Below are positions 1-64,000 of a stretch of 64,000 bases of DNA, piece by piece. The stretch's first letter is position 1. Each line of letters opens with the position of its first letter. This stretch comes from Seonamhaeicola aphaedonensis (GTDB lineage Bacteria > Bacteroidota > Bacteroidia > Flavobacteriales > Flavobacteriaceae). The notes below the pieces were generated by a model. It saw nothing but the letters and a program-made list of their open reading frames with translations, was not told the DNA's origin and ran no database searches. The position numbers and the translations under genes are program-made. The stretch is taken from NCBI RefSeq assembly GCF_003386195.1, contig NZ_QRDX01000001.1, positions 1 through 64,000 on the forward strand, in the 5' to 3' direction.

Positions 1-440
1 TTAATACTTTTCTTTATTCCTAAATACCTATCGTGAACAACGCAAAACCGAAAAACAATCCCCCGTTTTGCGGGTGCAAACATAATACCTATTTCCCATT
101 CCACAAGAACTTTTTTTGCATTTTTTTAAACCTTTTTTAAAAAAATCGCAACCATATAGACCACAGTACGTTAGGACAAGGCAAAAAACGCCAAAAGGCA
201 GTGTAGGCTTCCCTTTTTTAGGACACCATGCAAAAAATCAAATCACCCATGCACCAAAATCCACTTTTTTGAGCTTATAAACTCTAACAAAAGGTTCATA
301 ACCAAATTTAAATGGTTATCTGGAGCAATGTTCTCAAGGAAAGAAATTCCATTTATTCATCGTGTTAAAACGGAACTTATTCATTTCTATAAAGTTGGAA
401 TAAGTCATTTAAAAAACCATCTATTAACATTACACAACTA
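1..440. other. Intergenic left edge, no intact gene
   Basis: No intact gene is visible. Bases 41-48 (CGCAAAAC) and 65-72 (GTTTTGCG) can form an 8-bp stem around a 16-nt loop, followed by very T/A-rich sequence to about 150. Bases 238-345 hold a decayed gene remnant, described separately. The remainder (150-237 and 346-440) shows no recognisable signal. The function of the 41-72 hairpin is unknown; it might belong to the 3' end of a transcript that starts outside the window. Confidence 0.5.
238..345 (-). pseudogene. Chimeric gene remnant (piece of the 1061-1549 gene family fused to a piece of the 2690-3760 gene family)
   Basis: Read on the minus strand, bases 238-320 encode FKFGYEPFVRVYKLKKVDF and a short tail before TGA. 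This parallels the C-terminus of the protein at 1061-1549 (FKFGFEPFIGIHTLKKVEF). Bases 303-340 instead match DNA inside the lipoprotein gene 2690-3760 (around 3029-3062), where both read as NIAxDNHLN. The two matches meet at the shared string AAATTTAAAT but lie in different frames, so the segment cannot encode a working protein. It looks like the product of illegitimate recombination between two such genes. Confidence 0.6.
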
Positions 441-935
441 TTATTCTATTACCTCATACTGCCACTGCTCCGAACTTTTATAGCTTTTAAGAATATTTGG
501 TGATTTAATTGCTCCTTTGATTAAAAATGGAGCTGGTGCCATTATAAGTACAACGACAGGAGTAAGAAGTATAGCAGAGGCATCCCCGCTAGAAAACGCC
601 AAAATTGCTAGTTCAACCCCACCAATGATAAACCCGGCCGCTAAATAATAAAGTGACCCATTTATTAAAATAGACATAACTAGGGGATGCTTTTTAATCT
701 TTTCAATTTGACTAAGTTTTATTTCCTTTTTCTTTATGGAAATAGTTTCATCGTCTATTATTTTAAACCTCCCGGTTAATTTTAGGCCATCAAAAGTTTT
801 AATACGAATCCTCTTATTTTCCTTAATTAAAACTTCTTGATCATTTTGCTTGTTATAAATTTTAAGTCCTATTGTCTGTGCAACCAGACTATTAATGACC
901 AGCAAACTAAAAATTAAAATTGATGTTTTTATCAT
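441..935 (-). CDS. Hypothetical secreted/membrane protein, 164 aa
   Basis: The family is not recognised. The N-terminus is a signal peptide (hydrophobic residues 5-16, then a likely cleavage after LVAQ near residue 20). Residues 40-75 look like a small beta-rich domain (LTGRFKIIDDETISIKKKEI). Two hydrophobic stretches around residues 87-112 and 117-140 probably span or sit in the membrane. It is the last minus-strand gene of the envelope island. The spacer in front of it (936-1060) lacks the 21-bp-spaced direct repeat found before several of its neighbours, so there is no sign that it belongs to the same regulon. Confidence 0.6.
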   Translation of the reverse strand: MIKTSILIFSLLVINSLVAQTIGLKIYNKQNDQEVLIKENKRIRIKTFDGLKLTGRFKIIDDETISIKKKEIKLSQIEKIKKHPLVMSILINGSLYYLAAGFIIGGVELAILAFSSGDASAILLTPVVVLIMAPAPFLIKGAIKSPNILKSYKSSEQWQYEVIE

Positions 936-1060
936 AAAGGCATGTATTAAAATGGTTGTTAGGTTATTTAAAGCGAGTACTGGGTTTAATTTTTTAAATA
1001 TAAAGTAATTGTATGTTTTCCAAAAGTTAGAGAATACTTCAAAAAATGAAATAATTTATA

Positions 1061-1549
1061 CTAGAAAATTCTAAGTCCAAACTCCACTTTTTTGAGCGTA
1101 TGAATTCCAATAAAAGGTTCAAAACCAAATTTAAATAAGTAACCTAATTTTAACCCAATACCAGCCGCCAAGTTTCTACAAGTTATAAGTGAATAATCAT
1201 TAAGTTCACCCATATCGTCTTTAAAATTGGCAAACTTCTTTGATGCTCCAATACTCACTTCAGAATGAACGGCAAGGTGATTAAAAAATATCCTGCTATA
1301 TCCAAAGTCACATGCCCAAAAATATTTCCCGCTTTTAGTCTCCGTAAACCCTTCCTTTTTTTTGTTCTCAGTATTCAGCCCCTGTCCATTAAATTGATGT
1401 GAATATCCAAAATGAAGCCTATTGTTGCCTTCTCTTGCTAAAACATCTATTCCCAAAGTGTTGTTTGTAGAATAGGAGAATGAAAAACCTTGTTGACCCC
1501 GACATTCAATAACCAATAAGGTTGTGATTAGAAAAACGATATTCTTCAT
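1061..1549 (-). CDS. Hypothetical secreted beta-strand-rich protein, 162 aa
   Basis: No named family is recognised. Residues 1-19 form a signal peptide (MKNIVFLITTLLVIECRGQ). The rest alternates short polar and aromatic strands ending in a terminal phenylalanine (LRIF), as in small outer-membrane beta-barrels of Bacteroidota, so an outer-membrane location is an inference. Its C-terminal motif (EPFIGIHTLKKVEFG) recurs in two decayed copies at 238-320 and 3763-3826, showing that this gene family has been duplicated and lost locally. The upstream spacer is only 40 bp, so it may be co-transcribed with the repeat protein gene at 1590-2534. Confidence 0.6.
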   Translation of the reverse strand: MKNIVFLITTLLVIECRGQQGFSFSYSTNNTLGIDVLAREGNNRLHFGYSHQFNGQGLNTENKKKEGFTETKSGKYFWACDFGYSRIFFNHLAVHSEVSIGASKKFANFKDDMGELNDYSLITCRNLAAGIGLKLGYLFKFGFEPFIGIHTLKKVEFGLRIF

Positions 1550-1589
1550 AATTTAATATTCAGTGTAAATAATTGAAAAAAAATCGATT

Positions 1590-2534
1590 TTAATAACTTT
1601 TCTCTGAGATTAATTTTCCTTTTTTATACGTTTGCTCCTTGAGTAGTTTCCCATCCCTATCCCATAACTTCCAAACTCCATTTGGTTTTCCACTTTTAAA
1701 TGACGATTCGTATTCCATCTGCCCATTGTCGAACCAATGTTGCCACAGACCTTCTTGTCTTCCATTATTCGTCATTCCTTTGCCCATTAGTTGTCCATTT
1801 TGGTGCCATGCTCTTAATAATCCATTTTCTTGTCCGTCTAAAAATGTTACTTCCTCTTTTAACTTTCCATTCTCATACCACCATTGTGCAAGGCCTTCTT
1901 TTTTATCGTTCTTGAAGGTTGCTTTCTCTCTTAACTGTCCGTTCTCATACCACCATTCCACAAGGCCTTCCATTAAATCTTTCTTCTTTGTTCCTTTGGA
2001 TTTTAATTGACCATTCTCATGCCATTCAAGCAAAACGCCTTCTGCTTTATTTTCTATATAAGTGCCCTCAAAACTTAACTGCCCATTTTCATACCACTCT
2101 TTGTCAAACCCTTCTATTTTACCATCCCTATTTGTTTGTTCTCGTTTTAATTGCCCATTTTCATACCACTCTTTTGCAACACCTTCAATTTTATCATTTT
2201 TTTTTGGTGTTTGTCTCATTAACTGACCATTTTCATACCACTTTTTGATGACACCATTGGCTATTCCATTATTATAAGTTACTTCATAACTTAACTGCCC
2301 ATTTTCATACCATTTTTTGCTAATACCATTTAATTTACCATTCTTGATGGTTAATTCTTCCTTTAATTGTCCATTCTCATGAAAATATTTGATTTTCCCT
2401 GAAATTATGGTCGAGTCTTTTTTTGAAACAAAAAGCTCCCCAATTTTATTGATATCATTAAAATCAATAATTTCTTTCTCCTGGCCGATGTTAATAAGTG
2501 GAATTAGGAACAGTAGAATTAATACCTTTTTCAT
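1590..2534 (-). CDS. Secreted YwqK/MORN-like repeat protein, 314 aa
   Basis: A signal peptide (residues 1-17) is followed by eleven tandem repeats of 24 residues (72 bp), each built on W[YH]ENGQL-x9-G-x3-G, from about residue 46 to the end. This is the repeat of COG2849 proteins, often annotated as the antitoxin component of YwqJK because of a MORN-like motif. No toxin-like gene is adjacent and the protein is predicted to be exported, so an antitoxin role is doubtful here; such repeats more likely form an extended beta surface. A LytTR-type direct repeat lies at 2611-2640, 76 bp upstream of the ATG, with a possible -7 box (AATCTTTG, minus strand) at 2572-2579. Confidence 0.75.
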   Translation of the reverse strand: MKKVLILLFLIPLINIGQEKEIIDFNDINKIGELFVSKKDSTIISGKIKYFHENGQLKEELTIKNGKLNGISKKWYENGQLSYEVTYNNGIANGVIKKWYENGQLMRQTPKKNDKIEGVAKEWYENGQLKREQTNRDGKIEGFDKEWYENGQLSFEGTYIENKAEGVLLEWHENGQLKSKGTKKKDLMEGLVEWWYENGQLREKATFKNDKKEGLAQWWYENGKLKEEVTFLDGQENGLLRAWHQNGQLMGKGMTNNGRQEGLWQHWFDNGQMEYESSFKSGKPNGVWKLWDRDGKLLKEQTYKKGKLISEKSY

Positions 2535-2610
2535 CGGTCAGTTTTTAATTATAAGCTTAGAAAGTGTAAATCAAAGATTAAAAAGAAATGTGATTAATTA
2601 TTTTTTTTTC

Positions 2611-2640
2611 GTCAAACACAAATATCTGAATGACGAACAC
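2611..2640 (-). promoter_or_regulatory. LytTR-type operator, site A (upstream of the YwqK-like gene)
   Basis: On the plus strand two 9-mers, GTCAAACAC (2611-2619) and GACGAACAC (2632-2640), are separated by 12 bp, giving a 21-bp period. In the gene direction the halves read GTGTTCGTC and GTGTTTGAC, followed by GAAA. The element ends 31 bp upstream of a -7-like box, a usual activator position. That the kinase/regulator pair at 3856-5708 binds it is inferred from the architecture and proximity. Confidence 0.6.
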
Positions 2641-2689
2641 TTAAATTATAATATATTATTCAACTTTAAACTTGAACAATGAAAATAAT

Positions 2690-3760
2690 TTAATAATCAC
2701 TAAAAACCTCATAGGTTAAAGTTATTCCTATCTCATGTTCAGTGCCAGGGTTATCATGTAATTTATAGGCTAATTTTAAATCGTAATCGATCATTTGAGA
2801 AAGAAAATTATTTGAGAAAGTTTGCAAAAACTGCCCTTCTATAGAACGACTTCCTTGTTCTAAATCTGGGGAAACACTTCCAAGCACCTCAAAAGGGCAA
2901 AACACTTTTTTAAATTCATAATCTTCATTGAATCCTATCACTATCCATGGAAATGGATTTTTAATGTTCTCATACCCTCTTAAAAAATTGGTTACAAATT
3001 TTACTGGTCTGATGGATTTGATTTTTTCAAAATTTAAATGATTATCTGAAGCAATGTTATTAAGTCGATAATTATTCGCTTTAGCCATCCCTGAAAAATA
3101 GTATTCGTTCGTTTCTTCTGCAATAAAATTAAAATTATAGGTCACCTCGATAATATCCTTCTTTAAATTGAAAAGAGGCACCATAGCAAACGTTTTTACA
3201 TCACTCCATAAGCTAAATTTTTCAGAAAGATTAACCCTGTCAAATATTTTTGACCGCATTCTATAGGCCACATAAACAGTGTCTTGTGTAATTTTTAGAG
3301 AATCAGAAAAATGTTTATAGAAAGGATGATTAATCCCATTGATTAACCAATAATAACGCCTATTAGTGCGATAAAAGCCTGTTGTACCTTGATTAATTAT
3401 AACACCATTTTCCCTGACAACACCCAATCGATGGAATTTTTCATAATCCAAACAATTGTAAGGATGGTCTAATTGAAAATATTTCAACTCGAAATAATTC
3501 GCATCTTTTGGCGCTTTCCACTTAATTTCAACGACTTCATCCCCATAAATTATGGGGATAATTGAATTATTATCAGGAGACGTTATAACGGGCTTTACAT
3601 AAACAGGTGTATATTGTAGACTATCTGGCGTTGGACTACTACTTTCACAGGGGTCGGTAATTTGAAATGCTGGATTATGGCTATCGGTATTACATGAAAG
3701 TACACATAAGAACAAAGCCGTTAACTTAAGCCAAGACAAATATCTCATTTTTAAAACCAT
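2690..3760 (-). CDS. Hypothetical lipoprotein, about 352-356 aa
   Basis: A lipoprotein signal is clear: a hydrophobic stretch ending in the lipobox CVLSC, with the lipidated Cys near residue 23 of the long form. The start at 3748 (MRYLSWLKL) gives a compact signal and is preferred over the one at 3760. Residues 50-100 (ITSPDNNSIIP then VEIKWKAP) resemble a fibronectin-III/Ig-like strand pattern; the rest is unrecognised. The protein probably faces the outer membrane or periplasm. The region just upstream (3763-3826) is a decayed copy of the C-terminus of the 1061-1549 gene, so the 5' end of this gene sits on recombined DNA. No operator repeat precedes it. Confidence 0.6.
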   Translation of the reverse strand: MVLKMRYLSWLKLTALFLCVLSCNTDSHNPAFQITDPCESSSPTPDSLQYTPVYVKPVITSPDNNSIIPIIYGDEVVEIKWKAPKDANYFELKYFQLDHPYNCLDYEKFHRLGVVRENGVIINQGTTGFYRTNRRYYWLINGINHPFYKHFSDSLKITQDTVYVAYRMRSKIFDRVNLSEKFSLWSDVKTFAMVPLFNLKKDIIEVTYNFNFIAEETNEYYFSGMAKANNYRLNNIASDNHLNFEKIKSIRPVKFVTNFLRGYENIKNPFPWIVIGFNEDYEFKKVFCPFEVLGSVSPDLEQGSRSIEGQFLQTFSNNFLSQMIDYDLKLAYKLHDNPGTEHEIGITLTYEVFSDY

Positions 3761-3830
3761 TTTTTAGTGTATTAATTCCTATGAAAGGATCAAAACCAGG
3801 CCCCAGGTATTTTTTTAAAATTTTTTACAC
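3726..3830 (-). pseudogene. Second remnant of the 1061-1549 gene family
   Basis: Read on the minus strand from about 3826, the frame gives YLGPGFDPFIGINTLK, paralleling YLFKFGFEPFIGIHTLK in the intact protein at 1061-1549. After LK the similarity is lost and the frame runs on to TAA at 3726-3728, overlapping the 5' end of the lipoprotein gene in another frame. Only the C-terminal piece survives, with no start and no upstream part of the gene. Confidence 0.55.
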
Positions 3831-3855
3831 CTTATTTTCATTTTAACCTCCTGTT

Positions 3856-4572
3856 TTATTGATTTGTGTCATTTACGATTTTCATAAACTCTTCTTTAAA
3901 TTTTAGCCCTATGGGGATTTTATGTTTTTGTATGGTAATTTGATTGCCACTAATGCTTGTCATTTTTTTGAAATTAATAGCAAACGATTTGTGGGTTCTG
4001 ATAAACATTTTCTTTGGTAGGGAATCTAAAACTGATGTAAACGTTGCATTAGTTAATATGTATTTATCATCTAAATGTGCTTTTACATAATCACCATAAG
4101 CTTCTACAAACAAAATATCTTCAAAGTTGATTTTATGAAGGGTTTTGTTCGATTTAATGAATATGAATCGCTCGTCTTCCGATTGGTTTCCATTTGTTTG
4201 TTTGCCATTAGAGAATCTTTTTTCAAGTACTTTATTCACTGCCGTAAAAAACCGTTCAAATGAAAATGGCTTCAACAAAAAATCGATGGCGTTTACCTCA
4301 AACCCATCTACGGCATATTGCGGATAAGCAGTTGTAAAGATAACATGAGGCGGGTTTTGTAATGATTTGTAAAAGGTTAATCCTGAAATTTTGGGCATGT
4401 TTACATCCAAAAATAGCAGGTCGATATCATTGAGTTCTTTTAGTTTTTCAATAGCTTCAATGGCATTATCGCAAACAGCTCTCAATTCTAAAAAATCAAC
4501 ATCTTCTATAAATTTTTTCAGAACAGTTTGAGAAGCCGGCTCATCGTCTATTATTAAGCAATTAATTTTCAT
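3856..4572 (-). CDS. LytTR-family response regulator, 238 aa
   Basis: The N-terminal receiver domain (about residues 3-120) has the acidic pair D9-D10 and the phospho-acceptor D56 in LFLDVNMPKISG, followed by the TTAYPQYAVDGF and LLKPF motifs. The C-terminal LytTR DNA-binding domain (about 135-238) contains FIFIKSNKTLHKI, VEAYGDYVKAHL and FIRTHKSFAINF. The family usually binds paired 9-bp direct repeats about 21 bp apart as a dimer. It lies 62 bp behind the histidine kinase at 4635-5708 and is surely its partner. Five matching direct repeats occur within 8 kb, in front of neighbouring envelope genes. Confidence 0.93.
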   Translation of the reverse strand: MKINCLIIDDEPASQTVLKKFIEDVDFLELRAVCDNAIEAIEKLKELNDIDLLFLDVNMPKISGLTFYKSLQNPPHVIFTTAYPQYAVDGFEVNAIDFLLKPFSFERFFTAVNKVLEKRFSNGKQTNGNQSEDERFIFIKSNKTLHKINFEDILFVEAYGDYVKAHLDDKYILTNATFTSVLDSLPKKMFIRTHKSFAINFKKMTSISGNQITIQKHKIPIGLKFKEEFMKIVNDTNQ

Positions 4573-4634
4573 CTGTATGTTTTATTTTTTTTAATGGTCA
4601 GATGCCATTCACCTCACAACCATCTTGGAGGGTA

Positions 4635-5708
4635 TCAAGATTTGTGGTAGCTCATTTCATGCTTATGCAGTTTTAAAATCACTCCAAAAGTATCCTTGGT
4701 TTTCACTATTTTAAATTCATGGGTTTTAGCATAAATAATCTCAAGATTTTTCTTGATATTCTCCAATCCAACACCCGAATGTTGGTTGGGTTTCAATTGG
4801 TCCGGCGAGTAATTATTCTCAATGTGAAACATGAATTCGTCATTTTGCAGTGATAAATCAATATTAAGAAAGTTATTATTTATATCCCCCTTAATCCCAT
4901 ATTTAAAACTGTTTTCTACTAAAGGTATTAATAGCATAGGATAGATTTGGTAATTTTCGTTATCGACCTTACAATTAAATTTGATATTTCCTGTTTCCTT
5001 TTGCCTAAACTTCTGAAATTCGATATAATTTTTTAATAGGGTTATTTCATCCTTTAAAGCTACGCGTGGCGTGTTCGAGTCGTAAATCACATACCGTAAA
5101 ATATCAGAAAGCTGTACAATGGCATCCTTAGTCTCTATCTTTTTTTCGATGGCCAAGGCGTAAATCACATTAAGCGAATTGAACAAAAAATGCGGATTTA
5201 TTTGCGATCTTAACAAAGAAAGCTGAGTCTGTATTTGTTTATTTTTCATTTTTAGTTCACGGTTTTCTTGGCGGTTAAAATAGAACCAATCTACCGAGAG
5301 CTTTATTAAGGTAGTACCACCCAACAACAAGCTGTAAATAGTAAATAAAGTGGTGTTGGAGTGGTAACTTATAAAGTAATAATCTGGAAAAAGGTAGTCG
5401 AGGGAGCGTTCAAAATACAAAGTACTTAACTTAGAAAATACTAAAAGGTTAATGACGAAAGTGATAAGATACAACAGGTATTTTTCGGATTTTAATAACT
5501 TCGGAATCAAGATGAAAAAATTAATGAGTACCGGTGCTAGGGCTGTTAATAAAAAACCAACTGTGTAAATGACATCGATCGGATAAGGATGTAGACTTTC
5601 TGCAAAAACAAAAAGGAACACAACAAATAAGCATGCCCATAATACCAAATTAAATAGTATATTATCTCTTAAAGACATACTGGCAGCTCGTGTAGCAAAA
5701 TTGTTCAT
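4635..5708 (-). CDS. LytS/YehU-type sensor histidine kinase, 357 aa
   Basis: Four predicted transmembrane segments (about residues 17-37, 47-69, 77-97, 117-137) are followed by a short coiled linker and the His_kinase domain. The phospho-acceptor His173 lies in RSQINPHFLFNSLN. The ATPase part has the N box with Asn266 (LVENSFKYG) and the G box GVGLENIKK (312-320). There is no large periplasmic sensor domain, so the signal is probably sensed in or near the membrane. The gene precedes its LytTR regulator on the same transcript. A single half-site-like GTCAAAGAG (5735-5743) lies just upstream, without a 21-bp partner. Confidence 0.93.
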   Translation of the reverse strand: MNNFATRAASMSLRDNILFNLVLWACLFVVFLFVFAESLHPYPIDVIYTVGFLLTALAPVLINFFILIPKLLKSEKYLLYLITFVINLLVFSKLSTLYFERSLDYLFPDYYFISYHSNTTLFTIYSLLLGGTTLIKLSVDWFYFNRQENRELKMKNKQIQTQLSLLRSQINPHFLFNSLNVIYALAIEKKIETKDAIVQLSDILRYVIYDSNTPRVALKDEITLLKNYIEFQKFRQKETGNIKFNCKVDNENYQIYPMLLIPLVENSFKYGIKGDINNNFLNIDLSLQNDEFMFHIENNYSPDQLKPNQHSGVGLENIKKNLEIIYAKTHEFKIVKTKDTFGVILKLHKHEMSYHKS

Positions 5709-5759
5709 GTTTTTAGTTTTTTAATCACTAATGTGTCAAAGAGAAATCTTAGTTATCTT

Positions 5760-6611
5760 TTAATCTCTTGTTAGATATAGATAATGAAGTATTCCCCAAA
5801 AATCTTCCTTTTCACTGTATTTAATCCATTTATCATCATCCTTGGCATATTTTTTTATAAACTTTACCAACTCCTCCGATCTCGCTGTTAATAATAAATA
5901 ATCCTCGTACCCCATACCAAAGGAAGTGGTAGCATTTACATAATCATAAGCATTGGTCGCTTTTTGGTGGCTTATTTTTATTTTATGGGCATCAATAAGG
6001 TCACTAAGCTGTCGTTCATCAATAAAATTTAAATAAACCATGTTATTAGATTTAATTTTCAGTCTTATTAGTGAATGAGTAGCAACTATGTGGGCTTTAA
6101 AAAAAAGATTGCTATCAGGTTTATCTTCACTGTAATTGTTGTTACTGCAATCACGTTGGTATATGGGCATTAAATCAATAAACAATTGGTTTTCAATATT
6201 AAAAGGGGTGCCAATAAATATGGTGCTTGTTTCACCTTTCCTATGAATTATGGCATATGCATTCTTATAATGTTCATGCTCTTCTAAATCTTTTTTGTAT
6301 CTAAATAACACATCATCTAATCCTTCAATATTTTTAAAATTATCCTTATTATGTTCGAGGGGCACGTATGGATTTACATGATAGTTAAAAAGAAAATCTT
6401 TAAATTTTTGTACCTCCCAACTGCCCCTTGGAATTTCATAATCTTCATCATCATTTACAAGTTCAGGTTCCATCCAGTTGCCTATCAGTCTTGGTTCAAA
6501 ATAAACTACGTCTTTTGTGTAAAATGGGTTATAGGATATAACAATATTTGAACATGAGTTGAAAAACAATGTTGCACCTATAATTGCCAACCAAAATTTG
6601 ATTCTTTTCAT
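5760..6611 (-). CDS. Hypothetical lipoprotein, paralogue 1, 283 aa
   Basis: No known family is recognised. A lipoprotein signal ends in the lipobox FNSC (Cys20). The mature part shares blocks with the next upstream gene product (6758-7411): NPFYTKDVVYFEPRLIGNW, PFNIENQLFIDLMP and LTARSEELVKFIKKYA, so the two genes are tandem paralogues. This copy has acidic insertions near residues 53-63 and 155-165 and a longer tail. A LytTR-type direct repeat at 6672-6701 lies 60 bp upstream of the ATG. Location is probably periplasmic or outer-membrane anchored. Confidence 0.7.
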   Translation of the reverse strand: MKRIKFWLAIIGATLFFNSCSNIVISYNPFYTKDVVYFEPRLIGNWMEPELVNDDEDYEIPRGSWEVQKFKDFLFNYHVNPYVPLEHNKDNFKNIEGLDDVLFRYKKDLEEHEHYKNAYAIIHRKGETSTIFIGTPFNIENQLFIDLMPIYQRDCSNNNYSEDKPDSNLFFKAHIVATHSLIRLKIKSNNMVYLNFIDERQLSDLIDAHKIKISHQKATNAYDYVNATTSFGMGYEDYLLLTARSEELVKFIKKYAKDDDKWIKYSEKEDFWGILHYLYLTRD

Positions 6612-6671
6612 AAGACCTCAACTTATTATTTACAATTTAAGAAGAAAAACCATACCTTTTCAAGCAAATTC

Positions 6672-6701
6672 GTCAAACACATTGATTTAGGAGGTAAACA
6701 A
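6672..6701 (-). promoter_or_regulatory. LytTR-type operator, site B (upstream of lipoprotein paralogue 1)
   Basis: Plus-strand halves are GTCAAACAC (6672-6680) and GGTAAACAA (6693-6701), with a 12-bp spacer and 21-bp period. The first half is preceded by AATTC, as in the other sites. The second half is the most divergent of the five elements. It lies 60 bp upstream of the ATG at 6611. Confidence 0.55.
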
Positions 6702-6757
6702 TTTTATGTATCTCAGTCACACCCAATTTAGTCATATATTAAGCAATGGTAACTAAC

Positions 6758-7411
6758 TTATTTTCTTTTAAGGATAAATTCAACATCCGTTTTCCATTTG
6801 TCTATATCTTCAGAAGCGATATATTTTTCAACGAATTTTACCAATTCTTCTGAAGAAGCGGTTAAAACAATGTCTTCGTCTAATCCAATTTTTTCGTGCT
6901 TAATATTGATTTTATTTGCTTTTAAAAGGGCTTCCAATTTATCTGAGTCAAGCCATTTAATACTTATGTTTTCTTTGGAATCCATGTCTAACTTAACCAA
7001 GGCATGGGAGCCGATTAAATGCATTTTGTAGACATCATTTATATGTTTGAGACTTTCGTTATCATCTACTGGGGTAAAATCTAGAAATAGCTGATTCTTA
7101 ATTTTAAAGGGCACTACAAGAAAAGCGGCTTTGGAACTGTCTTTTTCATAATTTACATAGTAGCTTATGTTGTTATACTTACTATACTTTTTGTGCGATT
7201 CCTTATCGAGATCTCGTTCTACTTCCTTAAAAACTTGCTGAAATGATTTTACATTCCAAACGCCATTACCCTGATCTACCCAATTGCCTTCAAATTTTGG
7301 TTCGTAATGAAGCACATTATTAGTATAAAATGGATGCAAAGAATTTACGATGCATGAGGTCAAAAATAGTGCAAAAACTATAAATACTGAAAAGGATTGA
7401 ATTGTTTTCAT
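6758..7411 (-). CDS. Hypothetical lipoprotein, paralogue 2, 217 aa
   Basis: The lipobox LTSC places the lipidated cysteine at residue 20, followed by the conserved N-terminal block HPFYTNNVLHYEPKFEGNW. The blocks PFKIKNQLFLDFTP and LTASSEELVKFVEKYIASE match paralogue 1 (5760-6611), but this protein is shorter and lacks its acidic insertions. No enzymatic motif is visible. Its own LytTR-type direct repeat (7477-7506) sits 65 bp upstream of the ATG, nearly the same distance as for paralogue 1, which suggests that promoter and gene were duplicated together. Confidence 0.7.
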   Translation of the reverse strand: MKTIQSFSVFIVFALFLTSCIVNSLHPFYTNNVLHYEPKFEGNWVDQGNGVWNVKSFQQVFKEVERDLDKESHKKYSKYNNISYYVNYEKDSSKAAFLVVPFKIKNQLFLDFTPVDDNESLKHINDVYKMHLIGSHALVKLDMDSKENISIKWLDSDKLEALLKANKINIKHEKIGLDEDIVLTASSEELVKFVEKYIASEDIDKWKTDVEFILKRK

Positions 7412-7476
7412 AATACTAAATTTAAGTTAATTGAAGTCAAAACAAAACCAAAACAGCTTCAAAATCAACAAATTTC

Positions 7477-7506
7477 GTCCAATACTGACTGAAGGTCGTC
7501 AAACAC
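7477..7506 (-). promoter_or_regulatory. LytTR-type operator, site C (upstream of lipoprotein paralogue 2)
   Basis: Plus-strand halves are GTCCAATAC (7477-7485) and GTCAAACAC (7498-7506), with a 12-bp spacer and 21-bp period. AAATTTC precedes the first half. The site sits between the stop codon of the 7512-8177 gene and the gene at 6758-7411. Confidence 0.65.
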
Positions 7507-7511
7507 AGGAT

Positions 7512-8177
7512 TTAATTTATTCGCTGATATATTTTTTTATATTTCGACTTTGAGGCAAAATTAATGGCGGGTATTATAAACCCAGGATAAAACACCCCTC
7601 CCGATTCGAATTCGGATGCCTCTAAAAGCAAATTATTATCTTCAAATAGTGCCAAGCGGGTTCTTTTTTTATTAATTCCACCTAAAACATAGGGAATGCC
7701 TATTATTTTAAAGTTCCTGTGTTTTATATGCACAAAACCATCTTCCTTTAGTTTGTATCTAACACTATTTTTTCTAACAACAAGATTATCTTCAAGATAA
7801 TCAATTTCAATACGCTTTAAGTTTAAAATTTTTAAGGAAAATGTATATTCTTTTTCAGAATTCATTTTTAAGCGCTTTACCAATATACCATTATTGATTT
7901 CTTCAAATAGCGTAGGGTATCTATTTAAATCCTCATTGAAAACACTCTTATAAATAATACTATCTTTTGAATCAGGATAACAATGTTTCATGGCATAAGT
8001 GCCTTCTATTAAATTTATGTTATTAAGGTTGATATGGCAAATTGAAGGTGTTTGCGTTTTGGGAAAAGAGGCACAACCTAAGCATAGATTTAATATTATG
8101 AAACCAGCAATTAATTGATAAGAGGCAAGGCCTCTGGTAGATTTAAAAAAAGTTATTTTTTTCATGATTATAACCAT
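7512..8177 (-). CDS. Hypothetical lipoprotein, 217-221 aa
   Basis: No family is recognised. A hydrophobic N-terminus ends in the lipobox LCLGC (Cys about 35), so it is probably a lipoprotein. The natural start may be ATG at 8165 (MKKITFFKS) rather than 8177. The mature part is beta-rich and basic. A glycine-bearing hydrophobic segment near the C-terminus (GGVFYPGFIIPAINFASK) may be membrane-associated. It follows the beta-barrel gene 8246-8749 after 68 bp with no operator of its own, so co-transcription from site D is plausible. Confidence 0.55.
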   Translation of the reverse strand: MVIIMKKITFFKSTRGLASYQLIAGFIILNLCLGCASFPKTQTPSICHINLNNINLIEGTYAMKHCYPDSKDSIIYKSVFNEDLNRYPTLFEEINNGILVKRLKMNSEKEYTFSLKILNLKRIEIDYLEDNLVVRKNSVRYKLKEDGFVHIKHRNFKIIGIPYVLGGINKKRTRLALFEDNNLLLEASEFESGGVFYPGFIIPAINFASKSKYKKIYQRIN

Positions 8178-8245
8178 TAATTATACAATCTACCAAGGGC
8201 CAATTATAACAAGTATTTGAAATTATTACAATAGGTATGATGGTG

Positions 8246-8749
8246 TTAAAACATGTAGCCAACCCCCACAAACAATCCATGTAATTTAAGAGAAGCATCA
8301 AAGAAATCATCTCCGGCCAAATTAGAGAGCCCTAGTGAATATCTAGCCTCAACCAAAAACTTTTTGGTAATATCATAAGAAAGCCCAAAGTCAAGACCAA
8401 AATTAAACGATTTTGAACCTTCCTCTGTATCCAATAAAAACCCAAAGCTTGGGCCTGCCAAGGCATTAAACTTGTCTGAAAGTCCTATTTCAGCTAAAAT
8501 TGGAATTTGGATTTGATCTAAATCATTTATGTTAATGTAATTAGTTTCTGGCCTAATTTTAAAACTTTCCGAGATGTTTAATCTTGCAAAAAGCCCAATA
8601 TAAACCCCGGTTTCATTTTCGCTTATACTAAATCCATCAAATTCTGCTTTGGCGGTTGCGAAATCTGCACCTGCCCTCATTCCAAAATTTTGGGCATATA
8701 AACTCATGATACTAATTAAAAGTACTGTTGTTAGGATAATTTTTTTCAT
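8246..8749 (-). CDS. Small outer-membrane beta-barrel protein, 167 aa
   Basis: A signal peptide (residues 1-19, ending SLYAQ) is followed by about eight amphipathic strands with alternating hydrophobic residues and glycine-rich turns, ending in GLFVGVGYMF. The terminal Phe is typical of outer-membrane barrels. The pattern fits the PorT/OmpX-like barrel families common in Bacteroidota (RxGADFA near the start, YSLGLSNL near the end). A LytTR-type direct repeat (8834-8863) lies 84 bp upstream. Ligand and precise role are unknown. Confidence 0.75.
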   Translation of the reverse strand: MKKIILTTVLLISIMSLYAQNFGMRAGADFATAKAEFDGFSISENETGVYIGLFARLNISESFKIRPETNYININDLDQIQIPILAEIGLSDKFNALAGPSFGFLLDTEEGSKSFNFGLDFGLSYDITKKFLVEARYSLGLSNLAGDDFFDASLKLHGLFVGVGYMF

Positions 8750-8833
8750 GTTAATTAATTTTAAGTTAGTGATTTAAATTATGATTTATCATAATGAAAG
8801 TAAGATTAATACTCTTGTGAAATAATAAATTTC

Positions 8834-8863
8834 GACAAACAAGGTTCGCTGGGGGTCAAACAC
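8834..8863 (-). promoter_or_regulatory. LytTR-type operator, site D (upstream of the beta-barrel gene)
   Basis: Plus-strand halves are GACAAACAA (8834-8842) and GTCAAACAC (8855-8863), with a 12-bp spacer and 21-bp period. AAATTTC precedes the first half, exactly as in site C. It lies 84 bp upstream of the ATG at 8749; a weak -7-like box (TACTTTCA, minus) is at 8796-8803. Confidence 0.62.
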
Positions 8864-9010
8864 TAAAAGATATTGAACATCTTTGGCCACGTTTTTAATT
8901 GATATTTTCAACGCTCAAGCGTCTTATAAATGGCACTGCTTTGGGTAATTAGATCATAAAACAAGGTCCACAGAACGGCCAATAATGATAAAATCCATCA
9001 AAGCCAATGT

Positions 9011-9835
9011 TTAAAAAAACACTCCTATGCCTAATGTGATCATGGAAAAATCTTGCGAACCAATCTTAAGATGCTCATAACCTCCCATAACTTTGTATTG
9101 TTTTACATGGTAATTTAAAAGGCCATTAAATTTATTAATGGTTTGTGAGTTTATATACGTTTGGCTAAAATTAACTTCTAAACTCATGGGTTTCGCAAAA
9201 AACAATTCGGCTCCCAAACCATAGGTAAATCCAAATTCATCAACACTACCATCAACATAAGTTGTTCCAAGGCCCCAATACAAGTCAAATTTTTCTGTTC
9301 GAACGCGGTAGTATTTGGCTAGTAAGCTGTACAATGCCAAATGGTCCTTGCCAAAATTGGGGTTGTTTTCCCATAGTTGCAAATAGTCTAGTTCGGCACC
9401 CATGCGTTTAAGAAAACGCATATCCAAATTTAGGTGCATGCCCTTTAGATTATTGTTTTCGGATATATAATAACCAGATAGATCGGCTCTAAAAAAATTG
9501 ATTTCTTCCTCATTGGGAGAAAAGTTATAATTGCCTTTATTTAAGGTGTAATACGGGCGTTTTGTAATACCAGCTGTACTGGCATGGTTTCCATATTCAA
9601 AAGGTGATTCGATAAGCGTATAGTAACTTACGGACAAAACAGCTTCGGCGGCGTAATAAGCTATGACCGCTACGAAAGAATCATCGTAATCACTGTCATG
9701 ATGGTTGTTTGACGACCTGGACACCTTTTGATCATTATCCTTTAAACTACCTTCTGCTTTGCCAAGCTTGGTTTGGGAATAGCTTTGTGCCGAAAGAAAA
9801 AACATAAGTAAAAAACAACATGTAACTTTTTTCAT
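9011..9835 (-). CDS. Hypothetical outer-membrane protein, 274 aa
   Basis: A signal peptide (residues 1-20, ending AQSYSQ) precedes a polar linker rich in Ser, His and Asp, then a hydrophobic segment (VAVIAYYAAEAVLSVSYY, about 55-72). Residues 95-274 look like beta strands of an outer-membrane barrel and end in ITLGIGVFF. No named family is recognised. It follows the TPR gene (9863-11476) after only 27 bp, so the two are very probably one transcript under site E. The TPR protein could act with this barrel, which is an inference from linkage only. Confidence 0.65.
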   Translation of the reverse strand: MKKVTCCFLLMFFLSAQSYSQTKLGKAEGSLKDNDQKVSRSSNNHHDSDYDDSFVAVIAYYAAEAVLSVSYYTLIESPFEYGNHASTAGITKRPYYTLNKGNYNFSPNEEEINFFRADLSGYYISENNNLKGMHLNLDMRFLKRMGAELDYLQLWENNPNFGKDHLALYSLLAKYYRVRTEKFDLYWGLGTTYVDGSVDEFGFTYGLGAELFFAKPMSLEVNFSQTYINSQTINKFNGLLNYHVKQYKVMGGYEHLKIGSQDFSMITLGIGVFF

Positions 9836-9862
9836 ATCAAATAAATTAAAAGTAAATCTTTA

Positions 9863-11476
9863 TTATTTATCATTACAATAATCTGCCAATAATTTGTCGC
9901 ATAAAGCACAATCGCCTCCTCCATTTATTTCCCTAGCTTTTTCAATATTGCCTTTGGCTGTTTTGATATCTCCATTGTAGATTTGATAAATAGCGTATTG
10001 CATTAGTAAATTATAGGCGTCGGTATTGCTATTAACATATCTTCTGGCCTTATCTAACTGAAAAATAGGTGGTAACTTAGAGCCTTTTAGGATGTTGATA
10101 TGCGCTAATAACCGTAATGCATCAAAATGATCAGGGTTTATTTCCCTAACTTTTCTGCAATAGCCTTCGGCTTTGTGTATATCGCCATTTAAATAATAAT
10201 CGTTTGCCAATTTTATTTGGTCATCCAATGTATTTTTAATATCGGATTCATTGGCTATTTTTTCATGAATTAATTTTCTAAAATTTAAAGTATCGGACTT
10301 TTGCAAGTAAATAAGTCCTAAATTGCCGTAACACTCATTCAAGTTAAAATCCTTTGACCCTTTTTCTGTTGGAAAAACCCTAATCGCCTCGTTAAAATAA
10401 AAGATAGTCTTTTCCCAATCTCTTAACATAAAATAGACAAAACCATAACATTTAAAAAGTGAATAGTCATTTAGTTTTTTATCTGTTTCTAAAAGTGCCA
10501 ATATTTTAATTATTTCATGAAGCTTGTTCATTTCATAATCGTTAATATTCAAAAATATAGTTTCAAGATTCTTCCATTGTTGATATTTAAAATCATTATA
10601 ATTAGTGATTTCAGAATTATCAGGGGCACCACTTGAAGCTAGTTTTGCGAAAAGACCAAGAATATCTGCCATGACTCGGGCATTTTGAATTTCTTGATTA
10701 GCTTTACATTTAGAGGCGTAGGAATCTAATATTTTGAAGTCTAATATTTCATCATAGCTTCTTTCTTTAAAGGATTTGCTTATACTCTCCTTCTCCTTTA
10801 ATTTTGCAAGTTCAGGAAGCTTATTAAAGGTTTCATTTATTATTAACCAAATATAGGGAACGGTTGCACATTCTGAATTGGCGATCAAACGCTTAATATA
10901 AGAATCTGCTTCTTTAAGCTTACCTTTTTCAATCAATAAGATAGGATAAAAGATTAGAGCGATGGAATCTGTTGGCTTTAATTGAACAGCCTTTTTAAAA
11001 TCACTCAGAGCTGTTGTTGTGTCACTTAATTTTAATTTTAAGAGCCCTCGGAAAGAATAATAAGAGGCACTATCCTTACTCATATCTTTTATAGGTTTAC
11101 GGAATTTGGTATTTAAGTTTTTATACGCCTTGGAATAGTATTGTTTTGCCAATTTAGTTTGATTAACCTCTGTGTAATAATCAGCTATGTCCTTTAGGTA
11201 AAATGGATTTAAGCTATCCTTTTTCAACTCACCTATAAGCTGATTTAAATATTTTTCATCCTTAACTTTAATACTCTCTATTTCGGCATAACTTTGTTTA
11301 GTATCTTTAGTTGAAATGTTGAATGAAAATTCCTTTTCAGGAAGAAATAATATTTTTGCCAAATCCATCAATGAACTGTTTTTATCTGGTGCAGAAAAAC
11401 TTACTCCACCTTGATTCTGACCCAACAAATTCATTGAAAACAATATGCTTATAAGGACTAGAATGCTACGTTTCAT
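9863..11476 (-). CDS. Secreted TPR-repeat protein, 537 aa
   Basis: A signal peptide (about residues 1-19, ending NLLGQ) is followed by tetratricopeptide repeats: clear units at about 100-130 (YTEVNQTKLAKQYYSKAY), 145-180 (SYYSFRGLLKLKLSDTTTAL), 350-380 (WEKTIFYFNEAIRVFP) and 425-460 (YYLNGDIHKAEGYCRKVREI). TPR solenoids bind protein partners; nothing indicates an enzyme. The C-terminus has a CALC cysteine pair. It heads a two-gene unit with the barrel protein at 9011-9835. A LytTR-type direct repeat lies 312 bp upstream (11789-11818), much farther than for the other targets. Confidence 0.8.
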   Translation of the reverse strand: MKRSILVLISILFSMNLLGQNQGGVSFSAPDKNSSLMDLAKILFLPEKEFSFNISTKDTKQSYAEIESIKVKDEKYLNQLIGELKKDSLNPFYLKDIADYYTEVNQTKLAKQYYSKAYKNLNTKFRKPIKDMSKDSASYYSFRGLLKLKLSDTTTALSDFKKAVQLKPTDSIALIFYPILLIEKGKLKEADSYIKRLIANSECATVPYIWLIINETFNKLPELAKLKEKESISKSFKERSYDEILDFKILDSYASKCKANQEIQNARVMADILGLFAKLASSGAPDNSEITNYNDFKYQQWKNLETIFLNINDYEMNKLHEIIKILALLETDKKLNDYSLFKCYGFVYFMLRDWEKTIFYFNEAIRVFPTEKGSKDFNLNECYGNLGLIYLQKSDTLNFRKLIHEKIANESDIKNTLDDQIKLANDYYLNGDIHKAEGYCRKVREINPDHFDALRLLAHINILKGSKLPPIFQLDKARRYVNSNTDAYNLLMQYAIYQIYNGDIKTAKGNIEKAREINGGGDCALCDKLLADYCNDK

Positions 11477-11980
11477 ACTTTTTTCTTTTATTTAATAATT
11501 CTTCAATCATATTTCTAAAATAACCATTTAAGTTATAGAACGTGTCCAAGATTGTCTAAGGCGGATAATCTTGGATAGGAAAAGACAATCACAGCGATTA
11601 CATGAATATTTCAACCTGAATATATATTTCAATGAGCTCTGCTTTTGGACAAATCAATACAAAGCAAGAACACCATATTATTCCATAGCCTAAAATTAAA
11701 AAAGAGAAATAGCACTCTATTATTAAGGCATACCAGTTTATTTCAAAACAAATTAAGGAAGATTATTTCCTAAAAATCAACGAATTTCGTTGAACAAGCT
11801 CTTTTGAATGTCAAACACTGTAGAAGGAACCATAGCAACAAAAAAACAAAATATACTTACCCAGTAAATGTTTATATATTCTATTTTTCGAAACCAAACA
11901 ATGTGTTTAAACTTTAACCCAAAGTTAAACCTTGAATACGGTTAAATAAGTAACTTTAGAATTAATAAAAAGATATAAGT
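11477..11980. other. 504-bp spacer with LytTR-type site E and a hairpin
   Basis: No gene is visible on either strand. The spacer contains operator site E (11789-11818). It also holds a 9-bp inverted repeat TCCAAGATT (11545-11553) / AATCTTGGA (11567-11575) with a 13-nt loop, lying within the predicted 5' leader of the TPR gene. Near 11909-11934 there is a weak imperfect dyad that could end the porin transcript. The long leader could hide a small RNA, but no clear promoter-terminator pair was found. Confidence 0.5.
11789..11818 (-). promoter_or_regulatory. LytTR-type operator, site E (upstream of the TPR-barrel unit)
   Basis: Plus-strand halves are GTTGAACAA (11789-11797) and GTCAAACAC (11810-11818), with a 12-bp spacer and 21-bp period. 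The element is preceded by GAATTTC, like sites C and D. It is 312 bp from the TPR start codon, so it either works on a promoter with a long leader or serves an unseen transcript. Confidence 0.55.
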
Positions 11981-14005
11981 TTACATAAAGAAATTCCAAA
12001 CGACCCCAAAACGAACCACAAAATCTCTGTATGGGTAATTAGGAGCAGAATAATAATTATACCCCGTAAAAGCCGAATTGAAATGTTCTGCTTTTAAAAA
12101 TAGGCGAGTTTGCCTAATTTTAGCATTGATAAAAAAGTCAAGGCGCGGAAAACCACCAAATTCTTCATCGTTCTGCACATAGAATTCTGCCAATAAAGGA
12201 TTGTAGGCATTCATATAATATTCTGTGAAATAATTGAGAGTCACACCTGTTTGCAAATACATAGCTTTTTTGAACAAATGACTAGAAAAGTAAAATGTGT
12301 TTCTGGTAATGAGTTCTGGTACGTTAATACTGTTGTTATCATCTTGCACATTTTGATACATAACCGTATTGTTAAGTGCAAATTTACCCAGTCTAATTTC
12401 GTTTTCTAACTTCGCCCTTAGGTATGTTATGGTTCCGCTGTTTTGAAAAGGCCTTATTTGATAAGGCTCAACACTAGTTTGGTCTTCTTTAAAGTACACA
12501 TAATCGCTTATGGTATTTAAATCTACAGTAATGTTTGCCAACTGCTTGTACCTTAACTGAAATGCTAATTGTTGGGTTTCTATATTATTGAAGTTATTTT
12601 GCCAGTTATAAAGTTTATAGTTGCTTTGATACAATAAAGTATTATAATTTGGTGCTCTTGAACTGTGATTTAAAGATGCCGAAGCTGCAATATCTTCGTT
12701 TAAATTAAAAGTGGCCTTAGCATTGATAAAGTTCCCTTCAAAGTCACCTGAAATATTTAAACCAAACTCACCATCTAATTCAAAACCTTTATATTGTTTT
12801 CGATATTTACCCTCAGCAGATAAGATATTTCCTTTTAACCTGTTTGTTATTATGGTATTGTCTTGAAGAATAACCACTTGATTATAACCGTAATTATAAT
12901 TGTTACTACTTAGACTAAATTGCAAATCACCTAAAAGATTATTACTGTAACTAACATAAACCTTATTATAGAAGTTCTCTAAGGTAGCTCTGTCTTTAAT
13001 TCTTGAAGTCACAAATGCATCTCCAAAGTAACTTGTTGCGCTTGAAGTTTGATCAAACTGAAAATATTTGTCTTCAAAAGACATAATGTGCCCCAACTTA
13101 ATAGCATTTTTTGAAAGTGAGTCCTTTTTAATAAGCTCATAATCATGCTCTAAATGAAATCGCTTTCCTAAAAGGATACTTTCTGCATTCTCAAAAGCTG
13201 GGTTAAAAATAGACCTATCAATATATTCAGGCGCACCAGATTCAAAAAAATCTAATTCAGAATCTCTCAATCCTCCATTTTCTTGATTCAATAAATCTTG
13301 TGTAACTATATGTCCCCTAAAATTATACCTATTGTTTTTGGTATGATAGTTTGAAGTAAATCTAAAATTTCCTGTACTTGTTAGAATATGTTGATATTTA
13401 CCCAAAGACCGTAATCCTTTGTAGGCAATAGAAAAATTAAATTCAGGCGATGTATTAATGGTGATGAATGAATCGACTAATTGACCTTGTTCAAAAGCCG
13501 TTTTAAAAAACAATTCTGTTAAAGGAGTTGGCACCCTGTAGTAATTAATATCTTCAACCTCAAAGTAATTAAAATGTCTTGCCCTTGCTCCAAAATTTGG
13601 CATTAAACCCATATTTTGAAAATTAAAGGTTTGTGTATTGTAGGTTTGACCTAAGTTTGAAAATGGCATTAGACCAAAATTATCCCTTCTTAAATAATTG
13701 AATTTATACTCCTTTTGTATGGTTAGTGTCGTATCTACATAAGTAGTGTCGTTTTGATGAGAAATAATTATATAATCCTTAATATTGGCTTTCTCTTGAT
13801 TTTCACTGTCTTGTGTTTTCTTAGATTTACTTGGGGCTGCTGTTTTGTTTATTGGAGAACCCACACCACCTGGGGCACCAAAATCCCCAGGATTTCTTCT
13901 CTGTGCATTTGAGAAAGTACATAAACATAAGAATAAACACGCCAGGACTCCTTTTATCATTTTATGGCTTTTACCTAATTGAAAAGTTTTTGGCATGTTA
14001 AACAT
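11981..14005 (-). CDS. Putative porin (large outer-membrane beta-barrel), 659-674 aa
   Basis: After a signal peptide (ending FSNAQ) comes a low-complexity RRNPGDFGAPGG segment, then a long barrel-like region with many aromatic strands ending in RFGVVWNFFM. This layout fits the putative porin family (PF14121) widespread in Flavobacteriia. Two starts are possible: 14005, or the internal ATG at 13960 (MIKGVLACLF), which gives a more compact signal. Probable location is the outer membrane; the solute is unknown. It is the first gene of the minus-strand island, divergent from rnhB across a 422-bp spacer, and has no LytTR-type site. Confidence 0.75.
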   Translation of the reverse strand: MFNMPKTFQLGKSHKMIKGVLACLFLCLCTFSNAQRRNPGDFGAPGGVGSPINKTAAPSKSKKTQDSENQEKANIKDYIIISHQNDTTYVDTTLTIQKEYKFNYLRRDNFGLMPFSNLGQTYNTQTFNFQNMGLMPNFGARARHFNYFEVEDINYYRVPTPLTELFFKTAFEQGQLVDSFITINTSPEFNFSIAYKGLRSLGKYQHILTSTGNFRFTSNYHTKNNRYNFRGHIVTQDLLNQENGGLRDSELDFFESGAPEYIDRSIFNPAFENAESILLGKRFHLEHDYELIKKDSLSKNAIKLGHIMSFEDKYFQFDQTSSATSYFGDAFVTSRIKDRATLENFYNKVYVSYSNNLLGDLQFSLSSNNYNYGYNQVVILQDNTIITNRLKGNILSAEGKYRKQYKGFELDGEFGLNISGDFEGNFINAKATFNLNEDIAASASLNHSSRAPNYNTLLYQSNYKLYNWQNNFNNIETQQLAFQLRYKQLANITVDLNTISDYVYFKEDQTSVEPYQIRPFQNSGTITYLRAKLENEIRLGKFALNNTVMYQNVQDDNNSINVPELITRNTFYFSSHLFKKAMYLQTGVTLNYFTEYYMNAYNPLLAEFYVQNDEEFGGFPRLDFFINAKIRQTRLFLKAEHFNSAFTGYNYYSAPNYPYRDFVVRFGVVWNFFM

Positions 14006-14427
14006 ATGGGATATTAAAGATAGTTTTTTGAGTGTTAATTACTTTTTTCAAGAAGCAAAAGTAATTATTTGAACGTAAAGTGTCTCTAATTATTTTAAAT
14101 AAAGAAAGCCAGCATTTTAAGCTGGCTTTCTTTGTAAATATAAACAAGAATATCTACTTTGAGTTAGTCCACACAAACTTGATGATATTATTAATAAAAA
14201 CCAAAAATTATGATAAAAAAAAATGAAAAAAATAAGTATTTATAAGGCATTAAATTTATATAATTAACAAAAAAAACACTGTTTCAAATAATTACTTTTG
14301 TTTTTATTACAAAAACCATAAACACTTTGAATTAATCATAAAAATCACACCAAAAAAACCAAAATTACTTTAGTTCTGTAATAATCAAATTCTGAAATAT
14401 CATAGCTTTGAACAATTAAGAAGATAA
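14006..14427. other. 422-bp divergent spacer with an orphan hairpin
   Basis: No gene is seen. A 13-bp perfect stem (14101-14113 AAAGAAAGCCAGC with 14121-14133) and a 7-nt loop resembles an intrinsic terminator, yet no gene transcribes into it from either side. A plus-strand -7-like box TACTTTTG lies at 14293-14300 without a matching -33. On the minus strand, TACTTTTG and TATCTTTA boxes at about 14020-14080 could serve the porin gene. The rest is low-complexity A/T sequence. Confidence 0.5.
14403..14410 (+). promoter_or_regulatory. Candidate -7 element for rnhB
   Basis: TAGCTTTG matches the Bacteroidota -7 consensus TAnnTTTG and lies 17 bp upstream of the rnhB ATG. No good TTG was found at the usual distance, so the call rests on the -7 box alone. 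Confidence 0.35.
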
Positions 14428-15027
14428 ATGTTACTAAATAATCATACAGATTTTATATTAGAATGTGGCACTGATGAAGCTGGACGTGGGTGTCTTGCGG
14501 GCCCTGTTACTGCGGCTGCTGTTATTCTGCCAGAAGATTTTGAAAATGCTGTTTTGAACGATTCCAAACAGTTAACAGAAAAGAAGCGTCACTCACTTAA
14601 ATCTGTTGTTGAATCTGATTGTCTAACTTTTGGAGTAGCTCATGTATTTCAAAGAGAAATTGACAACATTAATATTTTAAATGCTTCAATTTTGGCTATG
14701 CATAAATCTATTGCAGAGTTGAAGATACAACCTGAATTCATCATAGTTGACGGCAATAAATTTAAACCGTATAATGGAATTCCCTTTGAAACCATAATAA
14801 AAGGTGATGGTAAATACATGAGTATTGCTGCCGCTTCTGTATTAGCTAAGACTTACAGAGATGAATATATGAATAAAATTCATGAAGAATTTCCAATGTA
14901 TAATTGGAAGCAAAACAAAGGCTACCCAACAAAAGAACATAGAGCAGCCATTAAGAAATTTGGTATTACAAAGTATCACCGGAAATCATTTAAATTATTA
15001 CCAGAACAGCTAAAACTGGATTTATAA
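14428..15027 (+). CDS. rnhB: Ribonuclease HII
   Basis: The protein removes RNA from RNA-DNA hybrids, including single ribonucleotides misincorporated in DNA. The active-site carboxylates are visible: Asp16-Glu17 in [13 protein letters not shown], Asp108 in FIIVDGNKF and Asp145 in KTYRDEYM. The segment [12 protein letters not shown] near residue 175 is also typical of RNase HII. Length (199 aa) is normal. The gene is followed after 47 bp by a large lipoprotein gene on the same strand, which has its own -7-like box, so co-transcription is uncertain. Confidence 0.95.
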
Positions 15028-15074
15028 GTAACCTTTAAATAAGTTATTTATCTTTACAGAAAATTAATCTGTTA

Positions 15075-17510
15075 ATGAAACCCTATCTCTTAACTCTCTC
15101 TTTTTTATTTTCTCTTTTAAGTTGTTCAAACCCCAAAACCAAACGCAACGAACTCATTGACTTTGCCCCCGAAAACGCATCGATAATTGTAAAGACTTCA
15201 AATTTTGAGAGTTTAAAAAACACTATAACTAACAGTGATTTTTTAAAAAAACTTTCAAATAGCACCAACTACCAAAAACTGGAACACGTTTTAGAAAACA
15301 CCTCCCTTGTAAAACCCCTAGATAATATTTTAATATGCTTTTCTAAAGATGCAAAAGATAGCCTTCAGTTTACCGTTATTACTAAATATTATTCTGGATT
15401 ATTAAAAACTGATTCCTTAAAAAATTACAGTGAAGAGACCTTAAAATACAAGAACAAAATAGTTTTAAAATCTACATTAAACAACCAGCCGTTTTATAGT
15501 ACGATTATTGACAGCACCTTTTTTGCTTCGTCTTCAAAAGAAATTTTAGATAACGTTTTTACAAAAAGTGAAATTAATACCGATTTAAAAAAAGTATACA
15601 GCACATTTAATGATAACAAGACCTGTTCTGTTATTGTTAAATCAAATTCTAGCTTCATAAATACTTTTACTAGTGAGGAGAATCTTCAGCTTAAGAATTT
15701 CACTAATTATATTGCTTTTGATGTTGAAGCAAACCAAAACGAAATCATATTAAACGGCATAACCAAAGCTGATGATTCTCTTAAAAGCGCCATTAATCTT
15801 TTTAAAAACACCATTCCACAAGAAAATCAAACACAAAACATAACCCCCTCAAACAGTGATGGTTTTATGAGCTTTACATTTGATAATTTTAAAACTATAG
15901 AAAGCAACTTGCTAATTTTTAATAAAAAAGACTCCACCTACGTAAGTCCTAGTTTATTTAGAGATATTATTGAGGTAGGTGTTATTTATCAAGGTAAAGA
16001 ACGAGCTATTGTTTTAAATTCTATAGACAACATTGCGACTAAGGATGCTCTGGCAGGAAACGAAAACATTATAGACTCTTATCGCGAAGTTGATATTTTT
16101 AATTTTGACAACCCATTGGTATTCTCTAAAACCTTTACACCTTTGGTTTCTTTCAACAATGCTAATATGTATTGTGTAATTGACAGTTTTTTTGTGTTTG
16201 CAGATTCCATTGAATTACTTCAAAATATCATTACAAACTACCAAAATAAAACCACCTTGAACGAGCGTTATTACTTTAAAAATGTTAAAGAATATTTAAG
16301 TGATGAATCGTCCATATTGTGTCTTTATAGCCCTTCAACTTTAAATAAAGTTATAAATAAAAACTTAGAAGATGATTTAGATCTCAAACTAGATAAATAT
16401 CACACATCAGCTATTCAATTTATTTACGACTATAATTTTGCCCATGTAAACGGTGTCATTAAAAAGAGTAAATCAAGTGCTTCAATAAATTCAGTCTCAG
16501 AAGAATTAAGCATTAAACTAGATACCGATATTTTAAATCGGCCTCAGTTTTTTACAAATCACATCACCCAGCAAAAGGAAATAGTGGTACAGGACATAAA
16601 TAATAACTTATATTTAATTTCTAATGAAGGAAAAATTATTTGGAAAAAGAAACTGCAAGGTCCTGTTTTAGGTAATATCAATCAAATAGACATTTATAAA
16701 AATGGTAGATTGCAATTATGCTTTGCAACACCTAATAGGCTTTATGTAATTGACAGAAACGGAAAAGATGTAGCACCTTTCCCTGGTAAATTTAATGATA
16801 AAATCACCCAACCTCTATCTGTTTTTGACTATGACAAAAAGAAAAATTATAGGCTATTAGTTACTCAAGGTAAATACCTACTAATGTATGATGTAAGAGC
16901 AAAACTTGTTAATGGATTCACATTTAAATCTGCCAATGATAATATTATTTCACAACCAAAACATTTTAGAATAGGTAGTAAAGATTATTTGACTTTTAAG
17001 ACTAAAAGCAAGCTATACATTTTAGACAGAACAGGGCGTTCTCGGGTAATCCCTAAAACAAATGCCAGCTTTTCAAATCAATCCGTTTTCTTACATGATA
17101 ATCAGTTCACAACCTCAACTATAAATGGCAATCTATATTCAGTAAAAATTAATGGTGATGTGTCATTAAAAAATATTGGTCTTTCTGAAAACCATTATTT
17201 AAATAGTACTAGCAAAACATTAGTGACTTTAAACGAAAATAAACTTACAATTAAAGGCAAGACTACAGAGCTAGATTTTGGTGATTATACGGAACCATGC
17301 ATTTTTTATATAAATGATAAAATTTATGTAACGGTAACCGATAAACAATCACATAAAGTTTATTTGTTTGATAGTTTATCTAAAATGATTCCGAACTTCC
17401 CAGTTTATGGAAATTCATTGATAGCATTAGATGATATTGATGGAGACCGAAACCTTGAATTTATAACCAAAGGTGAGAATAACTCTTTGATTTTGTATCA
17501 GATAAATTAG
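15075..17510 (+). CDS. Large lipoprotein with a PQQ-like beta-propeller region, 811 aa
   Basis: The N-terminus (FSLLSCSN) is a lipoprotein signal with the lipidated Cys at residue 17. Residues 25-480 form a DUF3352-like region of repeated substrate-free modules (FAPENASIIVKTSN near the start). Residues 500-811 contain short repeats such as NLYLISNEGKIIWKKKL, RLYVIDRNGKDVAPFPGKF and KLYILDRTGRSRVIP that fit a PQQ/pyrrolo-quinoline-type propeller, ending DDIDGDRNLEFI. It is presumably anchored in the envelope. Function is unknown; no catalytic motif is seen. A -7-like TATCTTTA is at 15049-15056. Confidence 0.65.
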   Translation: MKPYLLTLSFLFSLLSCSNPKTKRNELIDFAPENASIIVKTSNFESLKNTITNSDFLKKLSNSTNYQKLEHVLENTSLVKPLDNILICFSKDAKDSLQFTVITKYYSGLLKTDSLKNYSEETLKYKNKIVLKSTLNNQPFYSTIIDSTFFASSSKEILDNVFTKSEINTDLKKVYSTFNDNKTCSVIVKSNSSFINTFTSEENLQLKNFTNYIAFDVEANQNEIILNGITKADDSLKSAINLFKNTIPQENQTQNITPSNSDGFMSFTFDNFKTIESNLLIFNKKDSTYVSPSLFRDIIEVGVIYQGKERAIVLNSIDNIATKDALAGNENIIDSYREVDIFNFDNPLVFSKTFTPLVSFNNANMYCVIDSFFVFADSIELLQNIITNYQNKTTLNERYYFKNVKEYLSDESSILCLYSPSTLNKVINKNLEDDLDLKLDKYHTSAIQFIYDYNFAHVNGVIKKSKSSASINSVSEELSIKLDTDILNRPQFFTNHITQQKEIVVQDINNNLYLISNEGKIIWKKKLQGPVLGNINQIDIYKNGRLQLCFATPNRLYVIDRNGKDVAPFPGKFNDKITQPLSVFDYDKKKNYRLLVTQGKYLLMYDVRAKLVNGFTFKSANDNIISQPKHFRIGSKDYLTFKTKSKLYILDRTGRSRVIPKTNASFSNQSVFLHDNQFTTSTINGNLYSVKINGDVSLKNIGLSENHYLNSTSKTLVTLNENKLTIKGKTTELDFGDYTEPCIFYINDKIYVTVTDKQSHKVYLFDSLSKMIPNFPVYGNSLIALDDIDGDRNLEFITKGENNSLILYQIN

Positions 17511-17549
17511 TCCTTTTTTAAGTCCGTAAAATATATCTGAGTTAAAGTA

Positions 17550-17579
17550 TTGCGTAAAGAAAACTAATTTTTATCTTTA
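17550..17579 (+). promoter_or_regulatory. Promoter in the 17511-17794 spacer
   Basis: TTG (17550-17552) and TATCTTTA (17572-17579) are separated by 19 bp, the preferred spacing of the Bacteroidota primary-sigma promoter; the -7 differs from TAnnTTTG only at the last base. The nearest downstream gene starts at 17795, but a strong terminator intervenes, so the promoter most likely drives a short non-coding transcript. Confidence 0.55.
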
Positions 17580-17585
17580 ACATAG

Positions 17586-17744
17586 CTATTAACCAGATAT
17601 TTCCAACTATTCATACCAAAAATTTTAATTTTTGGCTGCTTTGTCTTTTTAGTAGCTTTTAAGTATTAGTCATTATAAAAGTATATATAATCCTAAGTCC
17701 TCAAATCTCAGGCGTCAAAGCATTTTTGCTTTGGCGCTTTTTTT
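17586..17744 (+). ncRNA. Candidate small RNA, about 160 nt
   Basis: The transcript would start a few bases after the -7 box at 17572-17579 and stop at the terminator 17712-17744. It can form a hairpin at 17616-17635 (CCAAAAATT/AATTTTTGG), a second stem GCTGCT/AGTAGC at 17635-17656, and the terminator stem. No open reading frame of note is present. No known RNA family was recognised; a 6S-like or trans-acting regulatory RNA is possible but unsupported. The intergenic position between two plus-strand genes fits an independent RNA gene. Confidence 0.45.
17712..17744 (+). terminator. Strong intrinsic terminator
   Basis: An 11-bp stem (17712-17722 GCGTCAAAGCA with 17727-17737 TGCTTTGGCGC, one G-T wobble) with a TTTT loop is followed by seven T. 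It would end the candidate small RNA and any read-through from the lipoprotein gene at 15075-17510. Confidence 0.85.
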
Positions 17745-17794
17745 ATGGTTTTATTTATTGAAATTATTACTATTGCATAACCAAAGTAAATATT

Positions 17795-18844
17795 ATGATA
17801 TCAAGGAAAAATGTCTCAATTTCAAAATTTATAATCCATAAGGTTGGCAACAAATTTAATGATACAAAAAATGCATTTTCTGAAAAAATAGTTGATTTTG
17901 ATGAAGCTAGTTATGATTTAATACTCCCTTTTTTGCTAAGACCCTTTAGTAGTGTAGTTCAAAGCTATAGGTTTAACCATCACGCCAATATAAACCTAAA
18001 TGAAATAAACAGTTATAGTTCACAAATTTTTAAAGATGAGGAAACTTTTATTGAAGTTTCTAAACACATTGTTACGCATTTATACGAACAGTCAACGTCA
18101 GCCAATATTAAAACTGGCGATGTTTTAGTGGTACTTTTTGAAGGTATAGAATTTAATGATATTACCACCAACGCCCTTGGCATCTTTAAAATTGAAAATA
18201 AGGTTAATTTCTTTCAGACATATCTAGATAATAACAGTTACGATATATTGGTACAAAAAGGTATTAACTCTAAAAAAGTTGATAAAGGCTGTTTAATTCT
18301 AAATCAAACCGATACAGAAGGTAATATCATTTTTAGTGTAGACAATAATAATTATGATGCCCAATATTGGCTAAACCAATTTTTAAACATAAAATATGCT
18401 GATGACTCCAATAGCCACACCCAACAATACATTGAACTATGTAAAGATTTTTCTTCAGATATTATAAAAACCAGCTATGGTATTCAAGAAAAGAATACGT
18501 TTTTAGCAAAAACTATAGACTTTTTTAAAGAAAATGAAGTTGTCAATATAGAACGGTTTAAAGACGAACTTTTTGAGGAAGACAAGCATAAAACAGAATT
18601 TGAACAATACAAGAAAAGTTTTGAAACCGAACAAAATATTGTTCTTAGAAATCAGTTTGATGTTGCCGAACGTGTGGTGAACAAGGAAAAGAAAAAAATA
18701 AAAACCGACATTACGTTAGACACCAATATTCAAATAAAACTCGATATTGATGCCCCAGATGCTTCTGCTGAATATTTGGAGAGAGGATATGATGAAACTA
18801 AAAAAATGCACTATTACAAAGTATTTTTTAATGCCGAAAACTAA
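17795..18844 (+). CDS. Nucleoid-associated protein (NA37/YejK family), 349 aa
   Basis: Sequence features fit the 37-kDa nucleoid-associated protein family (PF04245): an N-terminal block ISKFIIHKVGNK, a central LVVLFEGIEFNDITTNALGIFKIE strand region near residues 110-135, and a C-terminal region rich in charged residues (about 245-349). The family is found with the nucleoid in Gram-negative bacteria; its biochemical role is unclear. The region in front holds a terminator, so the gene needs its own promoter. It is followed after 46 bp by the PPK2 gene, which has its own -7-like element. Confidence 0.8.
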   Translation: MISRKNVSISKFIIHKVGNKFNDTKNAFSEKIVDFDEASYDLILPFLLRPFSSVVQSYRFNHHANINLNEINSYSSQIFKDEETFIEVSKHIVTHLYEQSTSANIKTGDVLVVLFEGIEFNDITTNALGIFKIENKVNFFQTYLDNNSYDILVQKGINSKKVDKGCLILNQTDTEGNIIFSVDNNNYDAQYWLNQFLNIKYADDSNSHTQQYIELCKDFSSDIIKTSYGIQEKNTFLAKTIDFFKENEVVNIERFKDELFEEDKHKTEFEQYKKSFETEQNIVLRNQFDVAERVVNKEKKKIKTDITLDTNIQIKLDIDAPDASAEYLERGYDETKKMHYYKVFFNAEN

Positions 18845-18863
18845 GTGTTTACCAATTAAATAT

Positions 18864-18871
18864 TACATTTG
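18864..18871 (+). promoter_or_regulatory. Candidate -7 element for ppk2
   Basis: TACATTTG is an exact match to TAnnTTTG, 19 bp upstream of the ppk2 ATG. No TTG is seen at the standard spacing, so activity is uncertain. Confidence 0.4.
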
Positions 18872-18890
18872 AGTACCTAAACCTTAAAAT

Positions 18891-19673
18891 ATGTCAAATA
18901 CCATCTCAACCAGAAAATATAATGCTGCATTAAAAAAACTCCATACAGAGTTAGTTCATTTACAAGAATGGGTTAAAAAAGAAGGGTTAAAAGTTGTGGT
19001 TGTATTTGAAGGTAGAGATGCATCTGGCAAAGGAGGCACCATTAAGCGTTTTACAGAACCTTTAAATCCGCGTATTTGTAAAGTAGTTGCCTTAGGTGTT
19101 CCTACAGAGAAAGAAAAAACGCAATGGTATTTTCAACGTTACATCTATCATTTACCTCATGCTGGGCAAATTGTTTTGTTTGACAGAAGTTGGTACAATA
19201 GAGCTGGTGTTGAAAAAGTTATGGGGTTTTGTACTCAGGACGAATATGAAGAGTTTTTACGTTCATGCCCAGAGTTTGAACGTATGCTGGTACGCTCTGG
19301 AATTATTCTTTTGAAATATTGGTTTTCAGTAAGTGATGAAGAACAGGAAAAGCGTTTTAAAAACCGTATTAACAACCCGTTAAAACGCTGGAAGTTTAGC
19401 CCCATGGACTTAGAGTCTCGTTCTAGATGGCTAGAATACTCTAAAGCTAAAGATGAAATGTTTGCTCATACAGACACCAAACAAGTGCCATGGTACGTGG
19501 TTAACTCAGACAACAAAAAACGAGCTCGATTAAACTGCATTAGCCATGTTTTAAGTATGATTCCTTACAAAAAGATGGATGTTGAACCTATTGAGCTACC
19601 AGAGCTCTCAAATAAAGATGCTTATGTCCGCCCACCGTTAGATTATCAAACGTTTATTCCTGAAAAGTATTAA
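18891..19673 (+). CDS. ppk2: Polyphosphate kinase 2 (PPK2 family)
   Basis: PPK2 enzymes transfer phosphate between polyphosphate and nucleoside mono- or diphosphates. The Walker A-like loop GRDASGKGGT (41-50), the lid-type RRxx region around YFQRYIYHLP (80-89) and the Walker B-like FDRSWYNRAG (97-106, Asp98) are all present, and a single 260-aa domain matches the one-domain class-I type. Whether it phosphorylates NDP or NMP cannot be read with certainty. It converges with the amidinotransferase gene at 19676, only 2 bp away, with no terminator between them. Confidence 0.92.
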   Translation: MSNTISTRKYNAALKKLHTELVHLQEWVKKEGLKVVVVFEGRDASGKGGTIKRFTEPLNPRICKVVALGVPTEKEKTQWYFQRYIYHLPHAGQIVLFDRSWYNRAGVEKVMGFCTQDEYEEFLRSCPEFERMLVRSGIILLKYWFSVSDEEQEKRFKNRINNPLKRWKFSPMDLESRSRWLEYSKAKDEMFAHTDTKQVPWYVVNSDNKKRARLNCISHVLSMIPYKKMDVEPIELPELSNKDAYVRPPLDYQTFIPEKY

Positions 19674-19675
19674 GT

Positions 19676-20587
19676 TTAATCTCTAATTAAAGGCATAGTT
19701 GTACAACGAAGCAAACCTTCTTGTTTGCCTATTTCTGCATACGGGACTTCTTCTACTGTAAAACCTTGCTCACGCAACCATTTATTTAGTCGGATAAAAT
19801 TCTGCTCTGAAATAATAACATCCTCAGAAATAGAAAAAATGTTACTATACATATCACACATTTCACCTTGAGTAATTTCAAACATATTTTCCTTCCCGAA
19901 AAAATTAACCAACCATTTATAGTCACTTTCATTTAAAAAACCATTTTTATGAATGATTGCTTTACCCTTTCCTATAGGCTGAAAACAACAATCTAAATGT
20001 AATGCATTTTCTTTAGGATTCGTATTAGACTTACGTAATTCAAAAGCTTTTATTTTTTTATGAGGAAATAATTCTTGAATAGCATGAACTGCCTGTATAT
20101 TAGTCCTTGCAGTTATTATGTCTGGGTAATCATTACCTGTGTAAGTACCAATAAATATATAATCGTTACATGGCATGACATCACCTCCTTCAACATGGCA
20201 CTCCTTTGGCAGAATAATCCTGTTCTTTTTTTCTATCTTATTCCAAACATATCTAATAGCTTCAATTTCTTTATCTCTATTAGGTAGTATGTTAGCTTTA
20301 ATGATCTTGTCTTCAATAACAAAAGCAATATCTCTAGAAAAAATCTGGTTACAATCTTTCAAAACATCAGGTCTGTAAACTGTAACATCGTATTTTTTTA
20401 AAATTTGAGCAACCGCTTCCATTTCTAAAATCATATCTTCTTCCCTAGGATATGTTCCTGCTAATACGTGCTGAATACTTTTAGGGTCATAACACTCTTC
20501 AACTTTTGGGGTTGGCCCACAACTTTCCGCAGTCCCTAATACCACAGCTCTTAACCTAGACGTTTCGTTTTGAATGTTAAGTTTCAT
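19676..20587 (-). CDS. Amidinotransferase / dimethylargininase-superfamily enzyme, 303 aa
   Basis: The guanidino-modifying (pentein) fold is indicated by FSRDIAFVIEDKII (83-96), HVEGGDVMPC (131-140), the catalytic-type His197 in HLDCCFQPI and the nucleophile Cys295 in LLRCTTMPL. Such enzymes move an amidino group from arginine or hydrolyse arginine or methylarginine. The FSRD/EGGD/HLD/C set resembles glycine amidinotransferase and DDAH-like proteins, but the substrate cannot be settled from sequence alone. No arginine-metabolism gene adjoins it. Length is normal for the single-domain forms. Confidence 0.8.
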   Translation of the reverse strand: MKLNIQNETSRLRAVVLGTAESCGPTPKVEECYDPKSIQHVLAGTYPREEDMILEMEAVAQILKKYDVTVYRPDVLKDCNQIFSRDIAFVIEDKIIKANILPNRDKEIEAIRYVWNKIEKKNRIILPKECHVEGGDVMPCNDYIFIGTYTGNDYPDIITARTNIQAVHAIQELFPHKKIKAFELRKSNTNPKENALHLDCCFQPIGKGKAIIHKNGFLNESDYKWLVNFFGKENMFEITQGEMCDMYSNIFSISEDVIISEQNFIRLNKWLREQGFTVEEVPYAEIGKQEGLLRCTTMPLIRD

Positions 20588-20675
20588 AAACAGCTGGAAA
20601 ACTTTTAGAATTTACAGTTTCAAAACTAATGATAAAAAAGTTGATTTTTGAATTATTCTTAATAAGAACCAACTA

Positions 20676-20710
20676 AAAACAAAAAGCTTCATAGAAAAAC
20701 TATGAAGCTT
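20676..20710 (-). terminator. Intrinsic terminator after citrate synthase gltA
   Basis: Stem 20684-20694 (AAGCTTCATAG) pairs with 20700-20710, with an AAAAA loop. Read on the minus strand it is followed by a T-rich tract (A-rich 20676-20685 on the plus strand). It lies 26 bp after the stop codon of the citrate synthase gene. Confidence 0.8.
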
Positions 20711-20736
20711 AATATATATTTATAAAAATTTAAACT

Positions 20737-22023
20737 TTATCTTTCCTCTATTGGCACAAAAGATCTTTTTGTTTCCCCAATATACAGTTGTCTTGGTCTA
20801 CCAATTGGTTCTTTACGCAAACGCATTTCCCTCCACTGGGCAATCCAACCAGGTAAACGACCAATAGCAAACATAACGGTAAACATTTCAACAGGTATCT
20901 CCATAGCTCTGTATATGATACCCGAATAAAAATCTACGTTAGGATATAATTTTCTATCAACAAAATATTGATCTTCTAAGGCTTCTTTTTCCAACCCTTT
21001 AGCAATTTCTAAAATAGGGTCTTCAATTCCTAAATCATGTAATACTTGATCAGCAGCTTTTTTTATAATTCTAGCTCTAGGGTCGAAGTTTTTATAAACT
21101 CGATGTCCAAATCCCATTAAACGGAAAGGATCCGATTTATCCTTTGCTTTAGCCATGTATTTTTTTGTATCTCCTCCATCTGCCTCTATTGCCTTGAGCA
21201 TTTCTAAAACAGCTTGGTTAGCTCCTCCGTGTAATGGTCCCCATAAGGCAGAAATTCCGGCTGAAATAGAAGCAAACAAACCTGCATGCGAAGACCCAAC
21301 TATTCTAACCGTAGAGGTTGAACAGTTTTGCTCATGGTCTGCATGTAAAATCAATAACTTATCCATGGCATTCACTAGAACAGGGTTTTGAACGTAGCAG
21401 CTATTTGGTCTTGAAAACATCATTTTTAAAAGGTTTTCAACATACCCCAATGAATTGTCTCCATAATCTAAGGGCAACCCTTGCTTTTTGCGCATAGTCC
21501 ATGCTACTAATACAGGCATTTTACCCAAAATACGTACTACAGATTTGTACATATCTTCCTCAGAATTCACATTAACAGAGGAAGGGTTAAAAGCCGTTAG
21601 GGCACTTGTTAAAGAAGATATAACACCCATAGGATGCGCTGCTTTGGGGAAAGCATCTAAAATTTTCTTTACATCTTCATCTACGGCAGACTCTTTCTTA
21701 ATATCATTATGAAACTTATCACTCTGTTCTTTTGTAGGCAACTCACCAAAAATCAATAAATATGCTACCTCTAAGAAATCTGCTTTTTCCGCTAATTCTT
21801 CAATTGCATAACCTCTGTACCTTAATATTCCTTGTTCTCCATCCAGAAAAGTAATAGCACTTTCGCAAGATCCTGTATTTTTATACCCAGAATCTAAAGT
21901 GATATAACCATTTGTTGAAGCTCTAAGGTTTTTAATATCTATTGCAACTTCATTTTCCGTCCCTTCGACCAAAGGAAATTCATATTTTTTACCTTCTATT
22001 TCTAAGGTTGCAGTTTTTGCCAT
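20737..22023 (-). CDS. gltA: Citrate synthase, bacterial type
   Basis: It condenses acetyl-CoA and oxaloacetate to citrate, the entry step of the TCA cycle. The start at 22023 (MAKTATLEIEGKKYEFP) gives 428 aa, the normal length of hexameric bacterial enzymes; a longer frame to 22098 adds an unlikely leader. The catalytic motifs are present: the SSHAGLFASI His region, LWGPLHGGANQAV, GFGHRVYKNFDPRA and the Asp in PNVDFYSG. A second, eukaryote-like citrate synthase lies just upstream at 22204-23532, separated by a terminator-like hairpin. Confidence 0.95.
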   Translation of the reverse strand: MAKTATLEIEGKKYEFPLVEGTENEVAIDIKNLRASTNGYITLDSGYKNTGSCESAITFLDGEQGILRYRGYAIEELAEKADFLEVAYLLIFGELPTKEQSDKFHNDIKKESAVDEDVKKILDAFPKAAHPMGVISSLTSALTAFNPSSVNVNSEEDMYKSVVRILGKMPVLVAWTMRKKQGLPLDYGDNSLGYVENLLKMMFSRPNSCYVQNPVLVNAMDKLLILHADHEQNCSTSTVRIVGSSHAGLFASISAGISALWGPLHGGANQAVLEMLKAIEADGGDTKKYMAKAKDKSDPFRLMGFGHRVYKNFDPRARIIKKAADQVLHDLGIEDPILEIAKGLEKEALEDQYFVDRKLYPNVDFYSGIIYRAMEIPVEMFTVMFAIGRLPGWIAQWREMRLRKEPIGRPRQLYIGETKRSFVPIEER

Positions 22024-22147
22024 AAGTTCAAGTAAATTTATTTTGTTTAAGCGGAGCGCTAAATTACAAAAAAAGGCTCTATTATTAAAGTTTATCAATA
22101 AGGATGTTACTCAAATTAGGCATATTGAAAATTGTCAGCAAATAAAT

Positions 22148-22176
22148 AAAGTGATTATTAAAAAAATAATCACTTT
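22148..22176 (-). terminator. Terminator-like hairpin between the two citrate synthase genes
   Basis: AAAGTGATTATT (22148-22159) pairs with AATAATCACTTT (22165-22176) around an A5 loop, 28 bp past the stop codon of the upstream citrate synthase. The T tract is stronger on the plus side than on the minus side (TTTATTTATT), so efficiency for the minus-strand transcript is uncertain. Confidence 0.55.
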
Positions 22177-22203
22177 TTTGTTTTTTCAAAAAAACAATAT
22201 AAA

Positions 22204-23532
22204 CTAATTTGTGTTTACAAACTCTTTGGTAGACCTAACCATTTTTTCTAACATATCTGTAGTTACAGATTTTGGTCTTTCCAAAGGGTAACCTAATGCT
22301 CTATCCCAAATAATATTTGATAAAACACCAATAGATCTTCCAATGGCAAATAAAACTGTATAAAAATCGTATTCAGTAATGCCATAATGCCATTGCACAA
22401 CTCCAGATTGAGCATCAACGTTAGGCCATGGGTTTTTTGCTTTACCCTGTTCTCGTAAAATACCCGGAACAACTTTGTATAAAGCATCTACATACTTAAA
22501 CAATTCATCTTCAGGCATATGTTTTAAACAAAACTCTCTTTGGACTGTATATCTGGGGTCTGTTTTTCTTAAAACAGCATGTCCGTAACCTGGAATGACT
22601 TGCCCTTTATTTAAGGTGTCCCACACATATTGCTTCATTTCATCCTCACTTGGTAATTTACCATCCATTTGATTTCTCAAGCCTTGTAACCATCTTAAAA
22701 CTTCTTGGTTTGCCAGTCCATGCAAAGGTCCTGCTAAACCATTAATCATTGCTGATATTGAGTAATACACATCAGACAAAGTACTGGCTACTAAATGCCC
22801 AGTATGAGCACTAACATTACCGCTTTCATGATCTGCATGAATAATAAAATACATACGAGACACATCATCATATGGTTTATCCTTTCCCATCATATAAGCA
22901 AAATTTGCTCCTAAATCCATAGATGGGTCAGGGTAACGATGCCCTTTCCCTTTTTGATACAATTTGTTATAAATATAAGCTCCTATTAAAGGCATTTTGG
23001 CTATTAGGTTTGTAGCATCTTCAAATGTACTATCCCAATAATCCATTTTACTCAGACCTTGCTTATATTTCACATTGAAATGAGACTCTCTTTCTAAACT
23101 CATAACGGCTGCAGAAAGAATTGCCATAGGGTGGCTTTCACTAGGAAAAGAGTCTATAACATCCCATACATAACGCGGTACAATTCGGCGATTCCTAAAG
23201 GTCACCATAAGCTCTTCAACTTCTTCTTTTGAAGGCATTTCTCCTGTTAATAACAGGTAATAAAGCCCTTCTACATATGGCATTTCTGCTCCTTCAGCCT
23301 TTGGTAATTTACTTAACACTTCCTGAAGGGTGTACCCTCTGTAACGAATACCTTCATAAGGATCTAAATATGATATATCAGTTACTAGGCTCTTTATCCC
23401 TCTCATACCACCAATTATTTGAGATACTGTAACCTGATCAATAACTGTATCTCCACTTTTCTTTAAAAGCTTAGTGGTGCGTTTTCTATGATCCAGAATC
23501 TTTTGATATAAGGTATCCTTTAACTTGCTCAT
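22204..23532 (-). CDS. Citrate synthase, eukaryotic (mitochondrial-like) type
   Basis: This second citrate synthase is not of the gltA type. It carries the motifs of mitochondrial enzymes almost unchanged: HADHESGNVSAHTGHLV, LAGPLHGLANQEVL, VIPGYGHAVLRKTDPRYT and WPNVDAQSG, containing the two catalytic His and the catalytic Asp. The preferred start is 23532 (MSKLKDTLYQKI), giving 442 aa; an in-frame ATG at 23559 adds nine residues. Similar enzymes are known in Bacteroidota. A strong inverted repeat lies 44 bp upstream (23576-23615), suggesting separate regulation from gltA. Confidence 0.9.
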   Translation of the reverse strand: MSKLKDTLYQKILDHRKRTTKLLKKSGDTVIDQVTVSQIIGGMRGIKSLVTDISYLDPYEGIRYRGYTLQEVLSKLPKAEGAEMPYVEGLYYLLLTGEMPSKEEVEELMVTFRNRRIVPRYVWDVIDSFPSESHPMAILSAAVMSLERESHFNVKYKQGLSKMDYWDSTFEDATNLIAKMPLIGAYIYNKLYQKGKGHRYPDPSMDLGANFAYMMGKDKPYDDVSRMYFIIHADHESGNVSAHTGHLVASTLSDVYYSISAMINGLAGPLHGLANQEVLRWLQGLRNQMDGKLPSEDEMKQYVWDTLNKGQVIPGYGHAVLRKTDPRYTVQREFCLKHMPEDELFKYVDALYKVVPGILREQGKAKNPWPNVDAQSGVVQWHYGITEYDFYTVLFAIGRSIGVLSNIIWDRALGYPLERPKSVTTDMLEKMVRSTKEFVNTN

Positions 23533-23575
23533 GACATATTGTGATGTTAAATTATTCAACAGAGATACCTTATAA

Positions 23576-23615
23576 AATTATCATATTTTTAACATATAAA
23601 ATATGATAATTATCA
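23576..23615. promoter_or_regulatory. Palindromic operator-like element upstream of the second citrate synthase
   Basis: A 14-bp perfect inverted repeat (23576-23589 AATTATCATATTTT with 23598-23611) has an 8-nt centre. It overlaps a second perfect 12-bp palindrome TGATAATTATCA (23604-23615). Three copies of the half-site ATTATCA/TGATAAT are therefore packed into 40 bp, 44 bp before the start codon. A repressor or activator site is the best explanation; no T tract makes it a terminator on the minus strand. Confidence 0.5.
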
Positions 23616-23666
23616 CAAAACAAAGTATTTATTGTTAATTAATAAAAAATTAAAAATGACCTATAA

Positions 23667-23707
23667 GAAAACAAAAAGGCCAAATTCAAGATTTGAATTT
23701 GGCCTTT
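23667..23707 (-). terminator. Intrinsic terminator after eno
   Basis: A 15-bp stem, 23675-23689 (AAAGGCCAAATTCAA) with 23693-23707, and a 3-nt loop is followed on the minus strand by a T-rich run (A-rich on plus, 23667-23677). It lies 21 bp past the eno stop codon. Confidence 0.9.
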
Positions 23708-23728
23708 CCTTATTATTAAAAACTAAGT

Positions 23729-25024
<1,296 letters not shown>

Positions 25025-25048
25025 TTAATTTTTAAACTTTTAATACTT

Positions 25049-25056
25049 CAAATTTA
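25049..25056 (-). promoter_or_regulatory. Candidate -7 element for eno
   Basis: On the minus strand the bases read TAAATTTG, an exact match to TAnnTTTG, 30 bp upstream of the eno ATG. No clear TTG lies at 17-23 bp. Confidence 0.45.
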
Positions 25057-25174
25057 CGGCTAAATCTTGTTTTTATTGAGATGTTTTGAAAGAATTTAGC
25101 AAAATAATATCTATAACGTTTTAGTAAAATATTTACCTTTAATATCAATTAGTTACAGACTAAATATCGATGTT

Positions 25175-26278
25175 TTACTTTTTAATGTTTTCAATAAATT
25201 GATCGAACAAATATGATGAATCATGAGGTCCAGGACTTGCCTCTGGATGATACTGTACAGAGAATACATTTTTATTCTTCATTGCTAATCCTGCTAAGGT
25301 ATTGTCATTTAAGTGAACATGTGTCACTTCTAAATCTGGATGAGCTTCTGCTTCGTCTCGGTTTACAGCAAATCCATGATTTTGAGAAGTAATTTCGCCT
25401 TTACCAGTTATTAGATTCTTTACAGGATGATTGATCCCTCTATGTCCATTATACATTTTGTAAGTAGACACACCATTAGCAATAGCAATTACTTGATGCC
25501 CTAAACAAATACCAAACAACGGTAAGTTTCGTTTTATAACTTCTCTAGCCACCGTTTGGGCTTCAACTAAAGGCTCCGGATCTCCTGGTCCGTTTGATAA
25601 GAAATAACCATCTGGATTAAAGGCTTCTAAATCTTCAAACGTAGAGTTATATGGAAAAACCTTTATATAACAATCTCTGCTGGCTATGTTTCTTAAAATA
25701 TTTTTCTTTATACCTATGTCTAAGGCGGCTACTTTGTAAGTTGCATTCTTATTTCCAAAATAGTAAGGCTCTTTTGTTGATACTTTCGAGGCTAACTCCA
25801 AACCTTCCATGCTTGGTACTTCTGCCAATTGCTTTTTTAAACCTTCAATATCATTAACTTCAGTGCTTATAACCGCATTCATTGCACCATGTTCTCTTAT
25901 ATAACTTACAAGAGCTCTGGTATCAACATCTGAAACTGCAAATAGATTGTTTTTATTTAAAAATTCCTCCAGTGAGCTATCAGCGGCATCACGTGAGTAA
26001 TCATAACTGAAGTTTTTAACAATTAAGCCAGCAATTTTTATTGAATCTGATTCTACTTCATCTTCATTAGTTCCATAATTACCAATATGTGCATTGGTAG
26101 CTACCATTAACTGACCAAAATATGATGGATCGGTGAAAATCTCCTGATAACCTGTCATTCCGGTATTAAAACATACTTCTCCAAATGCTGTTCCTTGTTT
26201 ATTACCTACTGCTTTTCCATAAAAAATGGTACCGTCTGCTAAAATAACTACGGCATCTTGTTTTTTTTGATATTTCAT
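25175..26278 (-). CDS. carA: Carbamoyl-phosphate synthase small subunit
   Basis: This glutaminase subunit feeds ammonia to CarB for carbamoyl phosphate, used in arginine and pyrimidine synthesis. The N-terminal domain has FGEVCFNTGMTGYQEIFTDP and the class-I amidotransferase domain has SNGPGDPEP, the nucleophile Cys in GICLGHQVIA and the catalytic His in QYHPEASPGP. Length 367 aa is normal. carB is not adjacent. The gene begins just behind the terminator of the ribosomal operon, so it has its own promoter, which could not be pinned down. Confidence 0.97.
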   Translation of the reverse strand: MKYQKKQDAVVILADGTIFYGKAVGNKQGTAFGEVCFNTGMTGYQEIFTDPSYFGQLMVATNAHIGNYGTNEDEVESDSIKIAGLIVKNFSYDYSRDAADSSLEEFLNKNNLFAVSDVDTRALVSYIREHGAMNAVISTEVNDIEGLKKQLAEVPSMEGLELASKVSTKEPYYFGNKNATYKVAALDIGIKKNILRNIASRDCYIKVFPYNSTFEDLEAFNPDGYFLSNGPGDPEPLVEAQTVAREVIKRNLPLFGICLGHQVIAIANGVSTYKMYNGHRGINHPVKNLITGKGEITSQNHGFAVNRDEAEAHPDLEVTHVHLNDNTLAGLAMKNKNVFSVQYHPEASPGPHDSSYLFDQFIENIKK

Positions 26279-26327
26279 CTTAATTTTTATGAGATTCCCC
26301 TAGCGGGAAAAAGTTTTACAAAAATTC

Positions 26328-26361
26328 AAAAAAAAAGGATAAACTAAAAATAGTTTATCCT
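26328..26361 (-). terminator. Terminator of the ribosomal super-operon (after rplQ)
   Basis: An 11-bp perfect stem (26336-26346 AGGATAAACTA with 26351-26361) around AAAA is followed on the minus strand by a run of T (plus-strand A run 26328-26336). It lies 26 bp past the rplQ stop. Confidence 0.9.
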
Positions 26362-26386
26362 TAATATATTAAATGCTTATTAACAT

Positions 26387-26866
26387 TTATTCTTCCTCTT
26401 CTTTAGTTGCTGTATCTTCAACTACAGGAGCCGCTGCAGCCGGTTTGCTACCACCTCTTCTACTTCTTCTTGTAGATTTCTTCTTAGGCTTATCTGCATT
26501 ATAAATTTCGTTGTAATCTACTAACTCAATCATTGCCATATCAGCATTATCTCCTAAACGATTACCTAGCTTAATGATTCTAGTATAACCACCTGGTCTG
26601 TCACCAACTTTAACAGCTACTTCTCTAAATAACTCTGTTACTGCATCTTTTTGTCTTAACTTACTAAAAACAATACGTCTGTTATGAGTAGTATCTTCTT
26701 TAGATTTAGTTACTAATGGTTCAACAAATTGTTTTAAAGCTTTAGCTTTTGCAACCGTAGTATTAATACGCTTGTGTTCTATTAAAGAACAAGCCATATT
26801 AGCTAACATTGATTTTCTGTGAGCAGTTTTTCTACCTAAATGGTTGATTTTTTTTCCGTGTCTCAT
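26387..26866 (-). CDS. rplQ: 50S ribosomal protein L17
   Basis: The L17 core is plain: [20 protein letters not shown] at the N-terminus and the [18 protein letters not shown] motif near residue 90. The protein is 159 aa, longer than the 127 aa of E. coli, because of a tail with a basic [12 protein letters not shown] stretch, an Ala/Pro/Val piece and an acidic EEEE end. Such tails are common in Bacteroidota L17. It is the last gene of the super-operon, behind rpoA with a 118-bp spacer that holds a REP-like element. Confidence 0.97.
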
Positions 26867-26945
26867 GACTTTTGTTTTATCATCTTGCTACCAAACCACA
26901 TAAACGTGGGAGCAAAATATGATTAATTAATATAGTTTAAAAATA

Positions 26946-26969
26946 GACTCCTACCTTCGCAGGAATGAC
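26946..26969. repeat. REP-like palindromic element in the rpoA-rplQ spacer
   Basis: The minus strand reads GTCATTCCTGCGAAGG followed by TAGGAGTC. It can form a short imperfect hairpin around the centre, TCCTGC against GTAGGA with one mismatch. The sequence resembles the GTCATTCCTGCG type of small dispersed repeat seen in many bacterial intergenic regions. Only one copy is visible here. Confidence 0.4.
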
Positions 26970-26984
26970 AAAAACCAACTATTT

Positions 26985-27977
26985 CTAATCTTTGTCTAAT
27001 TTATATTTGCTTAAATCCATTCCAAAACTCAGCCCTTTAACGTTTACAAGCTCTTCCAACTCTGTTAAAGACTTTTTACCAAAGTTTCTGAATTTCATTA
27101 AGTCATTTTTATTGAATGATACCAAGTCTCCTAACGTATCTACTTCTGCAGCCTTTAAACAGTTGAGCGCACGTACAGATAAATCCATATCGATTAACTT
27201 AGTTTTAAGCAACTGACGCATGTGTAAAGACTCTTCATCGTATGTTTCAGTTTGTGCAATTTCATCAGCCTCCAAAGTTATTCTTTCATCAGAGAACAAC
27301 ATAAAGTGATGAATTAACGTTTTTGCAGCCTCTGTTAAAGCATCTTGAGGTGTGATAGAACCATCGGTCAAGATTTCAAAAACTAATTTTTCGTAATCTG
27401 TTTTTTGCTCAACACGATAATTTTCAATGCTATACTTAACATTTTTGATTGGTGTATAAACAGAATCTGTAAAAATAGTTCCTACTGGAGCCGCAGCCTT
27501 TTTATTTTCTTCTGCAGGCACGTAACCTCTACCCTTTTCAATTGTAATTTCTAAGTTGAAATTTACTTTAGGATCTAAGTTACAGATTACCAACTCTGTG
27601 TTTAAAACCTGAAAACCAGAAATAAACTTTTGGAAATCTCCAGCGGTAATTCTCTCTTGACCAGAAATTGAAATTGAAACAGACTCGTTATCAATATCGT
27701 CTATTTGCCTTTTAAAACGTACTTGTTTTAAATTTAAAATAATTTCTGTAACATCTTCAACTACACCAGGAATTGTAGAAAACTCGTGGTCTACGCCTTC
27801 AATTCTTACAGAAGTAATTGCAAAACCCTCTAAGGAAGAAAGTAATACTCTCCTAAGAGCATTACCGACTGTTAATCCGTAACCAGGTTCTAAAGGACGA
27901 AATTCGAATTTCCCTTCAAAATCTGTGGAATCAATCATGATTACTTTGTCGGGCTTTTGAAAACTAAAAACTGCCAT
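26985..27977 (-). CDS. rpoA: DNA-directed RNA polymerase subunit alpha
   Basis: The alpha subunit nucleates RNA polymerase assembly and contacts regulators. The N-terminal domain (about residues 1-235) contains [21 protein letters not shown] and [20 protein letters not shown]. The C-terminal domain (about 250-320) contains [21 protein letters not shown] and [13 protein letters not shown]. Length 330 aa equals the usual size. It lies between rpsD and rplQ, the conserved alpha-operon order. Confidence 0.98.
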
Positions 27978-28074
27978 ATTTTTTCTTCGTTTTAATTGTT
28001 ATTTAGTTGCGCGGTCTATGAGTTTGAAGAAGGACAAATAAACCCTTTGGCTAAATACCAATGTTGTTAATTTA

Positions 28075-28680
28075 TTATTTAGAGTATAATTCGACGATGA
28101 ATTGCTCGTTGATATTTTCTGGAATTTGAATTCTAGCAGGAACAGACACATAAGTTCCTTCTTTAGTTTCATTATTCCAAGTAATCCACTCATAAACTTG
28201 AGATGTGTTTGAAAGTGAATTTTGAATAACTTCTAAAGATTTAGATTTTTCTCTTACACCTACAACGTCTCCAGCCTTTAGTTGGTAAGAAGGAATGTTA
28301 ACCACATCTCCATTTACAGTAATGTGTCTGTGAGAAACCAATTGTCGTGCGCCACTTCTCGAAGGTGCCATTCCCATTCTATAAACTACGTTATCTAAGC
28401 GAGACTCACATAACTGCAACAACACCTCACCGGTAATACCTTGAGCAGCTCTTGCTTTTTTGAACAATCCTCTAAACTGACGCTCCAATATACCATAAGT
28501 ATATTTAGCTTTTTGTTTTTCAGCTAATTGAATTGCGTACTCAGACTTTTTACCACGGCGTCTGTTGTTTCCGTGTTGACCTGGAGGATAATTTCTTTTT
28601 TCAAAAGACTTATCTTCTCCAAAAATAGCTTCACCAAATTTTCTAGCTATTTTAGTTTTAGGACCAGTATATCTTGCCAT
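28075..28680 (-). CDS. rpsD: 30S ribosomal protein S4
   Basis: S4 is a primary 16S rRNA-binding assembly protein. The N-terminus [17 protein letters not shown] and the S4 RNA-binding domain (about residues 95-155; [20 protein letters not shown] then [13 protein letters not shown]) are typical. 201 aa, normal. In many bacteria S4 represses its own operon by binding a leader RNA. Here the gene is separated from rpsK by 183 bp holding two terminator-like hairpins, an exact -7 box and a foldable leader, so it may start a separately controlled rpsD-rpoA-rplQ unit. Confidence 0.98.
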
Positions 28681-28785
28681 TTTAAATTGTTTTAAGAGTG
28701 GTTATGAATTAAGGTCTTAATCTTATCCTTCGATAACCGTTTTATCTCTTGTTGATACTTGTTTTAATTAAATTTTTTCAGTTTG
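28681..28785 (-). promoter_or_regulatory. Foldable leader upstream of rpsD (possible S4 target)
   Basis: In the minus-strand RNA GGUUAU (complement of 28733-28738) can pair with AUAACC (complement of 28700-28705), enclosing a second AUUAA/UUAAU stem around 28707-28721. The leader follows a promoter-like -7 box at 28786-28793. Autogenous control by S4 is an inference from gene position; no S4-binding consensus is claimed. Confidence 0.3.
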
Positions 28786-28793
28786 CAAATTTA
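28786..28793 (-). promoter_or_regulatory. Candidate internal promoter (-7) for rpsD-rpoA-rplQ
   Basis: The minus strand reads TAAATTTG, an exact -7 match, placed immediately after the terminator hairpin 28797-28837. A TTG 23 bp upstream overlaps the hairpin loop; the spacing is at the long end of the range. Confidence 0.4.
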
Positions 28794-28796
28794 TGC

Positions 28797-28837
28797 AAAA
28801 AATTAATATCATCTGACAATCAGATAATATTAATTTT
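28797..28837 (-). terminator. Internal terminator or attenuator between rpsK and rpsD
   Basis: A 17-bp stem with a single C-A mismatch (28799-28816 with 28820-28837, CAA loop on plus) is followed on the minus strand by six T. A second weaker hairpin, AATCACT/AGTGATT with a 4-nt loop (28848-28865), overlaps the rpsK stop codon and is followed by TTTAT. Together they should reduce read-through from the upstream part of the operon. Confidence 0.65.
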
Positions 28838-28863
28838 AACTTATAAAAATCACTTTTTAGTGA

Positions 28864-29253
28864 TTAAACTCTTCTTCTTTTAGGAGGTCTACATCCATTG
28901 TGCGGCAATGGAGTAACATCAATAATTTCAGTCACCTCAATACCTGCATTATGAATAGAACGAATAGCAGACTCTCTACCATTACCGGGACCTTTCACAT
29001 ATACTTTTACTTTTTTTAATCCTGCTTCTTGTGCTACATTAGCAGCATCTTCAGCAGCCAATTGAGCCGCATAAGGTGTGTTTTTCTTAGATCCTCTAAA
29101 ACCCATTTTACCAGCAGATGACCATGAAATAACATCACCTTTTTTGTTGGTAAGAGATATAATAATGTTATTGAAAGAAGCTGTAATGTGTGCTTCTCCT
29201 ATAGAGTCAACAATAACTTTACGTTTTTTTGTACTTGTTTTTGTCTTTGCCAT
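28864..29253 (-). CDS. rpsK: 30S ribosomal protein S11
   Basis: S11 lines the platform of the small subunit near the mRNA exit. Diagnostic motifs: [53 protein letters not shown] and the C-terminal [15 protein letters not shown]. 129 aa, as in E. coli. The 110-bp spacer to rpsM carries one copy of a 76-bp direct repeat; the downstream spacer carries terminator-like hairpins. Confidence 0.98.
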
Positions 29254-29260
29254 ATTTCTT

Positions 29261-29336
29261 TAGTTTCTAGCTGTTAGCTTTTAGTTGTTAGAATCCTAAA
29301 CATTGCTATTTCAAACAGATTCATCTAACGTCTAAA
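29261..29336. repeat. 76-bp direct repeat, copy 1 (rpsM-rpsK spacer)
   Basis: This segment matches 29741-29816 at 75 of 76 positions and continues with one indel and a substitution to about 29347. It begins with four or five heptamers of the form TAGnnnn (29261-29295). The reading strand of the operon is minus. The repeat fills most of the spacer and has no coding potential. Confidence 0.95.
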
Positions 29337-29363
29337 TACTAATGACTAATATCTTGTTATTAA

Positions 29364-29732
29364 TTACGCTTTTTTCTTGTTAGCAACTGTTTTTCTTCTA
29401 CCTTTTCTGGTTCTAGAGTTGTTTTTTGTACGTTGTCCTCTTAATGGTAAACCAGCTCTGTGACGAATACCTCTAAAACATCCAATATCCATTAAACGTT
29501 TAATGTTTAATTGAGTTTCAGAACGTAACTCGCCTTCGATAGTGTAAGCTGCTATAGCTTCACGAATACCGCTAATTTGATCATCGTCCCAATCTTGAAC
29601 TTTGATGTCTTCGTCAACCTTAGCAGTTGCTAAAATTTCTTGCGCTCTACTTTTACCTACTCCGTAGATATACGTTAAAGCAATTACTCCTCTTTTGTGT
29701 TTTGGTATGTCTACACCTGCAATTCTTGCCAT
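29364..29732 (-). CDS. rpsM: 30S ribosomal protein S13
   Basis: S13 sits in the head of the small subunit and contacts the large subunit and P-site tRNA. Motifs: [32 protein letters not shown] (helix-two-turn-helix) and the basic tail [20 protein letters not shown]. 122 aa, normal. It is flanked on both sides by near-identical 76-bp direct repeats (29261-29336 and 29741-29816), an unusual arrangement for an essential gene. Confidence 0.98.
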
Positions 29733-29740
29733 ATTGTTTT

Positions 29741-29816
29741 TAGTTTCTAGTTGTTAGCTTTTAGTTGTTAGAATCCTAAACATTGCTATTTCAAACAGAT
29801 TCATCTAACGTCTAAA
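29741..29816. repeat. 76-bp direct repeat, copy 2 (rpmJ-rpsM spacer)
   Basis: Matches 29261-29336 with a single difference (T at 29751 against C at 29271). It starts nine bases upstream of the rpsM start codon in gene sense and reaches almost to the rpmJ stop codon. The same heptamer run TAGnnnn opens it (29741-29775). Confidence 0.95.
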
Positions 29817-29833
29817 AAACTAATGACTTTTAA

Positions 29834-29950
29834 TTAACCTTGTCTTTGTTTAAATCTAGGATTCTTTTTGTTTATAACGTAAAGTCTTCCTTTTCTACGC
29901 ACAATTTTACAATCTGCGCTTCTTTTTTTAACTGATGCTCTTACTTTCAT
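29834..29950 (-). CDS. rpmJ: 50S ribosomal protein L36
   Basis: This 38-codon gene reads [20 protein letters not shown] and ends NPRFKQRQG, the L36 pattern at the usual length. Of the four zinc ligands of zinc-binding L36 only Cys14 remains; positions 11, 27 and 33 are Ser, Asn and Phe, so it is the zinc-free form. It lies between infA and rpsM, its normal place. The spacer to infA contains two heptanucleotide repeat arrays. Confidence 0.96.
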
Positions 29951-29960
29951 CTTTTATAGT

Positions 29961-29988
29961 TTTAAGCTTTAAGCTTTAAGCCTTAAGC
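29961..29988. repeat. Heptanucleotide tandem array TTTAAGC x4
   Basis: Four 7-bp units (TTTAAGC three times, then CTTAAGC) stand head to tail directly upstream of rpmJ. Each unit contains TTAAGC, so the array is also partly self-complementary. Confidence 0.85.
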
Positions 29989-30002
29989 AAAAAGTTGAAA
30001 AC

Positions 30003-30030
30003 TTTTAACTTTTAACTCTTAACTTTTAAC
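30003..30030. repeat. Heptanucleotide tandem array TTTTAAC x4
   Basis: Four 7-bp units (TTTTAAC, TTTTAAC, TCTTAAC, TTTTAAC) lie between infA and the TTTAAGC array. The period equals that of the neighbouring array and of the TAGnnnn run in the 76-bp repeats, though the unit sequences differ. Confidence 0.85.
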
Positions 30031-30037
30031 TAAGTTT

Positions 30038-30253
30038 TTAATATCTATAAGTTATACGAGCCTTAGTTAAATCATAAGGACTCATTTCTAATTTTACTTT
30101 ATCTCCTGGTAACAGCTTTATATAATGCATACGCATTTTACCAGAAATATGTGCTGTCACAACGTGACCATTTTCTAATTCAACACGAAACATGGCATTA
30201 GATAATGCTTCTATAATTGTTCCGTCTTGCTCTATTGCTGCTTGTTTTGCCAT
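30038..30253 (-). CDS. infA: Translation initiation factor IF-1
   Basis: IF-1 occupies the ribosomal A site during initiation. The 71-aa OB-fold protein has [40 protein letters not shown] and the C-terminal [12 protein letters not shown]. It begins 10 bp after secY and precedes rpmJ, the standard order. Confidence 0.97.
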
Positions 30254-30263
30254 AGTATAATAA

Positions 30264-31607
30264 TTAAGCTATTGCTTTTCTATTTTTACCCGTTTTCATC
30301 AAGCCATCATAATGTCTGTTCAGCAAGTAAGCATTTATCTGCTGCATAGTATCAATTGCAACTCCTACCATAATCAATAGTGATGTTCCTCCAAAAAATA
30401 ATGCCCAACCTTGACCTACATCCATAAGCTTAACAATAAATGCTGGAAATACAGCTATTAAAGCTAAGAAAACAGAACCAGGTAATGTTATTTGAGACAT
30501 TATTTTATCTAAATACTCTGCTGTTTCAGAACCTGGACGAATTCCAGGAATAAAACCACCACTTCGCTTTAAATCATCGGCCATTTTATTTGTAGGTACC
30601 GTGATAGCTGTATAGAAATAGGTGAATACAATAATTAACAGAGCAAACACCAAGTTATACCAAAATCCGAAAATATCTGAAAAATTAGTTTGTAACCAAG
30701 CCCCAGCTCCTGTATCTTTTAACCATGAAGAACCACCAATAACTCCTGGAACAAACATGATAGCTTGTGCAAATATAATTGGCATTACCCCTGAAGCATT
30801 AAGCTTTAATGGTATGTATTGTCTAGATCCACCTGCGGCAGCTCTTTCATAACCACCAGAAGCCGTTCTTCTCGCGTATTGTACTGCAATCTTCCTAACG
30901 GCCATTACCAACATAATAGACGCTAAAATGATTACAAACCAAATTACAAGTTCAAAAAGAATAAGCATAACATTGTTGCCTTCCATTCTTGTTGCTGCAT
31001 TTTGCACAAAAGACTGAGGTAAGGTAGCAATGATACCTACCATAATTAATAATGAAATACCATTACCTATTCCTTTATCTGTTATTTTTTCACCAAGCCA
31101 CATAGCAAAAATACAGCCTGTAACCAATATACTTATAGATGAAAAATAGAAAATTGGCCCTGACAATAAATATGCACTTTGAGGCACTCCTAAACTAGGT
31201 AAACTAGCTAAATAGGCTGGCGATTGGAACAAACAAATAGCTATGGTTAACCAACGCGTAATTTGAGTGATTTTCTTTTGACCACTAGCACCTTCTTTTT
31301 GCAGTTTTTGCAAATAAGGAATTGCAATACCCATTAATTGTACAACAATAGAAGCAGAAATGTAGGGCATGATACCTAATGCAAATACCGATGCTCTGGA
31401 TAGCGCACCACCTGTAAAAGCAGCAAGTAATCCTAGGATACCTTCATCAGTACTATCAGCCAACCCTTGTAATTGATCAGGATCAATACCAGGTAATGTA
31501 ACAACGGTACCAAAACGATAAACTAATAACAGACCCAACGTTAAGACGATTCTGTTTCTCAGCTCCTCTATTTTCCAAACATTTTTTATTGATTCTATAA
31601 ATTTCAT
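30264..31607 (-). CDS. secY: Protein translocase subunit SecY
   Basis: SecY forms the membrane channel for protein export and insertion. About ten transmembrane helices are evident; motifs include [20 protein letters not shown] at the N-terminus, the plug-region [20 protein letters not shown] and the C-terminal loop [22 protein letters not shown]. Length 447 aa is normal. It sits between rplO and infA; adk and map, which follow secY in many other bacteria, are absent here. Confidence 0.98.
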
Positions 31608-31622
31608 ACTGTTAATAAGGTC

Positions 31623-32075
31623 TTATAATGTTACAGCTTCTCCTCCAGCAGCTTCTATAGCAGCTTTTGCTGAAGCAGTAAACTTGTGAGCAGATACTTT
31701 TAATTTAGCCTTTAATTCACCTCTACCTAAAATCTTAACTAAATCGTTTTTACCAGCTAATCTGTTAGATAAAATAACGTCTAAATCTACTGTATCTTTA
31801 ATCTTCTTATCATCAACCAATTGCTGCAACGTATCTAAATTAATACCTTGATATTCAACGCGATTGATGTTTTTAAAACCAAATTTAGGAACACGTCTTT
31901 GAAGTGGCATTTGACCTCCTTCAAATCCTAATTTTTTAGAATAACCAGAACGCGACTTGGCTCCTTTGTGACCACGTGTAGCAGTACCTCCTTTACCAGA
32001 ACCTTGTCCGCGACCTACACGTTTTCCTTGGTTTTTTACTGAACCTTCTGCAGGTTGTAAATTACTTAAATCCAT
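31623..32075 (-). CDS. rplO: 50S ribosomal protein L15
   Basis: L15 is a late-assembly protein of the large subunit. The glycine-rich N-terminal part (KRVGRGQGSGKGGTATRGHKG) and the GFEGGQMPLQRRVPKFGF motif identify it; the C-terminal part ends with KAAIEAAGGEAVTL. 150 aa, normal. It lies 15 bp after rpmD and 15 bp before secY. Confidence 0.98.
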   Translation of the reverse strand: MDLSNLQPAEGSVKNQGKRVGRGQGSGKGGTATRGHKGAKSRSGYSKKLGFEGGQMPLQRRVPKFGFKNINRVEYQGINLDTLQQLVDDKKIKDTVDLDVILSNRLAGKNDLVKILGRGELKAKLKVSAHKFTASAKAAIEAAGGEAVTL

Positions 32076-32089
32076 TTCAGTTTATATTT

Positions 32090-32269
32090 TTAAGCTTCCT
32101 CAACAGAAACTAAATGTGAAACTTTAGCTACCATACCCAAAATGTTTGGTGTAGCTTCATGCTCTTTTACTTGACCAATCTTTTTAAGACCTAAAGACTC
32201 AAGAATTCTTTTTTGTCTTTGCGTACGATTGATTGCGCTTTTAACTTTTGTTACTTTAATCTTTGCCAT
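32090..32269 (-). CDS. rpmD: 50S ribosomal protein L30
   Basis: The 59-codon frame starts MAKIKVTKVKSAINRTQRQK and ends VSHLVSVEEA. The L30 motifs are LESLGLKKIGQ and the NILGMVAKVSHLV end. Its size equals that of the E. coli protein. It sits 11 bp after rpsE and 14 bp before rplO, in the expected position of the spc operon. Confidence 0.96.
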   Translation of the reverse strand: MAKIKVTKVKSAINRTQRQKRILESLGLKKIGQVKEHEATPNILGMVAKVSHLVSVEEA

Positions 32270-32280
32270 TTCTGTCTATA

Positions 32281-32805
32281 TTAAGCGTTAAAAACTTTTT
32301 CAAGTGAAATACCTCTATCTTTAGCAATAGTGTTAGCATCTCTTAATTGCAATAAAGCATCAAATGTAGCTTTTACAACATTGTGAGGGTTTGAAGATCC
32401 TTGAGATTTTGAAAGTACATCGTGTACTCCAACAGCCTCAAGAACAGTTCTTACTGCACCACCTGCTATAACCCCTGTACCAGGAGCAGCAGGAATAATG
32501 TTTACTCTAGCTCCACCATATTTACCTTTTTGCTCATGCGGTAATGTTCCTTTTCTAATAGGAATACGTACTAGGTTTTTCTTAGCATCTTCAACGGCTT
32601 TAGCAATGGCGCTAGCAACGTCTTTAGATTTTCCTAAACCTTGCCCTACAACACCAGCCTCATCTCCAACTACAACGATAGCTGAGAAACCAAAAGCTCT
32701 ACCTCCTTTAGTTACTTTTGTAACCCTTTGCACACCAACTAAACGATCTTTTAGATCTAATCCACCTGGTTTTACTAATTCTGCGCTTTTATAATTTTGA
32801 TACAT
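32281..32805 (-). CDS. rpsE: 30S ribosomal protein S5
   Basis: S5 contributes to decoding accuracy. Diagnostic stretches are [39 protein letters not shown] and [21 protein letters not shown]. 174 aa, close to normal. It begins 6 bp after rplR and precedes rpmD by 11 bp. Confidence 0.98.
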
Positions 32806-32811
32806 AATTTC

Positions 32812-33168
32812 TTAAAATTTTAATCCAGCTTCTCTAGCACCTTCAGCTAATGATTTAACTCTACCATGATATAAATAGCCACCTCTATCAAAAGCAATGG
32901 TCTCAACACCTGCTTTTAAAGCTTTTTCTGCAACAGCCTTGCCTACCAATTTAGCAGCCTCGGTCTTGTTTACTTTAGCAGAATCTATATCTTTATCTCT
33001 TGAAGATGCAGCGCTAATAGTTTTACCAGAAACGTCATCTATAATTTGAGCGTAAATTTCTTTATTACTTCTAAAAACAGCTAATCTAGGTTTTACCTCT
33101 GTACCAGAAACTACCTTACGGATTCTGTTTTTTATTCTTTGTCTTCTTTGGTTCTTTGTTAATGCCAT
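32812..33168 (-). CDS. rplR: 50S ribosomal protein L18
   Basis: L18 binds 5S rRNA with L5 and L25-type proteins. Motifs: [38 protein letters not shown] and the C-terminal [20 protein letters not shown]. 118 aa, normal. It lies 10 bp after rplF and 6 bp before rpsE. Confidence 0.98.
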
Positions 33169-33178
33169 AACTTAATTA

Positions 33179-33721
33179 TTAAGCTGATTTACCTGCTTTT
33201 CTTCTAATTTCTTCACCAACAAACTTGATACCCTTACCTTTGTATGGTTCTGGTTTTCTAAAACCACGAATCTTTGCAGCTACTTGACCAACAAGTTGTT
33301 TATCATGAGAAGTTAACTTTACTATAGGGTTTTTACCTTTTTCACTTACGGTTTCAACCTTAACTTCAGGAGCTAAGTCTAAAATAATATTATGTGAAAA
33401 ACCTAAAGCCAAATCAAGTTTTTGACCTTGATTACTGGCTCTGTAACCTACACCTACCAACTCTAATTCTTTAGTAAATCCTTTAGATACACCTTCAATC
33501 ATATTGTTTACAAGTGACCTGTAAAGACCATGCTTTGCTTTAAAGTCTTTAGAATCATCTGAACGTGATACAACCACGTTACCTTCTTCAACTTTAACAT
33601 TAACAGTATCAAACTCTTGAGTTAACTCTCCTAGTTTACCTTTTACGGCAATTACGTTATCTTTTACTTCTACAGTAACTCCTTCTGGAATTGCTATTGG
33701 GTTATTTCCTATTCTACTCAT
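33179..33721 (-). CDS. rplF: 50S ribosomal protein L6
   Basis: The start at 33721 (MSRIGNNPIAIPEGVTVEV) matches the family N-terminus and gives 180 aa; a frame extending to 33751 would overlap the end of rpsH and is rejected. The C-terminal GFRKPEPYKGKGIKFVGEEI and RRKAGKSA motifs are conserved. L6 sits near the factor-binding site of the large subunit. It follows rpsH by 14 bp. Confidence 0.97.
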   Translation of the reverse strand: MSRIGNNPIAIPEGVTVEVKDNVIAVKGKLGELTQEFDTVNVKVEEGNVVVSRSDDSKDFKAKHGLYRSLVNNMIEGVSKGFTKELELVGVGYRASNQGQKLDLALGFSHNIILDLAPEVKVETVSEKGKNPIVKLTSHDKQLVGQVAAKIRGFRKPEPYKGKGIKFVGEEIRRKAGKSA

Positions 33722-33735
33722 CGCTTTCTCCCTTT

Positions 33736-34134
33736 TTAGTAAACGTAACACAATACTTCACCACCTACGTTATCTCTTTTGGCTTGTTTACCTGTCATTA
33801 CTCCATGAGAAGTAGAAACAATAGCAACACCAAGACCATTAAGAATTCTAGGTAATTCTTTAGCACCGGCATACTTACGTAAACCTGGTTTACTTATTCT
33901 TTGAATTTTCTTAATAACAGGCTCTTTAGTTACACTGTTGTATTTAAGTGCAATTTTAATAGTACCCTGTGCTGTAGAATCATCAAATTTGTAACTTAAA
34001 ATATATCCTTGTTCGAATAATATTTTAGTTATGTCTTTCTTTAAATTAGAAGCAGGAATTTCAACCACTCTGTGGCCAGCACGCACTGCGTTTCTAATTC
34101 TTGTTAAATAATCCGCAATTGGATCTGTGTACAT
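33736..34134 (-). CDS. rpsH: 30S ribosomal protein S8
   Basis: S8 is a primary 16S-binding protein of the platform and, in E. coli, the repressor of the spc operon. Motifs are MYTDPIADYLTRIRNAVRAG, ISKPGLRKYAGAKELPRILN and the C-terminal VSTSHGVMTGKQAKRDNVGG. 132 aa, normal. The 72-bp spacer behind rpsN shows no obvious leader structure. Confidence 0.98.
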   Translation of the reverse strand: MYTDPIADYLTRIRNAVRAGHRVVEIPASNLKKDITKILFEQGYILSYKFDDSTAQGTIKIALKYNSVTKEPVIKKIQRISKPGLRKYAGAKELPRILNGLGVAIVSTSHGVMTGKQAKRDNVGGEVLCYVY

Positions 34135-34206
34135 AATTAATTGATTTTGCGATTTTGGTTTTCAGTGTTGGCTACCGAACCTTAAATCTGATTACTTTAA
34201 ATAATA

Positions 34207-34476
34207 TTACCAACTAGCTTTTCTAACACCAGGAATAAGGCCTTGGTTAGCCATTTCTCTAAAAGTTACACGAGAAATTCCAAAATCTCTCATATAACCT
34301 TTAGGTCTTCCTGTTAATTTACATCTATTATGCATGCGAATAGGGGAAGCATTTTTTGGTAACTTTTGTAATGCTTCATAATCTCCAGCTTCTTTCAAAG
34401 CTTTGCGTTTTGCAGCATATTTAGCTACTGTTTTAGCTCTTTTTACCTCGCGGGCTTTCATTGATTCTTTAGCCAT
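34207..34476 (-). CDS. rpsN: 30S ribosomal protein S14 (zinc-independent form)
   Basis: 89 aa; motifs [20 protein letters not shown] and [20 protein letters not shown] identify S14. Only one cysteine remains, so the four-cysteine zinc site of the short zinc-binding form is missing. The protein is shorter than the 101-aa zinc-free E. coli protein. It follows rplE by 3 bp. Confidence 0.97.
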
Positions 34477-34479
34477 AAC

Positions 34480-35031
34480 TTAGTTCTTTTTAAAAGGTAA
34501 CCCTAATTCAGTTAATAATGATTTTGCTTCTTTATCTGTTTCTGCAGAAGTTACAAATGTAATATCCATACCAGAGATTTTATTTACTTTATCAATGTTT
34601 ATCTCTGGGAAAATAATTTGCTCAGTAACACCTAAATTGTAATTACCTCTTCCATCAAAACCAGTTGCTTTAATTCCATTAAAATCTCTAACACGTGGCA
34701 ATGCAGAAGTCACTAGTCTATCTAAGAACTCATACATTCTTTCGCCACGTAATGTTACTTTAGCGCCTATTGGCATACCTTTACGTAATTTAAAAGAAGC
34801 AACGTCTTTTTTTGATATGGTTGCTACAGCTTTTTGACCAGATATAGTAGTTAACTCTTCTACAGCATGGTCAATTAACTTTTTATCTGCAACAGCGGCT
34901 CCAACACCTTTAGATATCACTATCTTTTCTAGTTTAGGAACTTGCATTACATTTTTGTATCCAAATTCATCTGTAAGAGCTGCAATTACTCTGCTTTTAT
35001 ACTCTTGCTTAAGTCTTGGTGAATATGCCAT
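34480..35031 (-). CDS. rplE: 50S ribosomal protein L5
   Basis: L5 binds 5S rRNA and contacts the P-site tRNA. Motifs: [38 protein letters not shown] and [17 protein letters not shown], with [19 protein letters not shown] near the C-terminus. 183 aa, normal. It starts 2 bp after rplX and ends 3 bp before rpsN. Confidence 0.98.
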
Positions 35032-35033
35032 AA

Positions 35034-35348
35034 CTATATTACTTCATTAGATTTTACTGAAAATCTCACTTTCTTATCGCCTTCCATTCTAAAACCTACT
35101 CTTGTTGTTTCACCATTTGCAGTTAACAACGATAAGTTTGAAATATGAATTGGCGCTTCTTTCTCTACGATTCCTCCTTGAGGGTTTTGTGCACTTGGTT
35201 TTGTATGTTTCTTAACCATGTTAACTCCCTCTACAATCGCTTTGTTCTTATCTATCAATACTTTTTGTACTTTACCTTCTGCTCCTTTATGGTCTCCGGC
35301 AATTACTTTTACAGTATCTCCTGTTTTAATTTTAAGCTTTGTCATCAT
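35034..35348 (-). CDS. rplX: 50S ribosomal protein L24
   Basis: L24 initiates large-subunit assembly. The KOW motif [20 protein letters not shown] and [20 protein letters not shown] are diagnostic. 103 or 104 aa, depending on which of two adjacent ATG codons (35348, 35345) is used. It follows rplN by 9 bp. Confidence 0.97.
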
Positions 35349-35357
35349 AATAATGTA

Positions 35358-35726
35358 TTAAAGCACCTCTGGTGCTAATGATACAATCTTCATGAATTGC
35401 TTATCACGAAGTTCTCTTGCAACAGGACCAAATACACGTGTACCTCTCATTTCTCCTTGCGGATTTAGTAATACACATGCGTTATCATCAAATCTAATAT
35501 AAGATCCGTCTGGTCTTCTTACTTCCTTTACAGTACGAACAACAACAGCTGTTGAAACAGCTCCTTTTTTAATGTTGCCGTTAGGAGTTGCATCTTTAAC
35601 AGAAACTACTATTTTGTCTCCAACTGATGCATATCTTCTTTTAGTACCACCTAGAACGCGAATAGTTAAAACTTCTTTTGCTCCGGTGTTATCTGCTACC
35701 TTAAGTCTTGATTCTTGTTGTACCAT
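35358..35726 (-). CDS. rplN: 50S ribosomal protein L14
   Basis: L14 lies at the subunit interface. Motifs: [40 protein letters not shown] and [20 protein letters not shown]. 122 aa, normal. The start codon is 2 bp past the rpsQ stop. Confidence 0.98.
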
Positions 35727-35728
35727 AA

Positions 35729-35986
35729 TTACTTAGCTCTTTCAATTATTTCAACTAATCTCCAACACTTAGATTTACTCATAGGTCTTGTTTCCATGAT
35801 CCTAACAGTATCTCCTTCGTTGCAGTCGTTCTTCTCGTCGTGTGCAACGTACTTCTTCGTTTTTAAAACGAATTTTCCATACATAGGGTGCTTTACTTTT
35901 TTCACCTCAGAAACCACAATAGATTTCTGCATTTTGTTACTTGTAACAACCCCTATACGTTCTTTTCTTAAATTTCTTGTTTCCAT
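35729..35986 (-). CDS. rpsQ: 30S ribosomal protein S17
   Basis: A primary 16S-binding OB-fold protein. Motifs: [38 protein letters not shown] and [19 protein letters not shown]. 85 aa, normal. It lies between rpmC (12 bp upstream) and rplN. Confidence 0.97.
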
Positions 35987-35998
35987 CTTTCAGCAGAA

Positions 35999-36190
35999 TT
36001 ATTGTAAATCTCTTTTAGTTAACTCCGTTGCAATTCTGGCTACAGTACGTCTTACAGTACGTAACTGAATTGGATTCTCTAAAGGAGATATTGCATGAGC
36101 TAATTTTAGGTCTGAATAACTTTTTTTAGTCTCACTAAGTTTTTCTTGTAACTCAGCTGTAGATAATTCTTTAATTTCTGATTGTTTCAT
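35999..36190 (-). CDS. rpmC: 50S ribosomal protein L29
   Basis: This 63-aa helical hairpin protein at the peptide exit tunnel shows KELSTAELQEKLSETKKSY and the closing RTVRRTVARIATELTKRDLQ. It follows rplP by 12 bp, the standard order rplP-rpmC-rpsQ. Confidence 0.96.
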   Translation of the reverse strand: MKQSEIKELSTAELQEKLSETKKSYSDLKLAHAISPLENPIQLRTVRRTVARIATELTKRDLQ

Positions 36191-36202
36191 AATCTTAAAT
36201 TA

Positions 36203-36622
36203 TTATGCTTCGTAATCGCGAGCAATTAAAAACTTAGTTTTTACTGGTAATTTTTGAGCTGCTAAACGTAATGCTTCTTTAGCTACGTCTAATGGTACTC
36301 CACCAATCTCAAATAAAACGCGTCCTGGTTTTACAACAGCTACCCAATACTCTACGGCACCTTTACCTTTACCCATACGTACTTCAAGAGGCTTTTTTGT
36401 GATAGGTTTGTCTGGAAATATTTTAATCCAAAGAGACCCTTCTCTTTTCATATAACGAGTAGCAGCAATACGAGCAGCTTCAATTTGACGCGCTGTTATA
36501 AACGTTGAGTCTAATGCTTTTATACCGAAAGTTCCGTTTGAAAGTTGGTGCCCTCTTTGAGAAAGCCCTTTCATGCGTCCTTTCTGTTGCTTACGAAATT
36601 TTGTTCTTTTAGGCTGTAACAT
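36203..36622 (-). CDS. rplP: 50S ribosomal protein L16
   Basis: L16 organises the A-site region of the large subunit. Motifs: [39 protein letters not shown] and [20 protein letters not shown]. 139 aa, normal. It follows rpsC by 19 bp. Confidence 0.98.
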
Positions 36623-36641
36623 GTTTTTTTACTTTAAAAAA

Positions 36642-37355
36642 TTACTTTCTGCGACGAGGAGCTTTAGTTCCACGTCCGCCACCTTTTCCTTGCTTCTTAG
36701 ATAAACCAACAAGCGGAGAAAGCTCTCTTTTACCATATACTTCACCTTTCATTATCCATACTTTAACACCCAATCTACCATAAGTAGTGTGGGCTTCAAC
36801 TAAAGCATAGTCAATATCGGCTCTAAATGTTGATAAAGGAATACGTCCTTCTTTGTAATGCTCAGAACGTGCCATTTCAGCCCCGTTTAAACGACCACTA
36901 ATTTGAATTTTAATTCCTTCAGCATTCATACGCATTGTAGCAGCAATAGCCATTTTTATTGCACGACGGTAAGAAATTCTATTTTCAATTTGTCTTGCAA
37001 TACTTGATGCTACTAAAAATGCATCTAGTTCAGGTCTTTTAATCTCAAAGATGTTAATCTGAACTTCTTTTCCAGTAATCTTTTTAAGCTCTTCTTTTAA
37101 CTTGTCTACCTCTTGACCACCTTTACCGATAATAATACCAGGTCTAGCAGTAGTGATAGTAACGGTTACAAGCTTAAGAGTTCTTTCTATAATTACTCTA
37201 CTAACACTAGCTTTAGATAAACGCGCGTGAACGTATTTTCTAATCTTATCGTCTTCGGCTAGCTTGTCACCATAATCGTTTCCTCCGTACCAGTTAGATT
37301 CCCATCCTCTGATAATTCCTAAGCGATTTCCGATTGGATTTGTTTTTTGTCCCAT
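36642..37355 (-). CDS. rpsC: 30S ribosomal protein S3
   Basis: S3 forms part of the mRNA entry channel. It has the N-terminal [20 protein letters not shown], the KH domain with [19 protein letters not shown] and the C-terminal [19 protein letters not shown]. 237 aa, normal, ending in a basic [14 protein letters not shown] tail. It follows rplV by 9 bp. Confidence 0.98.
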
Positions 37356-37364
37356 ACTTCTATC

Positions 37365-37772
37365 TTAGCTTTGTGTGTTATTGTTATCTCCAAGCACTAA
37401 GGTTACGTGGTTGGATCTTTTTCTAATTCTGTGTGCACGACCTTGAGGTGCTGGACGTAATCTCTTTAACATAGACCCACCATCAACTCTGATCTCTTTT
37501 ACAAATAATTCAGCCGACTCGATATCTGCATCTTCGTTTTTAGCTTGCCAATTAGCAATTGCTGAAAGTAATAACTTTTCTAAACGATTAGACGCTTCTT
37601 TTTGGCTAAATTTCAATATATTAAGTGCCTTTTCTACCTTTTCACCTCTTACTAAATCGGCTACTAAACGCATTTTTCTTGGTGACGTAGGACAGTTATT
37701 AAGTTTAGCAAAAGCGACTTGCTTTTTGCTTTCCTTAATAGCGTCTGCCATTTGTTTTTTACGACTTCCCAT
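37365..37772 (-). CDS. rplV: 50S ribosomal protein L22
   Basis: L22 lines the exit tunnel through a long beta hairpin. Motifs: [19 protein letters not shown] and the hairpin end [20 protein letters not shown]. 135 aa against 110 in E. coli, longer mainly at the N-terminus ([20 protein letters not shown]). It follows rpsS by 5 bp. Confidence 0.97.
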
Positions 37773-37777
37773 AGCTC

Positions 37778-38056
37778 TTATTTTTTACCTTTATTTTTTG
37801 CACCTGCATGTCCACGGAATGAACGTGTTGGTGAAAATTCTCCTAACTTATGACCTACCATATTCTCTGTTACATAAACAGGGACAAATTGACGACCATT
37901 ATGTACTGCTATTGTTTGTCCAACAAAATCAGGTGTAATCATACTAGCTCTAGACCAAGTTTTGATAACTGTTTTTTTGTTAGCTTCAACGTTTGCAGCC
38001 ACTTTTCTTTCTAATTTATAATGAACGTAAGGTCCTTTTTTTAGTGATCTTGCCAT
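37778..38056 (-). CDS. rpsS: 30S ribosomal protein S19
   Basis: S19 pairs with S13 in the head of the small subunit. Motifs: [37 protein letters not shown] and [17 protein letters not shown]. 92 aa, normal. It starts 3 bp after rplB. Confidence 0.98.
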
Positions 38057-38059
38057 GTC

Positions 38060-38887
38060 TTATTTCTTTCTACGTTCTACAATATATTTGTTACTCGCTT
38101 TTGTTTTAGAACGGGTTCTATAACCTTTAGCAGGTATACCGTTTCTAGAACGTGGGTGACCACCTGAAGCACGACCTTCACCACCACCCATTGGATGATC
38201 AATTGGGTTCATTACTACTGGTCTTGTTCTTGGCCTTCTACCTAACCATCTTGTTCTACCAGCTTTACCAGACACTAACAACTGATGATCTGAGTTAGAA
38301 ACAACGCCGATAGTAGCCATACAAGTAACTAATACTAAACGCGTTTCACCAGAAGGTAATTTGATAGTAGCAAACTTACCATCTCTTGCCATTAACTGTG
38401 CAAAAGCTCCAGCACTACGTGCCATAACAGCACCTTGACCAGGACGTAATTCTACACAAGAAATTATGGTTCCTAATGGAATTTCACTTAAAGGCATTGC
38501 ATTACCAATTTCAGGAGCAATTCCTTGTTCACCAGACACTACATTTTGTCCAACCTGTAAACCATTTTGAGCAATGATGTAACGCTTCTCGCCATCTTGA
38601 TAGTTCAATAAGGCTATAAAAGCTGATCTGTTAGGATCGTATTCTATAGTTTTAACCTCCGCTGGAATACCAGTTTTGTTACGTTTAAAATCAATAACAC
38701 GATACTTTCTCTTATGACCTCCACCTTTATAGCGCATGGTCATTTTTCCTTGACTGTTTCTACCACCTGAACGTTTTTTCGGAGCCAATAAACTTTTCTC
38801 CGGCTTATCAGTAGTAATGGCGTCAAATCCATTTACTACTCTAAATCGCTGTCCTGGTGTGATTGGTTTTAATTTTCTTACTGACAT
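38060..38887 (-). CDS. rplB: 50S ribosomal protein L2
   Basis: L2 is needed for subunit joining and peptidyl transfer. The conserved [38 protein letters not shown] and the C-terminal [20 protein letters not shown] are present. 275 aa, normal. It follows rplW by 10 bp. Confidence 0.98.
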
Positions 38888-38897
38888 TGTTGTCTAA

Positions 38898-39188
38898 TTA
38901 CATATTAGCATATAAATCAATCATTTCACCTTCCGCCAGTTGTACAATTGCCTTTTTTACAGCATTTGTTTTACCATGTTGAATACCAGTTTTTGTATAC
39001 TTGGTACTACGATCTGGACGGACATTTATAGTACGAACTTTTTCAACAGAAACACCATAAGTAGCCTCTACAGCTTTTTTGATTTCCACCTTGTTCGCCT
39101 TTGTATTCACCGCGAAAGTATAGCAGTTATTTAACTCACTATCTGCAGTCGCTTTTTCTGTGATTATAGGTTTAATTAAGATACTCAT
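38898..39188 (-). CDS. rplW: 50S ribosomal protein L23
   Basis: L23 is the docking site for trigger factor and SRP at the tunnel exit. Motifs: ILIKPIITEKATADSELN, YTFAVNTKANKVEIKKAVEA and YGVSVEKVRTINVRPDRS. 96 aa, normal. It follows rplD by 8 bp. Confidence 0.97.
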   Translation of the reverse strand: MSILIKPIITEKATADSELNNCYTFAVNTKANKVEIKKAVEATYGVSVEKVRTINVRPDRSTKYTKTGIQHGKTNAVKKAIVQLAEGEMIDLYANM

Positions 39189-39196
39189 ACTGTGTC

Positions 39197-39826
39197 TTAT
39201 TTACTTAAGTTAGATTCAATTCCTTCTAAAGCGCCTTCTAAAAACACTACTTGATTTGCATTTAAAATCTTATAAGTGCTTAATTCTGAATTAGTTATAA
39301 CCTCAGAACCCTTTAAATTGCGCGATGACAAATATACGTTATTATTTGACCCACCCAACACAAACAAAGACTTTTTGTTTTCTAAGTCTAACGCCTTTAA
39401 AACAGCAGTAAAGTTTTTAGTTTTTGGAGCCTCAAAATTGAAGTCTTCTAAAACCGTAATTGCCTTTTCTCCTGCTTTAATACTTAATGCAGATTTACGC
39501 GCTAAACGCTTTAAGTTTTTATTAAGTTTAAAACTGTAGTTTCTAGGTCTAGGTCCGAACATACGCCCACCACCTTTAAATACACCAGACTTAATACTAC
39601 CAGCTCTAGCAGTACCAGTTCCTTTTTGTTTCTTAATCTTACGAGTACTTCCAACAATCTCACCTCTTTCTTTAGATTTGTGAGTCCCTTGACGTTGGTT
39701 AGCTAAATACTGCTTAACGTCTAAGTATACCGCATGATTATTTGGTTCAATAGCAAACACATCGTTAGAAAGCTCCGCTTGTCTACCTGTGTCTTTTCCG
39801 TTTATGTCTAAAACTGCTACTTTCAT
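39197..39826 (-). CDS. rplD: 50S ribosomal protein L4
   Basis: L4 reaches into the exit tunnel and, in E. coli, represses the S10 operon. Motifs: [40 protein letters not shown] and [20 protein letters not shown]. 209 aa, normal. The start overlaps the rplC stop by one base. A terminator hairpin between rpsJ and rplC (40475-40513) sits upstream of the rplC-rplD pair and could be its regulatory target. Confidence 0.98.
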
Positions 39827-40443
39827 TACTTACGAATAATTACATAAGAATTTTTATGCCCAGGCACACAACCTTTAACAACAAGTAAGTTCTTTTCAGC
39901 AACTACTTTTAAAACTCTTAAATTTTGTACTTTCACTTTTTCTCCACCCATTCTTCCGGCCATTTTCAAACCTTTGAAAACTCTAGCAGGATAAGATGCA
40001 GCTCCAATAGAACCAGGCGCTCTTAAACGGTTATGTTGACCGTGCGTAGATTGACCCACACCACCAAAACCGTGACGTTTTACAACACCTTGAAATCCTT
40101 TTCCTTTTGATGTTCCAGAGATATCAACAAATTCTCCTTCAGCAAAATGCTCAACAGTAATAGCATCTCCTAATTTGTACTCCTCGTCAAAACCTTTAAA
40201 CTCAACGACCTTGCGTTTAACAGAAGTACCTGCTTTCTTAGCATGACCTAGGTCTGCTTTGGTAGCACTTTTTTCTGTCGCGTCATCGAAACCTAATTGA
40301 ACAGCCTTATAGCCGTCAACCTCTTCAGTTCTGACTTGGGTAACGATACATGGTCCAGCTTCGATTACTGTACAAGGAATGTTCTTCCCGTTTTCATCAA
40401 AGATGCTGGTCATACCGATTTTTTTTCCAATTAACCCAGACAT
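39826..40443 (-). CDS. rplC: 50S ribosomal protein L3
   Basis: L3 is an early assembly protein near the peptidyl transferase centre. Motifs: [39 protein letters not shown] and [20 protein letters not shown]. 205 aa, normal. It is separated from rpsJ by 141 bp, unusually long for this operon, and that spacer contains terminator-like structure. Confidence 0.98.
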
Positions 40444-40584
40444 AATTTAATTATTAATTTATTATTACTTATTTAAAAAATTTCAGGGACAAAATACCTT
40501 TCGTCCCTGAAATGTATTTTTCCGTTTTTCCCGCGACCGCATCGGTGGGACATGTTTCATTTCTGCTGTAAGCAGAAATTATAA
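40444..40584 (-). promoter_or_regulatory. Structured leader between rpsJ and rplC (possible r-protein attenuator)
   Basis: On the minus-strand RNA three structures follow one another: stem AUUUCUGC/GCAGAAAU with a 5-nt loop (40559-40579), a GC-rich ACCG/CGGU core with flanking CCC/GGG around 40527-40551, and the terminator hairpin 40480-40513. The spacer is by far the most structured and GC-rich in the upstream half of the super-operon. Control by a ribosomal protein such as L4 is inferred from position only. Confidence 0.4.
40475..40513 (-). terminator. Terminator or attenuator hairpin inside the S10 operon
   Basis: An 11-bp perfect stem (40480-40490 ATTTCAGGGAC with 40503-40513 GTCCCTGAAAT) and a 12-nt loop is followed on the minus strand by six T (plus-strand A run 40475-40480). 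Since essential rplC and all genes behind it lie downstream, it must be conditional or leaky. Confidence 0.7.
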
Positions 40585-40890
40585 CTATACCTTAATCTCT
40601 ACTTCAACACCACTTGGTAATTCAAGCTTCATTAACGCATCAATAGTTTTTGATGACGAAGAGTAAATATCCATTAATCTTTTGTATGAAGATAATTGAA
40701 ATTGTTCTCTTGATTTCTTGTTTACGTGTGGAGAACGTAGTACAGTAAAAATCTTTTTGTGTGTTGGTAGTGGAATTGGACCAGTTACAACAGCTCCAGT
40801 ACTTTTTACTGTTTTAACGATTTTATCAGCAGACTTATCTACTAAATTATGATCGTATGATTTTAATTTTATTCTGATTTTTTGACTCAT
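40585..40890 (-). CDS. rpsJ: 30S ribosomal protein S10
   Basis: S10 joins the head of the small subunit and transcription antitermination with NusB. Motifs: [39 protein letters not shown] and [19 protein letters not shown]. 101 aa, normal. It starts 11 bp after fusA; no tuf gene intervenes. It is cut off from rplC by a structured 141-bp spacer with a terminator-like hairpin. Confidence 0.98.
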
Positions 40891-40901
40891 TTTCTTAGAT
40901 T

Positions 40902-43028
40902 TTAAGCTTCAACTCCTTTAGCTGCTTTGATTACTTCTTCAGATATATTTGAAGGAGTTTCAGCGTAATGTGAAAACTCCATTGTAGAAGTGGCTCTACC
41001 TGATGATAAAGTTCTTAAAGAAGTAACATAACCAAACATTTCTGATAATGGGACCAAAGCCTTAACAACCTTAGATCCAGCTCTATCACTCATGTCATTT
41101 ACCTGACCTCGTCTTCTGTTCAAGTCACCTACTATATCCCCCATGTTTTCTTCTGGAGTCAATACTTCTAACTTCATGATTGGCTCCATGATTACAGCTT
41201 TTGCAGCTTTTGCGGCAGCTTTAAATCCAAGTTTTGCAGCCAATTCGAATGATAATTGATCAGAATCTACATCGTGATAAGAACCATCTGTTAAAGTAAC
41301 TTTCATAGCATCTACCTCATATCCTGCTAAAGGGCCATTAACCATAGCCATTTTGAATCCTTTCTCAACCGAAGGAATAAATTCTTTTGGAACATTACCA
41401 CCTTTAATTTCAGAAACAAATTCTAGACCTTGTTTACCTTCTTCAGCAGGCTCCAATGTGAATACAATATCTGCAAATTTACCACGACCACCAGATTGTT
41501 TCTTATAAACCTCTCTGTGTTCAGCACGCTGGGTAATGGCTTCTTTGTACTCTACTTGTGGTTGACCTTGATTTACCTCAACCTTAAACTCACGCTTAAG
41601 ACGGTCAACAATAATATCTAAGTGAAGCTCACCCATACCAGAAATAATAGTCTGTCCCGAGGCTTCATCTGTTCTAACAGTAAATGTTGGATCTTCTTCA
41701 GCCAATTTACCTAAAGCCATTCCTAATTTATCAACATCTGCCTTAGTTTTAGGCTCAACAGCGATACCAATTACAGGATCAGGGAAATCCATAGACTCTA
41801 GAACAATAGGAGCTTTTTCATCAGATAAAGTATCACCTGTTTTAATGTCTTTAAACCCTACAGCTGCTCCAATATCTCCTGCTTCAATATATTCTATTGC
41901 ATTTTGCTTGTTAGAATGCATTTGATAGATACGAGAAATACGCTCTTTTTTACCAGAACGATTGTTCAACACGTAAGAACCTGCATCTAAACGACCAGAA
42001 TATGCTCTGAAGAATGCTAAACGACCTACGAAAGGATCGGTAGCAATTTTAAATGCTAATGCAGCAAAAGGCGCGCTAGCATCAGGTTTACGAGAAATCT
42101 CCGCACCTGTATCAGGATCTGTTCCTTTAATATTATCTCTATCTAATGGTGAAGGTAAATAACGACATACAGCGTCTAATAAAAACTGTACACCTTTATT
42201 TTTAAATGAAGAACCACAAATCATAGGAATGATAGCCATATCCATTACGGCAGCTCTAAGTGCAGCGTGCACTTCTTCTTCTGTAATAGAATCTTCATCT
42301 TCCATGAATTTTTCTAAAAGATTCTCATCATAAGTAGCAACTTCTTCAATAAGTAACGCTCTGTATTTTTGAGCTTCTTCTTTTAACTCTTCTGGAATAT
42401 CAATTACATCAAATGTAGCCCCTTGAGTTTCATCATGCCATACAATAGCTCTATTCTTTACAAGGTCTACAATTCCTTTAAAGTCTACTTCATCACCAAT
42501 ATTCAATACAATTGGCACTGCATTAGACTTCAACATATCTTTAACTTGCTGACAAACCGCTAAGAAGTTTGAACCTTGACGGTCCATTTTATTAACGAAA
42601 CCAATTCTAGGAACTTTATAGTTATCAGCTAATCTCCAGTTAGTTTCAGATTGTGGCTCAACACCATCAACCGCACTAAATAAGAATACTAATCCATCTA
42701 ATACACGTAACGAACGGTTCACCTCTACAGTAAAATCAACGTGACCGGGAGTATCAATAATATTAAAATGGTAAGGTTTTGTTTCATCTATTGGCTGCCC
42801 ATTTTTTAATGGAAAGTTCCATGTACAAGTAGTTGCAGCTGAAGTGATAGTAATACCTCTTTCTTGCTCTTGCTCCATCCAGTCCATAGTCGCAGCACCA
42901 TCATGAACTTCACCAATTTTGTGCGATACACCTGTATAATAAAGTATACGCTCAGTTGTTGTAGTTTTACCCGCATCAATATGAGCAGCAATACCAATAT
43001 TTCTAGTATATTTTAAATCTCTTGCCAT
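40902..43028 (-). CDS. fusA: Elongation factor G
   Basis: EF-G drives ribosomal translocation with GTP. The G domain has the P loop [12 protein letters not shown] (about 14-25), the switch [21 protein letters not shown] and NKMDRQG; domains II-V follow, with the domain IV signature [13 protein letters not shown] and [20 protein letters not shown]. 708 aa, normal. It lies 8 bp after rpsG, and rpsJ follows, so the str and S10 operons are fused. Confidence 0.98.
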
Positions 43029-43036
43029 GTCGTTAA

Positions 43037-43513
43037 TTAAAATCTAAAGTGTGAGAATGCTTTATTTGCTTCCGCCATTTTGTGAGTATCAACTCTTTTC
43101 TTAACAGCAGCACCTTCTTCTTTAGCAGCAGCTAAAATTTCAGCAGCTAATTTTTGAGCCATTGATTTTTCATTACGCTTACGTGCGTAACTAATTAGCC
43201 ATTTCATTGCTGTAGAAATTTTTCTATCTGGACGGATTTGCATTGGAATTTGGAATGTAGCACCACCAACACGACGGCTACGTACTTCTACGTGAGGCAT
43301 CACATTAGATAAAGCATCTTTCCAAAGCTCTAAAGCCGTTTTTTCTTCACCTGTCTTTTTAGCATCTACAATATCAATAGCATCATAGAATACTTTGAAT
43401 GCTACAGACTTCTTCCCATCCCACATTAGGTTGTTTACAAAACGCGTAACCAATTGATCGTTAAACCTTGGGTCTGGTAAAAGAGGTCTCTTTTTAGCTT
43501 GTCTTTTTCTCAT
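43037..43513 (-). CDS. rpsG: 30S ribosomal protein S7
   Basis: S7 organises the head of the small subunit and lines the E site. Motifs: [37 protein letters not shown] and [20 protein letters not shown]. 158 aa, normal. It follows rpsL by 22 bp. Confidence 0.98.
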
Positions 43514-43535
43514 GTCTTCTTCTTAAAGTGTTTAA

Positions 43536-43910
43536 TTACTTTTTAGGGCGTTTAGCACCATACTTAGATCTACGTTGTGTTCTACCTTGTACACCAGCGG
43601 TATCCAAAGCTCCACGCACAATGTGATATCTAACACCTGGCAAATCTTTTACCCTTCCACCTCTAACCAATACTATCGAGTGCTCTTGAAGATTATGTCC
43701 TTCACCACCAATGTATGCATTAACCTCGTTACCGTTTGTTAAACGAACCCTAGCCACCTTTCTCATTGCTGAGTTAGGTTTTTTAGGTGTTGTTGTGTAA
43801 ACACGAGTACATACACCACGTCTTTGTGGACAAGAATCTAAAGCAGCCGATTTACTCTTCTTGGTTATTTTGGCTCTTCCTGTTCTTACTAATTGCGAAA
43901 TTGTTGGCAT
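43536..43910 (-). CDS. rpsL: 30S ribosomal protein S12
   Basis: S12 sits at the decoding centre. Motifs: [40 protein letters not shown] and the loop [19 protein letters not shown]. 124 aa, normal. The Lys in TTPKKPNSA, site of streptomycin-resistance changes, has the sensitive-type residue. It is the first gene of the super-operon, with a promoter 44 bp upstream. Confidence 0.98.
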
Positions 43911-43935
43911 ATATGAATTATATAAAATTTTAAAT

Positions 43936-43983
43936 CCTCTTATTAGAGGGCTGCAAAGGTAGAAATTAAAATGAATTATTCAA
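43936..43983 (-). promoter_or_regulatory. Promoter and leader hairpin of the ribosomal super-operon
   Basis: The minus strand has TTG (43981-43983), a 19-bp spacer and TACCTTTG (43954-43961), a perfect match to TTG-N19-TAnnTTTG. Just downstream of the expected transcription start lies a small hairpin CCTCT-AATA-AGAGG (43936-43949) in the leader. This is the strongest promoter match in the window and fits a highly expressed operon. Confidence 0.85.
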
Positions 43984-44088
43984 ACCCTAATTCATTAATT
44001 TTCAAGGTAATTTAAATTTATACCGAAAAGCTATATTATTACTGTGGTTTTTACGTTAGTTTTACAGTAAAAACTTAGCCATTTCAAA

Positions 44089-45783
44089 GTGAAGAATACA
44101 GTATTCCAACTCCTTACCATTCTTGTATTTTTTTCACCACAGGTTTTTTGTCAAAACTTAAAGTTAGGCATTAGCGGTAGCTCTCCCAAAGAAACCCAAA
44201 TAATTGACTCTCTAAATTATTCAAAAAATCACAAAGACTTCCTATCTCTAAAAACAGAAATAGACGAAGTGCAAAAGCAACTTTATAAAATAGGATTTAT
44301 TGAGAATAGACTAGATTCGATTCAACATATAAAAGACTCTATCTACAAAACAAAGTTTCAACTAAAAAAAAGATTTAGTACCATACACATTTATTATGAT
44401 AAAAAGACTGTTTCTAAATCGATTTTACAACAAATTTCAAAAGATTTGTTTGATGATTATTTTGAACTAAAATTTATCGAAATAGAAAATGCACTAAACT
44501 TTATAAACTCGAAAATTTCTGAACGAGGATTTCCGTTTTCAAAACTAAAGTTGTCTAACATTACAATAAAGGATCAATACAAACTAAAGGCTCATCTTGA
44601 AATTGAAAACAATGACAACAAAAGAACTATTAACAAAATCATAGTTAAAGGTTATGAAAAATTTCCTGAAGCTTATCTAAAACATTTTTTGAAAATAAAA
44701 CCGTCTCAAATTTTTGATTTAAACAAAATAAAAACAAAAACAGAACAATTACAGAACTTGAGATTTGCCTCTGAAGTTAAACCACCCGAAATTTTGTTTT
44801 CAAAAGATTCAACAACCATTTATCTATACCTACAAAAAATCCAAAGCAATTCTTTTGATGGTTTTCTTGGTTTTGGAACTAATGAAGAAACCAATAAAAT
44901 TGAATTTGATGGTTATTTAAATTTAAATCTAACCAACAATTTAAATTTTGGCGAATCCTTTACTCTGCTATATAAGAGTGATGAGAATGACCAAAAAACA
45001 TTTCAAACCTCTTTAACACTTCCTTATTTATTTAAGTCGCCTGTTGGTTTAGACTTATCACTTAACATATTTAAAAAGGACTCAACCTTTACAACCGTTA
45101 ATCAATCGGCAAAAATACATTATCAAATAAGTACTAAACATAAAATTAGTTCTGGATTTCTTTTTGAAGAATCAAACAACCTACTAACTAACAACACTTT
45201 TACTGCAATATCAGACTACGAAAAGAATTTCATTTCATTTAGCTACGAGTTTATAAAACCCCAAAACAACAATGCTCTTTTTCCCATCAATTCCTATGTA
45301 TATTTAGAAACAAACTTTGGTAACAGGAAAGAAACATCTCAAAAAGAAAAGCAATCATTATTTCAAATAAATGCCTATAATATATTTAACCTAAACGATA
45401 AAAACAGCTTATACATTAGAACCAATGGTGCGGTTATCAATTCAAATTCCTACTTTGAAAATGAGCTCTTGCGCTTTGGTGGCATCAACTCTATAAGGGG
45501 TTTTGAAGAAAACAGCCTTTTCGCTTCCCTTTACGGTTTGATAAATACAGAATACAGATTTCAACTAAACAACGCCATTTACTTACATTCTGTAATTGAT
45601 GCAGCCTATTTTGAAAATAAAACATCCAACTTAAGTCAAAAACTTTTTAGCTATGGTTTTGGATTTGGTATTCTAACCAAGTCTGGACTATTCAAGCTCA
45701 ACTATGCTAACGGAAAGAGAGAAAACGAACAGTTCAAACTTTCTAACTCAAAAGTTCATATTAGCTTAACTACAATTTTCTAA
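44089..45783 (+). CDS. Omp85-type outer-membrane protein (BamA/TamA-like), 564 aa
   Basis: The start is GTG at 44089. A signal peptide ends near residue 22 (PQVFCQ). Residues 170-260 contain a POTRA-like module (INKIIVKGYEKFPEAYLKHF). The C-terminal half is a barrel with the Omp85 signature GGINSIRGFEENSLF near residue 465 and a final strand SKVHISLTTIF. It is shorter than BamA (about 800 aa) with fewer POTRA domains, so it is better seen as a TamA-like or patatin-less surface-export relative. It is divergent from the ribosomal operon. Confidence 0.8.
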   Translation: MKNTVFQLLTILVFFSPQVFCQNLKLGISGSSPKETQIIDSLNYSKNHKDFLSLKTEIDEVQKQLYKIGFIENRLDSIQHIKDSIYKTKFQLKKRFSTIHIYYDKKTVSKSILQQISKDLFDDYFELKFIEIENALNFINSKISERGFPFSKLKLSNITIKDQYKLKAHLEIENNDNKRTINKIIVKGYEKFPEAYLKHFLKIKPSQIFDLNKIKTKTEQLQNLRFASEVKPPEILFSKDSTTIYLYLQKIQSNSFDGFLGFGTNEETNKIEFDGYLNLNLTNNLNFGESFTLLYKSDENDQKTFQTSLTLPYLFKSPVGLDLSLNIFKKDSTFTTVNQSAKIHYQISTKHKISSGFLFEESNNLLTNNTFTAISDYEKNFISFSYEFIKPQNNNALFPINSYVYLETNFGNRKETSQKEKQSLFQINAYNIFNLNDKNSLYIRTNGAVINSNSYFENELLRFGGINSIRGFEENSLFASLYGLINTEYRFQLNNAIYLHSVIDAAYFENKTSNLSQKLFSYGFGFGILTKSGLFKLNYANGKRENEQFKLSNSKVHISLTTIF

Positions 45784-45930
45784 CTAAGAACCTGAAGAAT
45801 TATAAATTTTCAAGCTTTAAAGCTATTTTTATTGAATTTTACAGTCAAATTTCAAATTTTAACCATTATTTATTGCTTTATTAACTTTTTATTATGATTT
45901 TTGACACTGACTAATTCAAATAATTATAAA

Positions 45931-48900
45931 ATGAAAACAAAGTTTAGTGGAATTCTAACGCTAATACTAGCGTTTGTTGTGCATATTTCTTTTGCACAAG
46001 AAAAGACAATTTCGGGTACGGTTTCCGACAATAGCGGACTCCCCCTACCTGGAGCAACTGTCTTAGTTAAAGGTACTACTACAGGTACTTCAACCGATTT
46101 CGATGGCAATTACACAATCTCAGTAAATCAAGGTAGTGTACTTGTTTTTAGTTTTGTTGGTTACACTACCCAAGAGATGACAGTTGGAGCGTCAAGCACC
46201 ATTAATGTTACCATGGTAGAGGATGCAACATCACTTGAAGAAGTGGTTGTAACTGCACAAGGTATTAAAAGAGAAAAGAAAGCTCTTGGATACGCTGTTA
46301 CCACCATTGATGCTGATGCCATTGAAAACAAGCCCGAAACCGATGTTGCCAAATTGTTAACTGGTAAAGTTGCGGGAGTTCAAGTAAATACCGCAGGTGG
46401 ATTTTTAGGTCAATCACCAAGTGTTATTATTCGTTCTAAAAACTCCATTACTGGTAATAACCAACCTCTATACATTATAGATGGTATTCCAATTACAGGT
46501 GATCGTACCTTTGACCTTGACCCTAACAATATTGCTTCTACAAGTGTACTTAAAGGTTTAGCGGCCTCCACACTATATGGTGAAGACGGTAGAAATGGTG
46601 TAATTTTAATTACTACAAAAACAGGTTCTACAACACAACGCGACAAAAAATTTGAAATACAGTTTTTACAAACCACCTCTTTATTAGAGGTAGCGAACTT
46701 ACCCGAATATCAAAATAAATATGGGCAAGGGGCAGATAATGCCATAAATACAACTTTCTTTGGTACTTGGGGAGCAGCCTTTGATGGTCAAATAGTTCCA
46801 CATCATTTATCCATTGGTGCATTTGCAGAATCTTTTCCTGAGTTTCAAGGTGCTACTGTGGAATACAAAGCAATCCCAAATAACGTGTCAGACTTTTTTA
46901 ATGCTGAATTAGGAACCACAACTTCGGTATTAGTTTCTAAAAAGACTGAGGAGGCATCGTTTGCTTTTAACGCAAGTTACGCAGATCAGCAAGGTTTTGT
47001 GGAATCAAGTAGTTTAAAACGTTTAAATTTATCATTTGGTGGAGAAGTTAAACTAAGTAACAAGTTCTCATTAAGTGCTAAAGCGGATATCATCAATACG
47101 GATACAAATAGACCTTCCTTAGCAACTTTCCAATTACTGACTTGGATTCCTAGAAACTTAGATATTCAAAACTTGCCTTATCAAGATCCAAATACTGGTG
47201 CTAGTGTATATTATAGAACTACTATTACAAACCCTATTTGGAATGTTAAAAACTCAGGATTTAATTTAGATACTGATCGTTTTATAGGAAGCGCAAATTT
47301 AAAATACCAATTTTCTGATAAAGTTAATTTGACTTATACGTATGGATTGGATTTGTATAATGAGCTTAATTTTAATTATACCAATAAAGGAGGAAACGAA
47401 AATCCTTTAGGTTTTATTCAAAGTTTCGACAACTACAACAAGGTTCAAAACCACCGCGTTATTTTAGGTTTAAACAGTATAGACCTTGCAGGAGATTTCT
47501 CAATGAATGGCCAATTAGGTTTTGAAACCAAAAACACCATAAGAGATGTTTATGGAGTCCAAGGATTAGATCAAATTGTTTTTGGTGTTTTAGATTTAGA
47601 TAATTTTAGAGAATTTACCCCTATCACAGCTTGGTCAACATTAGATGGTTTTGCTATTACACCTTCAGAGCAAAACAGAATTGGTCTTTTTGGAGCCATG
47701 GACTTTGCTTATAAGAACTATTTATATTTAAATGTTCAGGCTAGAAATGACTGGGCTTCTACAGTTGAAAAACCCAATCAATCTGTTTTTTATCCCAGTG
47801 TGGCACTATCATTTATCCCATCATCTGCCTTTGAAGGCTTTGGTGGAAATTATTTAAAGTTTAGAGCCAGTTACGGATCCTCTGCAAGTTTTCCAATTGC
47901 TTATTTAACACGCCCAACACTTACCTCACAAGGAAATGGGTGGATAAACCCTTTTGATGGTTCTACCGTAGCTTTTAACTCCTTAGATTCATTTTTACCT
48001 AATCCTGATTTAGGCCCGGAGAAATTAAGGGAGTATGAATTAGGTACTGAAGGTAGATTTCTCAATAATCGGTTAACTTTTGATATCTCTTTATACTCAA
48101 AGAGAATTGAAGATCAAATATTATATTCCGACTTACCAAACTCTACTGGTTTTGTTTTAACCCAAATTAACGCTGGTGATGTGGAGACCAAAGGTATTGA
48201 AATTGGATTGAACTTAGTGCCAATTCAAACAGAGGATTTTATTTGGTCTATAAATAACAACTTTACCGCTTATGAATCAACAGTATATAATCTACCAGTA
48301 GATTTAATTGAGATAGGTACTGGTGCAGGTATTAATGGAAACACGCTGAATACAGCCATAAATGGAGAACCTTTTGGTGTGTTTAGAGGAAACTATGCCG
48401 TTAAAGATGATGATGGTAATTTATTGATAAATCCTACTACGGGTAAAATCATTTTTAGTGAAGATGTTGGGCTTCCAAATGATATTATTGGAGATCCGAA
48501 CGAAGACTTTAGGTTCACTACTATAAATTCCATAACTTATAAAAACTGGTCTTTAAGTGCGCAGTTGGAGTATGTTCATGGTGGCGACATTTATTCTAAC
48601 TCGGCTGTAAACTTATTAAGACGTGGTGTAACTAGAGATACTGAAAATAGAGAAGAGTCATATATCATCCCTGGTGTTTTAGGAGATCCTGCAACCGGAG
48701 AAGCTCTTACTGATGGAAATGGAGACCCTATACCTAACAACATACAAATTGGCGCCAATGATTTATACTTTATAAACCTAATGGACGTTGATGAAAATGC
48801 CGTATTTGATGCCACCACAGTACGTTTGAGAGATATTTCTCTTAGTTACAACATGCCTGAAAAATTATTGGAGAAAACGCCGTTTGGAACGATGTCTTTC

Positions 48901-49065
48901 ACCTTATCTGGTAATAATTTATGGTATTATACTCCTAACTTACCTAAGTACCTTAATTTAGATCCTGAAGTGTTACTAACTGGCCAAGGAAATACATTTG
49001 GTGTAGATTTTCAAAATGCACCGTCTTACAAACAATACTCACTTAGCATCAAGTTAACCTTTTAA
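45931..49065 (+). CDS. SusC/RagA-family TonB-dependent outer-membrane transporter, 1044 aa
   Basis: The start at 45931 gives a normal signal peptide (MKTKFSGILTLIL, ending SFAQ); the frame further upstream begins with a rare TTG and is rejected. Then follow a CarboxypepD_reg-like domain (ISGTVSDNSGLPLPGATVLV), a TonB-dependent plug (about 115-230; QPLYIIDGIPITGD) and the barrel, ending SLSIKLTF. SusC proteins import nutrients with a SusD lipoprotein lid; the partner follows after 11 bp. No glycanase, sulfatase or peptidase is nearby, so the substrate is unknown. Confidence 0.95.
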   Translation: MKTKFSGILTLILAFVVHISFAQEKTISGTVSDNSGLPLPGATVLVKGTTTGTSTDFDGNYTISVNQGSVLVFSFVGYTTQEMTVGASSTINVTMVEDATSLEEVVVTAQGIKREKKALGYAVTTIDADAIENKPETDVAKLLTGKVAGVQVNTAGGFLGQSPSVIIRSKNSITGNNQPLYIIDGIPITGDRTFDLDPNNIASTSVLKGLAASTLYGEDGRNGVILITTKTGSTTQRDKKFEIQFLQTTSLLEVANLPEYQNKYGQGADNAINTTFFGTWGAAFDGQIVPHHLSIGAFAESFPEFQGATVEYKAIPNNVSDFFNAELGTTTSVLVSKKTEEASFAFNASYADQQGFVESSSLKRLNLSFGGEVKLSNKFSLSAKADIINTDTNRPSLATFQLLTWIPRNLDIQNLPYQDPNTGASVYYRTTITNPIWNVKNSGFNLDTDRFIGSANLKYQFSDKVNLTYTYGLDLYNELNFNYTNKGGNENPLGFIQSFDNYNKVQNHRVILGLNSIDLAGDFSMNGQLGFETKNTIRDVYGVQGLDQIVFGVLDLDNFREFTPITAWSTLDGFAITPSEQNRIGLFGAMDFAYKNYLYLNVQARNDWASTVEKPNQSVFYPSVALSFIPSSAFEGFGGNYLKFRASYGSSASFPIAYLTRPTLTSQGNGWINPFDGSTVAFNSLDSFLPNPDLGPEKLREYELGTEGRFLNNRLTFDISLYSKRIEDQILYSDLPNSTGFVLTQINAGDVETKGIEIGLNLVPIQTEDFIWSINNNFTAYESTVYNLPVDLIEIGTGAGINGNTLNTAINGEPFGVFRGNYAVKDDDGNLLINPTTGKIIFSEDVGLPNDIIGDPNEDFRFTTINSITYKNWSLSAQLEYVHGGDIYSNSAVNLLRRGVTRDTENREESYIIPGVLGDPATGEALTDGNGDPIPNNIQIGANDLYFINLMDVDENAVFDATTVRLRDISLSYNMPEKLLEKTPFGTMSFTLSGNNLWYYTPNLPKYLNLDPEVLLTGQGNTFGVDFQNAPSYKQYSLSIKLTF

Positions 49066-49076
49066 AAAAATACGCA

Positions 49077-50777
49077 ATGAAAACATATAAAAAAATAACA
49101 ACGTTTTGTGTTTTACTTGGATTGGCAATATCGATGCTATTTATTTCATGTGAAACTACAAATCTAGAATTACAAGATAATCCAAATGAACTGACATTAA
49201 GTTCTGCAGATCCTAATTTTGTATTAAACTCTATAATGGGAACTTTTGGTCAGCAGCATTTTACATTGGCAGGCATAGTAGAACCCATGGTAAGGCACAA
49301 CCACCTGTTTGGTACTTATGCTAATAGTGCGTCACCTAATACTATGGATGTTCCTTGGCAATTTACCTATGCCATCACTAACAATTTAAATTTCCTAGAA
49401 GATTTATCAACCATTCAAGGATTACCACAACATGTTGGTGTAGGACAAATTATTGAGGCTTATGCTTATGTAAATTTGGTTGACTTTATTGGAACAGCCG
49501 TTTATTCCCAAGCGGTTAATCCTGAATTTCCAAACCCTATTCTTGATGATGGTGCTTCTATATATGATGCCATGTACAACCAGCTGGACGATGCCATAGT
49601 GAATTTAAAAAAGGAAAATTCTATCCTATTTGAAGATATATACTATAATGGTGATGTTGAAAAATGGATAAAATTGGCTAATACTTTAAAATTAAGAATG
49701 TATGTTCAGAGTAAATTAGTGGCAACACCAGAAATGGTTTCAAATCTAAATGCGATAGTAGCTGCTGGCAATTTTATTTCTGACCCTAAGGATGATTTTG
49801 TTGTTCTCTTCGGGACAAATGAAACCAACCCCGATGTTAGACATCCTAATTTTCAACAACAATATGCAGATGGTACCAATGCTGGTAATGTATTCCAAAG
49901 TAACGATTTCATGAATTTACTACTTAATACTAAATCTAGTCCAGACCCCAGAACACCGTTTTATTTTTATCGCCAAGATTTAAATGACCCTGTTACCGAA
50001 GATGTTGATCATTGCGGAGCAAGTTGGTTTTGCTATTTAGGCGATGGGTATGATGGTAGAGACCATGGTGACGATGAAGGTATTGAAAACGATGGTGAAC
50101 AACGTGTGGCTTATGGTATTTATCCTAGTGGTGGCGCCCTTGATACCGCAGGGACTCAAGCTGAAGAAACTGCCATAGCTACAGCTAACTACGATCCTTC
50201 TTCTGGAGTAACACTCGCTGAGCACATTAAAGAGCATTTAAGTACAGTGAATCCTACCACAACAAATAGTTCTAACCTTGGTGGCGAAGGTATTGGCCCC
50301 TTTTTAACGGCTAGTTTTGTACATTTCTTACTTGCTGAGGCTGCTTTACCTACACCGCAAGGTATGGGAGCTACTGGAGATAGTGCTACTCTACTAAAAA
50401 CAGCCATGGAATTATCCTTTGCTAAAGTTGAAGAAGTGAGTGGTGAAGAAATGAATGATGCAGATATTATGGATTATGTAGATGAAGTTATGGCTGAATA
50501 TAATGCTGCAGATGCCGAAGGTAAATTGAATATTATTGCTAGAGAGTACTATATTGCTTGTTTTGGTAATAGTATTGAGGCTTACAACTTGTATAGAAGA
50601 ACAGGTTACCCAGATTTACAGGCACATGTGTTAGCAAGTGGTGGCGAATTCCCAAGAAGTTTCTTTTTACCATCCTCTGAATTAACAACTAATTCAAGTC
50701 TAGATGCTGTAGACGATCAAAAAAAACTCACAGATCAGGTATTTTGGGATACCAATCCGGCAGGTTTTATTGACTAA
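49077..50777 (+). CDS. SusD/RagB-family nutrient-binding lipoprotein, 566 aa
   Basis: The lipobox LFISC places the lipidated Cys at residue 25. The sequence fits the SusD-like families with TPR-type helices (residues 60-180: FLEDLSTIQGLP, IIEAYAYVNLVDFIGTAVYS) and the C-terminal IAREYYIACFGNSIEAYNLY and RRTGYPDL motifs. It caps the SusC channel and captures substrate at the cell surface. It is translated from the SusC operon and precedes a broken lipoprotein gene after 16 bp. Confidence 0.93.
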   Translation: MKTYKKITTFCVLLGLAISMLFISCETTNLELQDNPNELTLSSADPNFVLNSIMGTFGQQHFTLAGIVEPMVRHNHLFGTYANSASPNTMDVPWQFTYAITNNLNFLEDLSTIQGLPQHVGVGQIIEAYAYVNLVDFIGTAVYSQAVNPEFPNPILDDGASIYDAMYNQLDDAIVNLKKENSILFEDIYYNGDVEKWIKLANTLKLRMYVQSKLVATPEMVSNLNAIVAAGNFISDPKDDFVVLFGTNETNPDVRHPNFQQQYADGTNAGNVFQSNDFMNLLLNTKSSPDPRTPFYFYRQDLNDPVTEDVDHCGASWFCYLGDGYDGRDHGDDEGIENDGEQRVAYGIYPSGGALDTAGTQAEETAIATANYDPSSGVTLAEHIKEHLSTVNPTTTNSSNLGGEGIGPFLTASFVHFLLAEAALPTPQGMGATGDSATLLKTAMELSFAKVEEVSGEEMNDADIMDYVDEVMAEYNAADAEGKLNIIAREYYIACFGNSIEAYNLYRRTGYPDLQAHVLASGGEFPRSFFLPSSELTTNSSLDAVDDQKKLTDQVFWDTNPAGFID

Positions 50778-50793
50778 TAAAAAAAATTAAATT

Positions 50794-51699
50794 ATGAAAA
50801 AATTAAAATATTTTTTAGTATGCTTAGTACTGACATCCATGAACTTCTCATGTACAGATCAAAGTACTATTGCCAACCCCGCACTTTATGAGTTAGAAAA
50901 CGGTGCCTTTGTTAGATTTGTTCAAAGCCCTCCAGCCACAGCTAGTGATCCCCAAGGGATTTCATATTCGGGTGAAATTTATGACCCTAAGGGGAATGTT
51001 GCAAGTTATACAGTTGCTTTAAAAGCTACTATAGGTGGGTAGGTTTATTTACAGGATAACTATTTTACCACAACTACGTTTCCTGCGAATTTTTCATATA
51101 CTAGCCAAAGCTTAGCAGATGCTATAGGTATTGATGTTAATGACATTACATACGGTGATAATTTTGAATTTACTGGTTTTGCTACAAGAGATGACGGTGT
51201 TGTATTCAATGGCATCGATCCCACTTTTGATACTAAAACAAAAGCTGTAGGAATTGGTAACACAGAGCCCAATTTAAATCTTGCTAGCTATACTTCTGCT
51301 ATGTCGTTTGCTACCATTGTAGCTTGTGCTGCACATGAACCAGATAAAATGGCAGGAACTTGGACAGTTACTTTAGACGTATGGCATGATTATGAAGTTG
51401 GTGATCAAGTTACTGTAACAGAAGGTTCGACACCTAATGAATTTTACATTCTTAATACAACAAACCCAGCTGTTAACAATACCTCAGTAATAATGATTGT
51501 AACAGTGGATGATGTTGGAAATGTTACCGATATTACATCAAGTGAAATCTACGACTATGGGGTTCCGATAGTTCCAACTGATGCTGGAGGTAGCTTAGTC
51601 TTTTCATGTGTAGGTGTTATAAGTTTAAATGTTGAGTGGCTAACAAGTGACCTCACAGGAACTTACGGAGAATTTGCCTTTGTATTAACAAAAAACTAA
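50794..51699 (+). pseudogene. SusCD-linked lipoprotein gene interrupted by an in-frame TAG
   Basis: The first frame (50794-51042) encodes 82 residues with a lipoprotein signal (Cys near residue 20, MNFSC) and ends at TAG 51040-51042. Translation in the same frame resumes without another stop through 51699 (VYLQDNYFTTTTFPANFSY onward), giving a 301-codon protein if the TAG were sense. So a single nonsense change, not a frameshift, splits an otherwise intact lipoprotein. The second half has a conserved feel (GIDVNDITYGDNFEFTGFAT). It may be a real pseudogene, a sequencing error or a strain-specific loss. Confidence 0.8.
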
Positions 51700-51711
51700 A
51701 ATATTAACAAT

Positions 51712-52638
51712 ATGAAAAACAGTATAAAATATATAATATTATTGATTGTAAGCTTAGGGCTATTCTCTTGCAGTGAAGATGATAGCTACTCCATAGCTTA
51801 TGTTGATGATGAGATTAAAGTAGAACTAGTAGGTTCCATTGCTATCAGTGCAACTGAAGCTTTTGATGGCGACGATGTTGAATTCACTTATACGTTACCC
51901 CAAAGTTTCGATGTAGAATCTACTTTGGAGGTAACAGCCACTTCGCTTTTTAATGCCTTTTCGCAGACTCCAAATATGGAAAGATTTAAGATAACTATTC
52001 CAGCAGGTACAACAACTGGCACCGCTACTTTTGTTATGCCAAATTTTGACAATGAAGCACCTTTTAGTGGAATTTCAGAGTTTCTTTCTGTAAGTATTAC
52101 TGGCATTGCTCTCAAACAACCTCCAAGAGAAGATGAAGATGGTGTAAAAATTGATCCTTACATACCTGTAGATGATCCTTATACTATGACTTCTGCACCT
52201 GTTATACTAACATTACTTCAAACCAATCTCGCCAGTCCATTATATATGGCACCTGCTGATAATACTTTAAAATTAAGTTTGGATTGGGAAGGACCTTATG
52301 ATTTAAATGATTTAGATCTTTATGTTTTTGACAATCCGTTTACTGCTCTTTTTGAGTCCTCTGAAAGTGGAGATAGATTTGAAGGTGACTTTTTTAATAA
52401 TCCTGCCAACGAAGACTATCCTGATGGAGATTATATAGTTGAAGTTGCTATTTGGGATCCAAATGGGCTTGTAACTGCTCCAATCTCATATAAATTAGTC
52501 CTTACACTTCCTGATGGTAATAGGGACATTTATGAAGGAACTGTTGATCCTGCTGTTGGTTATGTAGACCCAGTTGGATTTACCCAAACAACGGATGGTA
52601 GTGGTAATAGAACTTTTACCACTTATTCTTTACTTTAA
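51712..52638 (+). CDS. Hypothetical SusCD-linked lipoprotein, 308 aa
   Basis: The lipobox LGLFSCSED marks Cys20. The mature part is beta-rich and Asp/Pro rich, with an internal LTLPDGNRDIYEGTVDPAVG stretch and no recognisable catalytic motif. It follows the broken lipoprotein after 12 bp and ends the transcript before a terminator. As an SusE/SusF-position protein it probably helps bind the same unknown substrate at the cell surface. Confidence 0.7.
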   Translation: MKNSIKYIILLIVSLGLFSCSEDDSYSIAYVDDEIKVELVGSIAISATEAFDGDDVEFTYTLPQSFDVESTLEVTATSLFNAFSQTPNMERFKITIPAGTTTGTATFVMPNFDNEAPFSGISEFLSVSITGIALKQPPREDEDGVKIDPYIPVDDPYTMTSAPVILTLLQTNLASPLYMAPADNTLKLSLDWEGPYDLNDLDLYVFDNPFTALFESSESGDRFEGDFFNNPANEDYPDGDYIVEVAIWDPNGLVTAPISYKLVLTLPDGNRDIYEGTVDPAVGYVDPVGFTQTTDGSGNRTFTTYSLL

Positions 52639-52655
52639 TAAATTAGTATTGTAAT

Positions 52656-52687
52656 AAAAAAACCACCTCTAACAAGGTGGTTTTTTT
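52656..52687 (+). terminator. Terminator of the SusCD operon
   Basis: An 8-bp stem (52661-52668 AACCACCT with 52675-52682 AGGTGGTT), extendable by the flanking A and T runs, with a 6-nt loop and T7 (52681-52687). It lies 18 bp after the last lipoprotein stop codon and reads in both directions. Confidence 0.88.
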
Positions 52688-52688
52688 A

Positions 52689-52696
52689 TACCTTTA
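52689..52696 (+). promoter_or_regulatory. Candidate -7 element for rlmB, 5 bp before the ATG
   Basis: TACCTTTA lies immediately behind the SusCD terminator; only 5 bases separate it from the rlmB ATG at 52702. Its usual distance to the transcription start would put the 5' end at or next to the start codon, a leaderless arrangement. No -33 TTG was found. Confidence 0.4.
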
Positions 52697-52701
52697 CTGC
52701 C

Positions 52702-53442
52702 ATGCAAAACCAAACACAAATATTTGGAATTAGAGCCATTATTGAAGCTATTAACGCGGGTAAAAGTATTGATAAAGTTTTTCTACAAAAAGGATTACAT
52801 GGCGAGCTATTTACCGAATTAGAATCTTTAATTAGAAAACAAGGTATAAACGCGTCCTATGTTCCTGTTGAAAAGCTTAACCGGCTTACAAAAAAAAACC
52901 ATCAAGGAGCAGTAGCTCAAATATCTCCTATTGCATTTCATGATTTAGAACATTTGGTTTTAAATGTTATTGAATCAGGAAAAACCCCTTTGTTTTTGTT
53001 GTTAGACCAGCTAAGCGATGTTCGTAATTTTGGTGCCATTATCCGTACTGCGGAATGTACAGGAGTAGATGGAATCATTATTCAGAAGAAAGGTGGTGCT
53101 CCCGTAAACGGGGATACTATTAAAACTAGTTCTGGAGCCGTTTTTAAAATTCCTATCTGTAAGGTTGATCACATAAAAGATGCTGTTTTTTACATGCAGG
53201 CTTCGGGTATCAAAGTCATTGCTGCCACTGAAAAAACAGAGAATACTTTATACGATGTCTCATTTAAAGAACCTTGTGCTATTATTATGGGGTCTGAAGA
53301 TAGAGGCATTAACCCATCAACACTTAAAATAGTGGATGCCAAAGCAAAATTACCCCTCATGGGTGACATACAATCTTTAAATGTTTCTGTTGCTTGCGGA
53401 GCCTTTCTATATGAAGCCGTGAGACAGAGATTGACGATTTAA
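52702..53442 (+). CDS. rlmB: 23S rRNA (guanosine-2'-O-)-methyltransferase
   Basis: RlmB methylates the 2'-OH of G2251 in the P loop of 23S rRNA. The SpoU/TrmH SPOUT signature is complete: N-terminal QIFGIRAIIEAINAGKSIDK substrate-binding domain, then SDVRNFGAIIRTAECTGVDG, AIIMGSEDRGINPS and the knot motif SLNVSVACGAFLYEAVRQR. 246 aa, normal. It converges with the rhomboid gene after 5 bp. Confidence 0.95.
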   Translation: MQNQTQIFGIRAIIEAINAGKSIDKVFLQKGLHGELFTELESLIRKQGINASYVPVEKLNRLTKKNHQGAVAQISPIAFHDLEHLVLNVIESGKTPLFLLLDQLSDVRNFGAIIRTAECTGVDGIIIQKKGGAPVNGDTIKTSSGAVFKIPICKVDHIKDAVFYMQASGIKVIAATEKTENTLYDVSFKEPCAIIMGSEDRGINPSTLKIVDAKAKLPLMGDIQSLNVSVACGAFLYEAVRQRLTI

Positions 53443-53447
53443 AGTTA

Positions 53448-54170
53448 TTATTTTCTTTCCTTGAAGGTATAATTTATTTTAATTTCATGCTCATCTTGTT
53501 CAGGCTCCATATTTTCAATAAAATTGCCATTTTCATCAAAATGTTTTAGAAAAGGGTCATGGTCTTCGTTATAATGTTCCTCTTCCCAATCAAACTTTTT
53601 GGGTTTTGCAATTTGTCGCTTAAATAACATTGCAAAAATTAAACCTGTTATCAATCCAGATAAATGTCCTTCCCAAGACACACCATCTTTGATAGGCATA
53701 ACATACCACACCATACTTCCGTAGAGAAAGACTACCAATAGAGATAATGCTACTAGCCTATAATGCTTTGCAAAAATACCTTTAAAAAACGTAAAGCTAA
53801 CCAGTACATAAATAAGTCCACTCGCTCCTATGTGATATGAGGGTCTGCCAATACACCAGGTTAAAAACCCAGAAATGATGATCCCCCAGAATATAATCCT
53901 CCATGCTATTTGTCTGTAAAAATAAAAAAGCGCCATGGTAAGTACTAACAATGGTACTGTGTTGTGATATAAATGCTTTATACTTCCATGAATAAAAGGA
54001 CTTAAAAAAATACCTCGTAATCCTTTTAATGTTAATGGATATATACCATATTCATTAAAGTTTACATTAAAACGAACTTCAAAGGATAGTACAGACCAAA
54101 TTATGAGCACAAAAAAAACAGGGTATGCTACAACACCTGTAGTGAATTTAAACTGTACATTTTGGTTCAT
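53448..54170 (-). CDS. Rhomboid-family intramembrane serine protease, 240 aa
   Basis: Six or seven transmembrane segments span about residues 13-185. The catalytic pair is visible: nucleophile Ser117 in HIGASGLIY and His169 in EGHLSGLITG, with the HLYHNT (His-Asn) motif at 66-71 that shapes the oxyanion site. It would cleave single-pass membrane proteins within the bilayer. The C-terminal cytosolic tail (about 186-240) is charged. Substrates are unknown. Confidence 0.88.
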   Translation of the reverse strand: MNQNVQFKFTTGVVAYPVFFVLIIWSVLSFEVRFNVNFNEYGIYPLTLKGLRGIFLSPFIHGSIKHLYHNTVPLLVLTMALFYFYRQIAWRIIFWGIIISGFLTWCIGRPSYHIGASGLIYVLVSFTFFKGIFAKHYRLVALSLLVVFLYGSMVWYVMPIKDGVSWEGHLSGLITGLIFAMLFKRQIAKPKKFDWEEEHYNEDHDPFLKHFDENGNFIENMEPEQDEHEIKINYTFKERK

Positions 54171-54255
54171 AAACTAAAGATAGCAAATAGTTATCCAAAC
54201 TTAGGCTTTGTGTAAAAATGGCAGAAACCAACTTAGACAATGTGAAAAATTAGAG

Positions 54256-54263
54256 TAAATTTA
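54256..54263 (+). promoter_or_regulatory. Candidate -7 element for rarA, 5 bp before the ATG
   Basis: TAAATTTA lies 5 bp before the rarA ATG at 54269, with a weak TTA at 54233-54235 (20-bp spacing). The geometry is the same as for rlmB and radC. Confidence 0.4.
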
Positions 54264-54268
54264 CAGTT

Positions 54269-55543
54269 ATGAATGAACCCTTAGCGGAACGATTACGCCC
54301 AAAAAACTTAGAGGACTATGTGAGTCAAACCCACTTGGTTGGGGAACAAGGTGCCTTAACCCCAAGTATCAAACAGGGATTAATTCCTTCAATGATTTTT
54401 TGGGGGCCGCCAGGAACGGGTAAAACTACTTTAGCTAACATTGTTGCCACAGAATCTGGCAGATCATTTTATACACTAAGTGCAATAAATTCTGGAGTGA
54501 AGGATGTGAGGGATGTTATTGAAAAGGCAAAACAAAGTGGTGGTTTATTTACTACTAAAAACCCCATTTTATTTATTGATGAAATTCATAGGTTTAGCAA
54601 ATCTCAACAAGATTCGTTACTACAAGCGGTTGAAAAGGGATGGATTACATTAATTGGAGCGACTACTGAAAACCCAAGTTTTGAAGTAATTTCGGCTTTA
54701 TTATCCCGTTGCCAAGTTTATATTTTAAATGCTTTTGATAAAAACGATTTAGAAACACTATTAAAACGTGCCATTGAAAAAGACAACATCATCTCGAAGA
54801 AAAACATAAAATTAAAGGAAACCAACGCACTTATAAGACTTTCTGGGGGTGATGCCCGAAAACTACTTAATATTTTTGAACTTATTGTGAATTCAGTTGA
54901 AGGTGATATTACTATCACTGATAAATTAGTGCTTGAAAAAGTTCAAAATAATACCGTACGTTATGATAAAACTGGAGAACAACATTATGATATTATTTCG
55001 GCATTTATAAAATCGATTAGAGGTAGTGATCCAAATGGTGCTGTTTATTGGTTGGCAAGAATGCTTGAAGGTGGTGAAGATCTAAAATTCATAGCCAGAA
55101 GGTTATTAATATTAGCAAGCGAAGATATTGGTAATGCAAACCCAACGGCTTTGGTAATTGCCAACAATACATTTCAAGCCGTATCAACCATTGGATATCC
55201 AGAATCTAGAATTATACTTAGCCAGTGTGCTACCTATTTAGCTTGCTCCCCTAAAAGTAATGCGGCATATACTGCGATAAATTTAGCGCAACAAAAGGTT
55301 CGTGAAACTGGAGATTTAAGTGTTCCCCTAGAAATTAGAAATGCGCCCACTAAACTTATGAAAGAACTTGGTTATGGCGAAAATTATAAATATGCACACA
55401 GCTACGAAAATAATTTTGCGGAACAAGAATTTTTGCCTGAAGAAATAAAAAACACCACTTTTTATAACCCGGGTAATAATCCTAGAGAGCAATCCCAAAA
55501 AGATTTTTTAAAACGGCGTTGGAAAGACAAATATGACTACTAG
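54269..55543 (+). CDS. rarA: Replication-associated recombination protein RarA (MgsA), AAA+ ATPase
   Basis: RarA is an AAA+ ATPase acting at stalled replication forks. Walker A is WGPPGTGKTTLANIVA (about 45-60), Walker B ILFIDEIHRFSKSQ, sensor 1 GATTENPSFEV; the C-terminal helical and tetramerisation domain (about 270-424) has GGEDLKFIARRLLILASEDI. 424 aa, normal. The N-terminal MNEPLAERLRPKNLEDYVSQ fits the family start, supporting the ATG at 54269. Confidence 0.95.
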   Translation: MNEPLAERLRPKNLEDYVSQTHLVGEQGALTPSIKQGLIPSMIFWGPPGTGKTTLANIVATESGRSFYTLSAINSGVKDVRDVIEKAKQSGGLFTTKNPILFIDEIHRFSKSQQDSLLQAVEKGWITLIGATTENPSFEVISALLSRCQVYILNAFDKNDLETLLKRAIEKDNIISKKNIKLKETNALIRLSGGDARKLLNIFELIVNSVEGDITITDKLVLEKVQNNTVRYDKTGEQHYDIISAFIKSIRGSDPNGAVYWLARMLEGGEDLKFIARRLLILASEDIGNANPTALVIANNTFQAVSTIGYPESRIILSQCATYLACSPKSNAAYTAINLAQQKVRETGDLSVPLEIRNAPTKLMKELGYGENYKYAHSYENNFAEQEFLPEEIKNTTFYNPGNNPREQSQKDFLKRRWKDKYDY

Positions 55544-55560
55544 TATTTAGTCTAAAAATC

Positions 55561-56463
55561 TTAAAACTTAATATTTAAAGCTTCCGTTTTCATGGTGTCT
55601 TCTTCATAATACTCAATAACCCAACTATTCCCTTTTTTATAAACTATGGCATTTTTCCCTTCAACCAAAAACACACTATCAATTCCTGTTTTATTGATTT
55701 TATAAACCACTTTAGGAGAACTATCCACTAATTGAAAACCATTAGTAATTGGTTGTGCATACAACACATCTGATGGGGTCTTATCTTCAATAGTTTTAGT
55801 AGGTTTAATATTATTGTTCTTTGGAGGTGCTGCAGTAACGACCTCTTTCTTTGGTTCTTGAATTACAACCAAAGCTTCTTTTTTAGCTTCAACTTGAACA
55901 GTTTGCTTCGCCTTTTTAAGAGTTTCTATTTCTGCTTTTAACTCCTTAATTTCTTCAGAAACTTCGTTTTTAACATCAGATTCTTGAGGTGTGCTTGATA
56001 TTGAGTTTAAAGACGAAACACCTTTATTAGGTACGTAATTGTAATTTAATTTACCTAAACCTTCAAAAGCTTGTCTAAGGGCCGCATTATAAGCTTTTTC
56101 ATATTCTTTATCTCTACTTTCACCAAACGGCGATGTATAAACAGTTTGGTCATTACAATCTTTGAGCTCAATTTTTAATTTAGTTTTAAACATGCCTGAC
56201 TCTGCTGAAACATCAGATCTAAGCGCTAAACATCTATTTCTTTTTAAATCTTCAGGGTAGTCTTCGCCTTCTAAAAAAGCATTAAAACCGTGCTTTTTAA
56301 ATAAAAATTCAGCTAGAGAGTTTAGTTGATACTGATCTTTTTTCTTTAAAAAATCAAATCTATTTGGAACAATGACATATTTGTAATTATTCAAATTAGT
56401 TTGAGCAAAAGCAAAGAAAACTGTAGAAAAAGCAATAATTAGTAAAGTAAATTTAATCTTCAT
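55561..56463 (-). CDS. Hypothetical secreted protein with coiled coil, 300 aa
   Basis: A signal peptide (residues 1-20, ending FAFAQ) is followed by a globular region (about 25-150), a probable coiled coil near 165-200 (EEIKELKAEIETLKKAK), a Lys/Pro linker (205-230) and a small C-terminal beta module with VYKINKTGIDSVFLVEGK. No named family is recognised. Its 3' end lies 17 bp from rarA in convergent orientation. It overlaps the upstream gene by 11 bp, so the two are translated from one transcript. Confidence 0.65.
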   Translation of the reverse strand: MKIKFTLLIIAFSTVFFAFAQTNLNNYKYVIVPNRFDFLKKKDQYQLNSLAEFLFKKHGFNAFLEGEDYPEDLKRNRCLALRSDVSAESGMFKTKLKIELKDCNDQTVYTSPFGESRDKEYEKAYNAALRQAFEGLGKLNYNYVPNKGVSSLNSISSTPQESDVKNEVSEEIKELKAEIETLKKAKQTVQVEAKKEALVVIQEPKKEVVTAAPPKNNNIKPTKTIEDKTPSDVLYAQPITNGFQLVDSSPKVVYKINKTGIDSVFLVEGKNAIVYKKGNSWVIEYYEEDTMKTEALNIKF

Positions 56464-57856
56464 CTTTAGTGAATATATAGTTAAAGCCTAATTGTAAAGA
56501 AAGACTTTGCGCATTATAAATGTTTTTAAAGTTAAGAAAATTATCTGCCATTATATAAAAATTTATACCTCCTAATTGGGCAGACATTCCTATCCCAATG
56601 TTTGAAAACGAATAAGAATCTAATGTATAAGCAGCTTTTATACTTAACCCGTTTAATAATCTTCTGTAATAATATGCTGTTAGTGCCACTTGCGGTAGCT
56701 TTGGCCTATTTACAGCATATAATTGTAAACCTATTCTATTTAAATATCCTGAATCATCAAAAGTGCAATCACACTCTTTACTAACTCTTTTGCCGAAGGT
56801 ATAATTAAGAGATGTATTGAGTTTTATAGGGCGCCAGGTAGTATATTTTGTTTTTGTAGTATCTATAGTGAAAAGGTCTTCAAACTCCTGCTCTATTTCT
56901 GTCCAATATTCATCAGCTGTTTGTCCTGAACCTACTTCAGGAAAAATTGGATTGATTCCTTCAAACACATAGTTTCCTTTTAACTCATAATTTTCAACAT
57001 GCTTACCATGGTTTATAAATCCAATATCTAATAAACTTCCATCTAAATACCACTGCTTATTAATTTGGTATGAAAATCCTAAATCAACCCCCAAGCCTAA
57101 ATTACCTCCAAATAAAATTTGCTTGGTAATATCTTTCGTTTCAAAATCTGAATCCGTAGTCAAATTAACCAATCCGGAAGTTTTAAGACTTAAATCTAAA
57201 TCAAAAATATGGTCATAAACATTATTGTCTCCGTTTACTGTTATGAAAGTACCTTTATTATTCAATGAATTTATATTAGTAATGCTGTTATACACTTTAC
57301 CTCTGATGCCATAAGTAAATTTATCATTAACAACCTTGTTATATCCAATATGTAAGACGGATATTAATTCTGAAGTCCCATTTAAATGATCTAAGCGAAA
57401 AGGTCTATTAATATTGTTTTGATTGCCTTCATAAACTAATTTAGCGTAGTCTTGAGGAAAATATATAATAGCATCAACCTCTTGATAAAGTCCAAAGCTT
57501 ATATATTGATTTTTATTGTAGCTAGGATCAAAAGCAAAACCTCCTGACACAATCTCAAGTTGTTGATTAAATGTAAAAAAATCTGTTGGTTTTAAACTGT
57601 AGACAACCCTTTCCAACTTTGTATTAAAGTTCTCTCCATCAACTGCAAATAAATCATAAATTGTTACTCCAGAACTTCCTCCATTGGCATGAATATGAGA
57701 TAATAATGGTATTCCAAAATACCAATCATTAGATATTTTACCTCCTGGGTTTTGTAAAAGAGACTGAGGAATCTCGGTGAAACCATACAAGATTTGTTTG
57801 TTTTGGGCATAAGAAACTCCCACTAAAAGTATAACAAACCAAGCACACCTTCTCAT
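56453..57856 (-). CDS. Hypothetical outer-membrane protein (DUF5723-like), 467 aa
   Basis: A signal peptide (ending GVSYAQ, residue 17) precedes a long beta-strand pattern with repeated aromatic ends (LSLQLGFNYIFTK near the C-terminus), compatible with an outer-membrane barrel. The opening part, QILYGFTEIPQSLLQNPGGK, resembles the DUF5723 proteins of Bacteroidota; this assignment is tentative. It overlaps both neighbours by 4 and 11 bp, so it belongs to the radC transcript. Confidence 0.6.
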   Translation of the reverse strand: MRRCAWFVILLVGVSYAQNKQILYGFTEIPQSLLQNPGGKISNDWYFGIPLLSHIHANGGSSGVTIYDLFAVDGENFNTKLERVVYSLKPTDFFTFNQQLEIVSGGFAFDPSYNKNQYISFGLYQEVDAIIYFPQDYAKLVYEGNQNNINRPFRLDHLNGTSELISVLHIGYNKVVNDKFTYGIRGKVYNSITNINSLNNKGTFITVNGDNNVYDHIFDLDLSLKTSGLVNLTTDSDFETKDITKQILFGGNLGLGVDLGFSYQINKQWYLDGSLLDIGFINHGKHVENYELKGNYVFEGINPIFPEVGSGQTADEYWTEIEQEFEDLFTIDTTKTKYTTWRPIKLNTSLNYTFGKRVSKECDCTFDDSGYLNRIGLQLYAVNRPKLPQVALTAYYYRRLLNGLSIKAAYTLDSYSFSNIGIGMSAQLGGINFYIMADNFLNFKNIYNAQSLSLQLGFNYIFTKDED

Positions 57857-58413
57857 AGTGTGTTATCAATATTAAAAAAAAATACCCCTTTAGATTTTAA
57901 TTCAATATTTCCAGGAGTATCATCATTAATTGCTGGTCCTTGTTGCAGACTTAAGGTAAAAAGCAACTTTTCGGTTTCTAAAAAGTTTGCAAGGGTACTG
58001 CCCTCAAATACTTCAGTATAGTTAAACATGATTGGTGTATTATTAGTAGATGGCTCTACAGCAAAAGAAAAGCTATGTAATTGAATATTTGAATCTGTCA
58101 GGAAATCAATTCTTAATTCTACACCCCTATTGATACTATTTATAGTTTCAAAAACAAATTCCGCCTTAACAAGGTGTTCACTTATAAAGTCATCTTTAAA
58201 AATGTTGACTAATACTGAATCCTGAACTGTGGATATTTCAACGCCATCTTCTAAAAATTGATTTGCAGGTTCATCTAAAAATATAAGGCTTGATTCAATT
58301 ACCGGACTAACTTCAAAGTCGTTAACCTGATTAAAATCAATATCCTTTGTACAGGATAAAAAAACAAAGTTTACTGTAAGTAATAATAGTAGGTTAAAAA
58401 TTCTCTTTTTCAT
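57853..58413 (-). CDS. Hypothetical lipoprotein, 186 aa
   Basis: The lipobox FLSC gives Cys21 after a hydrophobic signal. The mature part (about 22-186) is beta-rich and Asp/Glu rich, with no catalytic motif or known family seen. Its stop codon overlaps the start of the 56453-57856 gene (ATGA), a sign of coupled translation. Together with the next two genes it forms a secreted trio behind the enzyme genes. Confidence 0.6.
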   Translation of the reverse strand: MKKRIFNLLLLLTVNFVFLSCTKDIDFNQVNDFEVSPVIESSLIFLDEPANQFLEDGVEISTVQDSVLVNIFKDDFISEHLVKAEFVFETINSINRGVELRIDFLTDSNIQLHSFSFAVEPSTNNTPIMFNYTEVFEGSTLANFLETEKLLFTLSLQQGPAINDDTPGNIELKSKGVFFFNIDNTL

Positions 58414-58445
58414 ATTTGGGCAAGTTAAAACACAAAATTAAGTAA

Positions 58446-59132
58446 TTACAGATATTGTTTTAATTCTATTAAGTTAGTAACTTGTTTAATACCGTTTTTA
58501 TTGTCTTTATTAGCACTCACTAAAATCACATCCATTCCAACATTTTGAGCCCCTAGAATGTCAGCCTCGTAACTATCACCAATCATAATACTAGTTTCTA
58601 CGGTAGCTTTCGCTTTTTCTAGAGCGTAATTAAAGATTTTTGGGTTAGGCTTTTTAACCCCTACCATTTCAGAATTGGTAATGGTTTTAAAAAAATGATT
58701 GATATTAGATTGTGTAAGTTTCCTGTTTTGAACTTCTTCAAAACCATTGGTGATGATGTGTAAATTATATTTAATTTTTAGGTAACTCAACACATCATGG
58801 GTGTCTTCAAACAGAAAATTATGAGTAGTGAGATAGGTTATATAATCGTCAGAGAGTTTAAAAATCACATCCTTATCAACCTTCATTCCTAACTCTAAAA
58901 AAGCATCATTGAGTCTACAAAATCTCAATGATTGCTTATCAATTCTTTCTTCTCTATAAAGTTTCCAGTAATGCAAATTAATGGGTTCATAAAATGAAAG
59001 GAAATCTGCAATGTTAACATCAATGCTATTTAAGTCGAAAATTTTGGCAAATGTTAAGGCCGAATTTCTATCAAAATCCCAAAGCGTATGATCCAAATCA
59101 AAAAAAACATCAGTGACTTTGTTATTTTTCAT
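58446..59132 (-). CDS. HAD hydrolase, YjjG-type noncanonical pyrimidine nucleotidase
   Basis: HAD motif I FFDLDHTLWDF has the nucleophile Asp12 and acid Asp14; motif II is HIITNGFEE, motif III lies at GVKKPNP and motif IV IMIGDSYEADILG. The helical cap and length (228 aa) fit the YjjG subfamily, which dephosphorylates odd pyrimidine nucleotides. It overlaps the upstream deacetylase gene by 11 bp, so it is expressed from the radC operon. Confidence 0.85.
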   Translation of the reverse strand: MKNNKVTDVFFDLDHTLWDFDRNSALTFAKIFDLNSIDVNIADFLSFYEPINLHYWKLYREERIDKQSLRFCRLNDAFLELGMKVDKDVIFKLSDDYITYLTTHNFLFEDTHDVLSYLKIKYNLHIITNGFEEVQNRKLTQSNINHFFKTITNSEMVGVKKPNPKIFNYALEKAKATVETSIMIGDSYEADILGAQNVGMDVILVSANKDNKNGIKQVTNLIELKQYL

Positions 59133-60423
59133 TGGCAGAATCTAATATAATATTAAACACCTCTTTAAAGCCATTCCATCTGCCTATATCTGCAAAAGTG
59201 TAGTTATGAAATACAGGGACAAACTCCCCATTTACTTGTTTTACTTCGTTTATAATTTCATTTAAAACCTTCTTTTTATCTAATAACGATTTGTTTTGTA
59301 AAAGGGCATAATCCATCAAATGATAGGAATTAATCAATAACGGAGTTTGTACTTCGTAATCTAGATCATAAAACAAAAACGGTGTACACGAACCAGCTCT
59401 AAAACCAATTATATTCACATATCCCATGGTATAGTCTTCCCTAATTTCTAAATCGATTAAATTTCTATAAGATTCTGGTAAGTTTATCCTTGAAAAAGAC
59501 TGTCTTGAAGCTTGCAACGGAATATTTAATATATCCTCCATTCGTCTTTTTTCTTTTTTAAGAATAGAGGCATCGTCTATGGCAAAATAAGTAGTTTTTA
59601 GACCAACATGACAATAATCTGCAACATGCTTAATTAACGACACAAAGCTTTTCTTATTAGCATTAACACCCTTGTCATATGTTGAATAATCACCAATTAA
59701 AAAGAAATACAAAAACTTAAACTTACTAGATTTTTGCCTGTTTATGACGTACTTGAAGGTATCATGTGGATCATGCTGAAATCCTAAAATTACGGTAAAA
59801 CGCATATATAAACTCCTAAATTTAAATCCAAAGAGGTCTTTAAACGTACCCCCAATGGTGCGCATAATACCCTTCAGTTTATATTTATAGGGGCTAGGAA
59901 CATCTATAATTGGTTTAATACGGTATTTCATGATTGGAAACTCAAAATCTGGGAACTGCTTCTGTAATGCTTCCTTAAATTTATAAGCCCAAATATCTAC
60001 AACAGGTTGGTGTAAAAAATTGTGTTTATAACCCAAGCTTTCTTTGGCTGTAAAACGCCCAAATTCATCCTTTACATGCGGTAAGTATTCTTCATAACGA
60101 GACAATAAATAGAAAGCAGCTGCGAAAATATCAAACGGAATGGTGCCCTTTTCTCCAATATAGAAGAAACATTTTGTTGTATCCCAATCATGCACATGAA
60201 CCTCTATATCAGACAAACCTTGCTCAAACATGATATCATGACTTCTCACAAAAAATTCATTACCAAGTTGTTGTTTGGTATATGACATTTTTATGCTGTC
60301 ATGTGCAATAAAAGCCTCTATTTTAGTTGTAAAACCCACCTCAACTCCCAAAACTCTGGTACAAATATGTTTAAAAACGTATTTAACTCTAGGTGATATA
60401 TTATGAGTATAAACTAAAAGCAT
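59122..60423 (-). CDS. Polysaccharide deacetylase family protein, 433 aa
   Basis: This matches the long DUF7033-type proteins annotated as polysaccharide deacetylases in Bacteroidota (e.g. PSPYKYKLKGIMRTIGGTFK, IGDYSTYDKGVNAN, HVGLKTTYFAID and SRINLPESYRNLIDLEI). No signal peptide is seen, so it is probably cytosolic. The metal-binding His/Asp motif of typical carbohydrate esterase 4 enzymes is not clear, so activity is uncertain. Its start codon directly follows the radC stop. Confidence 0.7.
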   Translation of the reverse strand: MLLVYTHNISPRVKYVFKHICTRVLGVEVGFTTKIEAFIAHDSIKMSYTKQQLGNEFFVRSHDIMFEQGLSDIEVHVHDWDTTKCFFYIGEKGTIPFDIFAAAFYLLSRYEEYLPHVKDEFGRFTAKESLGYKHNFLHQPVVDIWAYKFKEALQKQFPDFEFPIMKYRIKPIIDVPSPYKYKLKGIMRTIGGTFKDLFGFKFRSLYMRFTVILGFQHDPHDTFKYVINRQKSSKFKFLYFFLIGDYSTYDKGVNANKKSFVSLIKHVADYCHVGLKTTYFAIDDASILKKEKRRMEDILNIPLQASRQSFSRINLPESYRNLIDLEIREDYTMGYVNIIGFRAGSCTPFLFYDLDYEVQTPLLINSYHLMDYALLQNKSLLDKKKVLNEIINEVKQVNGEFVPVFHNYTFADIGRWNGFKEVFNIILDSANEK

Positions 60424-61122
60424 TTATAAAATGGTTTCATCGGAAAAACTAAAATATGCTTTTTCTGTTATAATTACATGGTCTAAAACTTTTATGTCTA
60501 AACTTTGAGCTGCGTTTTTAAGTTTAGCCGTAATTTGCTTATCAGCCTCACTGGGTTTTAAAGTTCCAGACGGATGATTATGTGCTAAAATCAATCCTGT
60601 TGCACCAACTTCCAAAGCATTTTTTAAGACTAACCGCACATCTACTAAGGTTCCTGTAATACCGCCTTTACTCAATTGGTTTTTCTGAATAACTTTATTG
60701 GAATTGTTCAAATAGATAATCCAGAATTCCTCATGCTGTAACTCACCAATGATGGGTTGCATCAATTCAAAAACCGACACACTGGACGTAATTTTCTTTT
60801 TTTCTAGGGCTTCCTCACCCCTTCTACGTCTTCCCAATTCTAAAGCAGCCGCTATGGTAATGGCCTTAGCTTCGCCTATACCCTTAAATTCCATGAGTTG
60901 CTTAATGGATAATTTACCAAGTTCGCTTAAATTATTATCTACACTGGCTAAAATACGCTGGCATAAAGCTACGGCACTTTCATCTCTGTTTCCTGAACCT
61001 ATTAAAATGGCTACTAACTCGGCATCACTTAAAGCCGCTCTTCCTTTGTAAAGAAGTTTTTCTCTGGGTTGATCGTCTTGCGACCAGTTTTTAATAGAGA
61101 ATGACGTTGGTTTTTCTGGCAT
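60424..61122 (-). CDS. radC: RadC family JAB/JAMM-domain protein
   Basis: The N-terminal part carries a helix-hairpin-helix-like segment (LIGSGNRDESAVALCQRIL and LMEFKGIGEAKAITIAAAL). The C-terminal JAMM domain has Glu132, and HNHPSG with His181 and His183, plus Asp194 (TLKPSEAD), the zinc-site set. 232 aa, normal. RadC is long labelled a DNA-repair protein, but its biochemical role is unproven. It leads a six-gene operon ending at 55561 and has a promoter right at its start codon. Confidence 0.93.
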   Translation of the reverse strand: MPEKPTSFSIKNWSQDDQPREKLLYKGRAALSDAELVAILIGSGNRDESAVALCQRILASVDNNLSELGKLSIKQLMEFKGIGEAKAITIAAALELGRRRRGEEALEKKKITSSVSVFELMQPIIGELQHEEFWIIYLNNSNKVIQKNQLSKGGITGTLVDVRLVLKNALEVGATGLILAHNHPSGTLKPSEADKQITAKLKNAAQSLDIKVLDHVIITEKAYFSFSDETIL

Positions 61123-61126
61123 TGAG

Positions 61127-61157
61127 TAAATATAGATATTGTATAATTTTAATGCAA
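61127..61157 (-). promoter_or_regulatory. Promoter of the radC operon
   Basis: On the minus strand TTG (61155-61157), a 20-bp spacer and TATATTTA (61127-61134) match the Bacteroidota consensus except for the last base. The -7 box ends four bases before the radC ATG (61122), so the transcript would be leaderless or nearly so. Confidence 0.5.
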
Positions 61158-61259
61158 GTAAATATATGTAGTAGGAAACATAGAAGTGACAGATGACAGT
61201 AGACCAAAGACAGGATAAATTTTGTAAATTTCGAACACAGTAGATAACACTTACTCATT

Positions 61260-61712
61260 ATGAAGTCTTTATTTGAAAAAGAAACACACCAAGAAATCTT
61301 AAACAGAATCAATAAATTACAAAGTTCAACAGAACCGCAGTGGGGGAAAATGAATGTGAATCAAATGATGAAGCATTGTCACGGGCCCATTGAAGTTGCC
61401 ATGGGAACCAAACAACTCAATGCCAATCTTGGGTTTATGAAAAAGCTCATTTTCAAATTATTCAAATCCAGTCTTTACAACGATAAACCCTGGAAACAAG
61501 ACATCCCTACGGCTCCTGAATATATGGTTAGAAACGACCCAAAATTTAAAACAGAAAAAGATAAATTGGTGGCACTGGTAAACGAATTCCATACTCTAAA
61601 AGATAAAACAGATTGGGTAACACACCCGCTTTTTGGAGATTTTACTACAGAACAATGGGGACAAGCACAATACAAACATTTAGACCATCATTTAAGGCAG
61701 TTTGGGGTTTAA
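61260..61712 (+). CDS. DUF1569-domain protein, 150 aa
   Basis: The sequence fits DUF1569/DinB-like four-helix proteins: LFEKETHQEILNRINKLQ at the N-terminus, the metal-candidate His pattern MNVNQMMKHCHGPIEVAMG (about 31-49), and the C-terminal TTEQWGQAQYKHLDHHLRQF with its His cluster. Such proteins are metal-binding in part; no substrate is known. It is divergent from radC across 137 bp. Confidence 0.8.
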   Translation: MKSLFEKETHQEILNRINKLQSSTEPQWGKMNVNQMMKHCHGPIEVAMGTKQLNANLGFMKKLIFKLFKSSLYNDKPWKQDIPTAPEYMVRNDPKFKTEKDKLVALVNEFHTLKDKTDWVTHPLFGDFTTEQWGQAQYKHLDHHLRQFGV

Positions 61713-61830
61713 ATAATTGATTTTGAGTTCAATTAAGGTTTATACTTTATTATCAAAAATTTCTATTTAGATTTTTAGTAACTTTAAGAGTCAGAACCAA
61801 TTAACCTACTTGATTTTAAAATCATTCACT

Positions 61831-62718
61831 ATGAAACCACTAAAAAAAGAAGATATCAGTCAGGAGGTATTTGATTTATATGATTATTATGCGCATAATA
61901 AAATTGACCGTCGCCAATTTATAGAAAAGTTATCGGTGTATGCTGTTGGCGGTGTTACGGTATCGTCTTTATTAAGTTTTATAAGTCCAGATTATATCAA
62001 CACCCTCATGGTTAAACCCGATGACGAACGCCTAAAATCGGAGTACATCCATTACGAATCACCCAAAGGTGGTGGCACTATAAAAGGTTTATTGTCTATG
62101 CCCGATAACACGATGGGTAAATTACCTGGTATTGTAGTTGTACACGAAAACCGAGGGTTAAATCCGTACATTGAAGATGTAGGCAGACGCGCCGCTATTG
62201 AAGGTTTTATAAGTCTTGCTCCTGATGCCTTAACACCGCTTGGTGGCTACCCTGGAAATGATGACGATGGCAGAACCATGCAACGCAAACGAGACCGAAA
62301 TGAAATGCTAGAAGATTTTATTGCTGCATATAACTACTTAAAAAATCATAAAAACTGTGATGGTAATGTAGGGGTTGTTGGTTTTTGTTTTGGTGGTTGG
62401 ATATCCAACATGATGGCGGTTAAAATACCAACCCTAAAAGCTGCAGTACCGTTTTATGGCGGACAACCAAGTGCAGAAGACACGGCCAAAATTAAAGCGC
62501 CTTTACTTTTACAATATGCCGAATTAGATACCCGCGTTAATACGGGTTGGCTAGATTATGAAGTTGCCCTGAAAGCCAATAATATAGAATATACCGCCCA
62601 TTTTTACCCTGAGGTAAACCATGGATTTCATAACAACAGTACCCCAAGATATGACGAGCCTGCAGCCAATTTAGCTTGGGAACGTACCATTGCTTTTTTT
62701 AAGGAGAAGTTGAAATAA
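61831..62718 (+). CDS. Dienelactone hydrolase family protein with Tat-like N-terminus, 295 aa
   Basis: An alpha/beta hydrolase of the DLH type. The catalytic triad is Cys186 in VVGFCFGGWIS, Asp233 in AELDTRVNTG and His264 in EVNHGFHNN. The N-terminal NKIDRRQFIEKLSVYAVGG (24-41) has a twin-arginine-like RRxF pattern and a short hydrophobic stretch, so Tat export is possible. The start at 61831 (ATG) is preferred over an upstream TTG at 61810. Natural substrate is unknown. Confidence 0.85.
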   Translation: MKPLKKEDISQEVFDLYDYYAHNKIDRRQFIEKLSVYAVGGVTVSSLLSFISPDYINTLMVKPDDERLKSEYIHYESPKGGGTIKGLLSMPDNTMGKLPGIVVVHENRGLNPYIEDVGRRAAIEGFISLAPDALTPLGGYPGNDDDGRTMQRKRDRNEMLEDFIAAYNYLKNHKNCDGNVGVVGFCFGGWISNMMAVKIPTLKAAVPFYGGQPSAEDTAKIKAPLLLQYAELDTRVNTGWLDYEVALKANNIEYTAHFYPEVNHGFHNNSTPRYDEPAANLAWERTIAFFKEKLK

Positions 62719-62830
62719 ACATAACTACAGCTCTTGATTTTGTAATAATTTTCATCTAATTTTGTTACTACAAACACGTACTCAATTTATTCCAATATTA
62801 AAATAATGCATATCCTGAGTTAACACACAT

Positions 62831-63766
62831 ATGATAAAATCAAATTTATTCTTTTCATTTATAGTCTGTTTAATCACTACCAGTTATGCGCAGAATTATA
62901 AAAAAGTGGACTCAATTGCTCTTTCATATCCAAGTAAATTTAGCACACCTGAGAAATTAGCTAAACGGATTTCGAAGGATTTTCAAAATGATTTTGAAAA
63001 ATTAAGAGCCTTATACACTTGGATTGCAAACAATGTGATTTACGACCCCGCAGAATCAGGTAAATTTCTTTATGAATATTCAAACAAAAGAGAGTTTGAA
63101 AGAAAAGAAGAAAAATTCAATAATAAACTTTCCAATCGAGTAATTTCAAAAAAGAAAGCTATTTGCCAAGGATATGCAACTCTATTTAAAAAAGTATGTG
63201 ATGAATTAAATATTAAATCAAAATATGTATCTGGTGCTTCAAAAACAGAAATAAAAGATATTGGGAAAAGATTTTTCTCAGACCATGCTTGGAATATCGT
63301 TTTGATTGATAACAAAGAATATTTGATAGATGTTACATGGGGGGCTGGCACATATTCAAATTACTTTCAGAAAAAATTAAACTATTTTTATTTTCTTACC
63401 GACCCAAAACTATTTATTAAAAAACATTATCCAGATTATTTCGAAAACGCAATCTTAAAAGAAAAAATAAAAGAAGAAGAATTTCTAAATGCACCTCTAG
63501 TCTATAATTATGATTATGAACTAATAAACCCTCAAACAGGTATAATTAAAATGCATGAATCCGATAAAGTACAGTTTGTGTTTTCAACAGAAAAACCTGT
63601 TACTTCTATTAATTACAGACTAAACAATGAAAACCATTCTATTACGAACTTCACTCAAGTAAATAATATGTTGAAATTTGATATAAACTTGTCTAAGTTT
63701 AACAGAGCAAAAGAGCTAATTCTCTTTTTTAATTATAAAACGGTTATTGGATTTAAAATAAAATAA
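62831..63766 (+). CDS. Secreted transglutaminase-like domain protein, 311 aa
   Basis: A signal peptide (residues 1-20, ending TTSYA) is followed by a transglutaminase core: Cys112 in AICQGYATLF, His152 in SDHAWNIVLI and Asp167 in YLIDVTWGAG, the standard Cys-His-Asp triad. These bacterial domains are often proteases or cross-linking enzymes in the periplasm. The C-terminal part (about 205-311) is a beta-sandwich-like region (LNAPLVYNYDYELINPQTG). It stands alone, with no clear operon partner. Confidence 0.82.
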   Translation: MIKSNLFFSFIVCLITTSYAQNYKKVDSIALSYPSKFSTPEKLAKRISKDFQNDFEKLRALYTWIANNVIYDPAESGKFLYEYSNKREFERKEEKFNNKLSNRVISKKKAICQGYATLFKKVCDELNIKSKYVSGASKTEIKDIGKRFFSDHAWNIVLIDNKEYLIDVTWGAGTYSNYFQKKLNYFYFLTDPKLFIKKHYPDYFENAILKEKIKEEEFLNAPLVYNYDYELINPQTGIIKMHESDKVQFVFSTEKPVTSINYRLNNENHSITNFTQVNNMLKFDINLSKFNRAKELILFFNYKTVIGFKIK

Positions 63767-63876
63767 ATGCGTGTGTGTACTAACACCGATAAAAATAATT
63801 GCTTCTGATTTTTTCTAAATTAGTTGCTAAACCACGCAAAATGCCATATACAAAACCGGTAAACAACTTACTAAAC

Positions 63877-64000
63877 CTATTCAATAAGTCCCTTTATAGC
63901 ATCAAAATCTAACCCGCCATAATTGCCAGAGCTCATAAGTAATAAGGCTTTATTATCAAAGTTTTGCGAAAACAGAAACGCTTTAAAATCGTCTGGGTTG
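63877..64000 (-). CDS. mpl: Mur ligase, mpl-like, C-terminal end (partial)
   Basis: Reading the minus strand from 64000 gives 40 residues (NPDDFKAFLFSQNFDNKALL then LMSSGNYGGLDFDAIKGLIE) before a stop at 63877-63879. LMSSGNYGGLDF matches the C-terminal end of Mpl-type Mur ligases, which recycle the cell-wall tripeptide onto UDP-MurNAc. Only this end lies in the window; the rest continues past position 64000, so the call rests on the short tail. Confidence 0.6.
   Translation of the reverse strand, partial: NPDDFKAFLFSQNFDNKALLLMSSGNYGGLDFDAIKGLIE

Follow-up and report, generated by a model that had tools for sequence, protein, structure and literature searches.

Paired direct repeats and a predicted autoregulated LytTR operon in an envelope gene cluster of Seonamhaeicola aphaedonensis

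Results

Five repeat elements lie in front of envelope-type genes

We analysed a 64,000-nucleotide stretch of DNA from Seonamhaeicola aphaedonensis (the window) and found five copies of a paired direct repeat around the genes of a histidine kinase and a LytTR response regulator. Comparison with the sequences of related genomes makes it very probable that these genes encode an autoregulated LytTR two-component system, which in this lineage would have recruited adjacent envelope genes. What is widely conserved is a core operon of three presumably co-transcribed genes: first a lipoprotein gene, then those of a short-sensor histidine kinase and a LytTR regulator. The five sites found here represent a local expansion. 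The genes and elements of the locus are the following:

1590 to 2534, minus strand: MORN_2-repeat protein, predicted target
2611 to 2640, minus strand: element 1, 76 bp before the gene of the MORN-repeat (YwqK-like) protein; matrix score 29.3
2690 to 3760, minus strand: 356-aa protein behind the regulator; no Pfam match; 70% identical in Aestuariivivens insulae
3856 to 4572, minus strand: LytTR response regulator (receiver and LytTR domain), predicted binder of the elements
4635 to 5708, minus strand: LytS-type histidine kinase (PF06580) with a short membrane part; adjoins the regulator gene
5760 to 6611, minus strand: lipoprotein A, a paralogue of lipoprotein B; 51 bp separate its gene from the kinase gene, which runs in the same direction
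6672 to 6701, minus strand: element 2, 60 bp before lipoprotein A; matrix score 22.8
6758 to 7411, minus strand: lipoprotein B, conserved first gene of the operon
7438 to 7445, minus strand: predicted -7 box TTGTTTTG in the promoter of lipoprotein B, from the TTTG alignment
7477 to 7506, minus strand: element 3, 65 bp before lipoprotein B, conserved across genera; matrix score 28.7
7512 to 8177, minus strand: 221-aa predicted protein, 68 bp behind the 167-aa beta-barrel gene
8246 to 8749, minus strand: 167-aa outer-membrane beta-barrel protein, predicted target common to several genera
8834 to 8863, minus strand: element 4, 84 bp before the 167-aa beta-barrel gene; matrix score 34.7
9011 to 9835, minus strand: 274-aa beta-barrel protein; its gene follows the TPR gene after 27 bp
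9863 to 11476, minus strand: TPR protein, predicted target of element 5
11789 to 11818, minus strand: element 5, 312 bp before the TPR/beta-barrel gene pair; matrix score 31.0

Re-scanning of the window recovered all five elements on the minus strand at the positions given by the first-pass annotation, with exactly the geometry claimed there: two 9-bp repeats separated by 12 bp, 30 bp in total, with repeat starts 21 bp apart. At this period all five sites reach 14–15 of 16 core matches, compared with 10–13 at the other periods from 15 to 29. The elements are imperfect, none of the window sites being an exact double match. With up to 3 mismatches allowed, the window contains 5 matches against 0.97 expected, a number reached in 0 of 100 shuffles, and a weight matrix built from other genomes only ranks exactly these five at the top. 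No element was found directly before the gene of the 356-aa protein in the matrix scan of the window. The hexamer GAAATT, described earlier as usually following the element, does so in 3 of the 5, while the remaining two have GAATTT and GAAAAA.

Each element precedes an envelope-type gene and reads in the same direction as that gene. The earlier statement to this effect stands for all five, but the distance to the ORF start is 60–84 bp for four of them and 312 bp for the fifth. Because this is the longest gap to a gene, the assignment of element 5 to the TPR gene is less certain. Elements 1 and 2 have counterparts in A. insulae (L059:14683-14718, before the same gene, and L059:10710-10745). 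The gene of the 221-aa protein is possibly co-transcribed with the 167-aa beta-barrel gene.

The regulator matches the Response_reg (1.1e-20) and LytTR (1.5e-15) models. The kinase has His_kinase (2.6e-24) as its sole domain match and three clear hydrophobic stretches, in agreement with the initial view of a kinase without a large sensor domain. Lipoprotein B has no match in Pfam or, by profile search, in PDB sequences, and none beyond trivial scores in NCBIfam.

The element accompanies the operon in the host family

The lipoprotein is present in 25 of 397 genomes of the host family. In 24 of these 25, the element lies 61–68 bp before the lipoprotein B start and scores 16.3–36.5 with a matrix from which the tested element was left out and in which close relatives of the tested genome stayed; the random-sequence maxima, from 60 sequences each, were 2.6–11.8. 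In the 25th, G183, a perfect core heads a longer run of the same genes, through the beta-barrel gene. The motif proposed for this locus reappears at the operon across related flavobacteria. A regulator homologue follows the kinase gene in 24 of the 25 operons. Genome G717, absent from the matrix, scores 31.1, its congener G348 being in the matrix. The elements of G311 and G135 match the plain consensus at 10 and 9 of 16 positions, and are recognised by matrix and position.

Over 20 kb, four sites were found near the operon of A. insulae, and one match of at least 20 in each of 10 other relatives. Orthologues of the 167-aa beta-barrel (61–100% identity) are preceded by the element in 4 of 4 cases, among them those of G183, G211 and G383. 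Weaker beta-barrel homologues were rejected as targets. The search gave 32 matches, 30 with loci, 26 of them weaker; L182 yielded no frame, and the other 25 readings score 8–11 of 16. Two of these are repeats (L190 of L184, L179 of L188) and L170 was read inside a gene, leaving 22 distinct proper readings.

Strong matches cluster at the locus

Loose matches to the motif (up to 3 mismatches) are not enriched in the whole 3.5-Mb genome, where 53 were found against 66 for the reversed control; requiring GAAAT leaves 7 against 6, and 5 of the 7 are the sites described here. The corresponding counts are 47 against 27 in 11 genomes together and 54 against 51 in 14 others. Loose matches were therefore dropped as evidence, and we relied instead on strong matches, on position and on the matrix from other genomes.

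At up to 2 mismatches, the genome contains 8 matches, of which 5 are these sites, inside 9.2 kb. At up to 1 mismatch, the pattern was matched in 8 of 149 genomes and its reversal in 1. Such a match also occurs in 2 of 138 lipoprotein-negative genomes, in both cases with no kinase-regulator pair less than 1.5 kb away. Among the lipoprotein-positive genomes the fair count is 5 of 11, leaving out a site on contig 5 of G135 (1 mismatch) that falls within a coding frame and was not accepted as a regulon member; the Fisher test (p = 8.9e-7) was computed for 6 of 11 against 2 of 138, with this rejected site as one of the six. Single sites in G026 and G021 stand before genes that, from their N-termini, presumably encode relatives of threonyl-tRNA synthetase in one case and of a SusC-type receptor in the other; we leave them as unexplained or chance.

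The strictly best genome-wide match falls at the operon or a neighbouring target in 17 of the 25 lipoprotein-positive family genomes and ties with others in 5, while in 3 (G135, G016 and G311) the operon site was not among the matches listed. Given this and the clustering in S. aphaedonensis, the objection that the motif might be equally dense away from LytTR genes fails for strong matches.

A related repeat and a kinase subfamily go with the system

A survey of the phylum gave 32 lipoprotein-positive genomes, 28 of them outside the host family, and loci were read for 16 of the 28. One family of another class (7 genera) carries a related repeat of 21-bp period in 14 of 14 kinase and regulator loci, which takes the association beyond flavobacteria. 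These GTTCAYCGA-like repeats score a mean of 16.0 of 18 at period 21, compared with 10.8–13.1 at other periods from 14 to 31, against a consensus derived from the very sequences tested. In the two lipoprotein loci without a kinase, the repeat is absent (scores 9 and 10). That a matching element occurs before the same operon in such distant relatives speaks for an as yet undescribed envelope signalling system, probably one that reinforces itself.

In a first scoring with a kinase profile, 10 lipoprotein-positive genomes reached 461–579 bits and G016 reached 301, compared with at most 236 in lipoprotein-negative genomes; this gap is biased, as the profile itself includes kinases from the same 10 genomes. 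We therefore scored 14 kinases of lipoprotein genomes outside the profile, which reached 355–546 bits, compared with 206–236 for the top-scoring kinases from 17 lipoprotein-negative genomes. On these profile scores, the kinase subfamily goes with the lipoprotein.

This bears on whether the local regulator is the protein that reads the elements. Four of the other five LytTR loci of the genome have no matrix match of at least 14, and matches above 14 occur at two of 19 kinase loci that do not belong to the system (14.9 and 18.3). The fifth LytTR locus (L058, contig 6) has matches of 24.4 and 17.8, and its regulator, 35–37% identical to the local one, is the closest of the five paralogues; this paralogous regulator may thus read a similar element. 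That it, or another regulator, binds the five elements while the local kinase-regulator pair is a mere neighbour nevertheless seems very unlikely to us, since the element goes with this operon in 25 genomes, is missing together with the kinase at the two distant lipoprotein loci, and the kinase subfamily tracks the lipoprotein. Binding by the local regulator is the reading we prefer.

The repeats are placed upstream of predicted promoters

Among 32 aligned elements, TTG occurs at +9 after the repeat in 20 and TTTG at +36 in 20; in the window promoters alone, TTG is found at +9 in 3 of 5 and an exact TTTG at +36 in 2 of 5. For lipoprotein B, we predict that the -33 element is the TTG found at +9 to +11 after the repeat. 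The sign of control cannot be read from sequence. That the regulator binds the elements but represses, with the kinase relieving repression, we judge quite improbable, as the repeats precede the predicted -33 element instead of covering the -7 box or start site; this is the activating position described for LytTR systems (PMC6193735, PMC4227749). The promoters of lipoproteins A and B may have a common origin, since these two proteins are paralogues, but repeats that are structural or copied with duplicated genes, without regulatory meaning, are hardly conceivable given that the other targets come from different families, that identity among the five sites is 76% at repeat positions against 30% at spacer positions, and that the element keeps a preferred distance to the start and is conserved beyond the class.

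Discussion

We propose that the short-sensor histidine kinase (4635-5708) would phosphorylate the LytTR response regulator (3856-4572), two copies of which would occupy the 9-12-9 direct repeats, on the same face of the DNA and two helical turns apart. These lie just upstream of a predicted sigma-A type promoter, with TTG about 9 bp after the second repeat and a TAnnTTTG-like box at +32 to +39, to which the bound regulator would recruit RNA polymerase. Its common target would be its own operon (lipoprotein, kinase and regulator), creating positive feedback. In this lineage, the same element would also control the second lipoprotein, the small beta-barrel and the MORN-repeat protein, and probably the TPR/beta-barrel pair.

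In the broad sense, the locus has the parts of a LytTR two-component system: a regulator with receiver and LytTR domains, an adjacent PF06580 kinase and 9-12-9 sites. PMC4847170 gives LytTR sites as repeats of 9–11 nt with 11–13 nt between them. BtsS/BtsR and YpdA/YpdB of Escherichia coli likewise combine a histidine kinase with a LytTR response regulator, and YpdB binds a direct repeat (same source). BtsR is the best NCBIfam match to the local regulator, yet at 120 bits against a cut-off of 246. Unlike BtsS, a 7-transmembrane pyruvate receptor according to PMC10653868, the local kinase matches the His_kinase model only. Further differences from the E. coli systems are the lipoprotein gene at the head of the operon and the predicted targets, which comprise the operon itself along with envelope genes.

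The AgrA regulator is encoded inside its own regulated operon, as is predicted for the local regulator. The agr system of staphylococci also has a repeat pair just upstream of its promoters, with the proximal repeat near -60 (PMC4227749); the local regulator scores 31 bits against an AgrA cut-off of 400, and its predicted targets differ. The LytTR Regulatory Systems (LRS; HdrRM, BrsRM) of Streptococcus mutans, as presented in PMC6193735, are operons that control themselves through 9-bp direct repeats; the spacers are mostly 12 bp long, and the repeats often stand 10 bp upstream of -35 boxes. The predicted promoter of the local operon likewise has direct repeats in front of it. That source sets LRS, consisting of a LytTR regulator and a membrane inhibitor, apart from two-component systems, whereas the local system has a histidine kinase and a receiver domain. 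Among the titles and opening parts of abstracts listed for the open-access literature, none described a regulon or a binding site of any LytTR regulator from Bacteroidota.

More tentatively, and with our doubts slightly outweighing our confidence, we suggest a three-component envelope system of Bacteroidota, in which the lipoprotein might serve the small kinase as an indispensable sensor or feedback subunit and not be a mere output. The lipoprotein would monitor the outer membrane and control the kinase, while the LytTR regulator would amplify its own operon and, in some lineages, local outer-membrane genes.

The outcome is a specific and portable site model, with a regulator that is likely its cognate, an operon of defined composition and a short list of targets. 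The link between a kinase subfamily and a lipoprotein family that has no name yet raises the question of how the envelope is perceived by small kinases that lack sensor domains.

Five elements in the window

The first-pass annotation had proposed a local LytTR regulon, in which five elements, each made of two 9-bp direct repeats with starts 21 bp apart, precede envelope genes around their own kinase and regulator. All five elements were recovered at the proposed coordinates, on the minus strand and oriented towards genes:

2611-2640, minus strand, element 1
3856-4572, minus strand, LytTR regulator
4635-5708, minus strand, kinase
5760-6611, minus strand, lipoprotein A
6672-6701, minus strand, element 2
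6758-7411, minus strand, lipoprotein B
7477-7506, minus strand, element 3
8834-8863, minus strand, element 4
11789-11818, minus strand, element 5

None of the five sites contains a perfect double copy of the repeat. The core scores 14-15 out of 16 at the exact 21-bp period against 10-13 at other periods from 15 to 29. The sites agree with one another at 76% in the repeat positions and 30% in the spacers. The 312 bp that separate element 5 from the TPR gene (11477-11788) include no listed frame of at least 80 aa; this stretch could be a long leader or what is left of a target gene that was lost.

The genome-wide scan suggested by the first-pass annotation gave a divided answer. With up to 3 mismatches, 53 matches were obtained in the 3.5 Mb genome against 66 for a reversed control, and the loose motif is thus not enriched genome-wide; the five window sites, however, make up five of the 8 matches with up to 2 mismatches. 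They also account for 5 of the 7 matches found when a trailing GAAAT was required (6 in the control). We then scanned the 64 kb with a weight matrix built from 23 elements of other genomes, leaving out the window and Aestuariivivens insulae. The five sites rank 1 to 5 with scores of 22.8-34.7, followed by a sixth at 11.4; maxima in 20 random sequences of 64-kb length were 7.4-18.4.

Genes of the window

Domain search identified the pair at 3856-5708 as a regulator with receiver and LytTR domains and a kinase of PF06580, as annotated. No further Pfam domain was detected in the kinase, whose first 100 residues contain three clear hydrophobic stretches. Lipoproteins A and B are paralogues, with 34% identity to lipoprotein B for lipoprotein A of the window and 37% for that of A. 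insulae. The lipoproteins have no match in Pfam, NCBIfam (trivial scores aside) or PDB sequences. The remaining predicted targets encode a MORN_2-repeat protein, an OMP_b-brl protein of 167 aa, and a TPR protein with a beta-barrel protein encoded next behind it. Kinase and regulator follow their preceding genes after 51 and 62 bp, and the matrix scan detected no element in these gaps; both genes are probably transcribed from the lipoprotein promoters.

Operon and element across the family

Lipoprotein B is patchily distributed in Flavobacteriaceae (11 of 149 genomes; 25 of 397 by profile search, S. aphaedonensis being counted in both) and was found in none of six other genomes of the genus. 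A. insulae is a carrier (locus L059, 91% identity); genome G405 was taken as its genome because the coordinates agree. In all 25 positive family genomes the lipoprotein gene or genes are followed by the kinase, and the regulator comes next in 24 (22 in short loci read, the window and A. insulae). In G016 (locus L049), the kinase match contains stop codons, no regulator was found in 20 kb and the operon looks decayed; its element is the sole one of 23 without the G of GAAA.

The plain consensus was matched at 12 or more of 16 positions within 320 bp upstream of lipoprotein B in 22/25 genomes, compared with 83 of 2500 random upstream-like sequences. A leave-one-out matrix, which dropped the tested element alone and kept those of congeners, gave 16.3-36.5 in 24 of 25 genomes, each time 61-68 bp before the lipoprotein start, while maxima in 60 random sequences each were 2.6-11.8. 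The exception, G183, has a perfect core before the beta-barrel gene, which heads the same gene run there. G717, which has the same three genes and lies outside the matrix, scored 31.1, its congener G348 being in the matrix. The strictly best genome-wide match falls at the operon or a neighbouring target in 17/25 genomes and is tied in five (G057, G069, G009, G356, G348); in three (G135, G016, G311), that site is absent from the matches listed.

In 20.6 kb of A. insulae the matrix gives four sites, before lipoprotein B, lipoprotein A, a MORN gene and a 272-aa frame. Stretches of 20 kb from 10 other relatives each contain one match of at least 20, before lipoprotein B, these elements being themselves in the matrix. 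A one-mismatch element on contig 22 of G405 (L146:1501-1534) lies far from the operon; the sequence downstream resembles, by eye, the lipoprotein B promoter of G405, and the next frame of at least 60 aa begins 224 bp further on. The 12-bp spacer (positions 10-21) is not conserved at the five window sites but is in many relatives, as ATGAGTT...CC, where an additional factor or a preference in DNA bending may perhaps account for it.

The element goes with the beta-barrel target gene. Orthologues of the 167-aa protein (61-68% identity) adjoin the operon in G183, G211 and G383, and all four genes, including that of the window, are preceded by the element. Among weaker homologues, none exceeded 11/16 (25 readings from 26; 22 distinct, properly read genes).

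Promoter layout

We aligned 32 elements (5 from the window, 4 from A. insulae and 23 others). TTG starts 9 bp past the second repeat in 20/32; TTTG starts at +36, also in 20/32, against at most 5 in shuffled rows, a control run for TTTG only. In the window, these motifs occur in 3/5 and 2/5 promoters, respectively. The flavobacterial -7 consensus is TAnnTTTG at -12 to -5 (PMC9723704). By our arithmetic, transcription would accordingly start about 44 nt past the repeat, with the second repeat centred on neighbouring positions close to -48.

Link to the LytTR pair

Fourteen kinases of lipoprotein-positive genomes, none of them a row of the kinase profile, scored 355-546 bits; the top kinases from 17 lipoprotein-negative genomes scored 206-236 bits. 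This held-out comparison answers the bias of the profile towards the genomes supplying its rows. Of 149 genomes, 8 have a match with at most one mismatch, namely 6 of 11 positive and 2 of 138 negative ones; one of the six is not at the operon but inside a coding frame. In the negative genome G026, a one-mismatch element whose spacer is similar (L164:1501-1534) precedes a gene that we take to be threonyl-tRNA-synthetase-like; this element may be chance or a relic.

At 19 kinase loci outside the system, matrix maxima ranged from 2.5 to 18.3; two loci exceeded 14 and none exceeded 20, and the highest value, 18.3, belongs to L252, from a lipoprotein-negative family genome. Four of the five other LytTR loci of S. 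aphaedonensis have no match of at least 14. The fifth (L058, contig 6) has two, at 24.4 and 17.8. This locus carries another LytTR/kinase pair (L058:7279-9062), and two similar sites of 21-bp period lie on either side of it, at L058:11043-11078 and L058:7225-7260. The genes behind them are presumably nagB-like in one case and similar to a GH92 mannosidase in the other, and pair and sites may form a sister regulon, likewise local, that serves sugar use.

Operons outside the family

Across the phylum, 32 of 395 genomes contain the lipoprotein by profile search, and 28 of these 32 belong to other families. Among 16 distant loci read, 14 show the gene order lipoprotein, kinase, regulator; these 14 operons are not independent, since all come from one family (f38, 7 genera) of another class of the phylum, with close relatives among them. 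Each of the 14 has two GTTCAYCGA-like copies at period 21, averaging 16.0/18 (range 14-18), a level partly due to construction because the consensus came from those very sequences. Construction does not explain why 21 bp is preferred: averages at the remaining periods between 14 and 31 are 10.8-13.1, with a tie at period 25 in 2/14. The two distant lipoprotein loci without a kinase scored 9 and 10. The motifs are alike, GTTTGWCGAAAT in the family and GTTCATCGAAWA outside it. Genome-wide, with up to 3 mismatches, the 14 genomes have 2-5 matches each, 42 in total against 11 for the reversed control, and the operon site is strictly best in 10 and tied in four (G483, G472, G516, G703).

Comparison with known systems

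LytTR sites have been described as pairs of repeats, each 9-11 nt long and separated by 11-13 nt, without a common consensus (PMC4847170). Streptococcal LytTR Regulatory Systems autoregulate via such repeats near the -35 box and are described as distinct from two-component systems (PMC6193735). The window regulator falls short of the curated cut-offs for BtsR and for AgrA. Among the titles and abstract openings listed in searches of an open-access library, none concerned a regulon or binding site of a LytTR protein in Bacteroidota.

The five elements stood up as first described, and their reading as a local LytTR regulon was right in substance. The lipoprotein-kinase-regulator operon is conserved and probably self-activating. 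It reaches beyond the class and is expanded locally in the window; such a conserved operon is a deeper finding than the local set of sites.
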